Source: Verrucosispora sp. NA02020 (GTDB taxonomy: Bacteria; Actinomycetota; Actinomycetes; Mycobacteriales; Micromonosporaceae). Taken from it: DNA of 64,000 nucleotides. Below are positions 1-64,000 of this stretch, piece after piece. The position numbers and the translations under genes were made by a program. How positions within the stretch are numbered: the first letter of the stretch is position 1; every line of letters begins with the position of its first letter. The notes under the pieces are model-generated. The model was given only the letters and a program-made list of their open reading frames with translations, was not told the origin of the DNA and searched no databases. The DNA lies in contig NZ_CP054923.1 in NCBI RefSeq assembly GCF_013364215.1, forward strand, positions 2,666,001 to 2,730,000. The letters run 5' to 3'.

Positions 1-1868
1 GCGAACGCGATCGGGTCGACGCGGATCGCCGCGATCGACCGGCGCAGTGGTGCCAGGTCGTCCACCATGAACCGGGGCCTGCCGCTGGCCTCCGTCAACT
101 CGACGTGCGCGGAGATCAGGCGTGCGCGGATTCCGACGGGCAGGTGGCCGCCAACCAGGTTATCGATCTGGGCGATCAGGTCGGCGGTGCGCTCCGGGGT
201 CGGTGGCTGTAGCCCGTACCCGACGACTAGCGCCTCGACGGTGCGGACGGCGCGGAACAGGTGGCCCTCCTCGGGGAGTTCCGCGCGGAGTTCCGCCGCT
301 TTCCGAGCGCACCAGTCCCGCATGCCACGGTCATCGCCCTCCCGTGGCCGCGCGGTGACCTTGACCGCGGGCAGCCCGAGTACCTCCGTCCGCCGGACAA
401 CCTCGTCGACGGCGTCGTGCTGGAAGCTGGTTAGTAGCACGCTGTGCCCGACGTTGCCGGCCTCCTTGCGAAGCTGCGCCAGGCACTCCTGGATGGCGGT
501 GATCACGCGGGTCTTGCCGGTCCCGGGCGGGCCCTGGATGAGCGCGATGTCCGGAGTGTTGAGTGCGATCCGGACCGCGTCCTCCTGCTTGGAGGTGAAG
601 TCGTGGTACTTCCGAAAGGCGTGGAGCTCCCGAGGCTGGATCATCCGCATGGGCGCGGAGTACGAGGGCAGCAATTGGCCCTCGAGGATCGGCCCGAGTT
701 GGGGCATCGGGGTGCGCAGCTCCTCGATTAGTTTCCGGGCGTTTCGCTGGCGGTTGATCCGGACCCGGTCGCCCATCAGGCTCAGGTAGAGATCCCCGGT
801 CGGCGGCGGAGGGGTAGATTGCCGCCCCTGCGGTGCCTGGAGGGAGATGGTGCAGGCCGACTGGTTGATTTGCGTGATCCTGCCGCTGAACTCGGACGCC
901 GGTGGCCGGTCCTCCAGTTTCAACGTGTGGTCGCGCAGGCCGTCGGGCGCCCGGTCAGACGCGGCGAGGTCGTTCTCGTCGCCGAGCCGGGACAGGAACT
1001 CTCGCCCGCCGTTGGGGTCGAGGTGGAAGCGGTAGGTGCGGCTGTCCACCCGGCGGACCTGGAGGTACCGCGACACGCCGAGGGTGAAGGCCCGCTCGAC
1101 GACCTGCCGACGTTCCTTCTCGCTGTATTCATCCCAGCGGTTGAGATACTGGCGGCCGCTGCTCAGCAGCTCGGTGAACTCGGTGTGATGCCGCTCCCGG
1201 AAGGTGCCGGCAAAGGTCTCGTCACGGAACGAGGCACCCGCCTCGACCAACGTCAGGGCGACGGCCGTGCGGTCGGCCCGGTTGGCCCACCGCACCGTAC
1301 GCAGCCACAGCCGACCGTCCCGGCTCTCGACATGCGCCGTGATCCTCGACCCGTGTAGTCGGAATCCCTGGTCAAAGCTCACCGCGCGTTCGGGCGCTGC
1401 CGATGCGAGGAACCGGGGTGCGCGATTCGTCCCGGTGGGGGCCGCGACCAGGAACTCGTCGGCCAGCCACTTCGTTGCCTGATCGACGCGCCGCCGACCA
1501 GACAGCAACCGGGCCAACGCCTGGAGGCTGTGGTCGTCGAGACCGATCACCAGGTCCCGATCCCACCGGACGTGATGGGCGAAGCGGTGCACCTGTACGG
1601 TGATCGTGTCGTCTCCGACCCTGCTCACCCAGGCGACCCGTGCCCCGCCGCTGTCGAGGACCTCGTCCAGGTGGTCCTGGTCGGCTGGTCCATGGCCCTC
1701 AACCGGCCAGACGCCCTTGTCCACGACGAGCATGGCCGCACTGCTGGCCCGCGATGTGCGCAGCGTCGCCTCGTGACCGATCTTGACTGAGTTGCCGGAA
1801 AGCGCCTGGTCGAGCGGCTTCAGGACGATGCTCGTCGTCGCGCCGCATTGGAGATCCTGGAGCCTCAC
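1..1868 (-). CDS. SF1 (DNA2/NAM7-like) helicase, C-terminus cut by window edge
   Basis: Reading the minus strand from a GTG at 1866-1868 gives an open frame running off the window (about 622 residues seen). The GTG shares the bases GTGA with the stop of the kinase gene upstream, so translation is coupled. Residues about 1-420 form a beta-rich region I do not recognise. A Q-motif-like TSKQEDAVRIAL precedes Walker A GPPGTGKT near residue 445, followed by LLTSFQHDAVDEVVRR, which is typical of the AAA_11/UPF1-like superfamily 1 helicases; motifs after that lie outside the window. Function inferred: ATP-driven DNA or RNA unwinding. As last gene of the vWA-PP2C-kinase set it is the likely nucleic-acid effector, possibly controlled by phosphorylation. 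Helicase class is secure; role is inference. Confidence 0.85.
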   Translation of the reverse strand, partial: MRLQDLQCGATTSIVLKPLDQALSGNSVKIGHEATLRTSRASSAAMLVVDKGVWPVEGHGPADQDHLDEVLDSGGARVAWVSRVGDDTITVQVHRFAHHVRWDRDLVIGLDDHSLQALARLLSGRRRVDQATKWLADEFLVAAPTGTNRAPRFLASAAPERAVSFDQGFRLHGSRITAHVESRDGRLWLRTVRWANRADRTAVALTLVEAGASFRDETFAGTFRERHHTEFTELLSSGRQYLNRWDEYSEKERRQVVERAFTLGVSRYLQVRRVDSRTYRFHLDPNGGREFLSRLGDENDLAASDRAPDGLRDHTLKLEDRPPASEFSGRITQINQSACTISLQAPQGRQSTPPPPTGDLYLSLMGDRVRINRQRNARKLIEELRTPMPQLGPILEGQLLPSYSAPMRMIQPRELHAFRKYHDFTSKQEDAVRIALNTPDIALIQGPPGTGKTRVITAIQECLAQLRKEAGNVGHSVLLTSFQHDAVDEVVRRTEVLGLPAVKVTARPREGDDRGMRDWCARKAAELRAELPEEGHLFRAVRTVEALVVGYGLQPPTPERTADLIAQIDNLVGGHLPVGIRARLISAHVELTEASGRPRFMVDDLAPLRRSIAAIRVDPIAF

Positions 1869-3256
1869 TGTCGACCCCCCGGGTCCGTCGCGAAGCACAG
1901 CCAGCGGTTCGGGCGGCCCAGCCGGGCGAGCCGGAGGCTCCACATCTCGCCCGCCCTGCCGGCCCGGATGCTTGCCACCTTCTCATGCGGCAACGTGTGG
2001 AACTTACCGCCGTCTGGAGCGACGAGCTCGATCGCACGGCCGGCGTAGTTGCCGATCTTCATGTGGTCGCCCTCCCAGCGGAGCTGGAGCATTAGCCGGT
2101 CGGGGTCGGCCACCCGGCCGAGCACGAATCCGCGCGACACGCGGAGTTCGTCGCCCTGGACGGTGACCAGCTCACCCCGGTCTGCGACGGGCGGTCGGGA
2201 GTGGTCCGGTGTCATGCCATCGGGAAGATCGAGCAGCAGTCGAACGTGCAGGGTGGGCGGGCGGGGAGCCTCGTCGCACCATGGGCAACGCTCCACCGAA
2301 AGGTCAAGCTGGTACGTCAGGCCACACGCCGGGCAGGGCACGACGGACGTGCCGGCGTCGCGCAGGGCATCAGCCCATCGCCCGGCGCCAGGTCTCCGGT
2401 CGCGGCGCCGCAACCCGTCCACGAAGGTCGCCCGGAACATGCTCTCCAGAGCGGGAGGGAGCACTAGGCCGCGCGGTTGGATACCCCTGGTCGACACGTT
2501 GGAACGGTCGGTCGGATGGTCGACCCAGGGGTAGGATCCGTTCAACGCCTCTGCCTCTGCCTCCTCGTCATCCTCGTAGAGTTCGTCGCCCACAAAGGGG
2601 TGGTCCAGGGTGAGCAGCTCGAAGGCGACGACCGTGAAGGCGAAGATGTCGCTGAGGCTGTCCGCCCAGCGGCCTGCGCCGGGACGCAGCTCCGGGGCCG
2701 AGTAGCGGCGGGTGTAGACGGGGCGTCCCCGGGCGCCGGCGTAGGAGACGTTGTCGGTGTCGATGAGCCACACCTGGTCGCGATCGAGCAGCTCGGAAAC
2801 GAAGATATTGCTCGGCGACGGATCCTGGTAGACGAGGCCCCGGGCGTGCAGTGTGGCGAGCACGTCGGCGAGCCGGGCGAGCAGGCTGAGTCGTCGCCTG
2901 AGCCCGCCGGTGTCGCGGTAGTGCTCGACTGCACGGGACCCTGCCGGAACGGAGGTCAACCTGCTCAGCGGGGTAAGGCCGTCGAGCAGGTCCATCACGT
3001 ACCCCACGTGTGGCGGTGCGAGGGTGTCGATCGGGCTAGCGATGGACAGACCATCGAGTGGCAGGCGGCGGAGCGCCTTCAGTCGTACCGCCCATTCGGC
3101 AGCCCGTTCGGACGTCGCTTCCCGGAGCACTTTGACTGCGTGCCGGCCCCCCTCGACCTCGTACACCGATCCCTGGCCGCCCCGACCCAGCTCGCGGACG
3201 AGCCTCAGTGTGGTGCCGTTCGCCGTGCGGACTTTACTCGGAAGGGTCAGTGACAT
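1865..3256 (-). CDS. Ser/Thr protein kinase with C-terminal zinc ribbon (TerY-P type)
   Basis: 463 residues. The N-terminal kinase domain (about 15-275) has the glycine loop ELGRGGQGSVYEV, Lys in HAVKVL, a catalytic loop VYQDPSPSNIFV (HRD replaced by YQD but Asp and Asn kept), DTD in place of DFG, and RRYSAPEL. It should therefore still bind metal and be active. A zinc-ribbon pair CPACG...CPWCD follows near residues 310-330, then a beta-rich C-terminal domain of about 110 residues. The ATG overlaps the end of the phosphatase gene by 10 bases and the stop overlaps the helicase GTG. Known of the family: vWA, PP2C and kinase genes occur as the TerY-P triad, proposed as a phosphorylation switch and reported in phage-defence screens. 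Substrate unknown; the helicase or vWA partner is a reasonable guess. Confidence 0.85.
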   Translation of the reverse strand: MSLTLPSKVRTANGTTLRLVRELGRGGQGSVYEVEGGRHAVKVLREATSERAAEWAVRLKALRRLPLDGLSIASPIDTLAPPHVGYVMDLLDGLTPLSRLTSVPAGSRAVEHYRDTGGLRRRLSLLARLADVLATLHARGLVYQDPSPSNIFVSELLDRDQVWLIDTDNVSYAGARGRPVYTRRYSAPELRPGAGRWADSLSDIFAFTVVAFELLTLDHPFVGDELYEDDEEAEAEALNGSYPWVDHPTDRSNVSTRGIQPRGLVLPPALESMFRATFVDGLRRRDRRPGAGRWADALRDAGTSVVPCPACGLTYQLDLSVERCPWCDEAPRPPTLHVRLLLDLPDGMTPDHSRPPVADRGELVTVQGDELRVSRGFVLGRVADPDRLMLQLRWEGDHMKIGNYAGRAIELVAPDGGKFHTLPHEKVASIRAGRAGEMWSLRLARLGRPNRWLCFATDPGGRQ

Positions 3257-3987
3257 GCCGACGCACCTCGATTCGTCCAGTGCAGGGCCAGCGTCTTGTC
3301 GTCGAAGTGACCGGGCGTCGGCCAGGCGCGCAATTCGGCGACGAGGCGACGGTGTCGTTCCGGGGGTGGCAGCGGCCTGAACTCCTGTTCCAAGTGATCG
3401 ATGAACGGGCCAAGCGACTCCGGGCGAAGGTCGTCAGCCACTCCGTCGGTGGCCAGCAAGACCCGGAATTCGCTGGGCGGCGACGGCAGCCACCGGCTGC
3501 GCCATAGCGGCCGGCGGCCGGGCAGACCCAGCGCGTCGGTCTCATTACCGAAGCCAGCCCGCTCGGTCACCAGCCGTTCGGTGGCGTGCCCAGAGCCGAA
3601 GGCGATCAGTCCGTCGCCGACCTGGCCTACCAGCACGCCTCCGGAGCGGTGGATGAGGGAGAGCATCACCGTGGTGCTGCACTCGGCCGGATCCCGGGGG
3701 GCCAGCTCGGCGCGCCAGTTGGTCTCGATGCGGGCGAAGAGGCGCGACGGGTCTGGTACCTCGTGGTCGGCGAGTCCCCGCACGGCCCGGTGTACCGCCC
3801 GGCACACCGCGACCGCGCCGAGTCGGCTGTGCGGCCGGGAACCTAGCCCGTCGGCGACGACGACCAGCGAGCCGAACCGCCCGTGGGTTCCCCACCAGGC
3901 GTCCTGCTTCGCAACATGGTGCCGGCGGTGCGCCGGCCCGCAGACCGAGGCGCCGAACCAGGTTCGAGTGGTTGGTCCCGTCCCCAC
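3247..3987 (-). CDS. PP2C-family protein phosphatase (TerY-P type)
   Basis: 246 residues from a GTG that lies one base after the stop of the vWA gene. PP2C landmarks in order: LVVVADGLGS (metal-binding DGxG, residue about 45), CSTTVML, VGQVGDG (about 120), LLATDGVADDL (about 175) and HFDDKTLAL near the end, matching the PP2C_2 Ser/Thr phosphatase fold with two-metal catalysis. No membrane segment or signal peptide, so cytoplasmic. It sits between the vWA and kinase genes with 1-base spacing and 10-base overlap respectively, so the three are made together. Inferred role: reverses phosphorylation made by the adjacent kinase. Confidence 0.88.
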   Translation of the reverse strand: MGTGPTTRTWFGASVCGPAHRRHHVAKQDAWWGTHGRFGSLVVVADGLGSRPHSRLGAVAVCRAVHRAVRGLADHEVPDPSRLFARIETNWRAELAPRDPAECSTTVMLSLIHRSGGVLVGQVGDGLIAFGSGHATERLVTERAGFGNETDALGLPGRRPLWRSRWLPSPPSEFRVLLATDGVADDLRPESLGPFIDHLEQEFRPLPPPERHRRLVAELRAWPTPGHFDDKTLALHWTNRGASACH

Positions 3988-3988
3988 G

Positions 3989-4657
3989 TCAGTCGATGAC
4001 GATGTCGGCCGAGCGGTCGGCGAGTGGCGGCGGTCGGAAGTCGAGCTCGCCGCCGGTCGCCTGCTGGCTGACGCTCATTGTCAGCCAGTCGAAGAACTCC
4101 ACGATGCGGTGGGCGTTCTCCGCGCGGACCACTCCCTCGGCGCCGGCGGTGGCGAACCGTTCGAGCACGTCCACCGCTTCCTCGTCGACGTCGTTGCCGA
4201 TGGCCACCGCGAATCTGGTCGCCTTCCTGGCTCTAGGTGCTCCGAGCAGTTGCTCCATGGCGCCTTCCCAGTCGTCGGTGGGGCGACCGTCGGAGGCAAG
4301 GACCAACACCGGCTTGGCGGAGCGTCCCGGCACCTGTGCCCGGTCCTCTAGCAGGTCACCGGCGATGCCGAGGGCCCGGCCGAGCGGAGTCGGCCCCTCG
4401 GCGGGCATGTCGCGCCACTTGAGGCTGCCAGCCGGGGTGAATGGCTGGTGGATCCGGGCGACACCCCCGAAGGTGATCACCGCAACGGTGATCTCGTAGG
4501 TTGCCTCACGCAGCTCGGTGAACGACCGGATCATTTCCCCGATGCTCCGGTTGAGTGTTTCGATCTTCGATTCGTGCGCCATGCTGCCGCTTACATCCGC
4601 CAGAATCAATACTGGCAGCGTGCGGGGCGTTGTGGTGACGAAATCCTTGAGGGGCAT
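3989..4657 (-). CDS. terY: von Willebrand factor A domain protein, TerY-like
   Basis: 222 residues from the ATG at 4655-4657, which has GAGGAT seven bases upstream; longer upstream readings lack coding character. The protein begins MPLKDF and reaches the MIDAS motif LILADVSGSM (DxSxS) at about residue 20, with further metal-site positions in GPTPLGRAL and LVLASDGRPTDDW. This is the short, free-standing TerY form without membrane anchor. vWA domains of this kind act as metal-dependent protein-binding scaffolds. It is the first gene of the four-gene set and probably the scaffold for the kinase/phosphatase pair. The gene symbol is by family resemblance. Confidence 0.82.
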   Translation of the reverse strand: MPLKDFVTTTPRTLPVLILADVSGSMAHESKIETLNRSIGEMIRSFTELREATYEITVAVITFGGVARIHQPFTPAGSLKWRDMPAEGPTPLGRALGIAGDLLEDRAQVPGRSAKPVLVLASDGRPTDDWEGAMEQLLGAPRARKATRFAVAIGNDVDEEAVDVLERFATAGAEGVVRAENAHRIVEFFDWLTMSVSQQATGGELDFRPPPLADRSADIVID

Positions 4658-5159
4658 TGGAATCCTCGGAGTCACGGAAACCAAGGCGGCGGAGGGCGCA
4701 TGGCATCCGAGGGGTTGGGCCGTAATCGTCGTTGGATAGTAGTGGCCCAACCGGAATGACTGCCACTGAGAAACTTGCCTGTCGGAATGCCGACACGAGT
4801 CTGGCGGGTCCGTCATGGTGTGTGCAGGGCGACGCCTTGGCACTCCGATGCTACCCAAATCAGGATCCAGTTTTGTCCAAATGCCATCGATGAGCTGCTG
4901 GCTACGCTCCACGCCGTCGATCCATGGCCGCCTTGATCATGCGGGTGCGTTTGCCGATGCCATCATGGGAGCCGGGCCAGCGATGCCGGGGAACCGTCAT
5001 TGGCCCGTTGGTCGTGCGCCTACAGAAAGGGGTCATGGCTGCGGGCGTGCCTGGAAGGGGACGTCGTGCACGACGGCGTCGCTGACCTACCGTAGCCCTA
5101 TCGGTCGTGCCCCGGGCAGGGCGCTGAACGCCGGGTCCATGGCAAGGAATTTCCACTGA
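4658..5159. other. Intergenic stretch upstream of the terY operon
   Basis: About 500 bases without a convincing gene. Several short frames exist on both strands but none has a good ribosome site or recognisable product. It should hold the promoter of the minus-strand terY operon; the only clear structure is the inverted repeat listed separately. It ends at the TGA target duplication of the insertion sequence. Confidence 0.5.
4713..4752. promoter_or_regulatory. Inverted repeat upstream of the terY operon
   Basis: GGTTGGGCC at 4713-4721 and its perfect complement GGCCCAACC at 4744-4752 are separated by 22 bases, 56 bases upstream of the terY start. No T run follows, so it is not an obvious terminator. 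Candidate operator or leader hairpin for the operon; inferred from position and symmetry only. Confidence 0.4.
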
Positions 5160-5220
5160 GCCATTTTCATCGTGACGGTGCAGGTCACGGGTGGTGCGGG
5201 AAGCCGGTGTCCAGGTAGGA

Positions 5221-5293
5221 CGAGGCTCCCGGTAAGACAGCAATCGACCAAGATCAGATGCCCCAACCGGGAGCCTCGCTGTGCTGTCTTACC
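5221..5293 (+). promoter_or_regulatory. Mutually exclusive hairpins around the transposase start
   Basis: Two perfect inverted repeats share their left side. CGAGGCTCCCGGT (5221-5233) pairs with 5266-5278, while GGTAAGACAGC (5231-5241) pairs with 5283-5293, just at and after the GTG start codon (5281-5283). The arms are interleaved, so both pairings cannot form together with full length. In RNA the second pairing would cover the start codon. Candidate translational switch limiting transposase made from outside transcripts; inferred from sequence. Confidence 0.5.
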
Positions 5294-6063
5294 CTGCCGC
5301 GATTCCGTTGTCCACCCGCAGCCTGAACCACCTCGCCGCCCTCATCCGAACCCGCCGCCAGCAGCGACGGTCCCGGTGGCGACGCCTCGCCCCCGGCCGG
5401 CAAGCCCTGCTCGCCCTTGCCCACTTGCGCAACGGCGACACCCTGGCCCGCCTGGCCGTCGGATTCGAGATCGGCGTCACGACGGCCTGGCGCTATGTCC
5501 GCGAGGCCATCGACCTGCTCGCCGCGACCGCCGGCGACCTGGCCACGGCCATGACCAGGATCCGGCTGCTCGCCTACGCGATCCTCGACGGCACCCTGAT
5601 CCCGATCGACCGGGTCGCCAACCAGAAGCCGTACTACTCCGGGAAGCACAAGCGTCACGGAGTGAACGTGCAGGTCATCGCCGATGCAGCCGGGCGTCTC
5701 GTCTGGGCCTCGGCCGCGCTGCCCGGCTCGACGCACGACCTGACCGCCGCCCGCGCCCACGGCATCATCGACGTCTTGACCAGCGCCGACGTGATGACCT
5801 TCGCGGACAAGGGCTATCAAGGCACCCACGGCAGCGTGCGCACCCCGTTCAAGCGGCGCCGCTTCCGGCCGAAGCTGTCATCCCGGCAGAGAGCCGTCAA
5901 CCGGGCCCACGCGAAGATCCGCGCTCGCGGCGAACGCGCGATCGCCACCCTCAAGACCTGGAAAATCCTGATCAAGCTGCGCTGCTGCCCACGCCGAGCG
6001 ACCGCGATCGTGCAAGCCATCCTCGTCCTGCACCACGTCGAAGCCGACCGCCACGCACGATGA
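5281..6063 (+). CDS. IS5-family transposase (HTH + DDE_Tnp_4)
   Basis: 260 residues from a GTG. The N-terminal third holds a helix-turn-helix region (HLRNGDTLARLAVGFEIG, about residues 42-60). The DDE catalytic fold follows: first Asp in ILDGTLIPIDR (about 103), then YYSGKHKRHGVNVQVIAD, second Asp in LPGSTHDLTAAR and DVMTFADKGYQG, and the acidic/basic C-terminal helix ARGERAIATLKTWKIL (Glu about 222). No frameshift or stop, so it looks active. The start codon sits inside an unusual set of competing inverted repeats (see 5221-5293). A shortened copy of the same family is at 43463-43735. Confidence 0.9.
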   Translation: MLSYPAAIPLSTRSLNHLAALIRTRRQQRRSRWRRLAPGRQALLALAHLRNGDTLARLAVGFEIGVTTAWRYVREAIDLLAATAGDLATAMTRIRLLAYAILDGTLIPIDRVANQKPYYSGKHKRHGVNVQVIADAAGRLVWASAALPGSTHDLTAARAHGIIDVLTSADVMTFADKGYQGTHGSVRTPFKRRRFRPKLSSRQRAVNRAHAKIRARGERAIATLKTWKILIKLRCCPRRATAIVQAILVLHHVEADRHAR

Positions 6064-6076
6064 AAAGAGTGGCTGA

Positions 6077-6994
6077 TCATGTTCCGGAGGCCATGTAGGC
6101 GGCGAGGATGTAGTTGGGGTGGCGGTCGAGGTTCTTGCGGGCGCGGTCGTAGCGCATGGTGGTGCGCGGGTCGGCGTGGCGAGCGGCGATCTGCACGTCG
6201 CGGAGGCTGACGCCGGCGTCGACCATGGTCGTCACGAACGTGTGGCGCAGCATGTGCGGGTGCATCCTCGGCATCCGGATCCCTGCGGCGTGGGCGAGGT
6301 GTTTGAGTCGGCGGGTGGCGGCGTGCCGGTCCATCCGCCCACCATGGATGTTGCGCAGGATCGGCCCGGCGTTGCGGTCGTCGACGGCCCGGTCGATGGC
6401 TCGGGCCACGGCTGGCGGTAGTGGGACGAGGACGACCTTGCCGCCTTTACCGCGTACGCGTAGGACCCGGTGGCCGTGTTCCTCGCCGAGGTCGGTGATG
6501 TTCGCCCCGCAGGTTTCGAAGATCCGCAGCCCGAGCAGGCCCAGGAGCGCGACCAGGGCGAAGTCGTTCGGGTTCGAGGAGTTGCGAGCGGTGGTGATCA
6601 GGGCTTCGAACTGTAGGTGCCCCAGTCCGAGGGTCGGTGATTCGGCTGGCACGGTGGGTCGGCGGACGTAGTCGGCCGGTGAGTGCTCCAGGATGGCGTC
6701 GATGACGCAGACCCGGTAGAAGCCGACCACGACGGACAGCCGACGGGAGACGGTCGAGGGCTGGTACCGGCGGATGTCTTGCAGCGATCGCACGTACCGC
6801 TCGATGTCCACCCGCGCCGTAGTGAGCGGGTCCAGGTCGTGGTCGGCGCACTAGCGCAGGAAGACACGTAGGTCGGACTCGGTGTGCACGCGAGTCTGGC
6901 CGCGGTAACGGCCCAGGAAGGCCGACACCGCGGCGCGCACAACGAGTTGATCGGCCGGTACCACAGGAGACGCGGAAGCAGGAGAGGTAGCCAT
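6077..6994 (-). pseudogene. Tyrosine recombinase/integrase broken by an in-frame TAG
   Basis: From the ATG at 6992-6994 the frame reads an integrase N-terminal SAM-like domain up to SDLRVFLR, then TAG (6851-6853), then continues in the same frame with CADHDLDPL and the full catalytic domain to the TGA at 6077. The TAG most simply replaces a TGG Trp codon. The catalytic part keeps LLGLRIFE (first Arg), HMLRHTF (HxxR), ARHADPRTTMRYD (His and nucleophile Tyr). A GTG at 6811 could start a shortened protein lacking the N-terminal arm-binding half, which would probably not recombine normally. Evidence of a decayed mobile element next to the defence-like genes. An IS has landed directly behind it. 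Confidence 0.8.
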
Positions 6995-7091
6995 ACATCA
7001 CCGTGCGTCACCACCGGTGATGAACACCAGTCCACCCCGAGCGGCAGATGCGGGCGTCGGGGTCCACTTGGCACGTCGGGTCAGGCCGTCG

Positions 7092-7286
7092 TCAGCTCAG
7101 CCCCAGATTGTGCTGTTCGAGGGCGGCCTCAATGATGTCCAGTGCTTTCGGCCCCATGCCGTGCAACCTGGCAAGCTCCGCGCGCGGCACACCCGCGAGC
7201 TGGCGTAGCGCGGTGTAGCCGGCAGCGTCCAGCGCCCGCGTCGCAGGTGCGCCGATCTTCGGTAAGGTGTCAAGGGACAAACTCAC
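7092..7286 (-). CDS. Small helix-hairpin-helix protein
   Basis: 64 residues from a GTG. It reads as two consecutive HhH-like units: LPKIGAPATRALDAAGY and LARLHGMGPKALDIIEAALE, with the hairpin glycines GAP and GMGPKA typical of non-sequence-specific DNA backbone contacts. Such stand-alone small proteins are common and mostly uncharacterised in actinobacteria. No operon partner: the next gene on this strand starts 160 bases away. DNA binding is inferred from the fold alone. Confidence 0.7.
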   Translation of the reverse strand: MSLSLDTLPKIGAPATRALDAAGYTALRQLAGVPRAELARLHGMGPKALDIIEAALEQHNLGLS

Positions 7287-7448
7287 CGCTCGATGCTAGA
7301 CCGCCGACCCCACCTCCGATGCACTTGTCGCGGCAGAAGCGGACGTGGGCGGGCACGCTCGCCGTCAGTGTGTCCTGCATGATGGTTGTCGCCGACGTAT
7401 CCCCCCGGCCGCATGGACGACAGTCGTACCTCAGCGGATGCGGCGATG

Positions 7449-7919
7449 CTACGGAATGCTCTCCTTCCGCATGGGCTCCACGCTGTCGGCCGGCACCGTC
7501 GCAATCATGTAACCCTCGGTCAGGTCTGGCTGCACGTCGACCATCGCGTTCCTACCGACGTAGCGGACGACGAACCTGGTCTCGCGCAACCACGTCTCGT
7601 CATAGTCGGCAAGACTCTCCGACGCTTCACCCACGAATCGCACTTCGTCACCCGGCTTGACCGCAGCATCCGCCGGAGCCTCATCGCGTTGGATGGCCGT
7701 GATCGCCTGGATGAGAGTCTTCAGCGGTTCGGTGTCCGCGCCGTAGTGAACCAGATGGCCTGCCTGGCCGAAGATGACATCGGCCTGGGCTCTGCTCAAG
7801 TCGGCGAGCGCCTCGGCCGCACCGGCCGCCAGAGCCGGTCCCCCCGACGTGTCGAGTTGCGCCGCCAACGCTAGGAGCAGGCGATCGATGACACGTTCCG
7901 TAGTCTCCTCGTCCGTCAC
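7449..7919 (-). CDS. Hypothetical protein
   Basis: 156 residues from a GTG (7917-7919). Not recognised. The N-terminal half is helical (TTERVIDRLLLALAAQL, ALADLSRAQADVIFGQAG); the C-terminal half looks like a small beta barrel (KPGDEVRFVGEA, TRFVVRYVGRNAMVDVQ, EGYMIATVPADSVEP), perhaps SH3-like. No signal peptide or membrane segment. Isolated between gaps of 162 and 300 bases. Coding character is good; function unknown. Confidence 0.65.
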   Translation of the reverse strand: MTDEETTERVIDRLLLALAAQLDTSGGPALAAGAAEALADLSRAQADVIFGQAGHLVHYGADTEPLKTLIQAITAIQRDEAPADAAVKPGDEVRFVGEASESLADYDETWLRETRFVVRYVGRNAMVDVQPDLTEGYMIATVPADSVEPMRKESIP

Positions 7920-8219
7920 CCGGCAAGCCTATGACCCAGCCGACGGCACCGTTGTCGGCCAGCGCATGCAGGGCAGATCCGGTGTCATGCAGACGGCCAG
8001 TCCGTCGGCATCCGCTCATCGGCTCGTCCGGGACGTCGGCGACCGGCACCGGCGTCATCTTCGATGACGCACACCTGGTGCGGCAGATCCGGTCGATACG
8101 GGAACAGCGCTGAGGTTGGAGGTCTCCATCTTGGTCGAGTGAGGTCTTCGGCGGCTGACCTGGTGCTGGCGAACCGGGCCGTGTGAATGGCTGTCGTACC
8201 CGTGTGTGAGGCTTCGGGC
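7920..8219. other. Intergenic, no gene supported
   Basis: About 300 bases between a minus-strand and a plus-strand gene, so it should carry two divergent promoters. A short plus frame ending near 8113 has no good start or homology I recognise. Nothing else seen. Confidence 0.4.
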
Positions 8220-8864
8220 ATGGCGACTTTCGTTCTGATCCACGGCGGTGGGGGCAGCGCCTGGGACTGGCATCTTCTGGTCCCTGAGCTGGCTGCCGCG
8301 GGCCATGACGTGGTGGTGCCGGAGCTGCCGATCGAGGACAGGTCTGCGGGGTTTGCCGAGTTCCGCGAAACGGTCGTCAGCGCGGTCGGCGACTGCGGCG
8401 ACCTGGTGGTCGTCGGACACTCGTACGGTGCGTTCACCGCGCCGCTGATTGCCGACATGCTGCCGGTGCGGCTGATCGTCCTGCTCACGCCGATGATCCC
8501 GCAGCCCGGTGAGAGGCCCGGGGACTGGTGGGACAACACCGGTTACCGCAGCGTGGAAGGGCTCAGCGAGGAGCAGCAGTTCTACAACGGCGTGCCGGCC
8601 GAAATCGTCGCGGAGGCCGCGGCGCATGGCCGGGACCAGGTCAGCGCGGAGTGGAACGAGCCGTGGCCCCTGGACGCCTGGCCGGAGGCGCCGACGAAGG
8701 TGCTCATCGCCCGCGAGGACCAGTTCTTCCTGGCGGACTTCCAGCGCCGGGTGGCCGCCGAGCGACTCGGCATCACCCCGGATGAGATCGACGGTTGCCA
8801 CTCAATTGCACTCAGCCGCCCGAAGCAACTCGCCGACCGGCTGACCGCGTACCTGCTGCACTGA
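8220..8864 (+). CDS. Alpha/beta hydrolase
   Basis: 214 residues starting at the ATG at 8220 with GAGG about nine bases upstream; an in-frame ATG at 8187 would add eleven residues without hydrolase character. Oxyanion-hole region FVLIHGGGGSAWDW at residue 4, nucleophile elbow VVGHSYGAF (Ser near residue 67), late catalytic His probably in DGCHSIALSRP near the C-terminus. This is the compact esterase-like family with an HSY elbow found widely in actinobacteria. Cytoplasmic, single-gene unit. Substrate not predictable. Confidence 0.88.
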   Translation: MATFVLIHGGGGSAWDWHLLVPELAAAGHDVVVPELPIEDRSAGFAEFRETVVSAVGDCGDLVVVGHSYGAFTAPLIADMLPVRLIVLLTPMIPQPGERPGDWWDNTGYRSVEGLSEEQQFYNGVPAEIVAEAAAHGRDQVSAEWNEPWPLDAWPEAPTKVLIAREDQFFLADFQRRVAAERLGITPDEIDGCHSIALSRPKQLADRLTAYLLH

Positions 8865-8940
8865 AGGCGCCAGCAGCCTGTCCCACGGCCCTGACGGCTC
8901 AGTGTTTCGGCACCGCATCGCGGCATGAGCGGTTTTCCTA

Positions 8941-9558
8941 TTGCTGGATATCGAGTACTGGCCGATGATCGACGTCGTAGTGGATGCGAACCGGCTGTCG
9001 ACGTTGTGGGACCAACGGTGGCCGGGTTGCTCGAAGCTGCCCTATGAAGTGCGGGAGATCCGGGACCAGTGGGTGCGGTTCCACGCCTTGCCAGGCTCGC
9101 AGCGTTACCCCGACACGGAGATCGAGTACGGCATCGTTCTGGCTCGACACAACACCGTCTTGGCGGAGTTGGTGACCGGCCCCGCCGTGCTGGTGATAAC
9201 CGCTGGCTATTCGGACCAGCCCGACCCGCGGGAACCCGGCCGATCAGCTGAAACCATCGAGGCGCACCGGTCCGGGGCATATTGGACGAGTAGCTGCATC
9301 GATGACGAGCCGGGCTTCGAAAGCTGGATGCATCTCTATGCCAGCGAAACAACCTGGTCGCCCGGCTGCCTCGACCCGCTGCTACGCCACGTATCCGACG
9401 GCGTCATCGGCAACGTCCTTGTCTGTGACGTAGTTCTGAGCTGGCTCTATCACCCGTACGACGGGGGCATGGACATCGTCCTGCCCACCACCGCTGACCG
9501 TGACGCCCTGCGGAGCCGACACCAGGACTGGCTCTCCGCACACCCACGAGGCCTGTAG
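8941..9558 (+). CDS. DUF3885-like protein
   Basis: 205 residues if started at TTG 8941, or 196 from the ATG at 8968. Features recalled for DUF3885: a WVRFHALPGSQRYPDTEIEY segment with GIVLARHNTVLAEL after it (residues about 40-80), and a C-terminal LYHPYDGGMDIVLPT. No signal peptide or membrane segment. Function of the family is unknown; members are often small cytoplasmic proteins of accessory regions. The start codon is uncertain because neither candidate has a strong ribosome site. Confidence 0.6.
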   Translation: MLDIEYWPMIDVVVDANRLSTLWDQRWPGCSKLPYEVREIRDQWVRFHALPGSQRYPDTEIEYGIVLARHNTVLAELVTGPAVLVITAGYSDQPDPREPGRSAETIEAHRSGAYWTSSCIDDEPGFESWMHLYASETTWSPGCLDPLLRHVSDGVIGNVLVCDVVLSWLYHPYDGGMDIVLPTTADRDALRSRHQDWLSAHPRGL

Positions 9559-9613
9559 GACTCATGTCCCAGATACTGCCAAGCAGCGCGAGTACCGAAT
9601 GGCGCGTCGCGTC

Positions 9614-10177
9614 TCAGGTGCTGGCGGGGTAGTACTTCATGCCGTCGGGGCTGGGCGTCAGGATCGCGTGATAGCGCTGGTCGCCGTTGTTGCCGTGGTC
9701 CTCATAGACTTCAAAACCGATGAGTGCACGGTGGAACGGCACCTCGCCGTGAACGGCGATCGCGATGTCAGCCAGCCACCGGTCGAGCGGGCTACGCCAG
9801 GTCAACGATTCCACGCCGCTGGATTCGTCGAAGGGGTAGCCGCCGACGCGGCGGTCGACTCGGGTCAGCGCGCCCAGCGGTAGGTAAAGCTCCAAGGTAT
9901 CCGTCCCCTCGTACCGGGACAGGAAAGCACCGCAGACGACGCGGGCGCCCGAGGGCAGCGTCAGCGTTCCGCGTACGTGACCATGCTCGTGGAGAGCCAC
10001 CACGCCAAGGTCGACTGCCGCGAACCCGGTCCCGTCGCCGCGAAGACGATGGCAGCCCTGGACGTCGGCGGCACGCCACAGGCACGATAAAACCCGGCCG
10101 ACGGTGGCATCGTCAGATGCGCCGAGCACCAGGCACAGTTCGTAGAAGCCACCCGTCCAGTTCTCGTCGTCGTTCAT
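9614..10177 (-). CDS. Hypothetical protein
   Basis: 187 residues from the ATG at 10175-10177 (MNDDENWTGG). Not recognised. Begins with YELCLVLGASDDATVGRVL and continues as an alpha/beta protein with LTLPSGARVVCGAFL and LELYLPLGALTRVDRRVGG in the middle and FHRALIGFEVYEDH near the end. No signal or membrane segment. It ends 56 bases from the converging DUF3885-like gene and its start is 58 bases downstream of the HAD gene, so the two minus-strand genes may be cotranscribed. Confidence 0.65.
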   Translation of the reverse strand: MNDDENWTGGFYELCLVLGASDDATVGRVLSCLWRAADVQGCHRLRGDGTGFAAVDLGVVALHEHGHVRGTLTLPSGARVVCGAFLSRYEGTDTLELYLPLGALTRVDRRVGGYPFDESSGVESLTWRSPLDRWLADIAIAVHGEVPFHRALIGFEVYEDHGNNGDQRYHAILTPSPDGMKYYPAST

Positions 10178-10235
10178 ATCGTCCGCGATCCGCACCGCAT
10201 CACCATCGCCGATTCGCCCGCAGACGTCACCCTGG

Positions 10236-10826
10236 TTATCCGTGCCGCACCGCGTCGCGGCCATGAGCCGACGAGCCGGTACGCGACGGATGGCCCAGCG
10301 GATCAAGCTGTCTGTTCCGGTGGTCGAGCCAGCGGCGCACTGCCGCGAGGTCGAGGTCGGTCAGTCCCACGTGCGGGTCGACGCGGTTCAGCAGCGTCGG
10401 GTGTGGGTGATGTGCGGCGGCCCATCGCCGGTCGGCGTCGGTGATCTCGTCGTCGAGCCAGACGAATGGACGTTCTGCCGCCCACCGCGCCACCGATGCG
10501 GTCTTCCAGTGCACCCCGCTCGGTGGTTCTTCGTCATCGTCGATCCAGTCGACGACAGGCAGAGCAGGTAGGCCGAGCCGAGGTGCCACTACCTCGTTCG
10601 CCTCGGCCATCCACGTACTCGCCCAGACCAGCTCACCCGGCAAGGCGAGGAGCCGGCGACCGTCATCGAGGTCAAGACGATCCAGCAGGGGATTGCCGTA
10701 GCAATCGGGACCGTCTTCCGCGCTGCCGCTGTGTGCACGCCCGGCAGCGGCTGGCCGGGCCCGAAACGGGATGAGCACACCGTCGATGTCAACAAAGACC
10801 ACCGGTCTTCCGTCGCTGGCAGACAC
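10236..10826 (-). CDS. HAD-superfamily hydrolase-like protein
   Basis: 196 residues from a GTG at 10824-10826. The N-terminus carries HAD motif I, VVFVDIDGVLIPF (both Asp present), followed by LVWASTWMAEANEVVAPRLG resembling motif II (Ser/Thr), and FVWLDDEITDADRRWA as the acidic motif IV. This is the short actinobacterial HAD form often annotated as a secreted-less phosphatase. Activity probably Mg-dependent phosphate transfer or hydrolysis; substrate unknown. An upstream extension of the frame lacks coding character, which favours this start. Confidence 0.8.
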   Translation of the reverse strand: MSASDGRPVVFVDIDGVLIPFRARPAAAGRAHSGSAEDGPDCYGNPLLDRLDLDDGRRLLALPGELVWASTWMAEANEVVAPRLGLPALPVVDWIDDDEEPPSGVHWKTASVARWAAERPFVWLDDEITDADRRWAAAHHPHPTLLNRVDPHVGLTDLDLAAVRRWLDHRNRQLDPLGHPSRTGSSAHGRDAVRHG

Positions 10827-11339
10827 CGCCGAACCGTACCGCTCATCGGCGGTCAGCGATCGTCGCGGCCAGCTACCCGAACCTGACGTAGCGCGCGGCC
10901 TGCGGCTGAAGCGGATGCAGGGCAAGGCGCTGAATTGGCGCACTCCGCGTGGCGTTGATGACGGACACGACCTCGACGAGCGCCGGCACATGGCCGGCCT
11001 AACCCTGGGCGATACGGCAGGCCGCCCAACCATGACTACGTCGGGGCGCCACCGACCGGGGCAGCCCACCTCACCTCCTGCCGGCGGCGAATGAGCGAAA
11101 CTCTTTGCAAGATCGCTGTGCGTGAGGATGCTGGCCTCGGTCAGGCGGTGATTGGTGGGCGCTGGGCGTTTTGGGTCGGTAAGGAGTGGCGGCGGGTCTG
11201 CTACTGAACATTGCCTGTCGATGCGGAGCGTGTTTGTCCCTGGTGGACCTTCGTTCGGGTCACCTCGGTGAGGTCTTGTGTCGAGGCTTGGCGATGTCTA
11301 GCGTGTCGATCACTTTCTTGATCGACGGGGAGTGTTGCC
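10827..11339. other. Long leader region ahead of the RHS toxin gene
   Basis: 513 bases without a gene between the HAD gene (minus) and the RHS gene (plus). The last 200 bases are less GC-rich than the flanks and probably hold the RHS promoter. A hairpin sits right against the ribosome site (listed separately). Confidence 0.5.
11305..11326 (+). promoter_or_regulatory. Hairpin immediately upstream of the RHS ribosome site
   Basis: GTCGATCA (11305-11312) and TGATCGAC (11319-11326) form a perfect 8-bp stem with loop CTTTCT. The Shine-Dalgarno GGGGAG starts at the next base and the ATG is at 11340. Placement suggests either an operator or an RNA element protecting or gating translation of the very large gene. 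Inferred. Confidence 0.45.
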
Positions 11340-14300
11340 ATGTTTGCTGGCTGCCGCGGGGGCACCGCATTTGACCGTTTTGGCGTACGTGGAAGGGTCA
11401 GGGCGGGAGTTCTGGCGGTGGCGGTGCTGGCGGCGTTGCTGCCGGTGGTGCAGGTGCGGGAGCCGGCGGCGGCTGCTGCGCCGGCCTTAGCGCCGGGTGA
11501 TTCGGCGTCGGTGGCGAGTCGCGGTTTGCGGCAGGTGGAGCAGGGCCCGGATCCGGACGATGAGCATGCGGTGACTGAGCCGTTGCCGGAGGCGGAGTTC
11601 CCGGCCGGTGGTGAGACGGTGCTCGATCTTCAGGACGCGGCCGCTGCGCGGCAGGCGTTCGGTGTGACCGTGGCGCAGGCAGGCGACAGTGTGGCGGGGC
11701 GTGGTGTCGCCGTCGATGAGGTCGGTGCGGTGCGGGTGCGGGCGTTCGACCGGGCGGCGTCGGTGGCGTTGGGTAATGCGGGTCCGTTGTATTCGTTGGC
11801 GCGGGCGGACGGGTCGACGGCCACTGGTGCGGTGCGGGTGGAGATCGACTATTCGGGTTTCGCGCAGGCGTTCGGTGGTTCGTTCGCGGATCGGTTGACC
11901 TTGGTGCGGTTGCCGGAGTGTGCGGCGTCGACGCCGGAGGTGCCGGAGTGTTCGGCGGGTCCGGTCTGGGTGTCGTCGGTGAACGATCCGCATGCGCAGA
12001 AGCTGACGGCGGTGGTGGACGTCGGTGGTGACCCGAGCGGTGCCGGTGGTCGCACTGGGGTGTTCTCGGGATTCGCGACGGACAGTGCGGTGGCGTCGGC
12101 GGGCGTGTACGCGTTGGCGGCGTCGGCGTCGGGTGGGTCGACGGGGTCGTACACGGCGACTGACTTGAAGGAGTCGGGTTCGTGGCAGGTGGGGGAGAGC
12201 GCGGGGTCGTTCTCGTACTCGTATCCGTTGCCGGAACCGCCGCTGCCGTACGGACGTGCGTTGGGGCTGGGATTGTCGTACAGCTCGTCGGCGGTCGACG
12301 GAATGACCCACGGGACGAACAACCAGTCGGGCCCGGTGGGCTTGGGTTGGTCGTACACGCCGGGGTTCATTGAGCGGGCGTACAAGCCGTGTCCGGCGCA
12401 TCCGACGGAGATGTGTTGGGAGTCGCCGGACGACCATGATGGTGAGGCGGCCACCACCGATCAGGGCTCGGCGTTGATGACGATCTCGTTGCAGGGCCAG
12501 TCGACGCACATCGTGAAGACCACGACCGGGGTGTGGAAGACCGTCGATGACCTGGGTTGGCGGGTGGAGTTCCTTCCCGGTGGTGCGGAGGACGACGGCT
12601 ACTGGAAGGTGTGGACGCAGGACGGCACGGAGTACCGGTTCGGGTTCGAGCGGGATTCGGTGTGGAAGATGTCGTTCCTGGGCGATGAGGCGGGGGAGCC
12701 GTGTCATGGCTCGTATCCGGGTTCGTGTCGGGATCCGTGGCGGTGGAACCTGGACCGGGTTCGGGACGCGAATGAAAACGACACGGTGCTGTCGTGGACG
12801 CGGGAGACGAACCATTACAAGCGGGCGTTGACCGGGTCGGTGTTGGAGTACGACCGTGGTGGCTACCTGTCGGAGATCCAGTACGCGAAGAACTCGACCG
12901 AGGCGGGTGCGGTCCCGGTCGGCCGCACGGTGCTCAGTTGGGCGAGCCGGTGTGTGGAACGCACCGCCGAGGACGACCCGTTGAACAACACGCCGGCGGC
13001 GTGTCCGTCGATGTCGTCGAGCCCGTCGTCGTATCCGGACGTACCTGCTGATCTGAGTTGTGGGTCGTCGTCGTGCGGCAACTACAGCCAGTCGTACTTC
13101 ACCAGCCGGATCCTCGATCGGGTGACGTCGTATCAGTGGAACGCGGGTGCGGCGGCGTGGAACAACGTCGGTCGGGTGCAGTTGTCGTACAAGGTGATCA
13201 ACCCGCCGGGGCTCACGGAGCGGGTGTTCATCCTGGACTACATCCGGCCGGTGGGGTTGATCGGCGCGGACGCGAACAAGATCGATCTGCCGCCGGTGAA
13301 CTTCGACTACGTCGACGGGGTGCAGCCGGACTACCGGGACGGCCGGGTCGACTACGACGAGGCCGGGTTGGGCGTGTCGGCGATGCGGATGCCACGGCTG
13401 CTCGTGGCCCGTAACGGCATGGGCGGCCGTACCGAGGTCACCTACGGCACGCAGCGGCCGTGTCCGCAGGGCGGGTCGAACCAGTCGGGCTACACCACCT
13501 GGCACAACAGCAAGCAGGGCAACTGGGACGTCAACACGCAGGACTGCTACCCGATCTTCCACACCCCACCCGGCGCGGACCCGGGCTTCGGGATCTTCCA
13601 CAAGTATCTGGTCAAGAAGGTCGTGGTGAAGGACCAGGTGGGTGGCTCACCGGACCAGGTCACCCAGTACGACTACTCCGTCGGCACCCCGGCCTGGAAG
13701 ACCCCCCACAGCCCGCTGATCGCCGACGAACACGAGACGTGGAACCTGTTCGCGGGCTACAACAAGGTCCGTGTCGTGCAGGGCTCAGGCACGGACCCGT
13801 CGAAGTACACGGTGTCGACGTCGACGTTCTTCCGCGGCATGTACCACGACTACTACGACCCCGGCAGCGGCGGCGGCCTCAAGGAAACCACCGTCACCGA
13901 CTGGGCCGGCAACACCTACGACGACCACTACGCACGCGCCGGACGGGTCCTGCAGACCCAGCAGTACCGAATGACCACCTACAACGCCAACCCCGCCAAC
14001 GCCTCCTACACCGAGGTCGGCAGCACCCGCTACGACCACGTCATCCAGGGCAACCTCAACGGCCCCGGCTGGTGGAACCCCCGCCAGGTCCGCGTCGGCC
14101 TGGAGAACCACCGCGTCAAACTCGAGGACGGCAACTGGCGGGAGACCTCCCAGCACACCGTCTACGACGCGACATACGGCCTACCAGTACGTTTCCACCA
14201 GTACCACCAGACCGGCGTCGCCGACAACATGTGCACCTCCTACACCTACGCCCGACGCAACGAGCCAGGCTCCTTTTACCTGGTCAACTACCCGGAACGG

Positions 14301-17300
14301 GTCGAGACCTGGTCCGGCGACACCTGCGGCTCAGGAACACTCCTGTCGCGCACCGTCACCTTCTACGACACCTACACCGTCGAAGGCTCCCAGACACCGT
14401 TCGACGGCAACGTCGCCGAGGTCCGCACCTACCACAGCCCGACCAGCTTCGTGTCTACTGGTCGGAGCACCTTCGACAACACGGGTCGACCGATCACCTC
14501 GACGGACTCGGCAGGGCTGACCACCACGACCAGTTACAGCCCGGCGGTGAACTGGCCGGACAACGGAATCACCAGCACGGTCGGTGGCGGCTTCAACCAC
14601 GCCACCGTCACCCTGGTAGACCGGCACACCGGGCAGCCCTCACAGATCAGAGACCCGAACGGCAAGGTCACCGACCTCGTTTACGACCAGGTCGGCCGGC
14701 TCGCCGAGGTGTACCTGCCCGGGCAGGCCAAGTCATCCGGGGTGCCATCGCTGCGGTTCAGCTACCAGATCACCTCCAGTGGCACCGGCCAACCAACCGC
14801 ACCCTCCCGCACCAGGACCGAAACGCTGCGTTCCCACAGCGGCAGCCCTGTGTTCTTGAACTCCTACCAGTACGTCGATGGTCTCGGCCGAGCCAGGGAA
14901 ACCCAACAACCCGGCCCGAACGGCGGACGCATCGTCGCCGCCACCACCTACGACGCCCGCGGCAACGTCGCTGCCACCACCGACCGCTTCCACAACAGTT
15001 CCGCAGCCGGTGCCGGACTGGTCAACCCGAACCTGACCGCTGTCCCCGCTGTCCGCGAGACCACCTACGACCACCTCAACCGGGCAACCGTCGAGGTCGA
15101 CAAGAAACTCGGCACCGCCTGGCGGCAGAGCACCGCGACCTACTACGGCGACCGCGTCATGGTCGTGCCCCCGGCCGGGGGCACCAAAACCGTCAGCCAC
15201 CTCGACGTACGCGGCAACGTCACGCGCCTGGACGAGTACACCTCAGCCACCAACCCGAACACCCACCAGAGCACCACCTACACCTACGACCTCCTCGACC
15301 AACTCACCGCCGTAGTCGACCCGGCCGGCAACACCTGGACCCACACCTACGACCTCGCCGGCCGTCTCACCCAGAAGGCCGACCCGGACGCAGGCACCAG
15401 CAGCACTCACTACGACGCTGCCGGCCGACTCTCCTACACCATCGACGGCCGCGGACAGAGAATCTCGGCCCAGTACGACGGCAAGTCCCGGACCATCGGC
15501 CGCTGGGCCGGCGACGTCGGCACCGGCACCCGATTGGCGAGTTACGTCTACGACAGCCTCGCCAAGGGACAGCTGACCTCGTCCACTCGCCACGACATCG
15601 GCGGCAACTACACCACCACCGTCACCGGGTACACGGACCGCTACCTGCCCACGGGTACCAGCGTCACCATCCCGGCAGCCGAAGGCGCCCTCGCCGGCAC
15701 CTACACCAACACACTCACCTACGACAAAGCCGGAAACGTCACCACCAGCACCCAGCCAGCCATCGGTGGACTACCCGCCGAAACACTGACCTTCGGCTAC
15801 GACAACAACGGCTACCCCACCACCATGACCGGCCTCGACACCTACGTCGCCGCCACCAGCTACTACGCCCACGGCCCCACCCACCAACTCCTCCTCGGCG
15901 CCACCGGCAAACGGGTACGCCTCACCCAAACCATCGACCAGCAGACCGGACGCCTCGACGCCACCAACATCGACCTCGAAGACAGCCCCGGCACCTTCAC
16001 CAGCAAGTACGCCACCGGCTACCGCTACGACGCCATCGGCAACATCACCTCGATCCTCGGCAGCACCGACGGCACCGCCGACCAGATCGAATGCTTCCGC
16101 TACGACCCCCTCCGCCGACTCACCACCGCCTGGACCGGTAACACCCCTACTGCCACCGCCTGCGACCAAACACCGCAACGAGGCGGCAGCATCGACCCCT
16201 ACTGGCGCTCCTGGGGATTCGACACCGTCGGCAACCGCACCACCCAAACCGACCACAATCCCGCCGGCAACACCACCTGGACCTACGCCTACCCCAACCC
16301 GGGCGCCAGCCGACCCCACGCCGTCACCAGCATCACCGCCACCGGCCCCCTCGCCACCACACCGACCCGGTCCTACACCTACGACACCGCCGGAAACACT
16401 CTCACCCGCCACACCGACAGCGGAGTGGCGCAGCAACTGGCGTGGGATGCCGAAGGTCGCGTCGACACCCTCAGCGAAGGCAGTGACGAGACCACCTACA
16501 TCTATGACACCGCAGGCAACCGGCTGATCAGCCGCGGTCCTGACAAAGCCACCCTCTACCTCGGCGCCACGGAACTCACACTTCCCGCCGGCGCCACCCA
16601 GACTGACGGAACCCGCTACTACAGCGCCGCCGACGGCATCATCGCGGTTCGCACACACACCGGCCTCGTCTGGAGCGCAGGTGACCACCACGGCACCGAG
16701 CAGATCCAAATCAAGGCCGACAACCTGACCACCACCCGCAAGCGACTCCTGCCCTACGGAGAAGATCGCACCACGCCACCCTCCATTTTCCTCGGCACTC
16801 GGGGATTCGTCGGCGGCACCCAAGATGACACCGGTCTCACGCACCTCGGCGCCCGAGAATACGACCCCACAATCGGTCGATTCATCAGCGTCGACCCCAT
16901 CCAAGACCTCGCAGACCCACAACAATGGAACGGCTACAGCTACGCCAACAACAACCCGACCAGCTTCAGCGATCCCACCGGCCTCTACGCCATCGGCGAC
17001 CACGGAGGCAACCTCCGCGACTACAGCCCCAAACCCGGCAAGCACAAGATCGTCGACCACCGCCAACCCCACGAGAAGCGCCACAAGCCGCCCCGAGAGC
17101 CCGAAAGGACGCAGCCGAAGGGCGGCGGCGGGAAAGACCCGGAACGCGCGCGTAAAGCTGCCAAGGACGCCTTCCTGCAGACCTACACCGAAGACAACCT
17201 CGCCTGCCGCGCCCACCGCAGCACCTGCTCCGCCATGCGAGACGCCGTCATGAATGGCTACGACCCCATCAAGGCCGAAATCCAGGTCCAATGCGGCGAC

Positions 17301-18179
17301 TTCAGCTACGATCGATTCGCCTGCATGAACAGCCTCGGCTGGGAATGGGACTGCGGCGTCGCCCCCTGCCCAGAGTCCTGGATCTACAGCTGGGAACTCG
17401 CACTAGCCGCCACTGACGCCATAGCGATCATGGCCACCGTCAAAGCCATCCGGCATCTGTGCAGCTTCAGCCCCGAAACCCACGTCCTCCTCGCCGACGG
17501 CACCACCAAACCCATCAGCCAACTACTGGTCGGCGACGAAGTCTTAGCAACTGACCCGAAGTCCGGTGAGAGCGGGAAACGGCGGGTCACGCACGTGTGG
17601 GTCCACGAAGATGACGTCCGCACCCTCGGCGTTGATGGAGCCACCCTCGCCACAACCGAAGATCACCCCTTCTGGAATGAGACGGACCGAGAGTGGCAGC
17701 AGGCAGCGGCACTCGAGCCCGGCCACCGGCTTTCTAGTCCTTCGGGTGAAGTAGCGGCGGTCACCGAGAGAGTATCGTTGACCGGCTGGCGCGCCCTCGC
17801 CTACAACCTCACGATCGCAGACATCCACACGTACTATGTGCTCGCTGGCAAAACCCCGGTGCTGGTCCACAACACCTGTCCGGAAGCTGCCCGTCTTACT
17901 AGCAGCCCTAGCGTTCCGGTAATTAACAGCAAAACGGTGCACATGGACAAGAACGGCCGCTTCCGGATCGATGTCGAGAACCAGAATCCGGGACGCCCTG
18001 GCGCAAATATTCACCTTCAGCCCATGGGGCGCGGTGCCTCAGGTAAATACTACTATCATCAGAGCACGGGACAGTGGATTTCGGAAAGCGGAGAGGTGCT
18101 GGCGCCAAGGATTGCAAATCAGGTGCCGCGAAGTGCGATCAGTAAGGCTTATCAATATTTGGGGATTACGCCGCCGTGA
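11340..18179 (+). CDS. Secreted RHS-repeat polymorphic toxin with Hint domain
   Basis: 2279 residues. Residues about 20-45 form a signal-like hydrophobic stretch (VLAVAVLAALLPVV) after a basic start, so the protein is exported. Then come a long beta region and many RHS/YD repeats (TYDLAGRLTQKADPDAG, HYDAAGRLSYTIDGRG) to about 1800, which by analogy form a shell enclosing the toxin. The RHS core ends GAREYDPTIGRFISVDPI...NPTSFSDPTGLYAIGDHG (about 1835-1890). A Hint domain runs from CSFSPETHVLLADG (Cys about 2041) through TEDHPFWN to VLAGKTPVLVHNTC (about 2180); in such toxins it releases the C-terminus. The last 100 residues are the toxin tip, with NPGRPGANIHLQ and KYYYHQSTGQW, a class I cannot name. 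The tip is AT-richer than the rest. Third-codon usage changes near 13.4-13.9 kb. Confidence 0.92.
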   Translation: MFAGCRGGTAFDRFGVRGRVRAGVLAVAVLAALLPVVQVREPAAAAAPALAPGDSASVASRGLRQVEQGPDPDDEHAVTEPLPEAEFPAGGETVLDLQDAAAARQAFGVTVAQAGDSVAGRGVAVDEVGAVRVRAFDRAASVALGNAGPLYSLARADGSTATGAVRVEIDYSGFAQAFGGSFADRLTLVRLPECAASTPEVPECSAGPVWVSSVNDPHAQKLTAVVDVGGDPSGAGGRTGVFSGFATDSAVASAGVYALAASASGGSTGSYTATDLKESGSWQVGESAGSFSYSYPLPEPPLPYGRALGLGLSYSSSAVDGMTHGTNNQSGPVGLGWSYTPGFIERAYKPCPAHPTEMCWESPDDHDGEAATTDQGSALMTISLQGQSTHIVKTTTGVWKTVDDLGWRVEFLPGGAEDDGYWKVWTQDGTEYRFGFERDSVWKMSFLGDEAGEPCHGSYPGSCRDPWRWNLDRVRDANENDTVLSWTRETNHYKRALTGSVLEYDRGGYLSEIQYAKNSTEAGAVPVGRTVLSWASRCVERTAEDDPLNNTPAACPSMSSSPSSYPDVPADLSCGSSSCGNYSQSYFTSRILDRVTSYQWNAGAAAWNNVGRVQLSYKVINPPGLTERVFILDYIRPVGLIGADANKIDLPPVNFDYVDGVQPDYRDGRVDYDEAGLGVSAMRMPRLLVARNGMGGRTEVTYGTQRPCPQGGSNQSGYTTWHNSKQGNWDVNTQDCYPIFHTPPGADPGFGIFHKYLVKKVVVKDQVGGSPDQVTQYDYSVGTPAWKTPHSPLIADEHETWNLFAGYNKVRVVQGSGTDPSKYTVSTSTFFRGMYHDYYDPGSGGGLKETTVTDWAGNTYDDHYARAGRVLQTQQYRMTTYNANPANASYTEVGSTRYDHVIQGNLNGPGWWNPRQVRVGLENHRVKLEDGNWRETSQHTVYDATYGLPVRFHQYHQTGVADNMCTSYTYARRNEPGSFYLVNYPERVETWSGDTCGSGTLLSRTVTFYDTYTVEGSQTPFDGNVAEVRTYHSPTSFVSTGRSTFDNTGRPITSTDSAGLTTTTSYSPAVNWPDNGITSTVGGGFNHATVTLVDRHTGQPSQIRDPNGKVTDLVYDQVGRLAEVYLPGQAKSSGVPSLRFSYQITSSGTGQPTAPSRTRTETLRSHSGSPVFLNSYQYVDGLGRARETQQPGPNGGRIVAATTYDARGNVAATTDRFHNSSAAGAGLVNPNLTAVPAVRETTYDHLNRATVEVDKKLGTAWRQSTATYYGDRVMVVPPAGGTKTVSHLDVRGNVTRLDEYTSATNPNTHQSTTYTYDLLDQLTAVVDPAGNTWTHTYDLAGRLTQKADPDAGTSSTHYDAAGRLSYTIDGRGQRISAQYDGKSRTIGRWAGDVGTGTRLASYVYDSLAKGQLTSSTRHDIGGNYTTTVTGYTDRYLPTGTSVTIPAAEGALAGTYTNTLTYDKAGNVTTSTQPAIGGLPAETLTFGYDNNGYPTTMTGLDTYVAATSYYAHGPTHQLLLGATGKRVRLTQTIDQQTGRLDATNIDLEDSPGTFTSKYATGYRYDAIGNITSILGSTDGTADQIECFRYDPLRRLTTAWTGNTPTATACDQTPQRGGSIDPYWRSWGFDTVGNRTTQTDHNPAGNTTWTYAYPNPGASRPHAVTSITATGPLATTPTRSYTYDTAGNTLTRHTDSGVAQQLAWDAEGRVDTLSEGSDETTYIYDTAGNRLISRGPDKATLYLGATELTLPAGATQTDGTRYYSAADGIIAVRTHTGLVWSAGDHHGTEQIQIKADNLTTTRKRLLPYGEDRTTPPSIFLGTRGFVGGTQDDTGLTHLGAREYDPTIGRFISVDPIQDLADPQQWNGYSYANNNPTSFSDPTGLYAIGDHGGNLRDYSPKPGKHKIVDHRQPHEKRHKPPREPERTQPKGGGGKDPERARKAAKDAFLQTYTEDNLACRAHRSTCSAMRDAVMNGYDPIKAEIQVQCGDFSYDRFACMNSLGWEWDCGVAPCPESWIYSWELALAATDAIAIMATVKAIRHLCSFSPETHVLLADGTTKPISQLLVGDEVLATDPKSGESGKRRVTHVWVHEDDVRTLGVDGATLATTEDHPFWNETDREWQQAAALEPGHRLSSPSGEVAAVTERVSLTGWRALAYNLTIADIHTYYVLAGKTPVLVHNTCPEAARLTSSPSVPVINSKTVHMDKNGRFRIDVENQNPGRPGANIHLQPMGRGASGKYYYHQSTGQWISESGEVLAPRIANQVPRSAISKAYQYLGITPP

Positions 18180-18718
18180 AGATGAATTCTCACATGTTCG
18201 ACGTTCTCGTTCGTGGACCTGTGGAGCTAAACCATGACCTGTCACCCGACTTGGATGAAGTCGCAAGGGCTGGCTGGGCACTCGGCCCCTGCGGTGCAAT
18301 CCTGCTGAAGTCCTTGTGGGGGCCTGGATGGCGCACCAACATTGACGCCTCGGAAGTGGGATCCTACGAGTACGAGGTGAACGATGTTTACGCTTCACTG
18401 TCCGACCTTGCAGTGAACAAGGCGGCGTATCTGAATGGCGCGGCTATACGAGGCATCTCGTTTGCTACCCGCATGCTGAGAGATGCCTCCGATTTTCCGG
18501 AGGCCGATAGCCTACTGGCGGTAGTGGGCATATCGGTGGATGAGGAAGATGAGGACTTCTTGTTGCAGGGAGCCAGTGTTAGGTTTTTTAGCCGTCGCGG
18601 CGATTACCCAACCTGGTTCGAAGACCTGGAACGGTATCGGAAGGAAGCGATTGCTGTAGTTGATATGGCCGATCTTGCCGGGCCTGACCCATTAACCCAA
18701 TTTCGCCGCAGGAAGTGA
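18176..18718 (+). CDS. Probable immunity protein for the RHS toxin
   Basis: 180 residues from a GTG that overlaps the toxin TGA in a GTGA junction, the usual arrangement for toxin-immunity pairs. Not recognised at family level. The sequence is acidic (EEDEDF, PDLDEVARAG) with no signal or membrane segment, as expected of a cytoplasmic protein neutralising a toxin tip. Base composition is much less GC-rich than neighbours and like the toxin tip, suggesting both were acquired together as an exchangeable cassette. Function is inferred from position and composition. Confidence 0.7.
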   Translation: MKMNSHMFDVLVRGPVELNHDLSPDLDEVARAGWALGPCGAILLKSLWGPGWRTNIDASEVGSYEYEVNDVYASLSDLAVNKAAYLNGAAIRGISFATRMLRDASDFPEADSLLAVVGISVDEEDEDFLLQGASVRFFSRRGDYPTWFEDLERYRKEAIAVVDMADLAGPDPLTQFRRRK

Positions 18719-18938
18719 CACTGGAAATACGGCGACTCCTGAGAATTCGGAGAGTGGTGAGGGTCTGCACGCAGTGGTCGTTGTCAGCCCGCGTTGCCGT
18801 CACGGTTGCCGTCAGCCGACCAAAGACATGGCGCATTCTCCGACGGATTTCACCGCAGGGGAGTGGGAGTCCGGTGGCGTCGCCTCGCGGTGTGCCGTCG
18901 ATCCCCGGAACCACTCCCCAACGGTGGAGGGAAGCGGG

Positions 18939-19084
18939 TGGTGGAGCAGTGGGGGCAGCGTCGGCTTGATGAGCCGACGCCGTCGGAGATTGAGCAGCTC
19001 GGTGAGTACGTCAAGGCGAATGTGGTGGCTCGCTGTTATGCGCGGGGTGGGCGTAGTGCGGTGGAGCATCTGATCGCGGCGTGA
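18939..19084 (+). pseudogene. Short coding remnant, family unknown
   Basis: A frame reading VEQWGQRRLDEPTPSEIEQL and then GEYVKANVVARCYARGGRSA to a TGA at 19082 has clear coding character but no proper beginning; upstream is unrelated. It looks like the C-terminal piece of a larger protein, or a 48-residue gene starting at GTG 18939. The surrounding 19 kb area (18719-19231) holds nothing else but a transposase remnant. Confidence 0.35.
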
Positions 19085-19215
19085 TCAGGTGTGCCAGGAG
19101 ACGGCGGACCTTCGCCGAGGGTAAGGGGGATGAGGTCGTCATCGGATCTGGTGCCCCTCTTACGCGGCGGCGGCGGTGACGGCGAGGTAGGCGTGGGCGC
19201 ACACATCGAGTGAGC
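19085..19215 (-). pseudogene. Remnant of a transposase C-terminus (IS701-like)
   Basis: On the minus strand one frame reads LDVCAHAYLAVTAAAA and, after a stop, a neighbouring frame reads DDLIPLTLGE and another VRRLLAHLI. These three pieces in this order resemble the C-terminal end of IS701-type transposases, split by frameshifts and a stop. No terminal repeat found. A decayed insertion beside the toxin cassette. Confidence 0.45.
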
Positions 19216-19231
19216 GCCGACATCGCCCGGC

Positions 19232-19300
19232 GTGGTACGGCGGTACCACGCCGGATGGGCACCGTGGTCGGATGGCGGGCCGCCCGACCGTCCGTAACGT
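19232..19300 (+). promoter_or_regulatory. Palindromic operator and promoter of the ABC/two-component operon
   Basis: GTGGTACGGCGGTACCAC (19232-19249) is an 18-bp palindrome with one mismatch. Downstream, a segment shared with the copy at 22517 leads to a -10-like TAACGT at 19295-19300. The GTG of the ATPase gene begins eight bases after this hexamer, where transcription should start, so the mRNA would be leaderless. The repeat of the module at 22517-22585 points to control by one regulator, most simply the response regulator encoded in this operon. Confidence 0.6.
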
Positions 19301-19307
19301 CGGCCCG

Positions 19308-20192
19308 GTGATCGAAGTTCACGCCCTGACCAGGAGGTATGGCGACGTCTCGGCAGTGCGGAACGTGTCGTTCCGCCTGGAACCCGGTGTCCTGCACGGG
19401 ATCCTCGGCCCGGCCGGCGCCGGCAAGTCCACGACGCTGCGCCTGATGGTCGGGCTGGAACGGGTCACGTCCGGCCGCTGCCTGTTCGACGGCCGGTCCT
19501 ACCGTGATCTGGCGTACCCGCTGCGGGAGGTCGGCGTCCTGCTCGCCCCGCCGCCGGCTCATCCCGGCCGCACAGGCCGCGACCACCTGCGGATCCTCGC
19601 CCGGACCCACGGGATCCCGGACCGCCGCACCGATGAGGTCCTGGAGCTGACCGGGCTGGCCGACGTCGCGCGGCTGCGGGCCGGCGTCTATTCTCCCGGC
19701 CTGCGGCAGCGGCTCGGCCTGGCCGGGGCGCTGCTGGGTGACGCGCCGGCCCTGCTGCTCGACGATCCGGCGGCCGGGCTGGACCCGGACGGTGTCGCCT
19801 GGCTGCGCGCCCTGCTCCGGACGCTCGCCCGCGAGGGCCGGGCCGTCCTGGTCACCGGCCGCCTGACCGGGGAACTGGCCCGCGACATCGACCGGCTGAT
19901 CATTTTGGGGCGGGGCCGGGTGCTCGCCGACGCTCCGGCGGCCGAGGTGATCGCACGGAACACGGTCCCGGCGGTGTGGGTCCGCCCGGACCGCCCGGGC
20001 GACCTGGAGAAGTTGCTGCGTGGGCACGGCGCGGCCGTCGCTCTGCGCCCGGACGGCCGCTTGGAGATCACGGGGCTGACCTCGGCCGACATCGCGGGGC
20101 TGGCCGCTCGCGCCGGGATCCTGCTGATCGAGAACACCCCGGTGCACGCCTGCCTCAATGACGTCTACCTGGCGCTGGCCCGCGGCCGATGA
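19308..20192 (+). CDS. ABC transporter ATP-binding protein with degraded catalytic motifs
   Basis: 294 residues from GTG 19308, chosen because it sits at the predicted transcription start and opens directly on the ABC fold (VIEVHALTRRYG). Walker A is intact (GPAGAGKST, about residue 36). The signature is SPGLRQR instead of SGGxRQR, Walker B is LLLDDP with Asp where the catalytic Glu normally stands, and the H-loop reads VLVTGRL with no His where family members have SSHL. Overall order and length match ABC-2-type drug or bacteriocin exporters. The changes predict slow or no ATP hydrolysis. First gene of an operon with permease, kinase and regulator. Nucleotide sensing rather than transport is possible. 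Confidence 0.85.
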   Translation: MIEVHALTRRYGDVSAVRNVSFRLEPGVLHGILGPAGAGKSTTLRLMVGLERVTSGRCLFDGRSYRDLAYPLREVGVLLAPPPAHPGRTGRDHLRILARTHGIPDRRTDEVLELTGLADVARLRAGVYSPGLRQRLGLAGALLGDAPALLLDDPAAGLDPDGVAWLRALLRTLAREGRAVLVTGRLTGELARDIDRLIILGRGRVLADAPAAEVIARNTVPAVWVRPDRPGDLEKLLRGHGAAVALRPDGRLEITGLTSADIAGLAARAGILLIENTPVHACLNDVYLALARGR

Positions 20193-20728
20193 TCCGCCTC
20201 GTCGCCGCCGAGTGGCTGAAACTCCGTACCCTGACATCGTTCTGGATCTGCGCGGCAACCGCGCTGGTCCTCACCCCCTCGGCCGCGGCGCTGTCCGGGC
20301 TCCTGGCCGCTGCGGTCCTCCAGACGGTGATCATCGTGCTGGCGGCTGTCGTGCCCGGTGCGGAGTACGCCACCGGAACCATCCGGACGACCTTCCTGGC
20401 CACGCCCCGCCGGATCGCCGTGATGACCGCGAAGGCCCTGGTGGTGACCGTGGTCGCGGCGGTGCTCGGGGCCGTGTGCCTGATGCTGGCGTACGCTGTC
20501 GTGACACCGGTCGATGTGCGCTACGGCACAGTCGTGGGCCGCTCGGCCGTCGATATCGGATACTGCGTGCTCGTGGCGCTGCTCGCGTTCGCCGTCACGC
20601 TCGCCGTCAAGCACACGGCGTCCGCTGTCAGCCTCGCCCTCAGCGCCGTCCTGCTGATCAGATTGGTGCTGATGGTGGTGAGCATGATGTTCGGGGCCGA
20701 CCCGTCGACGGCTTTCTGGAACCTCTGA
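20189..20728 (+). CDS. ABC-2 type transporter permease, short form
   Basis: 179 residues; the ATG overlaps the ATPase stop (ATGA). Starts MIRLVAAEWLKLRTLTSFW, the amphipathic N-terminus typical of ABC-2 permeases, followed by about five hydrophobic spans (AALSGLLAAAVLQTVIIVL, ALVVTVVAAVLGAVCLML, YCVLVALLAFAVTLAV, ALSAVLLIRLVLMVVSMMF). The motif YATGTIRTTFLATPRR between spans is usual for this family. About 60-70 residues shorter than the usual six-span protein, so it may be a reduced version. Partner of the upstream ATPase. Confidence 0.8.
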   Translation: MIRLVAAEWLKLRTLTSFWICAATALVLTPSAAALSGLLAAAVLQTVIIVLAAVVPGAEYATGTIRTTFLATPRRIAVMTAKALVVTVVAAVLGAVCLMLAYAVVTPVDVRYGTVVGRSAVDIGYCVLVALLAFAVTLAVKHTASAVSLALSAVLLIRLVLMVVSMMFGADPSTAFWNL

Positions 20729-20731
20729 CCC

Positions 20732-21868
20732 GTGGAGCCCGACACCGGGATCCGGGTCTTCTGGGCCCACCATCCCCACCTGGCCACCGTCATCGTCGTC
20801 GTGGTCAGCCTCACGGCCGGCCTCGACTTCGACATGCTGACCGGCGACATGACCCGCGCCAGCTGGTGGGCGGTGGCCGTCAACACGGTGATCTCGCTGG
20901 CGCTGATCTGGCGGCGGTCGTGGCCGTGGGCGGTGCTGGCGGTGACCGTGACCGGCGACGTCCTGTCCGGCGACACCCAGCTGATCGCGTTCGCCGTGGT
21001 GATGTATGCGCTGGTGGTACACCGCTCGTTGCGGGCTGCGACGATCGGCGCGGTGCTCTCGGTGGCCGTGCTCGGGGTGGTCACCTTTCAGCATGAGGGC
21101 CGCTACGGGCTCGGCCCCTTCATCGGCCTCTACGGCCTCGCGGTGATTATTCCGGTGCTGGTCGGCGCGACCGTCGCCACCCGCCGCCGGCACGTGCGGT
21201 CACTGGAGGACCGGGCCGCCCGGCTGGCCCGTGAGAAGGAGCAGGAGGGCAAGCTGGCCGCCGCCCGCGAGCGCGTGCGGATCGCCCACGACATGCACGA
21301 CATCGTCGCCCACAACCTGACCATCATGGTCCGCCTGGCCGACGGCGCGACCGCGGTCGCCGACACCGACCCGGAGCGTTCCCGCAAGGCCGTGCAGCGG
21401 GTCGCTGCCCTGGGCCGGGAGGCGATGACCGACATGCGCCGGCTGCTCGGCGTGCTGCGCGAGGACACCCCGGACACTCCTGGTGACCTGGAGAGCCTGA
21501 TCGAGACGTTCCGGATCGCCGGCCTGCCGGTGACCTTGCGCCGCCACGGGCCGGATCCGTCCTCACCGGGTCTGCAGCGGGTGGTGTTCCGGGTCGTGCA
21601 GGAGTCGCTGACCAACGCGCTGCGCTACGCCGACAGGCCCACCGACGTCCTGGTCGACCTGGACTACGGCGACGACCCGATCCGGATCATGGTCGCCGAC
21701 GACGGCCGGGGCACCACGCCGGCCCCGTCGGTCGGCAGCGAGCAGGGTCTGAACGCGATGCGCGAACGAGTCGCCATGTACGGCGGCACCGTCGAAGCCG
21801 GCCGTCAGGTGGTCGGGTGGACCGTACGAGTAAGCCTGCCCCATCCCGCAGAAGGCGCCGATGTCTGA
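20732..21868 (+). CDS. Sensor histidine kinase (HisKA_3 type)
   Basis: 378 residues from a GTG three bases after the permease stop. The first 150 residues hold four to five membrane spans, with no large extracellular loop, as in kinases that sense through a partner transporter. The dimerisation box [20 protein letters not shown] carries the phosphorylated His (about residue 190). The HATPase domain shows [13 protein letters not shown] (N box) and VADDGRG plus [14 protein letters not shown] (G boxes). It overlaps the regulator gene by eight bases. Likely autophosphorylates and passes phosphate to the adjacent LuxR-type regulator. Confidence 0.92.
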
Positions 21869-22511
21869 GATAACCCTGCTGCTCGTGGACGACCAGGAAC
21901 TGCTGCGCGAGGGCATGGCCATGGTCCTCGGCGCGGCACCCGGCCTGCGTGTCGTCGGTGAGGCCGGCGACGGCCGGGCCGGTGCCCTGCTGGCCCGGGA
22001 ACGCCGCCCCGACGTGGTGCTGATGGACGTCCGCATGCCGATCATGGACGGGATCGACGCGACGCGGGACATCGTCGCCAACTGTCCCGGCACCCGGGTC
22101 CTCATCCTGACCACCTTCGACCTGGACGAGTACGCGTTCACCGGCCTGCGCGCCGGGGCCAGCGGCTTCCTGCTCAAGGACGCGCCCTCGGCCGACCTGA
22201 TCGACGCGGTCCGCACCGTCGCAGCCGGCGCGGCGGTGGTCTCGCCCCGGATCACCCGCGCCCTGCTCGACCACTACCAGGGCGGGCGGGCCCCCGACCC
22301 GGCGGGCACTGGCCTGCTGGAGGAACTGACCGCCCGGGAGCGCGAGGTGCTGGTCGCGATCGGCCGTGGACTGTCCAACCCTGAGATCGCCGGGGAGTTG
22401 TTCCTGTCCGAGTCGACGGTGAAGACCCATGTCGGCCGGGTGCTGGCCAAACTCGGGGCCCGCGACCGGGTGCACGCGGTGATCTGGGCGCACACGAACG
22501 GGCTCGTCTGA
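21861..22511 (+). CDS. NarL/LuxR-family response regulator
   Basis: 216 residues. Receiver domain with acidic pair VDDQE at the start, phospho-acceptor Asp in [13 protein letters not shown] (about residue 54), Thr in LILTTFD and Lys in GFLLKDAPS. The C-terminal LuxR helix-turn-helix reads [20 protein letters not shown] and then [20 protein letters not shown]. It ends six bases before the second copy of the palindromic promoter module, which it probably binds. Probable regulator of its own operon and of the gene at 22667. Confidence 0.93.
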
Positions 22512-22516
22512 GTCGT

Positions 22517-22585
22517 GTGGTACCGCGGTACCACTCAGGATGAGCACCGTGGTCGGATGGCTGCCCGGCGGGGCGTCCGTAGTGT
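22517..22585 (+). promoter_or_regulatory. Second copy of the palindromic promoter module
   Basis: GTGGTACCGCGGTACCAC (22517-22534) is a perfect 18-bp palindrome. The following GATGAGCACCGTGGTCGGAT closely repeats 19254-19273, and a -10-like TAGTGT lies at 22580-22585, matching TAACGT of the first copy. Unlike the first copy it is followed by an 80-base leader before the ATG at 22667. Two copies flanking the transporter operon define a two-promoter regulon. Confidence 0.6.
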
Positions 22586-22666
22586 CATTCCCGTCAACGA
22601 GGTCGATGAAAACGGCCTCTGAGCAGGAGAAACCCGCCCCGCGTCGCGCCGGAAGAGGAATGTGTC

Positions 22667-23149
22667 ATGACCACCAGAACCCGCGTCAACCCCCTCGTGA
22701 TCTGGGCGCCGGTCTCGGTCGCCGTGCTCGTCGCCGCGTTCGTGGCCTGGATCGGCTGGCCGGCCGGACCCGCCCAGCTGCCGCAAGGCGCCTCGACCGT
22801 CGACGTCTATCTGATCAGTGACGAGCTGAGCGAACCGGCCGAGCGCGGCCAGACCGACGGTTGGTTCGGCGGTCTCGGCCTGCCGTGCGGCACCGACGCG
22901 TGGTACGTCGAGGCGAACAACACCGCGATGTGCGCGGCGCTGGACGGCCCGAAGGGCACCGTCGTCGTGAACACCAGGGACAAGCAGATCTCGCTGCCCG
23001 ACGCGTCGCAGGCCGCGCTGAAGGTCTGGGCCACCGAGGCCGACGCCGGCACCGAACAGCACACCACCCGCGTCCTGCTGGTGCAGGACAGCACCGCGGT
23101 CGCGATCGTCGCCCTGGCCAGTCCGGCCACCGCCGCCCCGGTCGACTAG
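22667..23149 (+). CDS. Membrane-anchored or secreted protein, target of the two-component system
   Basis: 160 residues from ATG 22667 with AGGAA upstream. One N-terminal hydrophobic span (LVIWAPVSVAVLVAAFVAWIGW) then an outside domain with three Cys (LPCGTDAW, NTAMCAA). No family recognised. It stands alone behind the same palindromic promoter as the ABC/two-component operon, so it is probably made in response to the same signal and could be the sensor partner or the protective product. Function unknown. Confidence 0.65.
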   Translation: MTTRTRVNPLVIWAPVSVAVLVAAFVAWIGWPAGPAQLPQGASTVDVYLISDELSEPAERGQTDGWFGGLGLPCGTDAWYVEANNTAMCAALDGPKGTVVVNTRDKQISLPDASQAALKVWATEADAGTEQHTTRVLLVQDSTAVAIVALASPATAAPVD

Positions 23150-23227
23150 CCCCACACCCGAATCGCGTGACGGGCGCCACCGGCGTCCGCGGCCCAGTCG
23201 CGCCCCTTTCCGCAGACAGGAAGTCCG

Positions 23228-26200
23228 ATGAAAACAAAAATCCCCCTATTTGTCCGCAGCGTGTTGAGTGCGCTTCTCGCCGTGGTGCTGGCCCCGGTCG
23301 CCGTCGTGGTTCCGGCACGTGCCGCCGCTGACTTCACCTGGCGATTCGACGTCCGCTACCCGGCCGAGCAGGAACACTTTGTCGAGCGGGCGCTCGCGAG
23401 CGCCTACCCCGCCCGCTACTACGACCTCGATGCCGACGACATGCCGCTCGACCCGGACGAGCTGGTCAAGCGGGACCTGACATGCGATGTCGGCAGCATC
23501 GCCGACAAGACCGCCGATGAGCTCATCTTGTGCGGCCTGAGGAAGAAGTACAACGCGAACCCGGACGGCACGCTGCCGAAGAAGGTGGAGATCGAGCTCC
23601 ATCAGGGCACGGACACGACCACGATCGAGATCACGGACACCACGCCACCGGACGCGAACGGAGGAGAGTGGGCGTCGGCCGGAATGTCGATCGTCGGTAA
23701 TGTCCTGCGGGTCTTCCTGGAGGCAGCCTGCCTCGACTACCGCGTCAACCGGGGGCACCTCGCTTCTGACCCGGTCGTGGTGGCCACCTGTGCCGCCTTC
23801 GGCGAGGCACTGTCCAACTTCATCAGTCGTACTGCGGAGAACGCGAGGACCGGCCTGATCAACGACCTGCACGCCTGGGGCGCTGATGTCATTGCCGTGC
23901 TCGTCGCCGCCGGGGTTGCCGGCCTGTGGGAGTGGAAACTTGTCGGCCAGGTGGTGGACGATAAGGGGGAGTTCTTCCGACAGGTCGTGGCCGTCATCGA
24001 CCGGATGGCGAGTGGTGTCGGCCGGGTCTGCCCGTTGTGCAGGACGTACCTCGGCTCCGTCTACAAAGCGCTGTACGACAAGTTCATCAGGTCCGCCCCG
24101 CCGGTCCCGGCGATCCCGCGGGGGCTGGCCGCGTTGCGGGTGATGCCGCTCGGTGACTCGATCACCTACGGCGTCGGTGTCGACAACCCGGACGGCACGG
24201 GATATCGCGCACGCCTCTTCGACGGGCTGAAGGACGACGCGGTGCTCGACCTCGTCGGCTCGCAGAGTTCGGGGACCCTGCCGGACAAGAACCACGAGGG
24301 CCATCCGGGCTGGCGGATCGACCAGATCGACCGGCTGGTGGAGTGTGCGATCCCGCGCTACCGGCCGAACGTGGTGCTGCTGCACATCGGCACCAACGAC
24401 ATGTCGCGCAACTTCGAGGTGGCCGGCGCTCCGGCTCGGCTGGACGCCCTGATCGGCAAGATCGTCACGCTGGCCCCGGAGACCACGCTGCTGGTGGCGC
24501 AGCTCGTGCCGGCGTACAACGCGGGCACCAACAACCAGGTGCAGGCGTACAACCGGGCTATCCCCGGCATCGTCGCCAAGCACGCAGCCGCCGGCAAGCG
24601 GGTCCGAGTGGTCGACATGAGCGCCGTGACCCGGGACGACCTGACCGACTCGGTCCACCCGAACGCCGACGGCTACCGCAAGATGGCCGACGCGTTCCTC
24701 GGCGCCGTCCGGGCCGCCCGCGCCGCCGGCACCATCGTCGACCCGGTCGGTGGGAGAGCCGACGCGTGCGCTGGTGAGGTCGGCAAGGCGCCCGACTCGA
24801 TCTCAGACGGCAGCACCGCGTCCGGTACCGGGTGGCGCTGGGAGGGCATCGTCGCCCCGGGCGTCGGCGCACCCCGCAACCGGGTGCAGTTCGCGGACGT
24901 CGACGGGGACGGCCTGGACGACTACCTGGTGCTCGACGATCAGGCCAGGGTCAAGGCGTGGACCAACGCGCACACCCTCGGTGGCGGGTACGGCTGGAAG
25001 TATCGCGGGACGGTCGCGACCGGGGTGGGGACGGTTCCGGAGAACGTCAGGTTCGCCGACGTCGACGGGGACGCACTCGACGACTACCTCGTGGTGGACG
25101 GCACCGGCCGGGTGTCGGCGTGGATCAACCAGTTCACCCCGGCGGGCGGGTTCGGCTGGTCGTACGCCGGGGTGATCGCCACCGGCGTCGGCGCCACCCG
25201 CGACCAGGTGCGGTTCGCCGACATGACCGGCGACGGCAAGGACGACTACCTGGTCGTCGACGATCAGGGCCGGGTCACCGCGTACGCCAACGCGTACTCG
25301 ACCGCCGGCGCGTACGGGTGGTCTTCGATGGGGCAGGTGGCCAGCGGCGTGAACGCGACCCGGGACCGGGTCCGGTTCGCCGACGTCAACGGCGACGCCC
25401 GCGACGACTACCTGGTCGTGCACGACGAGGGGCACGTCAACGTCTGGTTGAACACGCTTCCCGCCCTGACCGTCCAGGCACCGGGAACCCGACCCCCGAG
25501 CATCGTGTGGCAGAACCACGGACGTACCCTGACCGCCGCCGGCGCGAACCGCGACCAGGTCAGGTTCGCCGACATCAACGGCGACGGCAAGGACGACTAC
25601 CTGTTGGTCGACTCCGCCGGCCGGGCCGCCGCCGCGCTCAACGACAGGTACGGCCGCCCGGACGTGTGGGACTGGCAGGGCGTCATCGGCCGCAACCCGG
25701 ACCCCACGACCCGCAGCGGCATGGTCGACCTGACCGGCGACGGCCGAGCGGACTGGGTGGCGATCCGCGCGGACGGCAGCGTCGCCGCCTGGGTCAACCG
25801 GGTAGGCCAGGGCGGCGGTTACGGCTGGGACTACGCCGGAGCGATCACCACCGGCACCACTCCGGGCCGGGACCGGGTCCGGTTCGCCGACGTGGACGGC
25901 GACGGCAAGGACGACTACCTCGTCCTCGACGACAACGGCGCGACCCGGGCATGGCTCAACAGGTACACGCCCGACGGCGGCTTCGGTTGGAACTACGTCG
26001 GTGTCATCGCCCCGGGTGTCCAGGCACCCAAGGAACAGGTGCGGTTCGCCGACATGGACGGTGATCGCAAGGACGACTACCTCGTCCTCGGCGACGACGG
26101 CGGAGTGAGGGCCTGGCTCAACAGGCGTACCGCATCCGGGTGGGGCTGGGACTACGCCGGGTCGATCGCGCCGGGCCCGCACCCGGTGCGCGACGAGATC

Positions 26201-26563
26201 CACCTGACGGACCTCAACGGAGACTTCCGGGCCGACTACCTGCTGGTCGACGCCGCCGGACGCGCCTGGGCCTGGCTCAACGCGTACGGCAACAACCGCT
26301 TCACCTGGCGTTTCGACGGACTGGTCGCCTCCGGGGTCGGGGCGAGCGGCTCGCAGGTCAGGTTCGCCGACCTGAACGGCGACCGTCGGGCCGACTACCT
26401 GGTGGAGAGCCCGGACGGCCGGATCAAGGCGTGGACCTTCCACGGGTACGTGGTGAACGAGCCGGCGTCGCAGACGCCGATGCCCGGCGCACCGACCGCC
26501 CCAGACGTCGACATCACCTTCGATCCGTGTCTGCTGGAGGTGGCCAACCGGCTGCCCTGCTGA
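23228..26563 (+). CDS. Secreted SGNH hydrolase with FG-GAP/VCBS repeats
   Basis: 1111 residues. Signal peptide in the first 34 residues (basic start, SVLSALLAVVLAPVAVVVPA, cut near ARA). Residues about 35-295 are an unrecognised domain with several Cys and a hydrophobic helix. The SGNH lipase/esterase domain (about 300-500) shows LGDSITYG (Ser), HIGTNDMS and SVHPNADGY (Asp-His). From about 550 to 1085 I count ten repeats of the form VRFADVDGDGKDDYLVLDD, whose DxDGD cores bind calcium in beta-propeller blades. The architecture suggests an extracellular carbohydrate esterase with a binding propeller. Followed by a very strong terminator. Confidence 0.9.
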   Translation: MKTKIPLFVRSVLSALLAVVLAPVAVVVPARAAADFTWRFDVRYPAEQEHFVERALASAYPARYYDLDADDMPLDPDELVKRDLTCDVGSIADKTADELILCGLRKKYNANPDGTLPKKVEIELHQGTDTTTIEITDTTPPDANGGEWASAGMSIVGNVLRVFLEAACLDYRVNRGHLASDPVVVATCAAFGEALSNFISRTAENARTGLINDLHAWGADVIAVLVAAGVAGLWEWKLVGQVVDDKGEFFRQVVAVIDRMASGVGRVCPLCRTYLGSVYKALYDKFIRSAPPVPAIPRGLAALRVMPLGDSITYGVGVDNPDGTGYRARLFDGLKDDAVLDLVGSQSSGTLPDKNHEGHPGWRIDQIDRLVECAIPRYRPNVVLLHIGTNDMSRNFEVAGAPARLDALIGKIVTLAPETTLLVAQLVPAYNAGTNNQVQAYNRAIPGIVAKHAAAGKRVRVVDMSAVTRDDLTDSVHPNADGYRKMADAFLGAVRAARAAGTIVDPVGGRADACAGEVGKAPDSISDGSTASGTGWRWEGIVAPGVGAPRNRVQFADVDGDGLDDYLVLDDQARVKAWTNAHTLGGGYGWKYRGTVATGVGTVPENVRFADVDGDALDDYLVVDGTGRVSAWINQFTPAGGFGWSYAGVIATGVGATRDQVRFADMTGDGKDDYLVVDDQGRVTAYANAYSTAGAYGWSSMGQVASGVNATRDRVRFADVNGDARDDYLVVHDEGHVNVWLNTLPALTVQAPGTRPPSIVWQNHGRTLTAAGANRDQVRFADINGDGKDDYLLVDSAGRAAAALNDRYGRPDVWDWQGVIGRNPDPTTRSGMVDLTGDGRADWVAIRADGSVAAWVNRVGQGGGYGWDYAGAITTGTTPGRDRVRFADVDGDGKDDYLVLDDNGATRAWLNRYTPDGGFGWNYVGVIAPGVQAPKEQVRFADMDGDRKDDYLVLGDDGGVRAWLNRRTASGWGWDYAGSIAPGPHPVRDEIHLTDLNGDFRADYLLVDAAGRAWAWLNAYGNNRFTWRFDGLVASGVGASGSQVRFADLNGDRRADYLVESPDGRIKAWTFHGYVVNEPASQTPMPGAPTAPDVDITFDPCLLEVANRLPC

Positions 26564-26575
26564 CTCTCTCAACGA

Positions 26576-26618
26576 GCGCGACCGTCACCCGCCCCCGTCC
26601 GGCGGGTGACGGTCGCGC
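26576..26618. terminator. Strong hairpin terminator, 18-bp perfect stem
   Basis: GCGCGACCGTCACCCGCC (26576-26593) pairs perfectly with 26601-26618 around a 7-base loop. It starts 12 bases after the SGNH stop and about 108 bases past the end of the converging reductase gene, so it may serve both directions. No T tract, as usual in high-GC actinobacteria. Confidence 0.8.
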
Positions 26619-26725
26619 CACGACTGCGCCAACTCCACGCCGAGACGCTCGGCGGGGGCGAGGGTCGTCATGGGTACCGACGGCAGCCAAGACGACGTGC
26701 CCTCCGTCGGCGGGTCGTCCTCCGA

Positions 26726-27679
26726 TTACGGGAGCAGGATGAGTTTGCCGCCGGGCCGCCCGGAGCAGCTGAGTTCGGCGGCTTCCTGGATGGCGTCGAG
26801 GGTGACGGTGCGGGCGATCGTGACGGTCAGGACGCCACTGCCGGCCAGCCGGGCGATCTCGTTCAGTAGGTCGAAGCGCATGTCGATATACGTGATCCGG
26901 GTACCGAGTTCAGCCGCGACGGCGAAGTCCGAGATGGTCAGGACCCGGTCGGGGTTGCCGGTCAGGTCGATCAGGGCCGGCAGCGAGCTACCGGACGGGC
27001 TGGTCTGGCCGGGGCGGTCGGTCCGGCCAGCGATCGGGGTGGTGTCCAGAGCCCGGTCGATGCGGCCGGCGGCCAGGGTGGCGACCCGCTCGCTCATGCC
27101 TTCGCCGTAGCCGGTCACGGTAGCGCCGGCCTGCCGTAAGGTGGTGGCCTTGGCCGATCCGGAGGTGGCGATCACCCGGACGCCGCGGTGCAGAGCGAGG
27201 CGCACCGCCGCCTCGCCGACGGTGGAGCCCGCGCCGTGAACCAGCAGCAGCTCACCCGGCTGGACGCCGAGGTCGTCGAGGGCGTGCCACGCTGTGTCGG
27301 CGGCCATCGGCAGCGCGGCGGCCTGCTCGTCGGCGACACCGTCGGGAAGGCGTGCCCATGTGGTCATCAGCGCGTACTCGGCGGCGCCGGCCGTCGGGCC
27401 GTCGTAGGGCGCCGGTCCGAACACCCGGTCGCCGACCTCGATGTCGGTGACGCCCTGGCCGACCGCGTCGACGACGCCGGAGACCTCAAGTCCGAGGCCG
27501 CGCGGCGGTGGCGGCAGTTGGTCGGCGAAGAGGCCGGCGACGATCGCCCAGTCGGCGGGATTCAGGCCGCACGCCCGTACCGCGATCCGGATCTGGCCGG
27601 TGCCCGGTGCGGGTGTGGTGACGTCGCGGAGCACGAGGACGTCGGGGGTTCCGAAGCGGTCGAACTGCAGAGCCCGCAT
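26726..27679 (-). CDS. NADP-dependent quinone oxidoreductase-like (MDR) protein
   Basis: 317 residues from the ATG at 27677-27679 (MRALQFDRFGTPDVL). MDR fold: N-terminal GroES-like domain with VRACGLNPADW and GLEVSGVVDAVGQGV, then a nucleotide-binding domain with LLVHGAGSTVGEAAVRLA (GxGxxG). No zinc-binding Cys cluster, so it belongs to the zinc-free quinone reductase/enoyl reductase group. Cytoplasmic. Divergent from an AraC-type regulator across a 134-base gap containing an inverted repeat, so probably controlled by it. Confidence 0.88.
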   Translation of the reverse strand: MRALQFDRFGTPDVLVLRDVTTPAPGTGQIRIAVRACGLNPADWAIVAGLFADQLPPPPRGLGLEVSGVVDAVGQGVTDIEVGDRVFGPAPYDGPTAGAAEYALMTTWARLPDGVADEQAAALPMAADTAWHALDDLGVQPGELLLVHGAGSTVGEAAVRLALHRGVRVIATSGSAKATTLRQAGATVTGYGEGMSERVATLAAGRIDRALDTTPIAGRTDRPGQTSPSGSSLPALIDLTGNPDRVLTISDFAVAAELGTRITYIDMRFDLLNEIARLAGSGVLTVTIARTVTLDAIQEAAELSCSGRPGGKLILLP

Positions 27680-27758
27680 CCGGTGACGACGATCGTGCCG
27701 GGGCTCGGTGGCGTCCGGGGCCCGCACTGCCTTGTTGATCATGTTGTAACCGTACGGA

Positions 27759-27791
27759 ACGCAGAATGACCCAGTCGATGCTCTTCTGCGT
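27759..27791. promoter_or_regulatory. Candidate operator between MDR reductase and AraC regulator
   Basis: ACGCAGAA (27759-27766) and TTCTGCGT (27784-27791) are perfect inverted repeats 17 bases apart, centred between the divergent start codons. Spacing of half-site centres is about 25 bases, fitting a dimeric AraC-family regulator. Inferred. Confidence 0.5.
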
Positions 27792-27813
27792 CAGATCGTT
27801 AACCTTGCGCATC

Positions 27814-28743
27814 ATGGATGTGGTGAGTGACGTGCTGAGAGTGGCCAGGGTTCGAGGCACGCTCGGCGCGTGCGTCGAGGCCGGCGGGCGGTGGGCTGTC
27901 GCCGGCGAGGACAGCTCGGCTGCGGGTCTGCACGCCATCACCGCGGGCGAGGCATGGCTGACGAGGGCGGGGCATTCGCCGCTGCGGCTGGACGCCGGTG
28001 ATGTCGTCCTACTCGCGGCGGGAGTCTCCTATGTGCTGGGAGACGCCCCCGCTTCACCGGTGACAGCCTGTGATCCGGTCGAGCTGGCCCGGGTCCGGCG
28101 GACGGGCGAGGCGGTCCGGCTCGGCACCAGTGCCCCGGACACCAGGATCATCACCATCACCTACGAATCGGACTGCGACCGCACCTTGAAGACCCAACTC
28201 CTTTTCGCCCTGCCCGAGCTGATGCACGTCCAGGGCAGCACCGGTGCCGGCGGCCTCGACGACACCGTCCGGATGCTCGGCCGCGAACTCGCCCATCCGC
28301 AGATTGCCACCACGACGGTGCTCGCCTCGCTTATCGACATCGCCCTGATCCAGGTGCTGCGCGCCTGGTTGCCCACTCGTGCCGGCGAACGCCGGGGCAC
28401 TTGGCTCGGCATGATGGGCGACCTGGTGGTCCACCGCGCATTGCAGCACCTCCATGCCGACCCTGCCCGCCAATGGACCACCGAGAGCCTCGCTGCCGCG
28501 GTCGCCGCCTCACGGTCGACCCTCACCCGCCGCTTTTCCGCGGCTGTCGGCCTGGCACCCGCCGCCTACCTCACCCGATGGCGGCTGGACGTCGCCGCCA
28601 GCCGTCTGAGGACCACCGACCAGCCCGTCGAGTCCATCGCGGCAGCCGTCGGCTACAACTCCGCGCCGGCGTTCAGCCGTGCCTTCACCCGGTCACATGG
28701 TGCCCCGCCCGGGCGTTACCGGACGATGTGCCGCCCGAGCTGA
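27814..28743 (+). CDS. AraC-family regulator with cupin_6-like sensor domain
   Basis: 309 residues from the ATG at 27814 (MDVVSDVLRVARVRG). N-terminal cupin-like region includes GEAWLTRAGHSPLRLDAGDVV. C-terminal double helix-turn-helix from about 215: TTESLAAAVAASRSTLTRRF, then ESIAAAVGYNSAPAFSRAFT ending GAPPGRYR, the standard AraC signature. Likely activates the divergent MDR reductase in response to a small molecule. Such pairs often respond to quinones or aldehydes; the ligand here is unknown. Confidence 0.9.
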   Translation: MDVVSDVLRVARVRGTLGACVEAGGRWAVAGEDSSAAGLHAITAGEAWLTRAGHSPLRLDAGDVVLLAAGVSYVLGDAPASPVTACDPVELARVRRTGEAVRLGTSAPDTRIITITYESDCDRTLKTQLLFALPELMHVQGSTGAGGLDDTVRMLGRELAHPQIATTTVLASLIDIALIQVLRAWLPTRAGERRGTWLGMMGDLVVHRALQHLHADPARQWTTESLAAAVAASRSTLTRRFSAAVGLAPAAYLTRWRLDVAASRLRTTDQPVESIAAAVGYNSAPAFSRAFTRSHGAPPGRYRTMCRPS

Positions 28744-28812
28744 GCAGGGACCCGAGACTGACGCGGTGAACTCAGACGTTCCCCGCACGGTCAATGCGGT
28801 GGATACGTCGGA

Positions 28813-28941
28813 GTGGATGTCCTGCCCGCCTCGTTCGAGGGCCTGCCCGAGACGCTGGACGCGGCCACGAAGACGGAGATTGCTCACCGGCTGGAGCGTG
28901 GTGGTCTGCTGACGCAGGCGCAGTGGGCCGACCTCAACCCC
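28813..28941 (+). CDS. Possible 43-residue ORF or gene remnant
   Basis: A frame from GTG 28813 reads DVLPASFEGLPETLDAATKT then EIAHRLERGGLLTQAQWADL to TGA. It has plausible codon use and GGTGGA about ten bases upstream, but is short and has no recognised relative. Could be a small protein or the tail of a lost gene. Low certainty. Confidence 0.3.
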
Positions 28942-28993
28942 TGACCTGGGTACTGGTTGACACTGACGTGGTGATCGGCCCGATACTCGACGG

Positions 28994-29455
28994 GTGATCT
29001 ATGCGACTGCGGACGCCTCGGAGGGCGATGACGTCGAGTCCGTCAATCTTGACTGGGAGCAGGGTCGCAACCTCAACAGCTGTCGGGAGCCCGGGGATGT
29101 CGACGCGGCCTTCGACCGAGGCGAAGGGCACGTCGGGGTTGCGCTGATCGCTCTGGTGCACAACAACCCCGACACCGATGCGGTCCTGCCCAGGGTCGCC
29201 CGAGGGCTACGGTCGCCGAATCCGGAGACCCGTCGACAGAGCCTGCTCGCTCTGACGCATACAGCTCGACTCCATGGCCGGGTGGACGCGATCACCGTGG
29301 AGCTGCTTCACGCCCTGCTGTCCGACCGGACTCCGATCAACGACGAAAGTGCGTACGAGGTGCGAGGCACGGCGACTCAGACGGTCGGGGACCTCCAGGT
29401 GTTCCTCCCATCTGAGCAGCTGCCGGCCTGGGTGAACCACTTCACCGGCTGCTGA
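28994..29455 (+). CDS. Hypothetical HEAT-like protein
   Basis: 153 residues if started at GTG 28994; the first 45 residues are uncertain and a later start is possible. The C-terminal hundred residues are helical with a repeat-like feel (AVLPRVARGLRSPNPETRRQ, LLALTHTARLHGRVDAITVE), suggesting HEAT-type helical pairs. Such small proteins with HEAT-like helices include immunity proteins, but no toxin is adjacent. No signal or membrane segment. Function unknown. Confidence 0.5.
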   Translation: MIYATADASEGDDVESVNLDWEQGRNLNSCREPGDVDAAFDRGEGHVGVALIALVHNNPDTDAVLPRVARGLRSPNPETRRQSLLALTHTARLHGRVDAITVELLHALLSDRTPINDESAYEVRGTATQTVGDLQVFLPSEQLPAWVNHFTGC

Positions 29456-29677
29456 GGTGCCAGAACGCCCCAGGCCAGCGGCTCCGGGGGCTGCTGCACC
29501 GATAGGTGACATCTGAGTTGGCTTACCCTGGTGCCGGGCTGGAAGGAAATCGCTGTGCCCGAGCTTAAACCCCCGCTATGAGGCGGCACGGTACGGCCGC
29601 GAGCACGACTGGCAGTACCCGGTACTCGGATGGTCCTCGCCCTGCGCGACCACCCATCCCGACCATGGATTGAGAGT

Positions 29678-30862
29678 ATGACCTCCTCCTGGATCACTAC
29701 CCCGATCAGCACGGACATCCTGCGCGGCGCACTTGACGTGGAGCACACCGTACGTGGGCTGTTGCCGCATCGGCTGCCAGCCTGGGCCCGCGCCCAGAAC
29801 ACCGACGGACAGCTCGCCATGGTGGAGGCCCAGCCCGCCGGCGTGCGGTTGGCCGTTCGCACCCAGGCCACCGTAGTCGAGCTGGACACGCTGCCCACCC
29901 GATACATCTATCCCGGCCTGCCGTCCCGCCCCGACGGCGTCTACGACCTGCTTGTCGAGGGCCAGCTGGCCGGCCAGGCCAGCGTCACCGGTGGCGACAC
30001 GGTAACCATCGACATGACCACCGGGACGACGGAGCGTCGGTCTGGTCCACCCGGCACCCTCCGCTTCACCGGCCTGCCCGACCGGATGAAGGACATCGAG
30101 ATCTGGCTACCGCACAACGAGACAACCGAGCTCGTCGCCCTGCGCACCGACGCACCGGTGACACCGACACCGCAGCAGGGACGCCGGGTGTGGCTGCACC
30201 ACGGCAGTTCCATCAGTCAGGGCTCCAACGCGACCAGTCCCACCGCCACCTGGCCCGCTCTCGCCGCGTCCTTCGGCGATGTCGACCTGGTTAATCTCGG
30301 CTTCGGCGGGAGCGCGTTGCTCGACCCGTTCACCGCCCGATCCATGCGCGACACTCCGGCCGATCTCATCAGCGTGAAGATCGGCATCAACCTGGTCAAC
30401 ACCGATGTGATGCGGCTTCGGGCGTTCGCCTCGGCCGTACATGGGTTCCTCGACACCATCCGCGAGGGCCACCCGAGCACGCCGTTGCTGGTCGTCTCCC
30501 CGATCTACTGTCCGATCCACGAGGACACCCCCGGCCCCGGTGCCTTCGACCTCGCCGCCCTCAGCGCCGGCCAGGTGCGGTTCCGGGCCACCGGCGACCC
30601 GGCGGAACGGGCAAGCGGGAAGCTCACCCTCGGCGTCATCCGCGACGAACTGGTGCGGATCACCGCCCAGCGCGCGACCCGCGATCCGCATCTGCATTAC
30701 CTCGACGGCCTTGACCTCTACGACAAGACCGACTTCGCCGAGATGCCGCTGCCCGACGAGCTTCACCCGGACACCGCCACCCACCGGCGCATCGCCGAAC
30801 GCTTCGCGAAGCAGGCATTCACCGCCGACGGCCTCTTTGCGGGACGTGACTCCTTGCCGTGA
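29678..30862 (+). CDS. SGNH/GDSL-type esterase, non-secreted
   Basis: 394 residues from ATG 29678. The N-terminal 170 residues form a jelly-roll-like domain (TIDMTTGTTERRS region). The SGNH domain starts at WLHHGSSISQGSN (nucleophile Ser in GSSIS), followed by LGFGGSALLDP (Gly block), VKIGINLVNTD (Asn block) and LPDELHPDTATH (Asp-His). Spacing matches GDSL-like lipase/acylhydrolases of the two-domain type. No signal peptide. Stands alone; the next gene on the other strand ends 165 bases later. Confidence 0.85.
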   Translation: MTSSWITTPISTDILRGALDVEHTVRGLLPHRLPAWARAQNTDGQLAMVEAQPAGVRLAVRTQATVVELDTLPTRYIYPGLPSRPDGVYDLLVEGQLAGQASVTGGDTVTIDMTTGTTERRSGPPGTLRFTGLPDRMKDIEIWLPHNETTELVALRTDAPVTPTPQQGRRVWLHHGSSISQGSNATSPTATWPALAASFGDVDLVNLGFGGSALLDPFTARSMRDTPADLISVKIGINLVNTDVMRLRAFASAVHGFLDTIREGHPSTPLLVVSPIYCPIHEDTPGPGAFDLAALSAGQVRFRATGDPAERASGKLTLGVIRDELVRITAQRATRDPHLHYLDGLDLYDKTDFAEMPLPDELHPDTATHRRIAERFAKQAFTADGLFAGRDSLP

Positions 30863-30976
30863 GACAGCGAGGTCAGGTCGGGCCAGGCCGGCAGGACCAG
30901 GCCGTCCGGGTACGCGGCGACTCTGATCAACGCCGCACCAGGAGTGGAGAACACGATGCACCACCGAGACAGGGCA

Positions 30977-31004
30977 GGGCCCGGCGTCGGCGGACGCCGG
31001 GCCC
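30977..31004 (-). terminator. Hairpin terminator behind the lanthipeptide gene
   Basis: GGGCCCGGCGTC (30977-30988) pairs perfectly with GACGCCGGGCCC (30993-31004) around a 4-base loop. It begins 24 bases past the stop of the minus-strand FxLD precursor and is also between it and the converging esterase gene. Indicates the precursor still ends a transcription unit. Confidence 0.7.
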
Positions 31005-31027
31005 CGAGAGTGGGTGTGAAGGGTCGG

Positions 31028-31174
31028 TTACTTGCCGCCGCCGGAACAGGCGTTCGAGCCGGTGTTACCCGAGCCGCAGCCGTCGTCGGTGCTGGTGGCG
31101 TACCCGCCGGCGGCGGGCCCGGAGTCCACCAGCGTGATGTCCAGGTCCAGCTCGTCGAGTTCCGTGTTCTCCAC
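31028..31174 (-). CDS. FxLD-family lanthipeptide precursor
   Basis: 48 residues from a GTG with a strong ribosome site (AGGAAGGGA nine bases upstream). Leader: VENTELDELDLDITLVDSG, containing the LDLDI motif equivalent to FxLD; core: STDDGCGSGNTGSNACSGGG, with two Cys and several Ser/Thr for lanthionine rings. FxLD precursors are modified by class I-type dehydratase/cyclase enzymes and usually by an O-methyltransferase of the FxLD system. Here only the tail of that methyltransferase survives directly upstream, ending 15 bases before this start, and no cyclase is present nearby. The precursor itself looks intact and is followed by a terminator. Either an orphan served by enzymes elsewhere, or a relic. 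Confidence 0.75.
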   Translation of the reverse strand: MENTELDELDLDITLVDSGPAAGGYATSTDDGCGSGNTGSNACSGGGK

Positions 31175-31188
31175 TCGCGTTTCCCTTC

Positions 31189-31630
31189 CTATGCGGGGGT
31201 GAAGGTGAGGACCATGCGGCTGTGCCGCTTGTCCAGCACCGTCCCGGCCGGCACGTCGCCGTCGGGAGTACCTGCGGGCAGAACGGCTCTCCCTGGGCGC
31301 AGCCGTGCTCAGCCTCCCCGTGCGCTCAGCACCGCAGACGGCTCGCCGGCGTCCACCCATGCGCGCATCTGTGCCACCATCCGCGCCGCCCACACGGCCG
31401 CGTCCGGCCCGTGCGCACACGCGCCGACGTCGAACACGTCGCCGCTCCACCGCAGCGCCGACCGGTACACGAACGTGCCCCGGTGCAGGGCGGCGGGTGT
31501 ACCGAAGCGCCACGCCGGGGCCACGACACCGGCGTCCACGGCGTCCTGCTGCGCCGTCAACACCACGACCTCGTCTACCTCGTCGCGAAGACGGGCCGCC
31601 AGCCACAGATCCAGATCAGCACGGCTACGC
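31189..31630 (-). pseudogene. C-terminal remnant of FxLD-system methyltransferase
   Basis: Minus-strand frame from about 31630 reads LDLWLAARLRDEVDEVVVLT, GTFVYRSALRWSGDVFDVGA and AHGPDAAVWAARMVAQMRAW, then stops at 31309. The expected protein tail, TPDGDVPAGTVLDKRHSRMV and LTFTPA, is found in a different frame ending at the TAG 31191-31189, so a frameshift is present. The DKRHSR end and HGPDA segment are as I recall for FxLD methyltransferases. The N-terminal half, with the SAM-binding motifs, is missing: the homology ends exactly at the first CRISPR repeat. Confidence 0.6.
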
Positions 31631-31767
31631 ACGCGGGGGTGATCCTGCCTTTCCGTACTGGCGATGAGCGCCGCGAGGCTGCTCCCCGCGCACGCGGGGG
31701 TGATCCCTAACCTCGCGCCTGGGCGGGCGGCAGGGTGCGCTGCTCCCCGCGCACGCGGGGGTGATCC
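31618..31767 (+). CRISPR. Mini CRISPR array, type I-E-like repeats, two spacers
   Basis: Two identical 28-base repeats at 31679-31706 and 31740-31767 (CTGCTCCCCGCG then CACGCGGGGGTGATCC), plus a half-matching one at 31618-31645 whose last 18 bases are identical but whose first half is methyltransferase sequence. Spacers are 31646-31678 and 31707-31739, both 33 bases, giving a constant 61-base period. Repeat sequence and sizes are those of actinobacterial type I-E arrays. No cas gene or leader is present. The array is abruptly fused to a truncated gene on its left and to a reductase remnant on its right. Confidence 0.85.
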
Positions 31768-31775
31768 CGTGGTGA

Positions 31776-31905
31776 TCGGTCGAGGCGCAGGAGTCGCCGT
31801 CGGATGGGGTCGCGGTGCTGACGGTCGGATGGGACGGTGGATTTCCACGTCCGTGCGGTGCCCGCCGGTGCCGCCGTTGCTGGTGCAGCAGGTCAGAACG
31901 GGTGC
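31776..31905 (+). pseudogene. Remnant copy of the downstream reductase gene, with internal deletion
   Basis: Two blocks match the gene at 34814: 31776-31824 (GAGTCGCCGTCGGATGGGGT and on through GCGGTGCTGACGGT) matches about 35214-35263, and 31834-31895 (GACGGTGGATTTCCACGTCC onward) matches about 35378-35440. About 110 bases between the blocks are missing. Begins nine bases after the last CRISPR repeat. It is therefore a broken second copy of the flavin reductase-like gene, showing duplication or recombination in this region. Confidence 0.7.
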
Positions 31906-31959
31906 CCGGCGGCCTCATGTGGGACGTAGGGCTGAACGAGGCGGTCTCGCCTTGCGCGG

Positions 31960-32244
31960 CTACCGCCCGAGTGCCGTGAACGGTGTCCGGCGTGTGGAGT
32001 CGTCGCGGTCCTGGATGGATCGCAGGCGGAAGGTGAACTCCCGCGCGATGTCTGGGCCAGAGGCGAGCAGCGGCACGGCGGCGGCGACCATCTTCAGTTC
32101 GCGCGTTTCGCGCAGGAGCGGCCAGGCGGGGTCGGTGGTGACGGCGTAGTCATAGGCGGTGGAGAGGCGGCGGTGGGTGCCGGATCGGTGGAAGCGGGTT
32201 TCTCTGACCGGTACGACAACGAGGCCGATCTGCCAGGGGCCGAG
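31960..32244 (-). pseudogene. C-terminal remnant of an aminoglycoside phosphotransferase-like protein
   Basis: The frame reads GPWQIGLVVVPVRETRFHRS, YAVTTDPAWPLLRETRELKM and VAAAVPLLASGPDIAREFTF before the stop at 31960. This is the C-terminal helical end of APH-family (PF01636-like) phosphotransferases, where ELKM...VLP and a final R-S-I helix are common. The catalytic DxxxxN and DxD segments are absent, so the gene is truncated at its 5' side near 32244. A second remnant of the same family lies head to head. Confidence 0.6.
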
Positions 32245-32259
32245 ACAGGTGCCGCCTGG

Positions 32260-32417
32260 CCTCCGGGTGGCCGGTGCTTCGGCAGATCCGGATGTTGCGG
32301 ATGACCTTGTGGCTGGCGCAGTCGGCGGACATTGACGTGCAGCGACGGCGACAGTTGACACATCGACTCAGCACGTTGCGCGACGGATCGGCTCCGGCTG
32401 GCTGGACAGGTTTCTAG
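32260..32417 (+). pseudogene. Second phosphotransferase C-terminal remnant, opposite strand
   Basis: Plus-strand frame reads GWPVLRQIRMLRMTLWLAQS, then RRRQLTHRLSTLRDGSAPAG and ends WTGF with TAG at 32415. The WPVLRQIRxLRMT piece corresponds to WPLLRETRELKM of the minus-strand remnant, so both are tails of related APH-like genes, each lacking its 5' part, with truncated ends facing each other at about 32250. Suggests a deletion or inversion joined two related genes. Confidence 0.55.
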
Positions 32418-32498
32418 ACCTGCTACTCGGCGATCCCAGGGCGCAGGCGACAGCGACTGTGGTTGTGGGGCTGATCGGGGAGGCGTGACCCCAATGGT

Positions 32499-33029
32499 TC
32501 ATGTGGCCGATCCCCTCAACGGTAGGACCAGCAGGTCCATCGTGGGGCCCCACGGAAGCACCGACGTTGCGGCCTGTTGCCACCCCGCTCGTTCATACAT
32601 CAGACGGGCAGCCGACGCGGGGTTGGACGCGAGAGTCGCGTACTTCTCCGGGCGGCCGGCAAGTAGCTTGCTCATCAAATCCGCACCGATGCCCTGACCT
32701 CGATGACCCGGGTGCACCATCCACTCCATCACGGCGAATTTGTCCGCGTCGAGAACCTCTGGTGACGGATCCTGATCGGCGCGTGACCACCAGGTGCCGG
32801 TCGGCATCGTCCAGCCGTAGGCGGCACCGACCAGTAGCGCGCCATCGTTAGCGGTAACCAGACTGAACCCCAGCCGGGTCACCTCGTCCGGGAGACCTGC
32901 ACGAAATCGAGCTACCTGCTCGGGTCCCTCACGGTACGGAGACTCCGCGTAGGTCGCCGCATACAGGTTTTGCAGGGCGTCGAACAGCCGGAGGGCATCG
33001 TCCCTTGCGACACTGCTGTACGCGACCAT
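32499..33029 (-). CDS. GNAT-family N-acetyltransferase
   Basis: 176 residues from the ATG at 33027-33029. GNAT motif A for acetyl-CoA binding, VMEWMVHPGHRGQGIGADLM (R/Q-x-x-G-x-G/A), lies near residue 105; motif B-like LYERAGW (here MYERAGW) near 145. Transfers acetyl from acetyl-CoA to an amine; substrate unknown. It ends 49 bases downstream of the XRE regulator end-to-start, on the same strand, so may share its transcript. Confidence 0.85.
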   Translation of the reverse strand: MVAYSSVARDDALRLFDALQNLYAATYAESPYREGPEQVARFRAGLPDEVTRLGFSLVTANDGALLVGAAYGWTMPTGTWWSRADQDPSPEVLDADKFAVMEWMVHPGHRGQGIGADLMSKLLAGRPEKYATLASNPASAARLMYERAGWQQAATSVLPWGPTMDLLVLPLRGSAT

Positions 33030-33078
33030 TCCTCGATGGTATGTCCGGCCTATCGGAGGTGCGTACCGAAGGGTGCGG

Positions 33079-34305
33079 TCAATCGGGGAGCGTCAGCTGG
33101 GTGCGTTCCACGAGTTCGCTGTATGACGATCGCCGCCGCTCGGTGTCGGGCACCGCCGCAACAACTTTCCGCGCGACCGTACGCACGAGTTGGTTGTGCT
33201 GGCTGGTGGGCAATCGGTCTAGCAGATCAGCAGCCAGGTGCAATCCGTCCGGTACGTGCCCAGTCCGGATGAGCGCCTCCGCTCGGTGCAACTCCACCTG
33301 CGTGCGTAGTCGTATCTGTGATGCTGGATAGAGGGCGAGCGCTCGTTCTTGCGCCTGCTCTGCCCGTCTGTAGTTGTTGGCGTGCGTGTAGACCCAGGAC
33401 TCGGTGTGCCGCAGCCGGTGTTCCGGCCATCCCCACAGGCTCTCGACATCGTTGACCACGTTTGCCGGTAGCCGTTCCGCCTGCTCGGCCAACCGCTCCA
33501 CCGTTGCCACCGCTTCCGAGTGCCGTCCGGCGAGGGAGAGCGCCTGCGCTCGCCCGGAAAGCAGACCACACGTGGCAGCGGTGGCCTGCCCCGTCAACAG
33601 TGGCAGCGCTTCGTCAGACAACGCGACCACCTGCGCCGCCGGACGTCCGTCGTAGGAACCGTCCACCACATCCCACGCCCGCACCATGACTTTCGTGTCC
33701 CGGTCTCCGGACTCATCGGCGAGCCGTTGCGCAGTGTGCCACCAGCGACGGGCGGCGATCGTCTGCCCGGATGCGAACAGTCCGAGCGCGACGATGATCG
33801 ACAGTTGGCCACCAGCCCACAGTAGGCGCGGCCGGCGCTCTCCCGGCTCTGCGGCGATCTGATGTTGGAGCACTGCCAGATCGTGGCCCAACTGCATCAT
33901 CACCTGGCCGCGCGGCTGCTGGTAGTAAGCCCTGCCGTAGGCGGCTATGATCTCCGGCCACTCGTCATGATCGATGTCCACGGCGGCGGTGAGGCCGTGC
34001 CGTAGCGCCTCCAATCCGACGAGGCGATCCCCGGTGGGCGCAGCGGCGATCGCGCCCATGGCATGAAGAACTGATCGTCTGCGCATGTCACTGCCACCCG
34101 CCTCACGTACGTAGGCCTCGTCCAGCGTACCGCCGGTTGCCAGTGCTTTCTCACATGCCTCCGCCATCGCCTTCGTCGGACGACGCTCGCCTCGCTCCAC
34201 CTGGGAGATGTGGCTGTACTGGAAGTTGATGCGAGATGCAAGGTCGCGCAGGGACAGACCGGCTGCGGTGCGGTGTTGCCGGAGCAGGTGCCCGAACGAT
34301 TCCAC
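33079..34305 (-). CDS. XRE-family regulator with long helical C-terminus
   Basis: 408 residues from an ATG at 34303-34305. The N-terminal helix-turn-helix reads LLRQHRTAAGLSLRDLASRI and HISQVERGERRPT (residues 6-45). The remaining 340 residues are TPR-like helices (AQALSLAGRHSEAVATVERL, YRRAEQAQERALALYP). This is the common actinobacterial transcriptional regulator of accessory and secondary-metabolite loci. It faces the reductase operon at 34814 across 508 bases and is the obvious candidate regulator of that operon. Ligand unknown. Confidence 0.9.
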   Translation of the reverse strand: MESFGHLLRQHRTAAGLSLRDLASRINFQYSHISQVERGERRPTKAMAEACEKALATGGTLDEAYVREAGGSDMRRRSVLHAMGAIAAAPTGDRLVGLEALRHGLTAAVDIDHDEWPEIIAAYGRAYYQQPRGQVMMQLGHDLAVLQHQIAAEPGERRPRLLWAGGQLSIIVALGLFASGQTIAARRWWHTAQRLADESGDRDTKVMVRAWDVVDGSYDGRPAAQVVALSDEALPLLTGQATAATCGLLSGRAQALSLAGRHSEAVATVERLAEQAERLPANVVNDVESLWGWPEHRLRHTESWVYTHANNYRRAEQAQERALALYPASQIRLRTQVELHRAEALIRTGHVPDGLHLAADLLDRLPTSQHNQLVRTVARKVVAAVPDTERRRSSYSELVERTQLTLPD

Positions 34306-34813
34306 ATGACCCCCAGATTTGTGCGCAGATGCGTGTGCACACAGTGCACACCTGCCGATCGCTCAGCATATCGGTAAGGCTGAGCGTGCCAACGCATTAG
34401 AGGGCAACGGATTGATGGTTCCCGGGGCCTACTCGACGGCCTATCCAGGTCGGGGAGCTGTGAAGCCGAGCACCTGTCTCATTGGAATCCGACAGAAGTC
34501 TTGAGAAACGAAGGTGACGGGTGAAGGTCCAGACTCGACGTTGCTTCAGGCTAGCTCATCGGGTCGGTCTCGATAGTGCTGGACGGCTCGATAGCGGTAC
34601 CCCTGGACCTCTTTCGGGGGTCGTCGGAACTTCGGCGCTACGGAGCATTCCTCGCCGTCCTCAGGCCCTTCAAAGGGCAGAACTGCGTGGCGGGGATGCC
34701 GCACCTGTGACGCAAATGATGAAGCTCCCCGACCTTCTTGCTACTCAGTCCAGCAAGCGTCGTTCGGCATCACTCGCGCAGGCTCAGTCGTCATCGATTC
34801 AGGAGAAGTTGGC
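34306..34813. other. Divergent promoter region between XRE regulator and reductase operon
   Basis: 508 bases with no convincing gene. Less GC-rich than the flanks near 34310-34400, where GTGTGCACACAGTGCACACC contains repeated GTGCAC half-sites close to the regulator start and may be its operator. The plus-strand promoter of the 34814 operon must also be here; its ribosome site AGGAGAA lies at 34801-34807. Confidence 0.5.
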
Positions 34814-35998
34814 ATGGTAGCGGAGCCTCCGCAGACGTGGTCAGCGGCTTCGGAGGCCCACGCCGCTGACCACTTCTGGGCGTACCTGGAGGACCGTAGT
34901 GTGCGGTTCCTGCCGCTCCAGCTTGCGCCGATCTTCTTCTCGACGCTGCGGGAGTCGGTCGCGGGCCGGGGTGATCCGGCGGCCCGGCGGGCGGGTCTGG
35001 CGGTGTTGGCCCGCATGTACCGCCGGTTCGGTCTGCAGTCGTATCACGACACGTGTATCGCGGCGGCCATGGTGGACACGGTCCGGCGGTTCCCCGACGA
35101 CCGGTGGGGTCAGGCCCCGGCCGGTGCGTGGGAGCGGGGGTGTCGACGGGCGTTGCGGTTGGCGGACCGGGCGGCGGGCGTGGTGGGGGAGGGGCCGCAG
35201 GTCACCGTCGGTGAGGTCGAGGCCCGCGAGTCGCCGTCGGACGGTGTCGCGGTGCTGACGGTACGGCCGATGCGGCGGCTGCGGTACCTGCCGGGTCAGG
35301 CATTGCCGGTGTGTACGCCCCGCCGACCCGGGCAGTGGCGGTGGCTGTCCCCGGCCAACGCGCCGCGTCCGGACGGGACGGTGGACTTCCACGTCCGTGC
35401 GGTGAGCGGCGGTCGGGTGTCGCCGCTGCTGGTGCAGCGGGTCACGGCGGGGGAGACGCTGTGGTTGGGGCCGCCCTGCGACGTCGGACTGTCTCTCGCT
35501 GCTGCCGGTGACGCGGATCTGCTGCTGGTGGCCGGCGGCACCGGGTGGGCGCCGCTACGGGCCATGGTCGACCAGGTCGCCGCCGCCCCAGGCGGGCGGC
35601 GGGTGACGCTGGTCGTCGGCGCCCGCACGGTGCTGGACCTGTACGACGCGGTCGCGGTGGACCGGCTCGCCCACACGCACCCGGACTGGCTGACGGTGGT
35701 GCTCGCGTTCTCCGCCGACCCGCACGTCGACCCGGCCGTGCAGGGCGACGCGTTGAGTCTGGCCCTCTACCACTACCGGCAGGGACAGGCGATCTATGTG
35801 TGCGGCCCCACCCCGCTGATCGCCGCCGCGCGGCGGCGGCTGCCGCTGACCGGAATCCCCGCCGGTGACGTGCACCTGGCCACCACCTTCGACCGGGCCC
35901 TCGACACCACCCGGTGGACGAACCAGCACCCCGACACCACCGGCCGACCGGACCCGTGCACCGGCGACCACCCATCCGACCGATCCTGGGGGAGCTGA
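34814..35998 (+). CDS. Flavohaemoglobin-like protein (globin + FAD/NAD reductase)
   Basis: 394 residues, ATG with AGGAGAA. Residues about 1-140 are a shortened globin-like helical domain, the rest a ferredoxin reductase-type FAD/NAD(P) module: RYLPGQALPV, RWLSPANAP (degenerate RxYS flavin motif), LLLVAGGTGWAPLRAM (pyridine nucleotide loop), IYVCGPTPLI (C-terminal GP motif). In flavohaemoglobins the proximal haem His lies in an ARRHxxYGV context; here I read ARMYRRFGL, with Tyr at that place, so haem binding may be altered or lost. First gene of a six-gene operon, facing an XRE regulator. A deleted copy lies at 31776. Redox partner for an operon enzyme is a fair guess; NO detoxification is less likely. 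Confidence 0.8.
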   Translation: MVAEPPQTWSAASEAHAADHFWAYLEDRSVRFLPLQLAPIFFSTLRESVAGRGDPAARRAGLAVLARMYRRFGLQSYHDTCIAAAMVDTVRRFPDDRWGQAPAGAWERGCRRALRLADRAAGVVGEGPQVTVGEVEARESPSDGVAVLTVRPMRRLRYLPGQALPVCTPRRPGQWRWLSPANAPRPDGTVDFHVRAVSGGRVSPLLVQRVTAGETLWLGPPCDVGLSLAAAGDADLLLVAGGTGWAPLRAMVDQVAAAPGGRRVTLVVGARTVLDLYDAVAVDRLAHTHPDWLTVVLAFSADPHVDPAVQGDALSLALYHYRQGQAIYVCGPTPLIAAARRRLPLTGIPAGDVHLATTFDRALDTTRWTNQHPDTTGRPDPCTGDHPSDRSWGS

Positions 35999-35999
35999 C

Positions 36000-36701
36000 A
36001 TGCCGCCGACGAACCCGGCCGTGCGACCCGCCCACCACGGCGACTCCGCCGCTCTGGCCGCCCTGCTGGCCGGGCAGCTGCACCGCCAGCGGCTGGGTGC
36101 CTGGCTGGTACCCGACCCCACCGCACGCCCGACGATGCTGCACTCCTACGCCCGGCTCATCGTCGCCCACGCCCTCACCCACGGCCGGGTCGACACCACC
36201 GACGACCACACCGCCGTCGCCATCTGGCACACCCGACCCGAGACCTCGACCGCCGGCCACGACACCCTGCCCCTGCTGCCCGGCGGACGTCACGGCCGCT
36301 TCGCGCTGCTGCACACCTACACCGCGACGGTCCACCCCGGCACACCCCACCACCACCTCGCCCACCTGGCCGTCCGCCCCGACCAGCACGGCCAGGCTGC
36401 CGGCCACGCACTGCTGACCCACCATCACCGGCACACCGACCCGCAGGCACTCGGCGCGTACGCGGACGTCAGCACCCACCGCCCCCGCGACCACCTCCTC
36501 GCCCGCGCCGGCTACCTACCCCGTACCCCGATCCTGCTGGCGCCCGGCGGTCCAGTGCTGTGGCGGATGTGGCGCCCACCCCATCCGGCCCGCCACCCCC
36601 GCTCGTGCGCTGCGGAGTTGCCCCGTCGAGTCCGCCTCCACCGGGCCGCGACACCGTTCCACAGCACCGTGCTCACCACCGCCACGCCACGGTCACCCTG
36701 A
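36000..36701 (+). CDS. GNAT-family N-acetyltransferase
   Basis: 233 residues; the ATG starts one base after the reductase stop, so translation is coupled. Weak GNAT profile: HLAHLAVRPDQHGQAAGHAL carries the acetyl-CoA loop (V-R-P-x-x-x-G-x-A/G) near residue 125, and HLLARAGYLPRTPILL gives the motif B region. Rich in His, Pro and Thr like the other genes of this operon. In context it could acetylate an amine or amino-acid product of the decarboxylase at the operon end. The last 40 residues are low-complexity basic. Confidence 0.75.
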   Translation: MPPTNPAVRPAHHGDSAALAALLAGQLHRQRLGAWLVPDPTARPTMLHSYARLIVAHALTHGRVDTTDDHTAVAIWHTRPETSTAGHDTLPLLPGGRHGRFALLHTYTATVHPGTPHHHLAHLAVRPDQHGQAAGHALLTHHHRHTDPQALGAYADVSTHRPRDHLLARAGYLPRTPILLAPGGPVLWRMWRPPHPARHPRSCAAELPRRVRLHRAATPFHSTVLTTATPRSP

Positions 36702-36797
36702 CCCGCTCACCCCGCCGACCATCAGCCGCTGCCGCCCACCGCCGCCCAGCAGGCCACTGCACCACGCCCTCGCACCCTCCAGAAGGGACCACTTCCC

Positions 36798-37187
36798 ATG
36801 CTGTCCACCAGCCACCCCCACACCACCCTCGCCCTGCGCAGACGCACCCTGCACCGCGCCACGACCACACCCCTGGGCGTGTCGGCCCCCACCGCAGCGG
36901 GCGCCGACACCACCCCGGGAGCCGCCATGCCCAGCGAATACCTGTGGGGCTACGCCATCCGCCGCCAATGGCCCGACGGCAGCCACGACCTGTTCGGCTT
37001 CACCCCCGACCCGCAGACCGCCGCCCACCGCCTCACCCGCGACCGCAGCTACTGGCGCACGGGCCCCATCCGCCCGACGGCCGTGTACCTGGTGCCCACC
37101 AACGACGCCACCGTCCACCACCACCCGGTCACCGGCTGCCGCCACCACAGCTGCCCCGACAACCCCGACCGGAGGCCCACCCCGTGA
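36798..37187 (+). CDS. Hypothetical protein of the reductase/decarboxylase operon
   Basis: 129 residues from ATG 36798 with AGAAGGGA upstream. N-terminal 45 residues are low complexity; the conserved-looking part is MPSEYLWGYAIRRQWPDGSH and DRSYWRTGPIRPTAVYLVPT, ending with Cys/His-rich GCRHHSCPDN that could bind metal. A second start at ATG 36927 (MPSEYL) is possible. The stop overlaps the permease GTG (GTGA). No family recognised. Confidence 0.65.
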   Translation: MLSTSHPHTTLALRRRTLHRATTTPLGVSAPTAAGADTTPGAAMPSEYLWGYAIRRQWPDGSHDLFGFTPDPQTAAHRLTRDRSYWRTGPIRPTAVYLVPTNDATVHHHPVTGCRHHSCPDNPDRRPTP

Positions 37188-38638
37188 CCGGACAGGTCCC
37201 CGTCGCCCTCGCCCGCCGCACGCTCAGCCCCGTCGGCCTGTGGATGTTCGGCGCCGCCGCCTCCGCACCCATGGTCGTCCTCGCCGCCGGCATCCCCGCG
37301 ATCTACGCCACCACCGGCGTCGTCGCCCTACCCCTCACCTACCTGCTCGTCGCCGCAGGCGTCGCCGTCCTCGCCGTCGCCTACACCAGCATGGCCCGAC
37401 AGATCACCCACCCCGCCGCCTACTACGGCATCCTGGCCCACACCCTCGGCCGAGGATGGGGCGTCGCCGCCGGCATGGTCGCACTCCTGGCCTACGGCGC
37501 CATCCAGACCAGCCTCTACGGCCTCGCCGGCGCCACCCTCGCCGCCCACCTCGGCGGCACCTGGTGGGTATGGGCCGCCATCACCCTCACCACCGTGGCC
37601 ACCCTCGGCGTCCGCACCATCGTGCTGTCGACCCGCCTGCTGGCCGCAGTCCTCGCCCTGTCACTGCTGATCATGGCCGTGTTCGTGCTGGCCGCCCTGA
37701 CCCGCCCCACCACCGACACCCTCAGCTGGCACGGCTTCGACGCCTCCGGCCTCGCCGTCACCGGCATCGGCGGCGCCGTCGCCTTCAGCGTCGCCTCCCT
37801 CATGGGCATCGACGCCCCCGCCAGCTTCGCCGAGGAAACCACCGACCGCGCCGCCATCAGCCGCGCCACCATCGCCGCCGCACTCCTGCTCGGCGCCGTC
37901 TACGCCACCGCCGCCTGGGCGATGGGCGTCACCGTCGGCCCCGACCACATCGCCCACGCCGCCGCCGACCCCACACCCCTGCCCTACACCATCCTCGACC
38001 GCGCCGGCACCGGCTGGTCCACCGCCGCCGCCGTGACCCTGATCCTCGCGATCGTCACCTCGATGCTCGCCTTCCACAACGTCTTCGCCCGCTACGTGTT
38101 CGCCATGGCCCGCGAAGCAGTCCTCCCGACCCGCCTCGCCGGCACCAGCGGCGGCACCCGCCTCACCGCACCCCGCGGCGGCTCCCTGACCCAAACCGTC
38201 CTGGCCGCCGCCACCGTCGCCGGGTTCGCCGCCACCGGCGCCGACCCCGTCACCACCATGTTCACCTGGCTGTCCACCCTCGGCGCGATGGGTCTGCTCA
38301 CCCTGCTCCTCGCCGCCTCCATCGCCGCCCTCACCGCCCCGGCCAGCCTCCACCACACCCACACCACCCGGTGGCAACGACGCATCGCCCCCACCCTCGG
38401 CGTCGCCGCCGGCACCACCCTGCTCACCACGATGCTCGGCAACACCGGATCACTGCTCGGCGCCGCACCCGGATCACCGCACCCGTACCTGCTGCCGGCG
38501 ATCCTCACCACCACCGCCGCCCTCGGCGGCATCTGGGCCGCGCACCTGCGCCGCACCCGCCCCGACATCTACGCCGGCATCGGCCGCGGCACCCCATCCA
38601 CCCACGCCGTACCCGACGCCATCACCATCTCCATCTGA
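37184..38638 (+). CDS. APC-superfamily amino acid permease
   Basis: 484 residues from a GTG overlapping the previous stop. About 12 hydrophobic spans. N-terminal GLWMFGAAASAPMVVLAAG and the following ITHPAAYYGILAHTLGRGWG match the first spans of APC permeases, where the unwound helix 1 binds substrate; SLMGIDAPASFAEETTD corresponds to the usual FxGFE/AEE segment. Plasma-membrane uptake or exchange of amino acids or amines. Placed two genes before a histidine-decarboxylase-like enzyme; decarboxylase/antiporter pairs are a known theme, so it may exchange substrate for amine. Confidence 0.88.
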   Translation: MTGQVPVALARRTLSPVGLWMFGAAASAPMVVLAAGIPAIYATTGVVALPLTYLLVAAGVAVLAVAYTSMARQITHPAAYYGILAHTLGRGWGVAAGMVALLAYGAIQTSLYGLAGATLAAHLGGTWWVWAAITLTTVATLGVRTIVLSTRLLAAVLALSLLIMAVFVLAALTRPTTDTLSWHGFDASGLAVTGIGGAVAFSVASLMGIDAPASFAEETTDRAAISRATIAAALLLGAVYATAAWAMGVTVGPDHIAHAAADPTPLPYTILDRAGTGWSTAAAVTLILAIVTSMLAFHNVFARYVFAMAREAVLPTRLAGTSGGTRLTAPRGGSLTQTVLAAATVAGFAATGADPVTTMFTWLSTLGAMGLLTLLLAASIAALTAPASLHHTHTTRWQRRIAPTLGVAAGTTLLTTMLGNTGSLLGAAPGSPHPYLLPAILTTTAALGGIWAAHLRRTRPDIYAGIGRGTPSTHAVPDAITISI

Positions 38639-38649
38639 CGAGGCCCGCC

Positions 38650-39678
38650 ATGACGATCCACGCCGCCACCGACGCCGGACACCACCGCCACGACCCGCTG
38701 CACCCCAGCTGGCAACCGCCACAGCACCCACCGCCGGCCACCGCGCACCGGCCCCCACCCGGCCACCGGCCCCCACCCGGCCACCCACACCACTCGCCCT
38801 ACCCACCCACCCCGCACCCACTGACCGCGCCGCACCCCACGCCCACCACGCCAGCCGACACGGCCCGCCACCCCGACACCGGCCACCACCCCGACAGCCT
38901 CACCGACCCGGGCCACCACACCACCGCAGACGATCCGGACGACCTCGCCGGACACCGCCACCGCACAGACCTACGACGCCAGGTCGCCTACCGCGCCAAA
39001 CGCCTCAACCACGGCCACCTCGTCGAAGCCGACCTCCGCTACGGCACCCGCGACGCCCTCGGCCCTCACGCCGTCATGCTCTTCTTCACCACCCCGGCCC
39101 CCGCCGAGCCCCACGGCTACCGCCTGCACACCAGCTACCGCCTCTTCCTCGCCTCACCCGAAGCCGACGACCTCACCCGGCTCCTGCACGACCTCACCAC
39201 CGTCGCCCACACCGCCATCACCCACGCCGCCGCCACCGGACACCGCTGGCACCCCCACGGCCCGCACGCCGCCATGGTCAACGGCGGAGACATGACCCTC
39301 CCACCCCACGCCCACCACGTCGGCACCGGTGTGTCCACCCTCGACACCGACGACGGCCGCTGGGACCAACTCGCCCGCAGCCTGCGTACCCCCACCGCCA
39401 CCGGCCCCCGCCGCTCCGCCTGGGACCTCAAAGGACAGTGCTACCTGCTCCTCACCGACGGCACCGCCATGCACATCGACCGCAACCCCCACGCCCGCCT
39501 CGGCGACGACGGCATCCGCAGCAGCACCCCCCTCGACCCCACCTGGAACCCCCACTGGCACAACCCCCACCGCACGCTCACCCAACACGGCGACCACACC
39601 ACCCGACAACGGTGGCGCCACCTCGCCGCCCTGCACAGCCTGCTTACCACCCACCTGCACCCGGGACGGCCCGCGTGA
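38650..39678 (+). CDS. Hypothetical protein with His/Pro-rich N-terminus
   Basis: 342 residues from ATG 38650. Residues 1-100 are a disordered His/Pro/Thr-rich stretch that could bind metal. Residues about 105-340 look folded: LRRQVAYRAKRLNHGHLVEA, LGPHAVMLFFTTPAP, MVNGGDMTLPPHAHHVG and a tail YLLLTDGTAMHIDRNP. No family recognised. Its stop overlaps the GTG of the decarboxylase, so the two are coupled. Sits 11 bases after the permease. Confidence 0.65.
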   Translation: MTIHAATDAGHHRHDPLHPSWQPPQHPPPATAHRPPPGHRPPPGHPHHSPYPPTPHPLTAPHPTPTTPADTARHPDTGHHPDSLTDPGHHTTADDPDDLAGHRHRTDLRRQVAYRAKRLNHGHLVEADLRYGTRDALGPHAVMLFFTTPAPAEPHGYRLHTSYRLFLASPEADDLTRLLHDLTTVAHTAITHAAATGHRWHPHGPHAAMVNGGDMTLPPHAHHVGTGVSTLDTDDGRWDQLARSLRTPTATGPRRSAWDLKGQCYLLLTDGTAMHIDRNPHARLGDDGIRSSTPLDPTWNPHWHNPHRTLTQHGDHTTRQRWRHLAALHSLLTTHLHPGRPA

Positions 39679-40913
39679 CCGCCACCCTCGACCCCACCAC
39701 CGCCGCAGACCTGCGACACACCCCGATCGACCCCACCGCCGTCCTCGACCACCTCACCGCCGACGCCACCGCCACCGCACCCACCAGCATCGGCTACCCC
39801 GGCGCCGTCGACCTCGACCACAGCGCCGTCATGACCCGCCTCGGCACCCGCCTCTGGAACAACATCGGCGACCCCACCGACACCACCGGCGCCGCCCACA
39901 CCCGCACCCTCGAACACGCCGTCATCACCTGGACCGCCGACCTGCTCGCCATGCCCACCGACGACCGCTGGGGCTACGTCACCACCGGCGGCACCGAGGG
40001 CAACCTCTCCGCCCTGCACACCGCCTACCGACGCTGGCCCACCGCCCGCATCTACCACTCCACCGCCGCCCACTACTCCATCCCGAAAATCATCGACCTG
40101 CTCGGCGCCCGCGCCGTCCCCGTCCACGCCGCCCCCGACGGCGAAATCGACTACGACGACCTCGCCGCACAGTTGCGCAAACGCCGACGCTGGCCCGCCA
40201 TCGTCGTCGCCACCGCCGGCACCACCATGACCGAAGCCGTCGACGACACCAGCCGCATCCACGCCCTCCGCACCGAGTACGGCATCCCCGGGCACCTGCA
40301 CGTCGACGCCGCCCTGTCCGGCATCCCGCTCGCCCTCGACGGCCGACTACGCCTCGACGACACCAGCGGCATCGGCTCCATCGCCATCTCCGGACACAAG
40401 TTCCTCGGCACCCCCACCCCCTGCGGAATGGTCCTCATCCGCGACCACCTCCGCCGCCCCCACCTGCGCCACGTCCCCTACACCGCCGCCACCGACACCA
40501 CCATCACCGGCTCCCGCTGCGGCCTGGCCGCCGCCCTGCTCTGGCACGCCATCGCCACCCACGGCCGCGAAGGACACCGCTGGCGCACCGCCGAAGCCCG
40601 CCGCCTCGCCGCCCACGCCGTCGACCAGATCCGCGCCACCGGCTGGACCGCCTGGCGCCACCCCCACGCCTTCACCGTCGTCCTACCCACCCCACCTGCC
40701 GCCGTCCGCGCCAAGTGGCTCCTCGCCAGCGACGGACCCGTCAGTCACCTCATCTGTATGCCCGGCATCAGCAAAGGTCAGATCCATGCCTTCGCCGCCG
40801 ACCTCGCCACCGCCATCACCACACCGGCGCTCGCCCTGCCACGACCCCGCACACCCGGCGCAGCCACCCCTGACCATCGCGCCGTCCCCCGCCCGACCTC
40901 CGCCACCACCTGA
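39675..40913 (+). CDS. Histidine-decarboxylase-like PLP enzyme
   Basis: 412 residues from a GTG overlapping the previous gene (GTGA). Group II PLP decarboxylase fold: YVTTGGTEGNLSALHTAY (phosphate loop, about residue 100), IYHSTAAHYSIPKI (His stacking on PLP), HLHVDAALSGIPLAL (Asp) and SISGHKFLG, here IAISGHKFLGTPTPCG, with the PLP Lys near residue 240. The GHKFxGxPxPCG form is that of bacterial PLP histidine decarboxylases rather than glutamate or aromatic types. Product would be histamine or a related amine and CO2. Last gene of the operon, followed by a terminator hairpin. Confidence 0.82.
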   Translation: MTATLDPTTAADLRHTPIDPTAVLDHLTADATATAPTSIGYPGAVDLDHSAVMTRLGTRLWNNIGDPTDTTGAAHTRTLEHAVITWTADLLAMPTDDRWGYVTTGGTEGNLSALHTAYRRWPTARIYHSTAAHYSIPKIIDLLGARAVPVHAAPDGEIDYDDLAAQLRKRRRWPAIVVATAGTTMTEAVDDTSRIHALRTEYGIPGHLHVDAALSGIPLALDGRLRLDDTSGIGSIAISGHKFLGTPTPCGMVLIRDHLRRPHLRHVPYTAATDTTITGSRCGLAAALLWHAIATHGREGHRWRTAEARRLAAHAVDQIRATGWTAWRHPHAFTVVLPTPPAAVRAKWLLASDGPVSHLICMPGISKGQIHAFAADLATAITTPALALPRPRTPGAATPDHRAVPRPTSATT

Positions 40914-41030
40914 ACATCGGCCCGGACCAGTGAGAACCCGACTCGCAGCCCGGGCCCACCCGGGTAGCCGCCGTCGACGCGGCCACCCCGACCGGCCGCC
41001 GCTCACGCAGGGACGACGGCCGGTCCCGGG

Positions 41031-41068
41031 GCCGGCGGCAGTGACTTCCTCCGGCTCCTGCCGCCGGC
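41031..41068 (+). terminator. Hairpin terminator after the decarboxylase operon
   Basis: GCCGGCGGCAG (41031-41041) pairs perfectly with CTGCCGCCGGC (41058-41068), 16-base loop, about 118 bases after the operon's last stop. No T run. Confidence 0.6.
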
Positions 41069-41299
41069 CACCCCATCCATCACAAGGAAAGCCTCATGTC
41101 GTCCATTGTTATGAAGATCGTGGTCGTGGCGATCGTCGTTCCGCTCGTCCTCGCGTGCGGCCTGTCCATCGCCCCGCCGGATCCTGGCCGTCCAGTGGCG
41201 GATGGGCTCGTCGTCAGCAGTCCGTTGCGATCAAATCAGGTGCCGGGTGTACGGGAGTCGTGGGGACCCCGCCGGTGGCGCCGGGAGCGTCCTCCGCCC

Positions 41300-41329
41300 T
41301 TGACTTTGTCGCATGCTATGCAGCATTCT
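41300..41329 (+). promoter_or_regulatory. Candidate promoter for the membrane protein/GntR pair
   Basis: TTGACT at 41300-41305, 18-base spacer, CATTCT at 41324-41329, 36 bases before the ATG at 41366. The spacer holds the palindrome GCATGCTATGC, a possible site for the GntR regulator encoded downstream. Inferred from consensus likeness. Confidence 0.5.
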
Positions 41330-41365
41330 GCTGATACAAGACTTGCGACATTCGGAGGTGGTGGC

Positions 41366-42145
41366 ATGCGCCAGGCAGATGTCCCGGAGGCGAGGCGGTG
41401 GCTGGCCCGGCACGGCCTGACCGACGTCGAGCCGACCCCACTGATCGCGACACGGCTGGAGGCCCGCCGGCACGCCAAACTGGCCGACAGCGTCCTGTTG
41501 GCCGGGTTCCTCATCGGTGCGGCGGTCACGCACGCTGCGGGGCGGCTCGCCGACCCGGCGTTCTCCTGGCCACCGTTGCTGGCACTGGTGGCGTTGGCCG
41601 TCGGGCTGCTGGTGGGGCAGTGGCTGATCGGCTGGTGGGTACGGCGGGTCGACCGGCGGGCGGGCGCCCAGCTTCCCCGGCGGGTGGCCCACCCGGTCGA
41701 GCTCGGCTGGCCGGCGGTGCTGGGCCGGTCACACGCCATCTACACCGCCGCCACCTTCACCGCCGCACTGCTGCTGGCGGTGAGCGTACTGCCGATGTCG
41801 GACCTCGGCCTGCGGTACGGGGCGATCGTCGTCCTGATCGGCCTCGCCGGGGCCGGCGCCGGGACCGTCCTGCAACTGCGCCAGGTGCTGGTCAGCCCGG
41901 CCGTGGCAGAGGACGAGGCGTCACTCACGGCCGACGTCATCATGCGCGTCGAGGACGCCCGTGCCCTCGCCACACCCAGCCTGGTGTGGTCACTGCCGCC
42001 CATCTTCCTGTACGGGGAGTCGCTCGGCTGGTGGAACGCCGCCGCCCTGGCGCTCGTCGTGGCGGGAGTGATCGCGTTCGGCATGATCCAGATGCGGACC
42101 GCAGGTGTCGGGACGGCGGCACGGCAGGCCCTGGCCGCCCGATGA
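41366..42145 (+). CDS. Multi-span membrane protein paired with a GntR regulator
   Basis: 259 residues from ATG 41366 (MRQADVPEARRWLARHGL) with GGAGG upstream. After a 45-residue cytoplasmic start there are about six spans in three pairs (SVLLAGFLIGAAVTHAAG, LLALVALAVGLLVGQWLIGW; AATFTAALLLAVSVLP, YGAIVVLIGLAGAGAGTVL; PPIFLYGESLGWWNAAALAL, ALVVAGVIAFGMIQM). No known family. Its stop overlaps the GntR ATG (ATGA), so the pair is one unit, as often seen with YtrA-type regulators controlling membrane stress genes. Confidence 0.75.
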   Translation: MRQADVPEARRWLARHGLTDVEPTPLIATRLEARRHAKLADSVLLAGFLIGAAVTHAAGRLADPAFSWPPLLALVALAVGLLVGQWLIGWWVRRVDRRAGAQLPRRVAHPVELGWPAVLGRSHAIYTAATFTAALLLAVSVLPMSDLGLRYGAIVVLIGLAGAGAGTVLQLRQVLVSPAVAEDEASLTADVIMRVEDARALATPSLVWSLPPIFLYGESLGWWNAAALALVVAGVIAFGMIQMRTAGVGTAARQALAAR

Positions 42146-42507
42146 TCGTCATCGACGCGGGCTCGCCGACGCCGCCGTACGAACAGCTCCGGGCCCAGCT
42201 CGCGCGGCAGATCCAGGAACGCTCGCTCGCTGTCGGTACGAGACTGCCGACGATCCGTCGGCTTGCGGCCGACCTCGGCCTCGCCGTGAACACCGTCGGT
42301 CGGGCCTACCGGGAGTTGGAGGAGGCCGGGCTGATCGAGACCCGTGGACGGGCCGGCTCGTTCGTCTCCGCCGCCGGCGAGCAGGCCCTGGAGCAGGCGC
42401 ACCAGGCCGCCCGCGAATACGCGGCGGTGATCTCCAGCGTCGGCATCGACCGTACCGAGGCGATCCGGATCGTCGAGGCGGCGCTGGGCCGACCGGCGAT
42501 GCCGTGA
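42142..42507 (+). CDS. GntR-family regulator, short YtrA type
   Basis: 121 residues. Winged helix: PPYEQLRAQLARQIQERSLA, GTRLPTIRRLAADLGLAVNT and RAYRELEEAGLIETRGRAGS, then a short helical tail of about 45 residues with no effector domain. That size is typical of the YtrA subfamily, which represses its own operon and adjacent membrane or transporter genes. Coupled to the membrane protein upstream by an ATGA overlap; the palindrome in the 41300 promoter is a candidate site. Confidence 0.9.
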   Translation: MIVIDAGSPTPPYEQLRAQLARQIQERSLAVGTRLPTIRRLAADLGLAVNTVGRAYRELEEAGLIETRGRAGSFVSAAGEQALEQAHQAAREYAAVISSVGIDRTEAIRIVEAALGRPAMP

Positions 42508-42786
42508 GCCACCGCCGAGCCAGAGCCCGGCGTCGAACTCGGTTGCTTGCCAAATCGCGGTGACAGTCGCCGTCGCCGTTGAATCTCGTGCCTCAGATGA
42601 TGGATCGGACCGTAGGGGTGGTCGGTGAGCGAGTAACCCCGAACACCAGGGCGCACGTTCGGCAGCGCGCAGAGTACTGGTCTTGTCTGCTGCGGGCTCC
42701 GTGACCATCGGCACTGTGGTGGCCGGCAGCCGCGCGATGTACTGAGACTTCGGAGAGTCCGACGCGCTGGTAGGAAGAAGAGTCAC

Positions 42787-43389
42787 GTGGTCTTCTGGGT
42801 GGGCGGCGCCGGTGCGGTGCTGTTCGTGTTGGTGTTCCTCATCGACGGTTGGAGCCGGCCGCACTACGCACCAGTACGCCACCCGGTCAGCGCTTTGGCG
42901 CTCGGCGGGCGAGGCTGGATCCAAACGGCGAACTTCCTCGTCTCTGGCTCCGCGATCACGGTAGGGGCACTCGGGGTGGTCGTCGAGGGGCCGGGCGTCC
43001 CGGTCGGTGTGGTCCTGACGGTCTTTGGGCTCGGCATCGTCGCATCCGGGGTGTTCCGGATGGATCCGATGCTCGGATATCCGCCGGACGCTCCAGCAGG
43101 GATACCCGAGGGGCACAGCGCCCAGCACCGACTCCACGATCTCGCCGGTGCCGTTGTCTTCCTGTCCCTACCCCTCTCCGCGGCTGTCGGCGCGTTCACG
43201 CTGCCCGGGGCATCCTGGAGAATCACCTCGGCCTGTTTCGCCCTCGCCCTGTTCTTCGGATTCAGCCGGTTCGGCAGGGCGTGGGACGAGGTGTCACCGC
43301 GCCTCGGCCTCGTCCAACGCGCCATCATCATCCCCGGATGGGGCTGGCTCGCCGCCCTGTTCACCGCCCTGGCGCTCGGACTGAGCTAG
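42787..43389 (+). CDS. DUF998 membrane protein
   Basis: 200 residues from a GTG with AGGAAG upstream. Five to six hydrophobic spans (FWVGGAGAVLFVLVFLIDG, VVLTVFGLGIVASGVF). Family traits seen: HPVSALALGGRGWIQTANFL in the first loop, FRMDPMLGYPP in the middle and HDLAGAVVFLSLPL after it. DUF998 proteins are membrane proteins of unknown function. The 279 bases upstream hold nothing recognisable. Confidence 0.85.
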   Translation: MVFWVGGAGAVLFVLVFLIDGWSRPHYAPVRHPVSALALGGRGWIQTANFLVSGSAITVGALGVVVEGPGVPVGVVLTVFGLGIVASGVFRMDPMLGYPPDAPAGIPEGHSAQHRLHDLAGAVVFLSLPLSAAVGAFTLPGASWRITSACFALALFFGFSRFGRAWDEVSPRLGLVQRAIIIPGWGWLAALFTALALGLS

Positions 43390-43462
43390 CTTGACCACCG
43401 GCTGTCCTGGGCGCGCAGCTCCCGCATCCCGGTGTGCCTTGTCCCTCAGCGTGGCACGGCGT

Positions 43463-43735
43463 GGATGATTGCCGCCCTGCAGTGAAGCGGGCGATAGCGA
43501 TGGCGTTTGGAAGAAAGGTGTGGACTGAACCGTCGGCGCCTTGGTGCGCCGTGTCGGCGAAGGTCATCACGTTCGCGTCGGCCAAGTCGGCGATGACTTG
43601 CACACCAATGCCGTGTCGTCGGTGTTTTCTGCAGTAGGAGGGCTTCTGGTCGTACACGTGGTCGATCGGTATCAGAGCGTCGGCGAGGATCGTGTTGGCC
43701 AGCCGTCGGATCCTGCTCATCGCCCGTTCAGGTCA
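43463..43735 (-). pseudogene. IS5-family transposase remnant with internal deletion
   Basis: Minus-strand frame reads MSRIRRLANTILADALIPID, QKPSYCRKHRRHGIGVQVIA and NVMTFADTAHQGADGSVHTF, aligning with residues about 95-195 of the transposase at 5281. About 32 residues between VQVIAD and VMTFAD are missing, and beyond the last block the frame degenerates. Only the middle third remains and no terminal repeats were found. The rest of 43390-43935 holds nothing I can identify. Confidence 0.75.
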
Positions 43736-43935
43736 TCGGTGGTGGAGGCGCGACGTCCCCATTGGGGTCGGGTCATGTTGTAGGGCCGGTGGCCGTTCCG
43801 CCGGGAGTGGCTTTGGTGCCCTGGCCTGCGGAAACTCCGCGAGTGTCACAAACGCCCCTGCGGGTCTGCCCTTTGTGGAAGGTTTCGCTCGGGGAAGGTT
43901 GCCGACCTTCGACGGTGCCGAACGAGCAGAGGCGG

Positions 43936-44871
43936 TCACTGCCGCAGGAGCAAGGCGAGATCAAGCACCACACGACCGCTGAAGCTGCCCGTCGTGTGAG
44001 CTTCGCCGGTCAGTAGGTCGACTCGGTACACCCGGCTGCCGGCGGCGCCGTTGAGCACGGCGTAGGCGTTGTTGGCCACGGCGCGATCGCCACGCAGAGC
44101 GCTGTGGATGTCGAAGCCTGCTTGTAGCGCCGCGTTGACTCCGAGTGAGCCGGTGGCGGCCAGTTGCCCGGAGTTCGCGGGGGATTGCAGCGCGACCTGG
44201 TCGAGGGTGGTGTCGATGTCGAACAGGGTCGTGGCAGTGGCGGGGTTGAGGTCATTGTTGGTGTAGGCGGCCCCGGTGACACCGATGGCGGCGGTGGCGG
44301 GCGGGTAGGTGAGGGGGCCGTCAACGATGGTCGTACCGCCGGGGTTGATGTTGTGGCGCAGGTTCTGGCCGGTGTCGCTGATGACTCGGAGTCGGTCGGC
44401 GGCGGGGTTGAAATCGACGCCGAACGACGTGCCGTTCAGTGCGACGGTCAGTTGACTGACCTTCGTAGCGACGGCGGTGCGGGTGCTCAGTGCGTAGACG
44501 CCGCCGGTGTTGCCGACGCCGTAGAGGTTGCCGTCCTGAACGCGGAAGTCGATGCCGATGAGTACTTCGCTACCGGGCAGGTCGACCGAGCCGATGGTGC
44601 AGGCCAGGGCAGGGGTATTGACGGCGAATTTGATCAGCTGCTGATCGGCGGTGAGGCCGACGGCGACGAGCCCGTTGCGCCCGCCCGCGTTCAGTAGGTC
44701 CCACAGCAGCGTGCAGGTGCCGGTACGCAACGACGGTAGGCCGTGAGACGGGATGCCTTCTGCGGTGCTGTGGCTCGTTGGGGCGGCGCTGACCGGTGTC
44801 GAGGTGACCCCGACGGTGGTGACCACCATCGTGGCGGCGCAAAGCAGCCCACGGAAAAGCGTACGGTGCAT
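43936..44871 (-). CDS. Secreted DUF4394 protein
   Basis: 311 residues from the ATG at 44869-44871 with GGAAG upstream. Signal peptide MHRTLFRGLLCAATMVVTTV to about ...SAAP. The mature part repeats beta blades: LVAVGLTADQQLIKFAVNTP, VLIGIDFRVQDGNLYGVGNT, TSFGVDFNPAADRLRVISDT and QNLRHNINPGGTTIVDGPLT, which match DUF4394 (GIDFRPxxGxLYG, VDFNPxADRLRVIS). Probably an extracellular beta-propeller; function unknown. Single-gene unit. Confidence 0.88.
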   Translation of the reverse strand: MHRTLFRGLLCAATMVVTTVGVTSTPVSAAPTSHSTAEGIPSHGLPSLRTGTCTLLWDLLNAGGRNGLVAVGLTADQQLIKFAVNTPALACTIGSVDLPGSEVLIGIDFRVQDGNLYGVGNTGGVYALSTRTAVATKVSQLTVALNGTSFGVDFNPAADRLRVISDTGQNLRHNINPGGTTIVDGPLTYPPATAAIGVTGAAYTNNDLNPATATTLFDIDTTLDQVALQSPANSGQLAATGSLGVNAALQAGFDIHSALRGDRAVANNAYAVLNGAAGSRVYRVDLLTGEAHTTGSFSGRVVLDLALLLRQ

Positions 44872-45256
44872 GAGAGGCACTTCCTTGATCAGAGGCACCG
44901 ACGGACTCCTCGGCGGAATCCGGCGCCCTAGTGGCGGCGGTGCGGGGATGAATTCCCTGGTCAAAGCCTATGAGCGGTGAATCCCCAGGTCTTGTCGGAT
45001 ATCATACTTTCCTCCGACTTTCGCACCTTCTGCACAGAGCAGTGACCGAAGACGCCCTACCTCGCTCGGAGCGTTGATTGCCCGCTTCGCGACCAGAGCC
45101 CGCTTGGAACGATCTTGGGGAAACGCGCTGGGCGCACATGTTCCATTGCCGCAGCTGGACGTCGTCGTCGCCGACCAGGATCTGCGCGGGTAGCCGGTGG
45201 CGGTTGCGGTATCGCTGCCAGGCGTCGCGCCACTGCGGCCGGGTGGGCCGGCGTGG
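44872..45256. other. Intergenic, no gene supported
   Basis: 385 bases between two minus-strand genes. The part near 44960-45040 is AT-richer and probably carries the promoter of the DUF4394 gene. No RNA gene or repeat noticed. Confidence 0.4.
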
Positions 45257-46171
45257 TCAACCCGCCGGCCCAGACCGGACGCAGGCCCGGTACACCGCCT
45301 CCTCGAACGCGGTGATCGCGGCTTTCAGCTCCTGGGTCGCCGGCACCACGGTCGCCCGCGTGGTGTCATCGGTGGCGACCAGCATGCCGCAACGCTCCCG
45401 ACCCGCGCGCCACCGCTCGACCTCCGCCGTCACGGGCAGCAACTCCACGATGTGTCGTAGCTGGGTCCCGGTGTCGCCCGGCGGGGGAGAGGAGCAGACG
45501 AAGGCATACCACGACTCCAGATGACGATCGCTTTCCTTGCCGATGGCGATGAGAGCCGCCCGCCGCTGCTGGTTGGTGAGCCGAAGCTCGACGACAGGCA
45601 GGTCCGCCTGCGGCGGCACGGCCCGGAAATGGGTCTTCACCAGGTTCGCGATCGTCTGGGCGGCGTGCTGGACCTCGCTGCCGACCTCCACGGCCGTGGA
45701 CTGGCGGACCCGGGAACCGAGTTGGCCCATGCGGTCCCGTGTCTGCCCCATCCGGCGTACCGGCTCGGTGAAGTCCTCGCTCACGGCGATCAGCTCCACC
45801 TCGGTGTCCGGGCCCCACCGGCCCTGGTCGAAGCAGTAGCGGGCCACCTCGTTCAAGAACCGTCGGGCGGACTCCCGCACCGGATCCACGCTCCACTGCG
45901 GAGTCTGCTGCTGCCGAGCCCGTTCCCGTCGCCGCCCCTCGACCAGACGGGCGGCCTGCTTTGCCATGACCAGGGCGGGGTGCAGCCCGCTGCGCCGGTC
46001 TGCCTCGAACTGGAGCTGGGCGTCGACGGCATCGCTCGCCGCCGAACCCGGCGGACGTTTGTCGACCGGCGAGAAGTCGTACGACGTGTGGTCGGGCGTC
46101 CGCCGCCGGCGTGCCTGCCGCCCGCCCCAGGTGCCTCGTGCGACCTGCTTGTCGTTCGGCGCAGGTGTCAT
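45257..46171 (-). CDS. Hypothetical protein
   Basis: 304 residues from ATG at 46169-46171 (MTPAPNDKQVARG). Not recognised. Basic, likely disordered start to about 50, then long helices (AQLQFEADRRSGLHPALVMA, ARLVEGRRRERARQQQ), a central region with a conserved-looking RRMGQTRDRMGQLGSRVRQS and a C-terminal helical part ending LKAAITAFEEAVYRACV. No signal or membrane segment. Divergent from the polysaccharide locus; may be unrelated to it. Confidence 0.6.
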   Translation of the reverse strand: MTPAPNDKQVARGTWGGRQARRRRTPDHTSYDFSPVDKRPPGSAASDAVDAQLQFEADRRSGLHPALVMAKQAARLVEGRRRERARQQQTPQWSVDPVRESARRFLNEVARYCFDQGRWGPDTEVELIAVSEDFTEPVRRMGQTRDRMGQLGSRVRQSTAVEVGSEVQHAAQTIANLVKTHFRAVPPQADLPVVELRLTNQQRRAALIAIGKESDRHLESWYAFVCSSPPPGDTGTQLRHIVELLPVTAEVERWRAGRERCGMLVATDDTTRATVVPATQELKAAITAFEEAVYRACVRSGPAG

Positions 46172-46410
46172 CTCGCCCCCTCCAGCCAAAAATCCACGAT
46201 GGTGGTCGCGCGAGCCAGCGTGACACCCGGGGTCTGCTACCCGACAGGGCGGGTCGTCCGAGGGTCAGCGGAGGGGGTGACGCTCTCGACCGTGGCGATG
46301 CGCCGTCCTCACGTCGGCCACGACAGCGCGACCGGTGAGCGCGCCAAGCAGCCAAAACAAGGCGATATGCCCGCTATGGTGAGCGTATGGCGGTGCGGGC
46401 TGGCGAGGGC

Positions 46411-47262
46411 ATGACGGAGGAGCGGCTCGGCAACCCCACTCCGATGTCCGTACTGATGTACCACTCGATCTCCCGGCTCGACGGCGGCCGACTCCGGTCG
46501 CTCGCTGTCGAACCGCGACGGCTTACCGACCACCTGGCGACGCTGTCGGACGCCGGCTACCGTCTGGTCGGCCTGAGCGCGGCCCTGGACTCCCTCGCGG
46601 CGGGCCAATCGGACACCCCACAGGTGGCGCTGACCTTCGACGACGGGTACGCCAACTTCCTCACGGCCGGTCTCCCCGCTCTGACGGCGGCCGGCGCGTC
46701 GGCCACCCTCTACCCCGCAGTCGGCAGCCTCGGGGGCAACGCGGACTGGCTCGGGCGGCAGGCGGACGCGTTCGGTCCGCTGCTGACCTGGGAACAGTTG
46801 CGGGATGTCGCAGAGGCCGGCGTGGAGATCGGCAACCACGGCCTGATCCACCACCCGCTCGACGTACTGCCTCGGGGCCGGCTCGAACAGGAGATCCGGG
46901 ACAGTCGGGACCGACTGGAGCAGGAGCTCTCCCGTCCGATCCGCTCGTTCTGTTACCCGCACGGCTACCACAACCCGCAGGTACAGGAACTGGTCCGGGC
47001 CTACGGGCACGACAACGCCTGCGAGGTCGGCCGGCGGCGCTACCGTCCGATGGCCAACACGCGTTCCGCCGCCACCGGGGCCGGCGACAGTCGCATGGCC
47101 ATACCCCGGCTGCAGCCCACCCCCGATCTGACCGGGGCGGACCTGCTGACGCTGGTCCGAGGTCACGGCCCGACGATCGGACCCGAGGTGCGACGTCTGG
47201 CGCAACCCGCATGGCGGCTGACCCGGCGGCTCGCCGCCCGTGCTGGCTGGCGGCTGACCTGA
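46411..47262 (+). CDS. Polysaccharide deacetylase (NodB, CE4)
   Basis: 283 residues from ATG 46411; later ATGs (46444) also possible. NodB motifs: VALTFDDGYANFL (motif 1, two Asp: base and metal) near residue 80, VEIGNHGLIHHPLD (motif 2, HxxxH type metal site) near 140, and RSFCYPHGYHN (motif 3) near 180. Removes acetyl from GlcNAc-containing polymer. No signal peptide, so either cytoplasmic or exported by another route. The GH16 gene follows after 11 bases; both belong with the glycosyltransferase locus. Confidence 0.88.
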   Translation: MTEERLGNPTPMSVLMYHSISRLDGGRLRSLAVEPRRLTDHLATLSDAGYRLVGLSAALDSLAAGQSDTPQVALTFDDGYANFLTAGLPALTAAGASATLYPAVGSLGGNADWLGRQADAFGPLLTWEQLRDVAEAGVEIGNHGLIHHPLDVLPRGRLEQEIRDSRDRLEQELSRPIRSFCYPHGYHNPQVQELVRAYGHDNACEVGRRRYRPMANTRSAATGAGDSRMAIPRLQPTPDLTGADLLTLVRGHGPTIGPEVRRLAQPAWRLTRRLAARAGWRLT

Positions 47263-47273
47263 GGAGAGCGGCG

Positions 47274-48230
47274 ATGGGCCGGGCCCGGTCGTGGTGGCGT
47301 CGCCTCGTACGCCGGCCCGACGACCCGGTTCCGGCGCAGTCCCGGCTCGCACGGCCAGGTTTCGGACCCTGGTGGACCGGGCTGGCGGTGCTCGCCACGG
47401 TGGCCACGGTCGGGTTCGTCGTGGTGATCGATCCGTTGAGCAACCACCGGTCCGGCCGGAAGAACACTCCACATCCGTCGCACCCGGTGCCCGGTGGCAC
47501 CCCCGGCCCCGGCAGCGGACAGCTACCGGGCCAGGTCGGCTCCTCGGGTGTACCGATGCCCCGGGGCGATCTTCCGGGCTGGCGGCAGATCTTCGCCGAT
47601 GACTTCTCCGGCACGGCACTCAGCAGCGACTGGTTCGCGTACGAGGGGCAGCCGGACGGCGACCCGGGCGGGTGGTTCGATCCGTCCCACGTCATGGTCG
47701 CCGACGGCCTGCTGACCATCGGCGGCTGGCGCGAGCCCGCCCGGGGTGACCTGTACGTGACCGGAGGCGTGTCGAACCGGCACGCTGTCAGCCGCAGCTA
47801 CGGCCGGTACGACATCCGCTTCCGGATGGACCAGGGCACCGGTATCGCCTACGCCCTGTTGCTCTGGCCGGCCGACAACCAGTACCCGCCGGAGATCGAC
47901 ATCGCCGAGGACAACGGGCGCGACCGCCGCCGGATGTACGGCGTCCTGCACCCGCCGCAGGGGCGGCCGGTCGAGCGCAGCGTCGCCGGTGACTTCACCC
48001 AGTGGCACACCGCCGGTCTGGAGTGGACCCCCGGGCGGCTCGTCTTCACCCTCGACGGTGTGCCCTGGACCACCATCACCGGCGACGGCGTTCCCCGCGA
48101 GCCGATGGCGCTCGCGCTGCAGAGTCAGGCGTGGTACTGCGGGCACACCTGGGAGGCGTGCCCGGACGCGACCACACCGGCCCGGGTCGACCTGACGATC
48201 GACTGGGTGACCATCTACGCGCCGACCTGA
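47274..48230 (+). CDS. GH16-family glycan hydrolase, membrane anchored
   Basis: 318 residues from ATG 47274. One N-terminal membrane span (WWTGLAVLATVATVGFVVVI) puts the rest outside. The jelly-roll catalytic domain starts near FADDFSGTALSSDWFAY (about 105) and has the GH16 active site EIDIAE (nucleophile and acid Glu) near residue 205, with WHTAGLEWTPGRLVFTLDG later. Likely cuts a beta-glucan or related polymer made by the neighbouring genes, acting in release or length control. Converges with the glycosyltransferase genes. Confidence 0.9.
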   Translation: MGRARSWWRRLVRRPDDPVPAQSRLARPGFGPWWTGLAVLATVATVGFVVVIDPLSNHRSGRKNTPHPSHPVPGGTPGPGSGQLPGQVGSSGVPMPRGDLPGWRQIFADDFSGTALSSDWFAYEGQPDGDPGGWFDPSHVMVADGLLTIGGWREPARGDLYVTGGVSNRHAVSRSYGRYDIRFRMDQGTGIAYALLLWPADNQYPPEIDIAEDNGRDRRRMYGVLHPPQGRPVERSVAGDFTQWHTAGLEWTPGRLVFTLDGVPWTTITGDGVPREPMALALQSQAWYCGHTWEACPDATTPARVDLTIDWVTIYAPT

Positions 48231-48253
48231 CCGGGACGCCGCTGTTCAGCGGG

Positions 48254-50467
48254 TCATCCGGTGAGCCGGTAGACCACCACCCCGTCATCCCGGTGGGCGA
48301 CCGACCACCCGGGCGCGGCGTCGAGCGCCTGGGCGAGCCGATCCACCGCGCCGTCGGGCAGGTGCCCGAAATAGGCGACCTGTCGGCGCATCCCGTCGCT
48401 GACCACCAGGTAGGTCTCGGTCCCGGCGAAGCCGCGCAGGAACTCCTCGATCTGCGGGACATGTTCCGGGCCGAGCAGGGCGTGCCGCAGGCCGGCTCCC
48501 TCGACGAGATCCGGTTCGCCGACGGCGACGCTCCGGTTGAACTCACCGTAGTCGGCGCTGAGCCGACCCGGAAAGTTCGAGGAGACGGTGGCGATCGTCG
48601 AACCGGGGGCGGCGGTGGCGTAGAGATGACGCGCGGCACGCACCTCGGCCGTGCTCTGCCGGTCGACCATGAGCTGACCGTGCCGGCCCTGCATGGTGGC
48701 GAGCGCGGCGACCCCGAGCACGGCGGCCAGGACCGCCGCCGCAGCGACCGGTACCCGGCCTGTACGGGCCGACCCGGGTCGGCCCGCGTGGTCGCGCGGT
48801 GCCAGCAGCGCGGCGGCGATCAGGTACGCGCACCACGGCGCGGAGAAGAGGAAGACCCGGTAGATCGCCTCACCGCCGTAGTTCTGTGCGGCGAGCAGCA
48901 GGAACGGGGCTGCGGCCAGCACCGCTGGCACGGTCACCGGGTGGGAACGGCGCCATCCGTACCACGCGGCCAGCGCGGCCCCCGTCCAGACGGCGAGAGC
49001 GAGCACCCGCACCACGATCGCCGAGAACGCCTGCCCGTCCGAGCCCCAGCCGTCGGCGTTGCCGGAGGCGTTGGCGAAGAGGTTGAGGCCGTCGAAGATG
49101 GAGAAGGAGCCGCTGACCATGCCGTACCTCGGTGCGAGGTAGGCCAGCAGCATCGCGGCCAGCGGCAGCGGCAGCCACCCCGGCCGGACCTGGCGGAGCA
49201 GCACCAGCGCGGTGATCTGCGCCAGCAGCAGGTACGGCGAGAGTTGGTGCCCGGCGGTGAGCACGGCGAAGACGCCGAGGAGGCCGGCGATCGCCGTCAC
49301 CCGGACCCGCCCACCGGCGGTCGCCGTGCCGGGACGCTCTCCGGGGGCCGCTGCCGGCCGGTCGGGGACCGGGCGGCGCAGCCAGCGGAGCACCACCAGC
49401 AGGGCACCGAGGCTGAGCAGGAACGCCAACGCCTGAGGGGAGAGGTAGTCCTCCTCGATCCAGTTGATGCAGAGGAACCCGAAGACGGTCAGGTAGCCCA
49501 CCCGCCGGTCGGCGTGGAGCGTGCCGGCGACGGCGAGAAGCACCAACGCGCCCGCGAGGTTGAAGAAGACCGCCGACCAGTCGGCCAGCGCGGTCACGCC
49601 GACCCCGGAGACGTCGGCGAGCTGGGCGGTGGCCGCGAAGAGGGCAGGCCACTGCTGGTAGATGTCGCCCGACGCGCCGACGCCCCCGCTGGTCTGGATG
49701 AACTCGACAACGCCGAGGTGCTTGAACGTCCAGGCGTACTGGGGCTGGTCGAGCAGGAGCGGCGTGGTGCCGTGTAACAGCAGGACGAGCAGCACCAGGT
49801 ACCCGGGGAGGGAACGGGAGGGCACACGCCGCCCGGGGCCGAGGAGCCCGACGGCGAACCCGGCGACGCAGAGCGCCAGCGCGCCGAAGAAGGCCGGATG
49901 GACCGTCGCCAGAAGACCGTACTGCCCGACCCGCGTCACGTCCGTACCGGCGAGCGCCACCAGCCAGAGGGCGACAGCGGTGGCGAGCACGGCGGGGTGC
50001 GTCGCGGCCCGGACGCCCGGGGCGGTGGCCAGCCGGAAGCCGGCGCGCCAGGGCCGGGCGGGGCGTCGCCCGGCCCGGACGAGCCCGACCAGCGAGACGA
50101 TCCCCACCACGGCGGCCCCCGCCAGGGCCAGCGCCGACGGGTACCACCGACCGGTCCAGGCGGCCAGGGTCGCGGTCGCCGTCCAGCCGCAGACGCTCAC
50201 CAGCAGCGCCAGCGCCCAGCCGGCCAGCGGCTGGCGGACCCGGCGCAGACCGACGAGCGCGGCCCCCGGCCCGAGGCAGGCGAGGCCGAGCGCGGCCAGC
50301 GCGCGCAGCGGCTGACCGGCCACCATCCCCACCGGTACGGCGAGCGCGACCAGAAGTCCCGTCCAGGACAGCGCCCGCTGGTGGCGGCGCGGACCGGCAT
50401 CCGTGCGTGGTGCGGCCGACGCCGCCCGGCGCAGGATCGGCGGGCTCGGGGTGGCGAGGCGGCTCAT
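48254..50467 (-). CDS. Large multi-span membrane glycosyltransferase-like protein
   Basis: 737 residues from the ATG at 50465-50467 with GGGAGG six bases upstream. At least 12 spans and an outside loop after PLLLDQPQYAWTFKHLGVVE, which has the QPQYAW acid-containing stretch where GT-C enzymes keep a catalytic acid. The last 150 residues are soluble, starting near QSTAEVRAARHLYATAAPGS. Resembles actinobacterial polysaccharide polymerase or GT39/GT87-like proteins. Overlaps the flippase gene (ATGA), so part of one operon. Confidence 0.75.
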   Translation of the reverse strand: MSRLATPSPPILRRAASAAPRTDAGPRRHQRALSWTGLLVALAVPVGMVAGQPLRALAALGLACLGPGAALVGLRRVRQPLAGWALALLVSVCGWTATATLAAWTGRWYPSALALAGAAVVGIVSLVGLVRAGRRPARPWRAGFRLATAPGVRAATHPAVLATAVALWLVALAGTDVTRVGQYGLLATVHPAFFGALALCVAGFAVGLLGPGRRVPSRSLPGYLVLLVLLLHGTTPLLLDQPQYAWTFKHLGVVEFIQTSGGVGASGDIYQQWPALFAATAQLADVSGVGVTALADWSAVFFNLAGALVLLAVAGTLHADRRVGYLTVFGFLCINWIEEDYLSPQALAFLLSLGALLVVLRWLRRPVPDRPAAAPGERPGTATAGGRVRVTAIAGLLGVFAVLTAGHQLSPYLLLAQITALVLLRQVRPGWLPLPLAAMLLAYLAPRYGMVSGSFSIFDGLNLFANASGNADGWGSDGQAFSAIVVRVLALAVWTGAALAAWYGWRRSHPVTVPAVLAAAPFLLLAAQNYGGEAIYRVFLFSAPWCAYLIAAALLAPRDHAGRPGSARTGRVPVAAAAVLAAVLGVAALATMQGRHGQLMVDRQSTAEVRAARHLYATAAPGSTIATVSSNFPGRLSADYGEFNRSVAVGEPDLVEGAGLRHALLGPEHVPQIEEFLRGFAGTETYLVVSDGMRRQVAYFGHLPDGAVDRLAQALDAAPGWSVAHRDDGVVVYRLTG

Positions 50468-51879
50468 GTGGAACCTCCCAAAGGTGCGGCGACCGTCTCC
50501 GGCCGTACGGCCCAGGCCGGACGGTGCTGCGGTGCCACCACCGCTCGCAGGCGTCGCCGCAGACCCGGCAACAGCACCAGGGCGGTCGCCGCCTGGGCCA
50601 GCAGCAGCGCCACCGCGGGTGCGACGATGCCGAGCCGGGGCAGGCCGTACCAGCCGCCGCCGAGGAAGAGCAGGGCGGCGGTGGACTGGACGAGCACCAT
50701 GCGCCACATCCGCTTCTCCATGATCGCGAAGGCGGCGTAGAGCAGGATCACCCCGGTGAACGGCAGCGAGAGACCGATCAGCCGCAGGGCGTCCGCCCCG
50801 TGCGCCGCGTACTGCCCACCCAGCGGCGCGAGGAGCGCTCCGGCGGCACCGCCGAGCGTCACGGCTCCCGCGCCGACGACCAGTCCGACCAGGACGAGCG
50901 CCCGCCGGACGTGGACCCGGGCCTCGGCGCCGTCGCTCGACGCGGCCACCACGAACGAGATGACCACGTTCCACAGCAGGGTGGTCCCGGCCACCCCGAT
51001 CGTCCACGGCACATAGAAGTAGGCACTGGCGGTGGCGCCGAGCGCGTGGGCGACCAGCACCGGCGGCAGGAACGCCACAGCGTTGTTGACCAGACCGGTG
51101 ACGTACTCCGCCGAGGCGAAGCTGGTCATCCCGTGGCGGGCCCGGCCCGGCAGCGGAACCGTCCCCACCCGGGGGGTCAACCGGGCCAGGATCCACCAGT
51201 TCGTCACCAGCATGGTGACGAGCATCGGCAGCACCCAGGCCAGCAGCACCCCGTCACCGGCGACCACCCCGGCCAGCAGGGGCAGCAGCGCCAGTTTCGC
51301 GCCGGAGGCGACGATGTTCTTGGCCGGCACCAGGCCGGGACGGCGTAGCGCGGCCAGCACCCCGTCCTGGATGAAGAAGATCGCCGAGGCGAGCACCGCT
51401 ACCACGAAGACCAGCCGGTGGACCGGCCGGTCGCCGATCAGACCGCTGCCCAGGCCGAGCGCCAGGAAACCGACCGCGAGCGCGAGGGACATCGCCGCCG
51501 ACGCGCCGTACCCGACCAGGACCAGGCGTCGGGTACGGGCGCCGGCGCCCGGCAGGAAGCGGGCGTAGAGGCTGGTCAGGTTGAGCTGGGCGAGACCGGC
51601 GAGCAGCGACATCGAGGCGACCACGCCGGAGGCCCGGCCCACCGCCTCGGTGGGAAACCAGCGCGCCGCCACCACCCAGAACAGGAAGCCCAGCGCCGCG
51701 CTGGCCACCGTGGAGGACATCAGCGCGACCGCCGTGCGGACCAGCAACGGCCGCCGTCCGGACGGCACCACCCCAGGGACGGCGCCGCCACGGGCGACCC
51801 CGGCACCACCCGACGGCTCGGCGACCTCCGGCGGGCACGCGGGCGGCCCGGTGCCGGTGGTCGGCGGGAGAACGTTCAT
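50464..51879 (-). CDS. Polysaccharide flippase (Wzx/MOP superfamily)
   Basis: 471 residues from ATG at 51877-51879. Twelve to fourteen hydrophobic spans. The segment LFWVVAARWFPTEAVGRASG matches the first span and loop of Wzx-type exporters (VVARWFPxxxVG), and LFLGGGWYGLPRLGIVAPAV is typical of the later half. Moves lipid-linked oligosaccharide across the membrane. Stop and start overlap with both neighbours (ATGA each), in a five-gene operon. Confidence 0.88.
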   Translation of the reverse strand: MNVLPPTTGTGPPACPPEVAEPSGGAGVARGGAVPGVVPSGRRPLLVRTAVALMSSTVASAALGFLFWVVAARWFPTEAVGRASGVVASMSLLAGLAQLNLTSLYARFLPGAGARTRRLVLVGYGASAAMSLALAVGFLALGLGSGLIGDRPVHRLVFVVAVLASAIFFIQDGVLAALRRPGLVPAKNIVASGAKLALLPLLAGVVAGDGVLLAWVLPMLVTMLVTNWWILARLTPRVGTVPLPGRARHGMTSFASAEYVTGLVNNAVAFLPPVLVAHALGATASAYFYVPWTIGVAGTTLLWNVVISFVVAASSDGAEARVHVRRALVLVGLVVGAGAVTLGGAAGALLAPLGGQYAAHGADALRLIGLSLPFTGVILLYAAFAIMEKRMWRMVLVQSTAALLFLGGGWYGLPRLGIVAPAVALLLAQAATALVLLPGLRRRLRAVVAPQHRPAWAVRPETVAAPLGGST

Positions 51880-53171
51880 CGGGGAGGACCTTCCGGTGCC
51901 GTCGAGGAGGTCGGGCGCCAGCGGCGATCGCGCCACCGGGCGCGCAGGTAGGCCAGCGGGCCGCGGATCATGCCCCGCCGGTTGGCACCGAGCAGTTCAC
52001 GCGGGAACCCGGCACCGATCCCGGCCAGTCGCGGGCCGTCCGCGCGACGCAGGTCACGCAGGGCGGTCGGCGCCAGCCGCGCCAGCGGCAGCAGCGTCCC
52101 CGGCCGGGCGAGCACGAGGCTGGTGTACGCGGCGGTCAGCCCGGTGCCATAGCCGACCATCTGCTGGCGCAACCCGGCCAGGTCACGCCGGTGGTAGTGC
52201 CGGACCAGGGCAGCCGGGTGATACACGACCGTGCCGCCGGTCAGGAGCACCTGGGTCAGCGCCAGGGTGTCCTCCGACCCCATCGCCACCGTGCCCGCGC
52301 CGAGAGCGGGGTCGAACCCGCCGATCCGTTCCACGGCACCGGGCCGGAAGGTCATGTTCCCGCCGGTGCCGAACGGTGGCAGCGGATAGAGCGGGCTCTG
52401 GAGGTGCGCGGTGGCCGGGGAGAAGACCTGGGGTGTGAACCCCCGCCCCTTGCTGTGCCCGCCGAACTCCTCGAACCACAGCTGGGCGTCGGTCTCCAGC
52501 TCGGCCGGGACGATGGCACCGGAGACGACGTCCGCCTCGGGGTGTGCGAGCAGCGCCCGGCCCAGCTCGGCGAGCCAGTATGGGTCGGCCGTCTCGTCGT
52601 CGTCGATCCAGGCGAGGATCTCGCCGGGCGCGACGGCGACCGCGCGGTTGCGGGCATGCGACAGTCCCGGTCGCGGTTCGACGACGTACCGCACCGGCCC
52701 ACGACGGGCGGCCTCGGCGACCACATCCCGGGTGGCCGTGCTGCTCGGGGCGTTGTCCACCACGAGGACCTGGAACCGGGGATAGTCCTGGCGGAGGAGG
52801 CTGTCCAGGCAGCGGGCCAACCCGCGCGGACGTTCCCGGGTGCAGACGACCACGGTGATGTGCGGTGCGTCCCGCAGCACCTCGGCGCGTTCGGCCAGGT
52901 ACGCGGAGCCGTCGGTGGGCACCGGCCCACCCCACCGGGCGCCGATCTCGCGCCCGAGGTCGGCCCCGGTCAGCCCGGCCTCGGGTACCGCGAGCAGGAG
53001 CGAGCCGATCGGCTCGGTGTGCCGTCGGACCAGCAGCCAGGCCCGTTCGACACGCCGACCGTCCGGGCCGTACGCCGGGATCGCCGGCAGCGGCTCGGTC
53101 AGCTCGACATCGCGTACCAGGGCCGGCAGCCGGCCCGTGTCGGCGACCGGCGTCGAGACTGGCGTGTTCAT
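51876..53171 (-). CDS. Family 2 glycosyltransferase
   Basis: 431 residues. A 105-residue N-terminal extension precedes the GT-A fold: ITVVVCTRERPRGLARCLDS, LVVDNAPSS, ILAWIDDDETADPYW (DxD, metal and nucleotide-sugar binding) and GGNMTFRPGAVERIGGFDPA with EDTLALTQ (ED motif). Soluble except a weak membrane-associated tail. Overlaps the flippase start and the next GT2 stop by four bases each. Adds a sugar to the lipid-linked repeat unit; donor unknown. Confidence 0.9.
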   Translation of the reverse strand: MNTPVSTPVADTGRLPALVRDVELTEPLPAIPAYGPDGRRVERAWLLVRRHTEPIGSLLLAVPEAGLTGADLGREIGARWGGPVPTDGSAYLAERAEVLRDAPHITVVVCTRERPRGLARCLDSLLRQDYPRFQVLVVDNAPSSTATRDVVAEAARRGPVRYVVEPRPGLSHARNRAVAVAPGEILAWIDDDETADPYWLAELGRALLAHPEADVVSGAIVPAELETDAQLWFEEFGGHSKGRGFTPQVFSPATAHLQSPLYPLPPFGTGGNMTFRPGAVERIGGFDPALGAGTVAMGSEDTLALTQVLLTGGTVVYHPAALVRHYHRRDLAGLRQQMVGYGTGLTAAYTSLVLARPGTLLPLARLAPTALRDLRRADGPRLAGIGAGFPRELLGANRRGMIRGPLAYLRARWRDRRWRPTSSTAPEGPPR

Positions 53172-54178
53172 CGGTCAGCTCCAATCCGGTCTGGATCCAC
53201 CGGTGCCGGCGGCACCGGCGGGGCACCGGCCGGCGAGGCCAGTTCCACCAGGGCGCCGACGCCGGCGGCGGTCGCACCGAGCAGGACCGCCCCGGCCCGG
53301 AGAGCGGGCTGGGCACCCCGTCCGCCCAGCGACCCGGCGAGACCCCGCAGTACCGCCCGGGGCAGTGTCCGGAGCAGATAGCCGCGCTCGGCATCGAGGC
53401 TGCGTCCGGAGTGGTCGCGGCCACCGAAGGCACCTCCGTCGAGCAGCCGAGCCATCGCGACCTTGCCCCGGCCCTCGGCCACGCAGCGGTGCAGGAAGGC
53501 ACGCAGCGTGGCCCGCTCGGCCGGCACCGGGTGGACGACGACGGCGTCCGACACGTGCACCCAGTGGCCGCCCGCGTGCCGGGTCAGTCGCAGGCAGAGC
53601 TCCGTGTCCTCCGGCCGGGCACGGTCTCCCACCTTGCCGAAGTCGGTACGGAAACCCTGGACGGCCTCGAAGGCGTCGCGGCGCACGGCCATGCTGGCGG
53701 ACCAGACATTGCGCACCCGCACCGTGCCGGTCGAGGGACAGGTACGGGAGACGCCGACCGTCCAGAGGAACTCGTCGGGCAACCAGGTCGGCCGGAGGGT
53801 CTCCCAGTCCGGCGCGATGCCCCCGCCGGTGCCGACCACGGCCGGGTCGGCGAGCGGCTCGCACAGCCCGGCCAGCCAGCCGGGCTGCGCGATCACGTCG
53901 TCGTCGAGGAAGACCACCACGGGGGTGACGGCATGACGGGCACCGGTGTTCCGGTTACCGGAGACACCGCGCGGCAGGCGGTTCTCCAGCACCGTCACGT
54001 CGGGCAACTTCCGACGGACCAGTCGGTGCAGGTGCGGGTTGTGGTCGACCACCACGATGATCTCCGCAGGCGGCGGGCTCTGCTCCCGGACGGCCTGCAC
54101 CACCCGGACCAGCCGGGGAAGGCGGTGTTCGCTGTGGGTGGGGATGACCACGCTGACCGGGGACTGCGCGCGGGGCAT
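53168..54178 (-). CDS. Family 2 glycosyltransferase
   Basis: 336 residues from the ATG at 54176-54178 (MPRAQSPVSVVIPTH). GT-A motifs: IIVVVDHNPHLHRL, VVVFLDDDVIAQPGW (DDD), then NVWSASMAVRRDAFEAVQGF and RARPEDTELCLRLT (ED). C-terminal hydrophobic helix (ALRAGAVLLGATAAGVGALV). Starts one base after the stop of the next gene upstream. Parallel to the GT2 at 51876; probably acts in the same polymer. Confidence 0.9.
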   Translation of the reverse strand: MPRAQSPVSVVIPTHSEHRLPRLVRVVQAVREQSPPPAEIIVVVDHNPHLHRLVRRKLPDVTVLENRLPRGVSGNRNTGARHAVTPVVVFLDDDVIAQPGWLAGLCEPLADPAVVGTGGGIAPDWETLRPTWLPDEFLWTVGVSRTCPSTGTVRVRNVWSASMAVRRDAFEAVQGFRTDFGKVGDRARPEDTELCLRLTRHAGGHWVHVSDAVVVHPVPAERATLRAFLHRCVAEGRGKVAMARLLDGGAFGGRDHSGRSLDAERGYLLRTLPRAVLRGLAGSLGGRGAQPALRAGAVLLGATAAGVGALVELASPAGAPPVPPAPVDPDRIGADR

Positions 54179-54179
54179 C

Positions 54180-55145
54180 TCAGCGCACCTCCTCGGTCCA
54201 GGTGTCCTGGCCGCCGTGGTCGCGCTGGCCGAGGGGGGCGGCACCGGCGTGGTGCAGGGTCGCCGCCACGGGTGTCGGGGCGGGCCGGGGGAGGGACACG
54301 CGGACTTGTCCCGTGGCGGGTGCGGCGGGACCGGAGGCGGCGTGCGCGGCATGGTTGGCGAGGCCGGAGTCCTGGTGGCGTCCGCGCCGGGCGCGGCGGA
54401 ACTCGCTGAGGATCGTGCGGAGCACGCGGGAGCCGTCGCGGAACGTGTGGAGGTTACTCTCGCCATGGATCCGCAGGTACTCGATGCTCGGCACCTCACG
54501 TACCTGGTAGCCGGCGGCGGCCATCCGGATGTTGATCAGGGTCTCGATCTCGAACCCGTCGCCCCAGAGCTTGCCTTTGGGCGGTGGCGTCGACGCCGGG
54601 TGGGGCAGCTCCATGGCCGGGACCAGATCCCGCCAGAAGGCGTTGTAGCCGTAGCAGAGGTCGGTGAAGCGGGTGCCGAAGAGGGCGTTGACGATGCCGT
54701 TCAGCGCACGGTTCCCCCAGCGGCGCAGCGGGGTGATGTCGTCGCTTCCGCCGCCGTACCGGAAGCGGGTTCCCTTGGCGAAATCGGCGCCGGACACCAG
54801 GGCCTCGACGAAGCTGGGGATCTCCTGCGGGTCGGTCGAACCATCCGCGTCGATCATGACCACGATGTCGCCGGTGGCCGCAGCGAAGCCGCAGGCGAGC
54901 GCGTTGCCCTTGCCGGTACGGGTCTGCTCGATCACCCGCACGGTGGGCCAGAGCTCGCGGGCCACGTCGGCGGTGCCGTCGACCGAGCCGCCGTCGACCA
55001 GGATCACCTCGGCGACGCCGTGGGGCAGACGCGCGAAGACGTGCGGCAGGTTCCGGGCCTCGTTGCGGGCCGGGATCACCACGGACAGCGAGGGATACCG
55101 GTCGTACGAGGGCATGGGGTGACGGTCAGGGGCGAACGTGGACAT
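54180..55145 (-). CDS. Family 2 glycosyltransferase, dolichol-phosphate mannosyltransferase-like
   Basis: 321 residues from the ATG at 55143-55145 (MSTFAPDRHP). GT-A motifs: LSVVIPARNEARNLPHVFAR, EVILVDGGSVDGT, TGKGNALACGFAAATGD and IVVMIDADGSTDP (DxD), later RFTDLCYGYNAFWRD and GDGFEIETLINIRMA. These last two are typical of the polyprenyl-phosphate sugar synthases (DPM1/GtrB-like). Lacks membrane spans. First gene of the five-gene operon; likely charges a polyprenyl phosphate or begins the chain. Confidence 0.9.
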   Translation of the reverse strand: MSTFAPDRHPMPSYDRYPSLSVVIPARNEARNLPHVFARLPHGVAEVILVDGGSVDGTADVARELWPTVRVIEQTRTGKGNALACGFAAATGDIVVMIDADGSTDPQEIPSFVEALVSGADFAKGTRFRYGGGSDDITPLRRWGNRALNGIVNALFGTRFTDLCYGYNAFWRDLVPAMELPHPASTPPPKGKLWGDGFEIETLINIRMAAAGYQVREVPSIEYLRIHGESNLHTFRDGSRVLRTILSEFRRARRGRHQDSGLANHAAHAASGPAAPATGQVRVSLPRPAPTPVAATLHHAGAAPLGQRDHGGQDTWTEEVR

Positions 55146-55500
55146 CGCAACAGGTCCCTTCCGGCAGGTCAGCCGTCTGTCGGTGGGCGGAGGACCGCGT
55201 CGTCCGGGCCCGTGGTCGTCACGGCTCTTCAACGGCCAGCCACGGTGGATATTTCGCTTATGTCCGGCAAACCGACGGCCGTGAATGCCCTGTGTCCCGT
55301 CCGTCACGTGCGCACCACAAATACGCCCGAAACCTCACATAATCTCCACAGTGAGGAAACTCACTACGGCCGAATGCCGGGGACGCGGCGAAGGCCGCCT
55401 GCTACCCAGAACTGCCGGAGCCAACGCACGCACTCACCACGGCGCCGTGTCGACAATCCCGGGTCAGGATCGCCGGCACGGCGCCGTCGTGAGTGCGGAC
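55146..55500. other. Promoter region of the glycosyltransferase operon with small palindromes
   Basis: 355 bases. AGTGAG GAAA CTCACT (55350-55365) is a 6-bp inverted repeat in an AT-richer patch, and ACGGCGCCGT occurs twice (about 55439 and 55478). Either could be a protein site. No gene seen; the minus-strand operon promoter should lie near 55180-55370. Confidence 0.4.
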
Positions 55501-55536
55501 GAGCCCGTCCGAGCGCAGCTGGTCCCGGACGGGCTC
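55501..55536 (-). terminator. Hairpin behind a decayed gene
   Basis: GAGCCCGTCCG (55501-55511) pairs perfectly with CGGACGGGCTC (55526-55536), 14-base loop, 16 bases past the stop of the remnant at 55552. Likely the old terminator of that gene. Confidence 0.6.
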
Positions 55537-55551
55537 ACGGAGGTCCTCCCG

Positions 55552-55765
55552 CTACTGACCGCAGGCTTTCGCGGTCCAGTCGAGCGAGCCGAGGGAGCAA
55601 CCCTTGATGTCCGTGCCGACTCCGTCCGTCTTCGCGGCGTCGAAGTGCACGGAGGCCGAACGGGCGGCGGTGATCCCGAGCAGCGGCCGACCGTCGGGGA
55701 GCGCGTCACGGTAGCCCGTGCTGAGGCTGGTGAAGGCTCCCCAACCGCTCGCCCGCAGTACCTTC
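55552..55765 (-). pseudogene. C-terminal remnant of a probably secreted protein
   Basis: Minus-strand frame reads LRASGWGAFTSLSTGYRDAL, PDGRPLLGITAARSASVHFD and GVGTDIKGCSLGSLDWTAKA to the TAG at 55552. Two Cys near the end suggest an exported protein. The 5' part is missing; the frame is joined directly to a transposase fragment. Family not recognised. Confidence 0.45.
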
Positions 55766-55960
55766 GAGGTGATCGGTCATCTCCTCGTTGAGCGCGGTCT
55801 CCAGGACCGTCTTGGTCAACTGCTTGAGCAGCCCGTCCGGGCCGGTCAACGACAGCCCTTGTTCCTTCGCGGCCCGGACCAGCTCAGCAGCGGCTTTCGC
55901 CTCCGCCGACGGCTCGGGCCGCTTCTTACGTCCGGTCTGGTCGTTCAGTGTCGCGGTCAT
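55762..55960 (-). pseudogene. IS256-family transposase N-terminal remnant
   Basis: From ATG 55960 (MTATLNDQTGRKK) the frame reads LSLTGPDGLLKQLTKTVLET and ALNEEMTDHLE, the N-terminal signature of IS256/mutator-type transposases, then departs at about 55762 where the unrelated remnant begins. Only about 65 residues survive, without the DDE domain. Confidence 0.75.
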
Positions 55961-56034
55961 CACGGCACCCTCCTCACCAGGCACAACGCCCGGCAGGTCA
56001 GGCCGGAAACACCTTTAGATCCACAGGCCCTAGC

Positions 56035-56318
56035 TCAGAGGCTGAGTTTCCCGGGTGCTCGGTGATGTCGGAGACCCCCAACTGCCTGGGCGCGGCGCAT
56101 CGACAGTGGATTGTCGATGGCGTCGGTGCCGGAGGAGTCGGCGTGGCCTGCCACCGTCACCACTGCGGCGGGGGAGGCGTCGATGAGCTTCGCCGTACGG
56201 GCCATGACCGACCTGGCTACGGAGGTGAGGGTGGCCTTGTCCACCGCGAACAGCACATCGGCGGAGAGGTTGACCTGCAGGTCCCTGCCGTCGTCGACGC
56301 GGTCGACACCTACGGCCG
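56035..56318 (-). pseudogene. OmpA-like domain fragment
   Basis: Frame reads DGRDLQVNLSADVLFAVDKA, VARSVMARTAKLIDASPAAV and VTVAGHADSSGTDAIDNPLS, then loses similarity near MRRAQAVG. VAGHADSSGT is the peptidoglycan-binding OmpA_C motif (usually GHTDxxGxxxxN). Both the 5' end and the last 20-25 residues of the domain are gone. The upstream end runs into the next gene's stop at 56310. Confidence 0.6.
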
Positions 56319-56882
56319 GTCGCCCTGGACTGAAGGAGGGTTTCCGGCGCGGAGGCTCGCCATGTTCGCGATCGTCCCGTTGTCGAACCAGAGGATCTCG
56401 GTGTAGATGCCGGTCAGCGGGCGGGAGTCGAAGTAGGCGAAGCGGCTGCCGCCGGTCGAGAAGTCGCCAGCCTGTTCGACCGGGCCGAAAACGGCGGCCA
56501 GATCGGCGGCTGCGGCGTCGAAGTCGTACACCTGGAAACCGAGGTGGTGGAAGCCACCGGCCGGTCGTTCGTCGAGGAACTCGGTGTAGAGGTTGGGATC
56601 CCCCTCGGGGCGGGGGCTGATGACTTCGATGTTGACGTCGCCGATGTAGCCCAGAGCCATGTCGACACGCAGGTCGATTGGCTCACCGCGCAGCGTCGTC
56701 GCCAGCAGCGGCGCGTTCTCGAGAATCCAGAACCCGGCGGGGCCGTAGACCTTCTCCAACTCGGCGCACTTGGCATGCAGGTCGGGTGCGACCACACACC
56801 ACTGGAAGAAACCCTGGGCCAGTTGGTTGGTTGCCGGGCGAGCCAGGTCGAACACGGTCAGTTTCTCGATGGTCTCCGGCAT
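56310..56882 (-). CDS. VOC (glyoxalase/dioxygenase fold) protein
   Basis: 190 residues from the ATG at 56880-56882 with GAGGAGG upstream. Two VOC half-modules: FFQWCVVAPDLHAKCAELEK (first strand and helix) and GGFHHLGFQVYDFDAAAADL (His metal ligand near residue 115), ending TGIYTEILWFDNG (Glu ligand). This fold covers glyoxalases, epimerases and extradiol dioxygenases; the exact reaction cannot be told. Divergent from an AraC-type gene, 96 bases apart, probably its target. Confidence 0.82.
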   Translation of the reverse strand: MPETIEKLTVFDLARPATNQLAQGFFQWCVVAPDLHAKCAELEKVYGPAGFWILENAPLLATTLRGEPIDLRVDMALGYIGDVNIEVISPRPEGDPNLYTEFLDERPAGGFHHLGFQVYDFDAAAADLAAVFGPVEQAGDFSTGGSRFAYFDSRPLTGIYTEILWFDNGTIANMASLRAGNPPSVQGDRP

Positions 56883-56966
56883 CGGGGCCTCCTCGGGGAC
56901 GGGGTGCTGCGAGTCATGATCGAAGCTAGGCGGGAAGCCGCCGACCGTCCGGTCTAAAGTTGCGGT

Positions 56967-56981
56967 CATCTGCGGCAGATG
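56967..56981. promoter_or_regulatory. Palindrome overlapping the AraC start codon
   Basis: CATCTG CGG CAGATG is a perfect 6-3-6 palindrome ending on the ATG (56979-56981) of the AraC gene and lying in the gap to the divergent VOC gene. Position suits an autoregulatory site. If real translation begins at the GTG at 56988 the palindrome would lie in the leader instead. Confidence 0.4.
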
Positions 56982-57884
56982 TTGAGGTGTGTCATCGAAC
57001 TGGGAGAGGAATTCCGGCGGCTGACCCGCGTGCACTTCGATAGTCGCCGGGCGGGCTGGCGATCGCTGGACCTCGAACTCCTGTCGGTCGACGCCGAGGC
57101 CGAGCGGGTCGAGCTGCCGGCGATCGACGCCCAGCTGATCGACCTGCAGATCCACGGAACCCGGCTGGTCTCCAGCCGCCGCAGGAGCGGCTGGGCGACG
57201 GGCCTGCTGGGTCCCGGATCGCTGTCCACGACGGCGCCCGGCGCGACCAGCAGCCTGCGCTGGAGTTCACCGACCGGCGACGACCACGTCACCCAGATCC
57301 GGCTGCTGATCCCCGCGCCGACCATGACCCGGGTCGCAAGCGAGGCGTTCGGCGGCAGCGCCAGCCGGTTCCGCCCGCCGGACGGGCTGGCGTTCGACGA
57401 CGACGTGCTGCGCGCCCTGCTGACCCGCCTGCACCGGGCCGCCCGGGCCGGGGTTTCCGAACTGTACGCGGCCACGGCCGCCGAATTCATCGCGGTCCAC
57501 CTGCTGACCAACCACGGCACCGCACCCGCCCCGCCCCGGCCGGCGCGCGACGACGCCCGGGTCGCCCGCGCCGTCGATCTGCTGCATGACCGGCTCGACC
57601 GCCCGGTGACCCTGGCCGAACTGGCCGCCGAAGCCGGCCTCAGCCGATTCCACCTGCTGCGACTGTTCCGGCAGCAGACCGGCGAGACCCCGGCCCGGCT
57701 CCACCAGCGCCTTCGCCTCGATCTCGCCCGGCGACTGCTGCGCACCACCTCGCTCACCGTCGCGGCGGTCGCGCACCGATGCGGGTTCGCCGACCAGTCG
57801 CACTTCGCCAAGGCTTTCCGCCGCCAGGTGGGCGCGTCCCCCACCGGCTACCGGGCGGACGCCCAGCGGCCGAGTGACCGATGA
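56979..57884 (+). CDS. AraC-family regulator
   Basis: 301 residues from ATG 56979 (start uncertain). N-terminal half resembles the AraC-binding-like domain of regulators in the FeaR/cupin group (SLDLELLSVDAEAERVELPA). C-terminal double helix-turn-helix: VTLAELAAEAGLSRFHLLRL and FRQQTGETPARL, then LTVAAVAHRCGFADQSHFAK with AFRRQVGASPTGYR. Probably controls the divergent VOC gene. Ligand unknown. Confidence 0.88.
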   Translation: MLRCVIELGEEFRRLTRVHFDSRRAGWRSLDLELLSVDAEAERVELPAIDAQLIDLQIHGTRLVSSRRRSGWATGLLGPGSLSTTAPGATSSLRWSSPTGDDHVTQIRLLIPAPTMTRVASEAFGGSASRFRPPDGLAFDDDVLRALLTRLHRAARAGVSELYAATAAEFIAVHLLTNHGTAPAPPRPARDDARVARAVDLLHDRLDRPVTLAELAAEAGLSRFHLLRLFRQQTGETPARLHQRLRLDLARRLLRTTSLTVAAVAHRCGFADQSHFAKAFRRQVGASPTGYRADAQRPSDR

Positions 57885-58094
57885 TCGGTTCCACGAAGGC
57901 AGGAAGGTGACCTGAGCGGAACAGGTCGACACACCGTGTTGTGGCGATCACCAGCAGGGTAGTTTCGAAGTCGGGGGTCGCACCGCACGTGAAAATCGAC
58001 GACAGCATCCGGACGCCCGATCTCGTGACGATTCGGCGATCCGACGACCTGGCCCAGACCACAGCCGGGCGGCCGGGTCGCCAAGCCCTGCTGT

Positions 58095-59681
58095 TCAGGT
58101 AATGGTGAGGGTGATGCTGTGCCAGCCTGTGGCGCCGTCGGGGTATGGCGTCCTGCGCTGTTCCGGCTGGGTGGTGCCGGTGCTGTCGGATGCGCGGACG
58201 CGGATGGTGTGGCTGCCGGGTGTGGCGTTCCAGCGGTACGCCCACTGCCGCCACAGATCTGGTGACGGTCCCGCGGCGAGGCGCGCGGTCTGCCACGGCC
58301 CGTCGTCGATCTGCACCTGCACGGCGGTGATACCGCGACGTTGGGCCCAGGCGACCCCGGCGATCATGACTGGTCCGGCGGGGCGTCGGGTGAAGGGTTT
58401 GGGGGTGTCGATGCGGGAGGCGGTCTTGACCGGTGCGTCGGGTGCCCAGCCGCGTTCGACCCAGTAGGTGTCGAAGGCGTCGAACGTGGTGACGGTCATC
58501 GCGGTGAGCCATTTGCAGGCGCCGACGTAGCCGTAGAGGCCGGGGACGAGCATGCGTACCGGGAATCCGTTGTCCAGGGGGAGAGGTTCGCCGTTCATGG
58601 CGACGGCGAGCATGGCGTCGCGGCCGTCGAGGATCGCCGCGAGTGGGGTACCGATGGTCATACCGTCGACGGCCCGGCTGACGAGTTGGTTCTGGCCGGG
58701 TCGGATGCCGGCCTCCCGGAGCAGGGGAGCCAGTGGCACCCCGCTCCAGCGGGCGGTGCCGATGTAGGGGCCACCGACTTCGTTGGATACGCAGTTGAGG
58801 GTCAGGTCACGTTCCATCAGGCCCCGGGCCAGTAGCTCGTCGAAACGCCACGTTCGGGGTCGGTCGACGGCGCCCTCCAGGGTCAACCGCCAGCGGTCGA
58901 CGTCGACCTGCGGGACGGTGAGGGCCGTGTCGACGCGGTAGAAGTCCCGGTTCGCCGTGATGAACGGTGCCACGCCGTCCACTCCGGCGGACGTGTCGGC
59001 GGGCAGCGTCGCCGCGGGTTGCATCGGGGCGGGAAGGACGACGGTGGCGCGGGAGCGGCTGCCGGCGGCGTTGCGGGCGGCGAGCGCCGTCCCGGCGGTG
59101 GCCGCACCGGCCGCGGTCGCGGTGGTGCCGGCGGCGGTGACGAGGAACTGACGGCGGTTGAGTAGTCGGGGCCGTCCAGCGGTGCCGGGAGAGTTGGTCG
59201 TGGCGGTGCGGAGCAGCAACAGCATCGCGGCGGCGCCGACGGCCGCGCCGCCGAGTGTCGGCAGGGTGTCCAGTGCGGTGGCGGTGGGGCGGGTGAGGAT
59301 CGCGGTGACGCCGATGCCGCTGAACGCGGCCAGCCCGAGTAGGCCGTAGCGGCGCCTCTGGAACGCCGCCACCCCGATCGCCGCCGCCGCGGCGGTCAGC
59401 ACGGCGTAGACACCGGTCAGAAGGACGAGCTTGTCGGCAGTGCCGAAGGTGCGGATCGCCCACGCCTTCACAGGTTGGGGGGCGGCGTCGATGGCGGTGG
59501 CGCCGACGGCCAGCACCGGATCGGAGGCCGGGCCGAGGAACGCGGCGACCAGCCGGGCGACGCCCAGTGCGATGGCGGCGCTCAGCACGCCGACCAGGAC
59601 GGCGCGTGGACGCCACCGGTGGGGTCTGGGGCGTGGCCCCGACCGGCGGTCTGCCGGCCGGGGCGCGGTCGGTGTGGACAT
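58095..59681 (-). CDS. Membrane-anchored molybdopterin oxidoreductase (sulfite oxidase family)
   Basis: 528 residues. About four spans in the first 160 residues, then a twin-arginine-like RRQFLVTAAG near 178. The Mo-cofactor domain begins near 255; DLTLNCVSNEVGGPYIGTAR supplies the Cys ligand (about 297) and GTARWSGVPLAPLLREAGI is typical of the family. C-terminal Mo-co dimerisation domain includes GPVMIAGVAWAQRRGITAVQ. Probably exported and acts outside as a sulfite oxidase-like or YedY-like reductase. Precedes the fasciclin gene's end by two bases, so both are one unit with it. Confidence 0.88.
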   Translation of the reverse strand: MSTPTAPRPADRRSGPRPRPHRWRPRAVLVGVLSAAIALGVARLVAAFLGPASDPVLAVGATAIDAAPQPVKAWAIRTFGTADKLVLLTGVYAVLTAAAAAIGVAAFQRRRYGLLGLAAFSGIGVTAILTRPTATALDTLPTLGGAAVGAAAMLLLLRTATTNSPGTAGRPRLLNRRQFLVTAAGTTATAAGAATAGTALAARNAAGSRSRATVVLPAPMQPAATLPADTSAGVDGVAPFITANRDFYRVDTALTVPQVDVDRWRLTLEGAVDRPRTWRFDELLARGLMERDLTLNCVSNEVGGPYIGTARWSGVPLAPLLREAGIRPGQNQLVSRAVDGMTIGTPLAAILDGRDAMLAVAMNGEPLPLDNGFPVRMLVPGLYGYVGACKWLTAMTVTTFDAFDTYWVERGWAPDAPVKTASRIDTPKPFTRRPAGPVMIAGVAWAQRRGITAVQVQIDDGPWQTARLAAGPSPDLWRQWAYRWNATPGSHTIRVRASDSTGTTQPEQRRTPYPDGATGWHSITLTIT

Positions 59682-59683
59682 CG

Positions 59684-60310
59684 TCAGCTCGCGGGCATCA
59701 GGACGGTGTCGACGATGTACACGGTGGCGTTGGCGGTGGAGACGTTGCCGCAGACCACCAGCGAGGTGTCGTTGACGGTGAACGAGGTGCCGCTGCCGGT
59801 CACCGTGAGCTCGTCACCCTGCAGGGTCTCGTGTGTGCCGGCGATGGTGTCCGGGGACAGTTGGCCTTCCACCACGTGGTACGTCAGCACGTCCTTCAGG
59901 GTGGCGTCGTCGGCGAGGACCTTGTCCAGGTCCGCCTTGGGGATCTTGCCGAACGCGTCGTTGGTCGGTGCGAACACCGTGATGCCCTGCGCGCTGTTGA
60001 GCGAATCGACCAGGTTGGCCTTGTCCACGGCGGTCACCAGCGTCGACAGCAGAGGGTTGCCCGAGGCGGCGGTCGCGACCGGCACCTTGGCCATGGCCTC
60101 GAAGCTGCCCGGGTCCGCCGTGTCGGTGGGCACGGCGGCGCAGCCGGGACCGAACTGGGCCGCCGCCGATGGCGACGCCATGGGGGCACTGGCCGACATG
60201 CTCGGGGCGGTGCCGGTGTCAGCGGTGTCGGTACTGCTGTCGCCGTTACCGCAGGCGGACAGGGCAAGAACGGCGATCGCGCCGGCGGCGACGAACGTAC
60301 GCCGAGACAT
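59684..60310 (-). CDS. Fasciclin-domain lipoprotein
   Basis: 208 residues from ATG at 60308-60310. Lipoprotein signal with LSAC at about residue 20 after MSRRTFVAAGAIAVLA. A Ser/Thr/Ala-rich linker leads to one FAS1 domain (about 70-205): LVDSLNSAQGITVFAPTNDA, LKDVLTYHVVEGQL and NATVYIVDTVLMP, matching the H1 and H2 boxes. Same type as mycobacterial MPT83, whose gene is a SigK target; the SigK and RskA-like genes lie directly upstream here. Surface protein with adhesion or redox-related role. Confidence 0.92.
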   Translation of the reverse strand: MSRRTFVAAGAIAVLALSACGNGDSSTDTADTGTAPSMSASAPMASPSAAAQFGPGCAAVPTDTADPGSFEAMAKVPVATAASGNPLLSTLVTAVDKANLVDSLNSAQGITVFAPTNDAFGKIPKADLDKVLADDATLKDVLTYHVVEGQLSPDTIAGTHETLQGDELTVTGSGTSFTVNDTSLVVCGNVSTANATVYIVDTVLMPAS

Positions 60311-60442
60311 GTGAGCTCCTTGCATCCGGGGTTGGTGGTGCGTTCACCGGTGTTTCGGAGCCTGAGGCCGGGCGGATGGCCGCCGAACGCGAATTTCTTC
60401 GTGCCGACCCGTTCACGGTGTCTCAGACCAGTGCCGCCCCGC

Positions 60443-61177
60443 TCACCGCAGTGCCACCAGGACGACGACGTCAGTCGGTGCCGGCGAACCGGACGCGGGC
60501 TCGTTGGACACGCCGAACGCCGCGACGTCGGTCAGCGGGCCGACGAGGGTGGTCGTGGCCGTTCCTCCGGCGGGGAGCAGGCCGACCGCACGCGGTGCTC
60601 CGGCCGACGGGATCAGCCACAGTTGATAGGCCCGGCCGACACCTGGATCGGGTAGTTCCCGCAGCACGGCGACTGCCTGGTCTCGCTGCGCGGACGACAC
60701 CACCGTGGCACTGCCGCCGCCGTCGACGGCCTCCTGGTGGACACGCGCGTCGCCGGCAGCGACCACCTCGGCGATCTGGCGGATGCGATCGTCGCCCGGC
60801 TGCTCCTGCCGATCGCGGTCGTCGACGACCGCCCACGTGACGACGCTCGCGCCGGTTGCTGCGACGGCGGCGATCGAGGCGGCGGCGACCCACTGCCGCC
60901 ATCGCGGCGTCGAGGCGGTGCGGCGGCTCTCGGCGGTGGTGAGGCGTTCCTGGGGAGTTCGGGCCGCCTGCCCCAGGGTCCGCTCTCGGAGTCCTGCGGG
61001 CAGTGCCGTGTCGTCGGGTGTGTCGTCGGCGAGGCGGGCGGCGGTCTCCCGTAGTTCGGCCACTTCCAGGCGGCAGGTGTCGCAGGCGGTGAGGTGCCGC
61101 TCGAACCCGGCTCGTTCCACCTCGTCGACGGCATCGAGGGCGTACGCGCCGGCGAGGGTGTGGATGTCGCTGTTCAT
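60443..61177 (-). CDS. rskA: RskA-type anti-sigma factor
   Basis: 244 residues from the ATG at 61175-61177, overlapping the sigma factor stop (ATGA). Zinc-type anti-sigma start: LAGAYALDAVDEVERAGFER, HLTACDTCRLEVAELRETAA (HxxxCxxC). One membrane span near 100 (WVAAASIAAVAATGASVVTW) and an external RskA domain with AVAVLRELPDPGVGRAYQLW and IPSAGAPRAVGLLPAGG. Holds the sigma factor at the membrane until cut. Symbol by family and synteny. Confidence 0.88.
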   Translation of the reverse strand: MNSDIHTLAGAYALDAVDEVERAGFERHLTACDTCRLEVAELRETAARLADDTPDDTALPAGLRERTLGQAARTPQERLTTAESRRTASTPRWRQWVAAASIAAVAATGASVVTWAVVDDRDRQEQPGDDRIRQIAEVVAAGDARVHQEAVDGGGSATVVSSAQRDQAVAVLRELPDPGVGRAYQLWLIPSAGAPRAVGLLPAGGTATTTLVGPLTDVAAFGVSNEPASGSPAPTDVVVLVALR

Positions 61178-61794
61178 GCCCGCTCTCCCATCGTGACGCC
61201 GAGGCAGTCGCGCATCCGGATCAGTCCGTCCCGCATGCGTGTCTTCACCGTGGGTAGTGGCGTGTCCAGCCGTTCGGCGACCTCCCGGTAGGTGTAGCCG
61301 CCGTAGTAGGCCAGCGTCACCGCCTCGCGCTGCAGGTCGGTCAACCGCCCCAGGCAGCGGCGGACCTGCTCCCGATCCAGCCGGGCGCTGACCGCCTCGG
61401 CCACCTGGTCGTGCGGCACCTCCACGTCCGTCGCCGCGACGCGTTGCGTCCGGTCGGCCAGCGCCTGCTCCGAACGGACCCGGTCCACCGCACGCCGGTG
61501 CGCCAGCGTCAGCACCCAGGCGAGGCCGGAGCCACGATCGGCGTCGAAACGGGCCGCGGTACGCCACACCTGCACCATGACCTCCTGCGCGACCTCCTCG
61601 GCGAGCTGCGGGTCACGCAACACCCGCCGGGCCAGGGCGAGAACCTTGCCGGTGACGGCGTCGAACAAGCCGGCGAATGCCTCCTCGTCGCCACGACCCA
61701 CCCGCTGCAACAGCTCCTCCACGCTCGGTGGTGGTGGCGGAGTCACGTGCAGCGGTCGCCATCGACGAGCCCGCCCTTGGTTGGATTCCGCCAT
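61174..61794 (-). CDS. sigK: ECF sigma factor, SigK type
   Basis: 206 residues from ATG 61794. Region 2: AFAGLFDAVTGKVLALARRV and AEEVAQEVMVQVWRTAARFD; region 4: LTDLQREAVTLAYYGGYTYR, then EVAERLDTPLPTVKTRMRDG. Followed with a four-base overlap by the RskA-type gene and then the fasciclin and Mo-oxidoreductase genes, the same kind of set as in mycobacteria where SigK drives mpt70/mpt83. Diverges from the kinase-like gene at 61985 across 190 bases where its own promoter should lie. Confidence 0.92.
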   Translation of the reverse strand: MAESNQGRARRWRPLHVTPPPPPSVEELLQRVGRGDEEAFAGLFDAVTGKVLALARRVLRDPQLAEEVAQEVMVQVWRTAARFDADRGSGLAWVLTLAHRRAVDRVRSEQALADRTQRVAATDVEVPHDQVAEAVSARLDREQVRRCLGRLTDLQREAVTLAYYGGYTYREVAERLDTPLPTVKTRMRDGLIRMRDCLGVTMGERA

Positions 61795-61984
61795 CTTCTG
61801 TCCCCTCTCCGTGCACGCATACCGCTCCCGTTCGGTTCGACGCGGGATGCCCGGTCGGATGGGTCGCCACCACCTGCCGCACCGCCGGTCGCGGCAGGGT
61901 CACTATCCGCCACATCTTTCCTGATGGAGTCGACGTGACCTCGACACCCATCCGGCCAGCCGTCGGCTACGAAGACCTCTCGTG

Positions 61985-63760
61985 ATGGAGGATGCGCAGC
62001 TTATCGGGCGGTATCGGCTCATCCGATGCATCAGCCAGGGTGTCGCGGGCCGGTTGTGGCTGGCACGGGACGAGTTGTTGGACCGCGACGTCGCGGTCAA
62101 ACAGGTGCTGTTCCGTGTCGGTCTGACCGAGCGGGAGGATGCGGAACTGCGGGAGCGGACCCTGCGGGAGGCGCAGGCGGCGGCCCAACTGGTGCACCCG
62201 AACGTGGTGTGGGTCTACGACGTCATCACGGTCGAGGACCAGCCGTGGATCGTGATGCAGCACGTTCCCTCGCGATCCCTGCACCGGGTGCTCACCGACG
62301 ACGGGCCACTGCCGGTCGACGCCGTGGCGCGGATCGGGATCGAGCTGGTGGGGGCGCTGGGCGCCGCGCATCGAGCGGGGGTGCTGCACCGCGACGTCAC
62401 CCCCCGCACCGTGCTCATCGCCACCGACGGGCGGGCCCTGCTGGGAGGCTTCGGATCCGCGGTGATCGAGGGCGTGGCGGCGGTCAGCCAGTCGTGGGGC
62501 ATCACCACCTCACCGCAGTACGTGGCCCCGGAGCGGGTCCGCGACGGCGTCTCCTCGCCGGGGGCGGACCTGTGGGCGCTCGGTGCGACCCTGTACGCCG
62601 CCGTGGAGGGCCGTCCGCCCTACAGCCGACCCGGGCTGGTGCAGACGTTGATGGCGCTGGCCACCGACCCGCCGGACCGGATGCAGCGCGCCGGCCCGCT
62701 CGCACGGATCATCGAGGGACTGCTCGAACGGGACGTACGCCAGCGGATGGGTGCCGCCGAGGTGACCCGCAGGTTGCGGAAGATCACCGGGCCGGTGCTG
62801 GCGTCGTCGTACCCGCACGCGCGACGCGTCGCACCCGCCGATGACCCCAGCCCTCAGCCGGGACTGCCGGACGCCGCCCACGACACGACCCGCGCACTGC
62901 CCACCACGTGGCCGGACGCCCGCACCCGGGTGCTTCCCGCCACCAGGTCCGGCGACACGACGCAGGTGCTACCCGTCAGCGGCACTCCGGCCGACCGGAA
63001 CACACCGACGGCGCGGCTGCGGGCACTCGCCACGGCCGACGGCCGGACGGGCCTGCGCAGCGCGCTGACCCTCGTGGTCGCGGTCGCCGCCCTGGCAGCG
63101 GGTGGCGGCCTGGCCGTGGTCGGCGCGCAGCGCACCCTCGACGGCCTTCACAGTGCCGTCACCGGAACCGGCGGCGGCACACCCGCCGACGACGGCGGGC
63201 AGGCCCCGGTCGGCGCCACGGCGAGCACGATACCCGCGGCGCCGTGTCTGGCCCCAGCTCAGGAACCACCTCGCATGGTGTCCGAGGATGCGTCCGCACG
63301 CGGCGACCGTGCCGTGCCGCCGGACTGGTCGTGGCACGCCGACGATGAGGGCTTCGGCATCGCGGTACCCCCGGGGTGGCTCCGTTTCACCGATGGTGAC
63401 GTCGTCTGCCTCCAGGATCCACACCAGGATCGACTGCTGGCCGTGGATCTCACGGTGCAGAGACGGACGATCCCGAGCGACCACTGGAGCGCTGAGGCCG
63501 ACCGCCTGACCGAGGCCGGCGCGCTGCCCGGCTACACGAGGATCAGCATCGGCCCGCTGATCCGGCCCGGCGGCGCCGCCGAGTGGGAGTACGCCTGGGA
63601 CGGGCCGGACGGCGAACGGCGGCACGCCCGTCGACTGTTGGTCAACGGCACCAGCCCAGGGATGGCGTACGCACTGACCTGGGTGACCCCAGACGCCACC
63701 TGGACCGACAGCGAATCCGTCTACCGCGTCCTGTCCGGCAGCTTCCGTCGCAGCGCGTGA
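61985..63760 (+). CDS. Membrane pseudokinase (Ser/Thr kinase fold, catalytic residues lost)
   Basis: 591 residues from ATG 61985 (an in-frame GTG sits three bases before). Kinase domain about 1-260: the glycine loop is ISQGVAGRLWLA (only partly conserved), Lys is kept in DVAVKQVLF and Glu in LREAQAAAQL. The catalytic loop reads HRDVTPRTVLI, with Thr where the metal-binding Asn should be, and DFG reads GGFGS, without the Asp. So it probably cannot phosphorylate. A Thr/Pro-rich linker, one span (LTLVVAVAALAAGGGLAVVG, about 360) and a 200-residue outer domain follow. Opposed to the SigK operon. Possible scaffold or sensor. Confidence 0.85.
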   Translation: MEDAQLIGRYRLIRCISQGVAGRLWLARDELLDRDVAVKQVLFRVGLTEREDAELRERTLREAQAAAQLVHPNVVWVYDVITVEDQPWIVMQHVPSRSLHRVLTDDGPLPVDAVARIGIELVGALGAAHRAGVLHRDVTPRTVLIATDGRALLGGFGSAVIEGVAAVSQSWGITTSPQYVAPERVRDGVSSPGADLWALGATLYAAVEGRPPYSRPGLVQTLMALATDPPDRMQRAGPLARIIEGLLERDVRQRMGAAEVTRRLRKITGPVLASSYPHARRVAPADDPSPQPGLPDAAHDTTRALPTTWPDARTRVLPATRSGDTTQVLPVSGTPADRNTPTARLRALATADGRTGLRSALTLVVAVAALAAGGGLAVVGAQRTLDGLHSAVTGTGGGTPADDGGQAPVGATASTIPAAPCLAPAQEPPRMVSEDASARGDRAVPPDWSWHADDEGFGIAVPPGWLRFTDGDVVCLQDPHQDRLLAVDLTVQRRTIPSDHWSAEADRLTEAGALPGYTRISIGPLIRPGGAAEWEYAWDGPDGERRHARRLLVNGTSPGMAYALTWVTPDATWTDSESVYRVLSGSFRRSA

Positions 63761-63864
63761 GCGATCTGTGCGTGCCGGACCCATCCGGCTCGTCCGCCGC
63801 ACCGAACACCCGACGACGACACCCGGGCGCCGCAGCCGGGTCCACCTGATAGGAGAGACCTTTC

Positions 63865-64000
63865 GTGAGACTGACCCGCAGCCTGCTCGCCCTGCCCGCA
63901 GTGGCGCTGGTCCTCGCCTTCCCCGGGACGGCGTATGCCGACGAGAGCGTCCAGGTCAAGCTGCTGGACCTCAACGAGACCGGCGCCACCGGCACCGCCA
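63865..64000 (+). CDS. Secreted protein, cut by window end
   Basis: GTG at 63865 with AGGAGAG upstream opens a frame beginning LTRSLLALPAVALVLAFPGT with a predicted cut after AYA, then DESVQVKLLDLNETGATGTA. Only 45 residues are visible. The VKLLDLNxTGATGTA start recalls secreted CHRD or Cu/Zn superoxide dismutase-type beta proteins, but that is a guess. Just 104 bases after the pseudokinase, so perhaps cotranscribed. Confidence 0.6.
   Translation, partial: MRLTRSLLALPAVALVLAFPGTAYADESVQVKLLDLNETGATGTA

Follow-up and report, generated by a model that had tools for sequence, protein, structure and literature searches.

Gene content and layout of the operon

The analysed window (64,000 nucleotides, G000:C1:2666001-2730000 on a 7.2 Mb contig) begins inside a compact operon on the minus strand. 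The initial annotation had described four genes here, encoding a vWA protein, a PP2C phosphatase, a kinase and an SF1 helicase. Open reading frames and Pfam matches bear out all four, in place and tightly packed on the minus strand, but the operon has eight genes, four of which lie beyond the window edge.

The first gene (3989..4657) encodes a TerY-like vWA protein of 222 aa (PF00092 VWA, 1.8e-9); its start at 4657 is the one picked in the initial annotation, and the open frame extends to 4912. The protein keeps the pieces of a MIDAS, namely DVSGS (from residue 21), the Thr of GPTPLG (from 88) and the Asp of ASDGR (from 121). It is followed by a PP2C phosphatase of 246 aa (3247..3987; PF13672 PP2C_2, 2.3e-33), in which D29, D46, D181 and D229 are present, presumably the aspartates of the metal-site motifs typical of this family. 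The third gene (1865..3256) encodes a Ser/Thr kinase of 463 aa with a C-terminal zinc ribbon (Pkinase, 1.1e-10). Lys42, Asp145, Asn150 and Asp166 are kept, and the last three of these as well as the zinc-ribbon cysteines 308, 311, 324 and 327 are invariant in all 13 aligned kinases. In the predicted structure the kinase domain and the ribbon are good, and residues 339-463 are of low confidence with no confident fold. The catalytic Asp and Asn, the zinc ribbon and the YQD and DTD motifs had been read correctly in the initial annotation; these two motifs are ordinary variation within the kinase family, of which 12 relatives read YGD in six cases and DAD in nine.

The fourth gene, cnuH (1..1868, GTG start at 1868), encodes a UPF1-like SF1 helicase, of which the window holds the N-terminal 622 of 1085 aa (AAA_11, 9.6e-13 for this part); the gene ends at G000:C1:2664611. 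Past the window edge follow, all on the minus strand, cnuE (G000:C1:2663074-2664627; wHTH-HEPN, 517 aa), cnuB (G000:C1:2660655-2663087; coiled-coil NxD-type McrB GTPase, 810 aa), cnuC (G000:C1:2658459-2660648; McrC-like with a zinc ribbon, 729 aa) and a gene for a Csm6-like CARF-HEPN protein (G000:C1:2657008-2658456; 482 aa). The starts of these last four genes were chosen in the present analysis.

From the vWA gene onward the genes are spaced by +1, -10, -4, -17, -14, +6 and +2 bases, the -4 spacing being the GTGA overlap of kinase and helicase genes that had already been noted, and the next gene lies 325 bases beyond. With spacings between -17 and +6 bases the eight genes, from vWA to CARF-HEPN, look like a single transcript. 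The ORF that comes next, between the CARF-HEPN gene and an insertion sequence (IS), has an open part of 330 aa and matches DUF5677 at 21.1 bits, below the cut-off of 27.1; BLAST found no counterpart at the other loci and it was excluded from the system.

The Type II CoCoNuT core and its conservation

Judged by their sequences, the first seven genes match a known kind of system, the Type II CoCoNuT. As described in the main text of Bell et al. 2024 (PMC11090510), this type combines a TerY-P triad with a UPF1-like helicase, CnuH, that has N-terminal SPB and RTL domains and a helical insertion past Walker A. In CnuE an elongated wHTH is joined to a single HEPN domain, which in most members has RxxxxH; CnuB is an McrB GTPase containing an NxD motif and a long coiled coil; and CnuC is an McrC relative with DUF2357, a zinc ribbon and an inactivated PD-(D/E)xK. 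The operon described here has the same vWA, PP2C, kinase-zinc ribbon, CnuH, CnuE, CnuB and CnuC genes.

In detail, a PDB profile search with CnuH gave NAM7/UPF1 as top matches, and its Walker A (446) and Walker B (776) lie 330 residues apart, which would fit an insertion. CnuE matches PF24409 and contains a single RxxxxH, the Arg and His of which are found in 13/13 close relatives. It gives HEPN-like fold matches at moderate Z; Foldseek returned nothing significant for its predicted structure, and the PDB sequences gave no useful match. CnuB carries an SNHDE motif, with NxD in 13/13 proteins, and matches AAA_5 above cut-off (3.8e-5). Its residues 51-400 are charged and poor in proline and glycine, the coiled coil being judged from this composition alone. 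CnuC has five CxxC and aligns (28%, 2e-52) with the CnuC of Deinococcus, itself above the DUF2357 cut-off; on its own it has no Pfam match, the CnuC of genome G852 falls below the cut-off for DUF2357, and no clear ExK triad was seen in the aligned region. The TerY-P triad with kinase-zinc ribbon, a usual though non-core feature of Type II, is present. For the RtcR-type 5' regulator, which is frequent and non-defining, no match to the RtcR of Polaromonas was found in the window or in locus L002. Type III-A CoCoNuTs, which according to the same main text have two HEPN domains in CnuE and an Hsp70-like CnuC without zinc ribbon, are ruled out by the single RxxxxH in CnuE, the zinc-ribbon CnuC and the lack of any Hsp70 match.

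The same seven genes in identical order occur on the Polaromonas plasmid pPNAP01 and the Deinococcus plasmid p96k. Unlike our operon, both of these lack the CARF-HEPN gene, and in pPNAP01 a sigma-54 regulator and a DUF4258 gene lie upstream. The CnuE of p96k (L096 15287-16750) is in the usual place without the HEPN Arg (motif absent; 18 proteins counted), so it is perhaps inactive or a different effector.

Two further known systems resemble parts of the operon. With Mokosh (MkoA/MkoB) it shares matches of CnuH to the MkoA model (1.7e-90) and of CnuE to the N-terminus of MkoB (5.6e-5). Mokosh combines a helicase with a phospholipase-D (PLD) nuclease, whereas our kinase and helicase are separate genes and the nuclease domain is HEPN; Mokosh is ruled out, as none of the eight proteins has a PLD match. 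The other is a stand-alone TerY-P-like defence module in which the kinase is fused to an OB-fold and no further genes are present (Gao et al. 2020, cited from PMC11090510). vWA, PP2C and kinase are common to both, but our kinase carries a zinc ribbon, five further tightly spaced genes follow, and the CoCoNuT is complete.

CnuH was found at E 1e-90 or better in 14 of 354 genomes of the family and all 14 neighbourhoods were examined; together with G412 and G366 from another family, vWA and kinase genes lie directly upstream of CnuH in 16/16. The packing of a TerY-P-type triad against an SF1 helicase is supported, with the vWA and kinase genes in this position in 14/14 CnuH-bearing family genomes, and helicase homologues occurring mostly apart from the triad, which would have spoken against the initial annotation, are not what was seen. 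One further genome (G568) has a CnuH fragment with about 315 matched positions, and no triad was found there. Seen from the kinase side, a profile (E 1e-40) identified the gene in 11 of 280 family genomes, always beside CnuH (11/11), this profile leaning to CoCoNuT kinases because it was built from them. A triad usually without helicase was therefore not observed either, but the full triad itself is usually reduced to a vWA-kinase pair. A profile made of 14 CoCoNuT PP2C proteins, including the two actinobacterial ones then recovered, found the PP2C gene at 2/16 loci (our own and G852) and nothing up to E 1 at the other 14 (L006, L007, L089-L094, L100-L105) among ORFs of >=70 aa within the 11-20 kb fetched per locus. 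Hence most relatives looked at carry a vWA-kinase pair, and the PP2C arm is missing from the locus in most of those examined; it is present in a 17th actinobacterial locus, Cryobacterium L015.

Searches were made at E 1e-30 or 1e-90, thresholds at which distant CnuH proteins are missed. A long CnuH match occurs in 18 genomes (14 of the family and four of the genus of G412), two of which, G1039 and G1059, lie outside the 16 loci. In G694 CnuH is split across two ORFs, and L102 and L103 are truncated on the 3' side by the end of a contig. CnuH is also found on five plasmid records, of which three were examined. In addition, a GTDB scan gave at least 80 loci, many of which look like unrelated helicases since two very common peptide words were used. 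Thirteen of these were examined (L008-L019 and L063; L010 is G283 again and L015 another actinobacterium), and in 12 of them the kinase adjoins CnuH, the exception being L017, which starts near a contig start.

The initial annotation had suggested the fixed helicase partner as a possible novelty. As the first seven genes match the published type, this partner is already known as CnuH (main text of PMC11090510), and a new four-gene triad-helicase system is ruled out, given the four further genes and the known type of the first seven.

The CARF-HEPN gene and its partners

The product of the eighth gene is recognised by PADLOC (8.5e-182), NCBIfam TIGR02710 (98.4 bits, cut-off 83.9) and the Pfam model of the Csm6 HEPN, and resembles Csm6 of T. 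thermophilus (1.7e-13), one structure of which holds cA4. CARF and HEPN motifs are kept, and with Csm6 of Type III CRISPR-Cas it has in common a CARF domain and a HEPN domain with an Rx4-6H motif.

The gene stands directly behind cnuC in our genome and in G852, which belongs to another genus, that is in 2 of the family's 14 CoCoNuT genomes. Between the two, CnuH is 57% and CARF-HEPN 65% identical, and the 2-base gap to cnuC in our genome corresponds to an 11-base overlap in G852. CARF-HEPN was not found in the other 12 family CoCoNuT genomes, nor at the G412 and G366 loci. Among the best 120 of 307 CARF-HEPN matches, with contigs paired by their lengths, at least five of 11 contigs of >=17 kb with a close CnuH or CnuE (our own excluded) also carry a member of this family. 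These contigs, among the matches listed, have 34195, 66073, 435206 (G852), 880720 and 32487 bases; on the last two the identity of CARF-HEPN drops to 44% and 48%, respectively, and adjacency was seen in G852 alone. The counts suggest that CARF-HEPN accompanies CoCoNuTs in more genomes than the two adjacent cases.

The main text of PMC11090510 mentions CARF proteins of several types in the vicinity of Type II and Type III-A CoCoNuTs; in Type II these are mostly of the RtcR type and encoded 5' of the operon, and in Type III-A they are CARF-D-ExK nucleases. Our operon differs from the published Type II in ending with CARF-HEPN instead of having 5' RtcR-type CARF genes. Csm6 occurs once in that main text, as a CRISPR comparison, and neither there (Csx1 is also absent) nor among the titles and opening lines of abstracts searched did we find a CARF-HEPN with a CoCoNuT; the supplementary material may show it. 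An older study (PMC3710099) already notes CARF-nuclease proteins in a TerY-dependent system, as well as the coupling of HEPN (DUF4145) genes to a Ter system with an McrBC-like part. The 3' CARF-HEPN on a Type II CoCoNuT would represent a variant arrangement around an already known seven-gene core.

Csm6 proteins belong to Type III CRISPR-Cas, whereas no Cas10 above the Pfam cut-off was found in any of the 28 family genomes carrying CARF-HEPN, our own and 27 others. Two weaker matches reached 24.0 and 22.7 bits (cut-off 27), and the best one in our genome 18.6 bits. The Cas10 control exceeded the cut-off in 5 of 14 known genomes, one of them E. coli, which makes this model an imperfect yardstick. 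A SMODS nucleotidyltransferase search likewise gave no match in our genome (0/1), and both searches leave room for divergent Cas10 and for other cyclases. On these results, dependence on Type III CRISPR was rejected for the lack of a Cas10 above cut-off in the carriers, as was dependence on a SMODS nucleotidyltransferase in our genome.

In 26 of the 28 carriers there is no CnuH match. When 20 of these 26 loci outside CoCoNuTs were examined, a different SF1 helicase gene was found directly after CARF-HEPN, in the same orientation, in 15 (L106-L112, L114, L117-L123), five of the pairs sharing 4 bases. Where whole, these helicases measure about 1090 aa (one is a 335 aa piece and one is split), and the three that were scanned match MkoA and UPF1-type models. 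Of the remaining loci, one has a helicase 2.5 kb away on the opposite strand and four lack a helicase. Judging by the frequency of helicase pairs and the lack of Cas10 above cut-off, the Csm6-like CARF-HEPN family seems to be associated in these bacteria with helicases and not with Type III CRISPR, and the two-gene unit of CARF-HEPN and SF1 helicase is a candidate CRISPR-independent system.

Predicted function and genomic setting

Gene content, gene order, tight spacing, catalytic motifs and the fact that other bacteria share the core genes are direct observations; no experiment on Type II CoCoNuTs was found in the literature searched. Of the possible functions these observations best support a predicted antiviral one, RNA restriction controlled by a TerY-P phospho-switch, and we consider it probable that the eight-gene Type II CoCoNuT with its 3' CARF-HEPN is an antiviral system cutting RNA. 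One compact operon would then encode a predicted sensor, a predicted switch and two predicted RNases. CnuB, the coiled-coil GTPase, and CnuC likely recognise infection-linked nucleic acid, and the vWA-PP2C-kinase triad may act on the complex as a phosphorylation switch. The UPF1-like CnuH would move on RNA and hand it over for cleavage by the HEPN domain of its partner, CnuE, a reaction expected to yield 2',3'-cyclic-phosphate ends. Such ends, or a cyclic oligonucleotide from another source, might bind the CARF pocket and switch on the HEPN RNase of CARF-HEPN, turning local into general RNA cutting and leading to growth arrest. The initial annotation had seen the effector in the helicase, but two HEPN proteins are encoded downstream of it.

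How CARF-HEPN is linked to the rest is a more tentative matter. It is possible, though we would not expect it, that the ligand of CARF-HEPN is produced by CnuE or by some other component of the CoCoNuT, giving a CRISPR-free two-stage RNA alarm that replaces Cas10 signalling as well as the RtcR control known from other CoCoNuTs. If true, CARF-HEPN with a second UPF1-like helicase elsewhere would represent a wider class of helicase-triggered CARF RNases. CARF-HEPN might, on the other hand, be an independent defence gene that merely shares the transcript of a complete seven-gene CoCoNuT, a reading which we hold to be plausible while short of an even chance. The 26/28 carriers without CnuH, with 15/20 such loci placing the gene directly before another SF1 helicase, are in favour of it, as are Deinococcus, Polaromonas and 14 other CoCoNuT loci that do without CARF-HEPN. 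The close junctions with cnuC in both genomes and the similar divergence of CARF-HEPN and CnuH argue against it, as does the co-occurrence on at least five of 11 contigs, G852 included, among the matches listed. The genomes where Cas10 was not found raise a testable question, namely what activates their Csm6-like RNase.

Roles other than the predicted RNA restriction are less probable. Type IV restriction of modified invading DNA, with RNA cutting secondary or absent, could be suspected because CnuB and CnuC are McrBC relatives and because some UPF1-like helicases act on single-stranded DNA (main text of PMC11090510). We regard this as unlikely, since the sole recognised nuclease motifs are of the HEPN type, an RNase fold, and the PD-(D/E)xK of Type II CnuC is reported to be inactivated in the same main text. 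A pathway of DNA repair, as had been proposed alongside defence in the initial annotation, or of tellurite or other stress, would agree with the association of TerY-P triads with resistance to tellurite and with the processing of DNA (Anantharaman 2012, as cited). Given the HEPN proteins, the CARF sensor, the flanking IS copies and the patchy spread (14/354 family genomes), such a role is unsupported here and appears very improbable.

With regard to the genomic setting, an IS copy with a DDE_Tnp_4 transposase of 260 aa lies beside the operon (5157..6065, plus strand, 909 bases), and a second, identical 909-base copy in the same orientation is found on the far side (G000:C1:2654787-2655695). 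The genome contains six identical copies, two of them in tandem elsewhere, so the bracketing of the operon may be due to chance. The right copy appears, by eye, to be flanked by TGA at either end, as would suit a simple insertion, and for both reasons a composite transposon is not claimed. The bracketing and the patchy distribution in the family suit a mobile defence island. As judged by eye, the far copy lies right against the beginning of a glutamine synthetase-like ORF and disrupts the weakly DUF5677-like ORF. As had been noted initially, both the transposase and an integrase ORF adjoin the operon genes. The latter, of tyrosine type (Phage_integrase, window 6077-6811, 244 aa), lies next to the IS and looks short at its N-terminus by eye. 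Further along, window positions 11340-18179 hold an ORF of 2279 aa with RHS-like YD repeats and, by eye, an apparent HINT/intein-like stretch near the C-terminus.
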